This document shows positions 1 through 5,556 of a stretch of DNA of 5,556 nucleotides, piece after piece. The notes below the pieces were generated by a model. The model was given only the letters and a program-made list of their open reading frames with translations. It was not told where the DNA came from and made no database searches. The position numbers were made by a program, and so were the translations under genes. Each line of letters starts with the position of its first letter. Positions within the stretch are counted from its first letter, which is position 1. Source of the stretch: Actinomycetes bacterium (GTDB taxonomy: Bacteria; Actinomycetota; Acidimicrobiia; Acidimicrobiales; Bog-793); NCBI GenBank assembly GCA_021823365.1, contig JAKAOD010000237.1:1-5556 (forward strand). The letters run 5' to 3'.

Positions 1-120
1 GTCCCAACCCGGCATCGCCAGCACCAGCTGGACATCGCTGATGTGGCGCTCGAGGAAGGCCGCTTCGCAGTAGGCGAAGTAGAGCTCCCACCGGCGTTGG
101 AACCGTTCGTCGAAGCCGAG
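1..120 (-). other. C-terminal tail of a cyclopropane-fatty-acyl-phospholipid synthase, in frame with the truncated ene-reductase
   Basis: From about Leu171 the frame reads LGFDERFQRRWELYFAYCEA (171-190) and then AFLERHISDVQLVLAMPGWD to the edge. The pattern ALGFDERF-x2-x-W-x-x-Y-x-AYCEA-x-F-x-x-R-x-x-x-x-VQ-x-x-L-x-x-P is the highly conserved last ~40 residues of CFA/mycolic-acid-type SAM-dependent methyltransferases, normally preceded by ~380 residues that are absent here. The family's natural end is within a few residues of the window edge. The tail has no catalytic residues of its own. It is either the remnant of a CFA synthase joined by recombination or an assembly chimera. Confidence 0.75.
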
Positions 121-630
121 CGCGCGTGCCAAGGCCGCGCCCTTCGCGAAGTCCGCGATGGTCGCCTCGATGCCGGCGTCGGTGAGCTCTGCCGGCTCGC
201 AGCGCGAGTAGCGGCTGTAGACGGCCGAGGGCGCGACCGGCCGATGCCCGAAGGCCTCGGGAAAGGCGTAGCGGCCGGCATGGAAGAGCTGGAGGGCGAT
301 CAGGCCTGCAGCGCCGTGGACCGCGTCGGCGACCCGGCCGAGGCGGGCGAGGTCGGGCTCTCGCGAGAGGACGCAGTAGCTTCGACCTCCCGCGCCGACC
401 TCGCTGATCGCCGCCCCCCCGGTCACGACGAGCCCCGCCCCGCCCCTCACCCGCTCGAGGTAGAAGGCGGCGAGCGCCTGCCCGTCGTCGTCGAGATGCT
501 CGCGACCGAGGTGCATCGCCCCCATCACCACCCGGTGCGGGAGCTCGAGCGTCCCGATCCTCCCCGGGGACCACAGCCGGCCGGGGTCCGCCGCCGAAGG
601 CGGCTCGCGCCCTCCGGCCTCCTCAGGCAT
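1..630 (-). CDS. Old Yellow Enzyme / 2,4-dienoyl-CoA reductase family flavoprotein (AnsM/PlmM-like), truncated and joined in frame to a foreign tail
   Basis: Starting from ATG at 630, 210 codons are open to the left window edge. Residues ~20-174 are the N-terminal half of an FMN-dependent TIM-barrel ene-reductase: IGTLELPHRVVMGAM (strand 1, 25-39), FYLERVRGGAGLVVT (second strand region), LQLFHAGRY (113-121, the QLxHAGR flavin-site motif), PVAPSAV (131-137) and the helix ELTDAGIEATIADFAKGAA leading to ALGFD (170-174). At this point a normal family member continues with G-V-E-x-H/M-G-S/A-E/H-G-Y and another ~200-450 residues. Here it instead becomes ERFQRRWELYFAYCEA, which is not an ene-reductase sequence. 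Active-site residues on strands 4-8, the FMN phosphate site and any Fe-S or NAD(P)H domain are therefore absent. Position in the operon suggests the intact gene would be the dienoyl-CoA reductase of the CHC cassette. As written the product should not be functional. Confidence 0.75.
   Translation of the reverse strand, partial: MPEEAGGREPPSAADPGRLWSPGRIGTLELPHRVVMGAMHLGREHLDDDGQALAAFYLERVRGGAGLVVTGGAAISEVGAGGRSYCVLSREPDLARLGRVADAVHGAAGLIALQLFHAGRYAFPEAFGHRPVAPSAVYSRYSRCEPAELTDAGIEATIADFAKGAALARALGFDERFQRRWELYFAYCEAAFLERHISDVQLVLAMPGWD
623..630 (-). other. ATGCCTGA overlap, enoyl reductase to flavin reductase gene
   Basis: The ATG (630-628) of the last gene lies 8 bases inside the end of the reductase, whose TGA is at 625-623. 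No Shine-Dalgarno sequence is evident, again suggesting coupled translation. Confidence 0.75.
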
Positions 631-1429
631 CCGCCGACAGCGGCGGGGTGAGGTCCTCGACGAAGGGCGGCGCGACGACCGACAGCCCGCCGTCGACGAC
701 GATCGTCTGGCCGGTGAGGTAGGACGAGGCAGTCGAGAGGAGGAACAGGACGACTCCGGCCACCTCCTCGACGGTGCCGAGCCTCCGCTTCGGGACCTTG
801 CGCACGACCGTCTCGAGCGGCGCCATGCCGGGGACCTCGTAGAAGTAGGCCAGCGAGTCGGACTCGATGAGCCCCCCGCTCACGGCGTTGACGTTCACCT
901 CGCGAGGGCCGAGCTCGAGGGCGAGGTACCGAACCCACGCCTCGATGGCCGCCTTCGCCGAGCCGAGGTTGGCGTAGGTGGGGAACGCCCTGGCGCTCCC
1001 GTAGCTCGACAGGGCGACGATCCGGCCCCCTCCGGTCATCAAGCGGGCCGCGGCCTGGGCCGAGAGCACGAAGGACCGGACGTTCATGGCGAAGGACCGG
1101 TCGAGGTGGTGCTGGCGGAGGTCCAAGGCGTGCTTGAACGAGCTCGCCGCGGCGTTGGCGACGAAGTAGTCGAGCCGTCCGTGCTCGGCGGCCGCTGCGT
1201 CGAAGAGCCGCTCGATCTCCTCGGGCTGCTCGACGTCGGCCTGCACGGGCGTCGCGTGGCCCCCGAGCCGCTCCGCCTCTTCGCAGGTCGCGGCGGCGGC
1301 CTCGACGTCGCGCCTGTAGTTGACGACGACCGCGGCGCCTTCGCGGGCGAGCGACAGCGCGACGGCGCGACCGATCCCCCTCGACGCGCCGGTGATCAGG
1401 GCGACGCGGCCGGAGTGCTCGCCGCTCAC
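623..1429 (-). CDS. chcA: Short-chain dehydrogenase/reductase, ChcA/FabL-like enoyl-thioester reductase
   Basis: A 268-residue SDR with the NAD(P)-binding TGASRGIG (13-20), NYRR after beta-2 (37-40, favouring NADPH), Asp65-Val66, NAA (92-94) and an Asn116 helix. The active site reads SSYGSARAFPTYANLGSAK: Tyr152 is followed by Lys159 with six residues between. This is the Tyr-x6-Lys spacing of enoyl reductases (FabI, FabL), not the Tyr-x3-Lys of ketoreductases. NAVSGG (181-186) and the GQTIVVDGG C-terminus also match FabL. Expected reaction: NAD(P)H-dependent reduction of an alpha,beta-unsaturated thioester. In the CHC pathway ChcA reduces 1-cyclohexenylcarbonyl-CoA to cyclohexanecarboxyl-CoA and is thought to act on earlier enoyl intermediates too. 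The GTG start overlaps the upstream stop and leaves the normal few residues before the Rossmann strand. The symbol rests on family plus synteny; a FabL-type fatty-acid enoyl-ACP reductase is the alternative. Confidence 0.8.
   Translation of the reverse strand: MSGEHSGRVALITGASRGIGRAVALSLAREGAAVVVNYRRDVEAAAATCEEAERLGGHATPVQADVEQPEEIERLFDAAAAEHGRLDYFVANAAASSFKHALDLRQHHLDRSFAMNVRSFVLSAQAAARLMTGGGRIVALSSYGSARAFPTYANLGSAKAAIEAWVRYLALELGPREVNVNAVSGGLIESDSLAYFYEVPGMAPLETVVRKVPKRRLGTVEEVAGVVLFLLSTASSYLTGQTIVVDGGLSVVAPPFVEDLTPPLSADA
1426..1429 (-). other. GTGA stop/start overlap, acyl-CoA dehydrogenase to enoyl reductase gene
   Basis: The reductase begins with GTG overlapping the dehydrogenase TGA. 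No clear Shine-Dalgarno sequence precedes it, so its translation probably depends on re-initiation by ribosomes finishing the upstream gene. Confidence 0.75.
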
Positions 1430-2589
1430 CGGGAGGCCGGGAAGATCGCGCGGGCGATCAGGGCCTTTTGGATCTCGTTCGTCCCCTCCTCGAAACGCTG
1501 CGCGCGGGCGTCGCGATAGACGCGCTCGATCGCGCTCGACTCGAAGAAGCCAATGCCGCCGTGCACCTGGAGGGCTTTGTCGGTGACGCGGGTCAGCATG
1601 TCGACGGCGTGCAGCTTCGCCATCGACGACAGCTCGCCGGTGCGCTCGTCGCCCGCCTCGAAGCTGCGAGCGGCGTGGAGGGCGAGCTGGCGGGACGCCT
1701 CGATGTCGGCGGCGTTCTCGGCGAGGGCGAAGGCGATCGCCTGGCGCTCCGATAGCCGCTTGCCGAAGGTCTCCCGAGACTTCGCGTAGGAGACGGCGAG
1801 CTCCTGGGCTCGACGGGCAAGTCCCACGCAGGTGATCGCTACGGCGATCCGGCTCGGCGCGAGGAACCCGTCGAAGGCGACCTCGAGCCCCTGGCCCTCC
1901 TCGCCGAGGCGGTTGGCGACGGGGACCGGCGAGCGGTCGAAGCGCAGGCGCGCGTGGTCCGTGCCGCGCACGCCCATCGAGCCCGACATCGCCTCGACCG
2001 TCGCCCCTTCGACGTGACGGCCCACCATGAGCGCGACCGTCCCCTCCCGGCCCTTCGTGCCGGCGATCCGGGCGAAGAGGAGCCAGTAGTCGCAGTCCAC
2101 GCCGAAAGTGATGAGGTGCTTCTCGCCGCTCAAGAGGTAGGTGTCGCCGTCGCGGGCGACCTCGCAGCGCAAGTCGGCGCCGCTGCCGGCGCCCGGCTCG
2201 GTCAGCGTGAAGGCGACGCGGATCGCCCCGCTCACCTGGGGGTAGACGAACGCCTCGCGCTGCGCCGGCGTGGCGAGCCGGTCGATGGAGCGCCAGAGCC
2301 CGTTCGTCACGTGGACGATCATCCGCAGCGAGGCGTGCGACATCGCGAAGAGCTCGAGGAGCCGGAGGTAGCCCGGGAAGGGAAGGCCACGCCCGCCGTA
2401 GGCGACCGGGGCGGCGAGCCGCAGGTACCCGCGCTCGCGCAGCTCCGCCCAGAGCCGCGCGGGCACCTTGTTCTCGCGCTCGATCTCGGCGGCGTAGGCC
2501 TCGCCGGGCCCCCGGACGAACTCTTCGACCTCGGCGACGAGCGCCTCGGCGTCCCCCTCGGCTCGGCCCGCGGCGCCCTCACCGCTCAT
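1426..2589 (-). CDS. Acyl-CoA dehydrogenase (AnsL/PlmL-like)
   Basis: A 387-residue flavoprotein, the standard length for a soluble acyl-CoA dehydrogenase. Seen in order: an N-terminal helical domain with YGGRG (64-68); the FAD/substrate motif TEPGAGSGAD (130-139), a variant of the usual TEPxxGSD with two extra residues; the middle beta domain with GVRGTDHARLRF (206-217); the C-terminal helical domain with RETFGK (272-277) and Gln283; QVHGGIGF (341-348); and FEEGTNEIQ near the end, whose Glu368 sits at the catalytic base position of MCAD/SCAD. It should remove alpha and beta hydrogens from an acyl-CoA and pass electrons to ETF. The substrate is not readable from sequence; context suggests a hydroxylated or unsaturated cyclohexane-carboxyl-CoA intermediate. 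The start is the ATG overlapping the upstream stop, with a GGGGAGG 10 bases ahead. The stop overlaps the reductase start. Confidence 0.92.
   Translation of the reverse strand: MSGEGAAGRAEGDAEALVAEVEEFVRGPGEAYAAEIERENKVPARLWAELRERGYLRLAAPVAYGGRGLPFPGYLRLLELFAMSHASLRMIVHVTNGLWRSIDRLATPAQREAFVYPQVSGAIRVAFTLTEPGAGSGADLRCEVARDGDTYLLSGEKHLITFGVDCDYWLLFARIAGTKGREGTVALMVGRHVEGATVEAMSGSMGVRGTDHARLRFDRSPVPVANRLGEEGQGLEVAFDGFLAPSRIAVAITCVGLARRAQELAVSYAKSRETFGKRLSERQAIAFALAENAADIEASRQLALHAARSFEAGDERTGELSSMAKLHAVDMLTRVTDKALQVHGGIGFFESSAIERVYRDARAQRFEEGTNEIQKALIARAIFPASR
2586..2589 (-). other. ATGA stop/start overlap, fusion gene to acyl-CoA dehydrogenase gene
   Basis: The TGA of the EPSP-synthase/ligase gene and the ATG of the dehydrogenase share bases (ATGA), a usual sign of translational coupling within one operon and of fixed stoichiometry. 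Confidence 0.85.
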
Positions 2590-5556
2590 CGTCCACCCGC
2601 CTCCCCACGCGTCTCTTCCTCGACGATCCGCCGCGCCATGTCACGCAGCACGAACTTCTGCACCTTGCCGATCGGGTTGCGCGGCAGCTCGTCCACGACG
2701 ACCAGGCGCTCTGGCCAGTATTGCTTGGCGACCTGCCGGCCGTCGAGGTGGCGCTGCATCTCCGCGAAGTCGAGCCCGGAAGGAGCGACGGCGAACGCGC
2801 AGGCGCGCTCGCCGAGCCGCTCGTCGGGCATCGCGACGACGGCGACCTCCTCGATCGCCGGGTGCTCGTGGAGGAGCTGCTCGATCTCGGCGACCGGCAC
2901 CTTCTCGCCACCCCGGTTGATCACGTCCTTCACCCGGCCGCTGATGCGCACGAAGCCGGCGTCGTCGATCACCGCGAGATCGCCGGACCGGTACCAGCCG
3001 TCCGGCGTCGTCGCCGATGCCGTCCACTCCGGGCGGCCGAGGTAGCCCTCGAACAGGCAGCCGCTTTTCACCTCGAAGTTGCCCTCCTGCCCGGGCGCGA
3101 GGACCTGCCCGTCGTCGTCGGTCACCCGGATGCGCACGCCGGCCAGGGCGCGGCCGTCGGTCCCCCAGACCTTCGCCGGCTCGTCGCCCGGTGCCGACAG
3201 CGTCCCGAGGCAGGTCTCGGTCGTGCCCCAGGCGCCGCAGACGGCGACGTCGAGGGCACGGGTCGCCCGCTCCGCCAGCCCCCGGGGCACCGCCGCCCCG
3301 GTCGCAACGAAGACCCGCAACGCCTGAGGAACAGCTCCGCCTGCGTCGACCGCCTTCACGAGGTCGGCGAGGAACGGCGTCGCGGCCTGGACGAAAGTGC
3401 AGCGGTGGCGCGAGAGCGCGTCGAGCGCGGCGCGGGCGTCCCAGACCGGCTGCAGGACCTGCGGCACCCCGAGGGTGAAGGCGAGCCACATCCCGTAGAG
3501 GAAGCCCGTCTGATGGGCGATCGGGGACGGCACGAAGACGACGTCGGAGGGACCGAGACCGAGGTGGCGCACCTCCATGGCCGCCGCCCTGCTCAAAGAG
3601 TCCGCACGCTGGAGCACGCCCTTCGGCTCCCCCGTCGTCCCCGAGGTGAACAGCAGCTGCGCCAGGTCATGCGGTCCCGGAAGGCGCGCGGCGAGGACCG
3701 CGGCATCTGCCGAGGCGAGGGCGGCCTCGAGCTCCGGCTCGAAGTCGTGCCAGGCGACGCGGCACCCGGGGGCCGGGACCTTCGATTGCGGCGACGCGGC
3801 GTCGACCACGACGACGTGCTCGAGCGACGGGACCTCCTCGGGGGAGCTGACCAGCTCGCCGACCTCGGTGGCGTGGTCCCGGCCGCGGAAGCGCCCGGCG
3901 ACGAACAGGACGCGGGCGCCCGAGCGGGTCAGCATGAACGCCAGCTCCCGGCGCCGGTAGATCGGCATCAACGGGCAGCAGACGGCGCCGGCACGCAGCA
4001 CGCCGAGGGCGATGACGACGAGCTCTGACCAGTTCGGGAGCTGGAAGGCGACCGCCTCGCCCGGCGCGACCCCGAGCGAGGCGAGCATCGTCGCGACGGC
4101 GTCTGCACGCCGATCGAGGTCGCCCCAGGTCACGGCCCGCTCCCCTCGGCCCTCGGACGCCACCTCGACGACCGCGACCTCCTCCGGACGCCGGCGCGCC
4201 GCGCGGCGCGCGAGCTCGACGACGTGGACGCCCCCGCGGCGCCCGGATGCGGCGGGCATCTCCTCAGCGGACCGCCGGCGCCGGGCCGGCGGGACCGTCG
4301 CGCCGAGAGCGGGCGACGGCGCCCGGGCGCCCGCCGAGCCCGGGGGGCGCCGGCTGGCCCTGCCGGACTCGGTCGACATCGGGACGCCGATCCCGTTCAT
4401 CTCCTCGAGGAAGCGCGGGTAGGAGATGCGGTAGGCGCGGGGATAGGTGAGCCGGGATTCGCCCTCCGCCCGCGACGCGGCGACGGCGAGGGCCATGAGC
4501 ACCCGGTGGTCGTTGAACGAGGACAGGTCGGCACCGGCAAGGCGGTCGACGCCGCGGACCACGAGCCGGTCGTGGAGCTGCTCCAGGCGACCGCCCATCC
4601 GGTTGAGCTGGAGCATCGCCGCGACCCGGTCCGACTCTTTCAGGCGGACGTGGGCGATGTTGTCGAGGACCGTCGTGCCCCCGGCGAAGCTCCCGAGGAC
4701 CGAAAGGACCGGCAGCATGTCCGGGACGCTCCGGCAGTCGACGCGGACGCCCGAGAGCTCGCAGCCGTCGTGGCGGACCCGCGCCCAGCCACTCTCCTCG
4801 TCGGCCGCCAGCGGGAGGCCCATCTCGGCGACGATGTCCAGCAGCTCGGCCTCGGGATGGTCGACCTCGGCGGCGCGCCTCGCCGGCAGGCCCCGCAGCA
4901 GCACGTCGGAGGGGTGCAGCGCCGTGGCGGCGAGCCCGAAGGCGGCGGCACCGACGTCAGGAGGGAGCTGCACGCTCGCCGGCCGAGCCGTCTGACCGCC
5001 CTCGACGGCGAAGCGCCGGCCGCCGTCGGCAACCTCGACCTCGAGCCCGAATGCCGCCATCATGCGGATCGTGAGGTCGACATAGCTCCGCTCGTTGAGC
5101 TCGCCTTCCACCTCGATGAGCGACGGGCCCGTGGCGAAGGGCGCGAGCAGCAGCAACCCGGAGATCCACTGCGAGAGCGTCCCCGAGATCCGGACGCGTC
5201 CGCCGCTCGGCCGTCTCGGCCGGACGGCGATCGGCGGGCAACCGGTGGGAGAGTCGAGCTCGACGCCCATCGCCGAGAGCGCCTCGAGCAGCGGCTTGAT
5301 CGGCCGGCGCTGGAAGTAGCGCTGCCCGACGACGCTCACGGGCGCGTCGGCGAGCGAGACCAGGCCGGTGATGAAGTACAGCGTCGTCCCCGAGCTGCCG
5401 ACGGAGACCTCCGGCGTGGTCGGGCGGTAAGGGCCGCCCTCGACGACGAAGCAGTCGCCCTCGACGGCGATGCGCGTGCCGAGCCGGCGCAGCGCCTGGA
5501 TCGTGTAGCGCACGTGGCCGGCGTCGGACAGGCCGTCGATCCTGCTCCTGCCTTCG
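2586..5556 (-). CDS. EPSP-synthase-like / acyl-CoA ligase fusion protein (AnsJK/PlmJK-like), 5' partial
   Basis: One frame stays open from the right window edge (first full codon GAA at 5555) to a TGA at 2588-2586, giving 989 visible residues. A GTG at 5513 is not the true start, because homologous AroA sequence (RSRIDGLSDAGHVRYTIQAL) continues upstream to the edge; about 40 residues including the usual GSKS motif are missing. The first ~390 residues are an enolpyruvyltransferase (AroA) domain, then a ~40-residue Pro/Ala/Arg-rich linker, then ~557 residues of adenylate-forming ligase. It is the first visible gene of the operon and its stop overlaps the next start (ATGA). Family knowledge: an EPSP-synthase homologue beside a CoA ligase, dehydrogenase and enoyl reductase is the arrangement of cyclohexanecarboxyl-CoA biosynthesis. 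Inferred role: processing of the shikimate ring followed by CoA activation, in the cytoplasm. The domain calls are firm; the pathway call rests on gene context and recall of the ans/plm clusters. Confidence 0.85.
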   Translation of the reverse strand, partial: EGRSRIDGLSDAGHVRYTIQALRRLGTRIAVEGDCFVVEGGPYRPTTPEVSVGSSGTTLYFITGLVSLADAPVSVVGQRYFQRRPIKPLLEALSAMGVELDSPTGCPPIAVRPRRPSGGRVRISGTLSQWISGLLLLAPFATGPSLIEVEGELNERSYVDLTIRMMAAFGLEVEVADGGRRFAVEGGQTARPASVQLPPDVGAAAFGLAATALHPSDVLLRGLPARRAAEVDHPEAELLDIVAEMGLPLAADEESGWARVRHDGCELSGVRVDCRSVPDMLPVLSVLGSFAGGTTVLDNIAHVRLKESDRVAAMLQLNRMGGRLEQLHDRLVVRGVDRLAGADLSSFNDHRVLMALAVAASRAEGESRLTYPRAYRISYPRFLEEMNGIGVPMSTESGRASRRPPGSAGARAPSPALGATVPPARRRRSAEEMPAASGRRGGVHVVELARRAARRRPEEVAVVEVASEGRGERAVTWGDLDRRADAVATMLASLGVAPGEAVAFQLPNWSELVVIALGVLRAGAVCCPLMPIYRRRELAFMLTRSGARVLFVAGRFRGRDHATEVGELVSSPEEVPSLEHVVVVDAASPQSKVPAPGCRVAWHDFEPELEAALASADAAVLAARLPGPHDLAQLLFTSGTTGEPKGVLQRADSLSRAAAMEVRHLGLGPSDVVFVPSPIAHQTGFLYGMWLAFTLGVPQVLQPVWDARAALDALSRHRCTFVQAATPFLADLVKAVDAGGAVPQALRVFVATGAAVPRGLAERATRALDVAVCGAWGTTETCLGTLSAPGDEPAKVWGTDGRALAGVRIRVTDDDGQVLAPGQEGNFEVKSGCLFEGYLGRPEWTASATTPDGWYRSGDLAVIDDAGFVRISGRVKDVINRGGEKVPVAEIEQLLHEHPAIEEVAVVAMPDERLGERACAFAVAPSGLDFAEMQRHLDGRQVAKQYWPERLVVVDELPRNPIGKVQKFVLRDMARRIVEEETRGEAGGR
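2589..4259 (-). other. Acyl-CoA ligase (ANL superfamily) domain of the fusion, cyclohexanecarboxylate-CoA-ligase-like
   Basis: A complete adenylate-forming enzyme of about 557 residues, a normal length for a free-standing CoA ligase. Motifs in order: the ATP-binding P-loop FTSGTTGEPKG (3650-3618), WGTTET (A5, 3230-3213), GWYRSGD with the ribose-binding Asp (A7, Asp codon 2981-2979), GRVKDVINRGGEKV (A8 hinge and CoA-face loop), and PRNPIGKVQK with the catalytic Lys (A10, codon 2666-2664). All essential residues are present. The MPDERLGERACAFAV stretch and overall texture resemble medium-chain and alicyclic acid CoA ligases such as cyclohexanecarboxylate-CoA ligase; I judge this by eye only. 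Reaction: acid + ATP + CoA to acyl-CoA + AMP + PPi. Likely substrate, inferred from context, is a shikimate-derived cyclohexene or cyclohexadiene carboxylate. No carrier-protein domain follows, so CoA rather than a tethered phosphopantetheine is the probable acceptor. Confidence 0.85.
2600..2606 (-). promoter_or_regulatory. Probable ribosome binding site of the acyl-CoA dehydrogenase gene
   Basis: On the minus strand GGGGAGG lies 10 bases before the ATG at 2589, inside the last codons of the upstream ligase. It is the only convincing Shine-Dalgarno-like sequence in front of a start in the window and supports the choice of that ATG. Confidence 0.5.
4260..4379 (-). other. Low-complexity interdomain linker of the fusion
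   Basis: About 40 codons between the last AroA helix and the first ligase helix encode Ser, Pro, Ala, Gly and Arg with almost no aliphatic content; it starts at the Met of GVPMSTES and ends at RRRRSAEE. There is no stop codon, so a ribosome finishing the AroA domain must continue into the ligase. An internal ATG at 4259-4257 is preceded by GAGGAG with no spacer, too close for a good ribosome binding site, so separate initiation of the ligase is possible but not favoured. The segment is probably disordered and flexible. Confidence 0.7.
4380..5556 (-). other. EPSP-synthase (AroA-family) domain of the fusion, N-terminus cut by the window edge
   Basis: Motifs seen, with E. coli AroA numbering from my own alignment: GSSGTT loop (5399-5382, residues 93-98), QRRPI with Arg124 (5306-5304), LSQW with Ser170 and Gln171 (5174-5169), Tyr200 (5084-5082), VPD with catalytic Asp313 (4721-4719), KESDR with Lys340, Glu341 and Arg344 (from 4640), and NDHR with Arg386 (from 4514). 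The C-terminus (FLEEMNGIGVPM) is where ordinary EPSP synthases end. The fold and catalytic set are therefore present apart from the missing N-terminal Lys22 region. Several substrate-side residues differ: Arg100 is Tyr, Ser169 is Leu, Ser197 is Glu and Asn336 is His. Ser169 and Ser197 normally bind the phosphate of shikimate-3-phosphate, so I infer a different, perhaps unphosphorylated, shikimate-derived substrate. A housekeeping aroA is the less likely alternative. Confidence 0.85.

Follow-up and report, generated by a model that had tools for sequence, protein, structure and literature searches.

We place the probability at roughly three in four that the window (the whole stretch of 5,556 nucleotides analysed here) carries the greater part of an operon with which an uncultured actinobacterium makes cyclohexanecarboxyl-CoA (CHC-CoA), and that the CHC-CoA passes via FabH/FabF into omega-cyclohexyl fatty acids. 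Confirming the initial annotation, the minus strand encodes all five predicted functions in one operon, with gene overlaps of 4, 4 and 8 nt, in the order EPSP-synthase-like (EPSPS-like) and CoA-ligase fusion, acyl-CoA dehydrogenase, SDR, and the start of an old-yellow-enzyme (OYE)-type flavoprotein:

2586..5555, minus strand: fused EPSP-synthase-like and cyclohexanecarboxylate-CoA-ligase-like protein (PlmJK type), assigned from domains, homologues and a structure model; 989 aa in the window, the first 35 aa lying past its edge
1426..2589, minus strand: acyl-CoA dehydrogenase family flavoenzyme (PlmL type), 387 aa; 4-nt overlap with the fusion gene (ATGA)
623..1429, minus strand: enoyl-reductase-type SDR (FabL/ChcA type), 268 aa, with Y-x6-K; 4-nt overlap with the dehydrogenase gene (GTGA)
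108..630, minus strand: 5' part of an OYE/2,4-dienoyl-CoA-reductase-type flavoprotein (PlmM type), about 174 aa, the OYE-like portion
1..107, minus strand: tail outside the operon that continues the frame and resembles the C-terminal end of a cyclopropane-fatty-acid synthase; a chimeric or rearranged terminus

A chance reading of the operon can be dismissed, because positions 5556 to 108 are colinear with the locus of the closest relative, L001 (85.9% DNA identity over 5496 columns). The last 16 bp of this shared part (123-108) are common to both, and positions 107-1 are unrelated to L001, resembling the C-terminus of cyclopropane-fatty-acid synthase (Pfam CMAS at E=0.0024, short of its cut-off; PDB 5z9o at E=0.049). 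Since this end is foreign, the flavoprotein gene is cut at residue 174 or so. The flavoprotein of the initial annotation is thus present in part: the ORF 630..1 is OYE-like to residue 174, with no matched stretch beyond that residue in any of the 65 loci with an OYE match. Its homologues have a median length of 682 aa and carry CxxCxxxC in 66 of 66 cases. Among the 120 matches listed there was no intact copy from the host, the best being 99% to that of L001 and the next 62%, and the 107-bp end may reflect either a misassembly or a real rearrangement.

The EPSPS homologue and the CoA ligase had been listed separately; both functions are there, and they form a single continuous ORF (5555..2586, 989 aa, open at the window edge), with PF00275 at residues 1-386 and PF00501 plus PF13193 at 450-964. 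A full-length copy in the protein database (P0005) has 1024 aa and differs by one residue over the shared 989, and Foldseek paired the structure model of the fusion with both E. coli EPSPS and acyl-AMP ligases. The best of 111 NCBIfam families matched by the ligase part was TIGR03208, cyclohexanecarboxylate-CoA ligase (488 bits against a curated cut-off of 792), which points to kinship with cyclohexanecarboxylate-CoA ligase, as expected of a plm/ans-type CHC-CoA cassette. The acyl-CoA dehydrogenase is PlmL-like at the family level only, with Pfam Acyl-CoA_dh domains and with EEGTNE[IV] conserved in 71 of its 73 homologues; it scores best with the acryloyl-CoA reductase model (233 bits, cut-off 640). 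For the SDR the best model was the FabL enoyl reductase (252.9 bits, cut-off 328); with the motif patterns used, Y-x6-K occurred in 57 of 61 operon SDRs, Y-x3-K in none and neither in 4, consistent with a ChcA-type enoyl-CoA reductase. No protein named PlmJK, AnsJ or ChcA stood among the 120 matches listed per protein search, and the literature searched yielded no description of the function of an EPSPS-ligase fusion, a negative that says little given its partial coverage.

We take PlmJK to be an EPSPS-ligase fusion and the ansJKLM/chcA set of ansatrienin, in which the CHC group is finally borne by an amino-acid side chain, to have the same functions as the window operon. The anticipated gene content of a plm-type cassette is well supported, since both content and order agree with plmJK-plmL-chcA-plmM of the phoslactomycin clusters (lmP1-P4, pnP1-P4) as tabulated in PMC5852498, where plmJK is entered as one gene; the likeness is one of order and function rather than of direct sequence comparison. 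As judged from the sequence, the window operon therefore belongs to an already known kind of cassette, the plm/ans type.

Homologous loci number at most 425, an upper bound since some of the stretches may match no more than a general ligase motif, and the best 80, from Actinomycetota and Eremiobacterota, were examined with gene maps that rest on a home-made codon-likelihood ORF caller. The fusion, dehydrogenase, SDR and OYE genes lay on one strand in 54 of them; the other 26, some of which stop at a contig end, comprised 10 with fusion, dehydrogenase and OYE, 7 with fusion, dehydrogenase and SDR, 2 with fusion and dehydrogenase, 1 with fusion, SDR and OYE, and 6 with the fusion alone. The uniform fusion in these 80 is partly a matter of selection, as loci were kept for their best match to the full fusion. 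In three further loci (L106, L107 and L108) EPSPS stands directly beside the ligase, and L106 has the unfused order EPSPS, ligase, dehydrogenase, SDR, OYE, a split arrangement akin to the ansatrienin set and different from the window. Around the Homoserinimonas genome G027, host of L071, and counting that genome itself, CHC-type EPSPS was found in 10 of 60 genomes sampled from its family (nine with reading frames of 991-1219 aa and one with a 469-aa frame) and in 5 of 246 sampled from its phylum (E 1e-60).

As to the destination of the starter, our reading comes from the closest relative, a MAG whose completeness is not stated, rather than from the window's own surroundings. There, FabF, ACP, FabG and FabH lie on the opposite strand, with FabF 3.2 kb from the operon end; this FabF is the one ketosynthase above 100 bits in the 2.7-Mb genome, which shows no PKS, and the other operon neighbours look mostly like housekeeping genes, as judged by eye. 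Unlike the phoslactomycin clusters, the window is without a PKS, and the motif used found none in ORFs longer than 900 aa in any of the 80 loci; together with the sole strong ketosynthase of the closest relative being FabF, this led us to reject a modular PKS cluster. Likewise, 11 of 12 genomes searched had no strong ketosynthase in a frame longer than 600 aa. These observations weigh against the idea that CHC-CoA, or a partly reduced cyclohexene- or cyclohexadiene-carboxyl-CoA, starts a polyketide or other secondary metabolite instead of membrane fatty acids, which we regard as rather unlikely in the window host. It nevertheless draws strength from the residence of the homologous named cassette in phoslactomycin-type clusters (table in PMC5852498), from a KAS directly beside the core in 30 of the 80 loci (with a second ligase also in 6), and from Streptosporangium, whose cassette adjoins FabI, KAS, a KS-type protein, an aminotransferase and a PaaA-like protein and shares its upstream genes with Microbispora and Micromonospora. 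The Streptosporangium cassette looks like part of a natural-product cluster, and destinations therefore seem to differ between hosts.

Omega-cyclohexyl fatty acids are thus, in our view, the likely fate of CHC-CoA in the window host. Such lipids are known as a mark of the acid- and heat-loving Alicyclobacillus. For Alicyclobacillus, as for the omega-cyclohexyl fatty acids of Sulfobacillus and Curtobacterium, PMC4378227 gives the same proposed starter, derived from shikimate. In the asukamycin producer, according to PMC4147253, CHC-CoA yields omega-cyclohexyl acids that make up 3.1% of its fatty acids, and a title cited in PMC5118839 concerns Curtobacterium with omega-cyclohexyl fatty acids; a partial fusion among our matches (P0243) carries the name Curtobacterium. 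Herbiconiux is the name of 6 among the 120 listed matches of the EPSPS part, and Herbiconiux daphne has a CHC-type EPSPS match (P0198). The genus description in PMC10011130 states that cyclohexyl-C17:0 may be present; cyclohexyl acids are not given there among the major components of H. daphne and three other new species.

Much less probable is a catabolic operon of the bad/ali kind, degrading cyclohexanecarboxylate or shikimate into central metabolism. The window operon does share the ligase and acyl-CoA dehydrogenase families with aliA/aliB cyclohexanecarboxylate degradation, and of the seven best plasmid hits to the ligase part, which are 39.9-43.7% identical to it, five are annotated as AliA or cyclohexanecarboxylate-CoA ligase and two lack annotation. 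However, the window proteins fall far below the curated cut-offs of the catabolic models (TIGR03208, 488/792 bits; TIGR03207, 133/575; NF043006, 185/650), and we rejected an ali operon on the AliA and AliB equivalogs. The EPSPS-like enzyme and two reductases would also point to a reductive, biosynthetic direction, and none of 72,556 plasmid records contained 80% of the fusion at a single location (E 1e-40), which speaks against a plasmid origin as well. The aliA/aliB pathway is not known to include an EPSPS-like domain.

Least probable of all is that the EPSPS domain simply supplies the aromatic pathway with another EPSP synthase, such as a glyphosate-tolerant copy, and lies by chance beside acyl-CoA genes. 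It does match PF00275 and conserves the E. coli positions K22, R27, R124, D313, E341, R344, H385 and R386, and in 28 of 28 genomes a fusion exceeds the cut-off of the aroA model TIGR01356, a model that therefore does not separate the fusions. But the 80 kept loci have the domain joined to the ligase and the three split ones have it directly alongside, and it forms a clade apart from AroA (support 0.869) with a mean identity of 28% to the AroA of the same genomes. A separate, higher-scoring AroA was present in all 28 host genomes searched. AroA sequences were checked for 17 of these genomes: of the 19 retrieved, 18 were taken as AroA and the remaining one, of CHC type, was left out. At fusion positions where Y95, L162, E190 and I412 are common to 80/80 fusions, the 18 AroA have R at 95 in all, S (17) or T (1) at 162, S (15) or T (3) at 190, and K at 412 in 13. 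In E. coli numbering, S23, S169, S197 and K411 become Y, L, E and I in the fusions (74/74 covered for residue 23, 80/80 for the others), the lysine at 411 being absent from 5 of the 18 AroA too. The three serines are presumably contacts of shikimate-3-phosphate. K411 is a PEP/glyphosate contact according to PMC3411725. With contact residues changed, an own clade and a separate AroA, a housekeeping AroA identity was rejected; the predicted enzyme is distinct from AroA, and the counter-case envisaged in the initial annotation, in which the proteins would prove to be housekeeping AroA and beta-oxidation enzymes, was not borne out.

The catalytic steps, like the destination and product, are inferred. 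The EPSPS-like domain would act on shikimate rather than on shikimate-3-phosphate and contribute to the loss of a ring hydroxyl, and the ligase attached to it would form the CoA thioester. The remaining eliminations and double-bond reductions would fall to the dehydrogenase-like enzyme, the flavoprotein and the enoyl reductase of ChcA type, leading to CHC-CoA, which an ordinary type II fatty-acid synthase (FabH/FabF) in the window host could extend into omega-cyclohexyl fatty acids.

More tentatively, and with odds that we put below even, a large group of bacteria that lack modular PKS, for the most part unrecognised, may carry a dedicated alicyclic-lipid module, made up of the CHC-CoA cassette, its own FabF-type ketosynthase and in some a second ligase, in which the EPSPS-like domain is a repurposed shikimate binder, with the 3-phosphate pocket replaced, that catalyses the pathway's first dehydration. 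If this is true, many ordinary soil actinobacteria, and Eremiobacterota too, are expected to contain omega-cyclohexyl lipids, the fixed pattern of residues allows the mechanism of the first step from shikimate to be tested directly, and the dedicated ketosynthase becomes a candidate tool for making ring-ended fatty acids. The cassette-linked FabF-type ketosynthases of 16 loci are 57-63% identical to that of locus L113 and come from Acidothermus, Streptomyces, Solirubrobacterales and Streptosporangiaceae. A second acyl-CoA ligase accompanies the cassette in Streptomyces, Arthrobacter and Cellulomonas, and in four Arthrobacter/Cellulomonas genomes ChcA, the second ligase and the ketosynthase together make up a second locus.

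We identified the window as a new member of the phoslactomycin-type plmJK-L-chcA-M cassette, cut at both ends. The initial annotation, which proposed an operon for cyclohexanecarboxyl-CoA (CHC-CoA), was right in kind; the genes overlap successively (by 4, 4 and 8 nt), and the minus strand codes for every one of them:

5555..2586, minus strand, fusion of an EPSP-synthase-like (EPSPS) part and a CoA ligase, running off the window edge
2589..1426, minus strand, acyl-CoA dehydrogenase (ACAD)
1429..623, minus strand, enoyl reductase of the SDR family
from 630, minus strand, 5' part of the OYE-type flavoprotein

The EPSPS homologue and the CoA ligase of that annotation are both present, not as separate genes but as a single uninterrupted frame (PF00275, residues 1-386; PF00501, 450-839; PF13193, 890-964), and the same three domains occur in all 120 fusion relatives listed (the best 120 of 851 at E 0.001). 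Its full-length database copy, P0005 (1024 aa), differs from the window's 989 aa by one residue and has 35 more at the N-terminus. The AlphaFold model of P0005 (overall pLDDT 78.8, pTM 0.48) is confident for the EPSPS part, of low confidence in the linker 432-476 and less certain for the ligase part; Foldseek matched it to 1g6s, the EPSPS of E. coli (target-normalised TM 0.87), as well as to acyl-AMP ligases, e.g., CahJ.

Housekeeping AroA, the outcome named beforehand as speaking against such an operon, failed as an explanation, given a separate AroA in 28/28 genomes, a distinct clade and changed residues. The aroA cut-off fails to separate the two proteins because the fusion also passes it in 28/28; nevertheless, a separate AroA outscored the fusion in each of the 28 host genomes searched (that of G005 being cut by the contig end). 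Seventy sequences were placed in a midpoint-rooted tree: 30 fusions from the 59 extracted, 17 database matches, three split forms, P0005, an unfused paralogue and 18 AroA from 17 of the host genomes. CHC-type EPSPS formed one clade in it (support 0.869), with a mean identity of 28% to AroA. Given its own clade and the higher-scoring AroA, the fusion is very unlikely to be the aromatic-pathway AroA.

Aligned to 1g6s, P0005 (its numbering first, E. coli in brackets) keeps K22, R27, R119 (R124), Q164 (Q171), Y193 (Y200), D314 (D313), K341 (K340), E342 (E341), R345 (R344), H385 and R386, while E. coli S23 is replaced by Y, R100 by Y95, S197 by E190 and K411 by I412. The S169-S170-Q171 motif is short of one serine, with L162 opposite S169 in one alignment and a gap in the other; E. 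coli S169 and S197 bind the 3-phosphate of S3P. This pattern holds in the fusions of all 80 best-matching loci, 74 of which cover positions 22-27. The E. coli residue was found in AroA at position 23 in 17/17 covered, at 95 in 18/18, at 162 in 17/18 (T in one), at 190 in 15/18 (T in three) and at 412 in 13/18 (V in three, T in two), so that position 412 alone is undiagnostic. Histidine stands at position 337 (E. coli N336) in 80/80 fusions, yet also in 9/18 AroA. K22, R124 and K411 are glyphosate/PEP contacts according to an excerpt of PMC3411725. The 3-phosphate site of the fusion thus appears to be rebuilt and the PEP site partly retained, which would be consistent with a substrate without that phosphate.

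For the ligase part, the best NCBIfam model was cyclohexanecarboxylate-CoA ligase (488 of 792 bits), which is also the annotation of its best plasmid match (43.7%). The best model for the ACAD was acryloyl-CoA reductase (232.6 of 640 bits), followed by cyclohexane-1-carbonyl-CoA dehydrogenase (184.9 of 650), and EEGTNE[IV] is present in 71 of 73 ACAD homologues. FabL was the best model for the SDR (252.9 bits; cut-off 328); with the patterns used, Y-x6-K occurred in 57/61 operon SDRs and Y-x3-K in 0/61. The flavoproteins of the relatives (median 682 aa) carry CxxCxxxC in 66/66, and that of L001, the closest relative, contains Oxidored_FMN and Pyr_redox_2 domains.

The window is colinear with L001 from 5556 to 108 (85.9% over 5496 columns), the last matching segment being a common 16-mer (window 123-108) where the flavoprotein gene is joined to a foreign tail. 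Window 1-107 continues the frame and resembles the C-terminus of cyclopropane-fatty-acid synthase (E=0.0024 against positions 242-271 of the 273 in the CMAS model, under the family cut-off; PDB 5z9o, E=0.049). In all 65 loci with an OYE match, the matched stretch ends at or before residue 174 of the flavoprotein ORF (best match ending at 174 in 57, at 173 in six and at 149 in two). Judged from these alignments, the window's end is chimeric, for which a misassembly or a rearrangement would each fit.

From a scan with one genome per species we kept the best 80 loci and drew their gene maps with a home-made ORF caller. The order fusion-ACAD-SDR-OYE was found in 54 (four run to a contig end), and subsets in the others: fusion-ACAD-OYE in 10, fusion-ACAD-SDR in seven, fusion-ACAD in two, fusion-SDR-OYE in one and the fusion alone in six. 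Hosts include Streptomyces, Micromonospora, Streptosporangium, Acidothermus, Arthrobacter, Cellulomonas, Lentzea, Solirubrobacterales and Eremiobacterota. These loci are an unfair sample of split forms, since they were selected by match to the full fusion; EPSPS and ligase as neighbouring genes, then ACAD and SDR, occur in L106, L107 and L108, with OYE also in L106. In L107 a luciferase-like monooxygenase (2777-3793) follows the SDR, at the position expected for the flavoprotein. Extra fusion copies lacking the rest of the operon occur in Streptomyces albus and S. xiaopingdaonensis (L062, L063), with neighbours common to both. In eight Arthrobacter loci (L053, L055, L059, L064, L065, L066, L076, L080), fusion-ACAD-OYE lies between S10-type ribosomal-protein genes and two elongation-factor genes, an unusual site for a secondary-metabolism cassette. 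CHC-type EPSPS also occurs unfused, at about 430 aa, in proteins named Steroidobacteraceae (P0151, P0175, P0179, P0209, P0219), a group beyond the phyla to which the other loci belong. Counting the Homoserinimonas genome G027, CHC-type EPSPS was found in 10/60 genomes sampled from its family and in 5/246 from its phylum (E 1e-60).

Inspection of the flanks for PKS or fatty-acid-synthase genes, as proposed initially, was carried out in the relative L001. In its host, G001 (2.7 Mb, of unstated completeness), one ketosynthase scored above 100 bits, a FabF (L001 20257-21444) on the strand opposite the operon, adjoining the ACP and FabG genes and the end of FabH; two other matches are partials (22-24 bits), and no large strong ketosynthase frame was found. 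By eye, the genes of L001's 58,974-bp contig look mostly housekeeping (L001, L111 and L112 covered; bases 20,001-24,570 excluded). A PF00109 search of 12 genomes gave no match above 100 bits in a frame longer than 600 aa in 11, the twelfth, G011, having one in a frame of 2721 aa; weak partial matches lie in frames of 651-832 aa in G001, G010 and G023. With the motif used, no PKS motif was found in ORFs above 900 aa in any of the 80 loci. A modular PKS therefore seems unlikely and a fatty-acid synthase the obvious user, at least in these hosts, and the window's operon most likely feeds fatty-acid synthesis in its own host.

As to phenotype, omega-cyclohexyl acids derived from CHC-CoA make up 3.1% of the fatty acids of the asukamycin producer, according to a passage of PMC4147253. 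Such acids in Curtobacterium are the subject of a title cited in PMC5118839, and the partial fusion P0243 bears this genus name. Cyclohexyl-C17:0 may be present in Herbiconiux, as stated in part of PMC10011130, and six of the 120 EPSPS-part matches listed are Herbiconiux-named. This support is weakened by the newly described species, for which the same portion of PMC10011130 does not give the cyclohexyl acid among the major acids, including H. daphne despite its CHC-type EPSPS match (P0198).

A ketosynthase (KAS) directly adjoins the core in 30/80 loci. Within the KAS cluster (n=32), 16 have 57-63% identity to the KAS of L113, and the remaining 16, which include L001 FabF and the Eremiobacterota KAS, 33-40%. 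Four genomes (G021, G022, G023, G025) were picked because their operons lack the SDR; a ChcA-like SDR (60-61%) occurs elsewhere in each, with genes for a second acyl-CoA ligase and an L113-type KAS behind it on the same strand (4/4; 61-64% to the best match in the KAS cluster). These second loci of the Arthrobacter/Cellulomonas set, each with SDR, second ligase and dedicated KAS, are:

L113, 7495-11303
L114, 5303-9068
L115, 6017-9782
L116, 6693-10476

The second-ligase type (about 63%) also comes after the KAS in six Streptomyces loci, and no ChcA match was found at 1e-40 in G002 and G003, whose operons stop after the ACAD. Novel aspects would be how broadly the cassette occurs in a non-PKS setting, the KAS and ligase that accompany it, and its residue signature; no description of them was found in the literature searched, a minority of the relevant journals.

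Finally, the Streptosporangium cassette L004 adjoins FabI, KAS, a 551-aa KS-type protein, an aminotransferase and a PaaA-like protein (6888-9938 and 16958-20973), together with an ORF with no family match and a small ORF that is ACP-like by eye, with no model match. These surroundings may represent a natural-product cluster, a setting which suggests that the destinations of the cassette differ between hosts.
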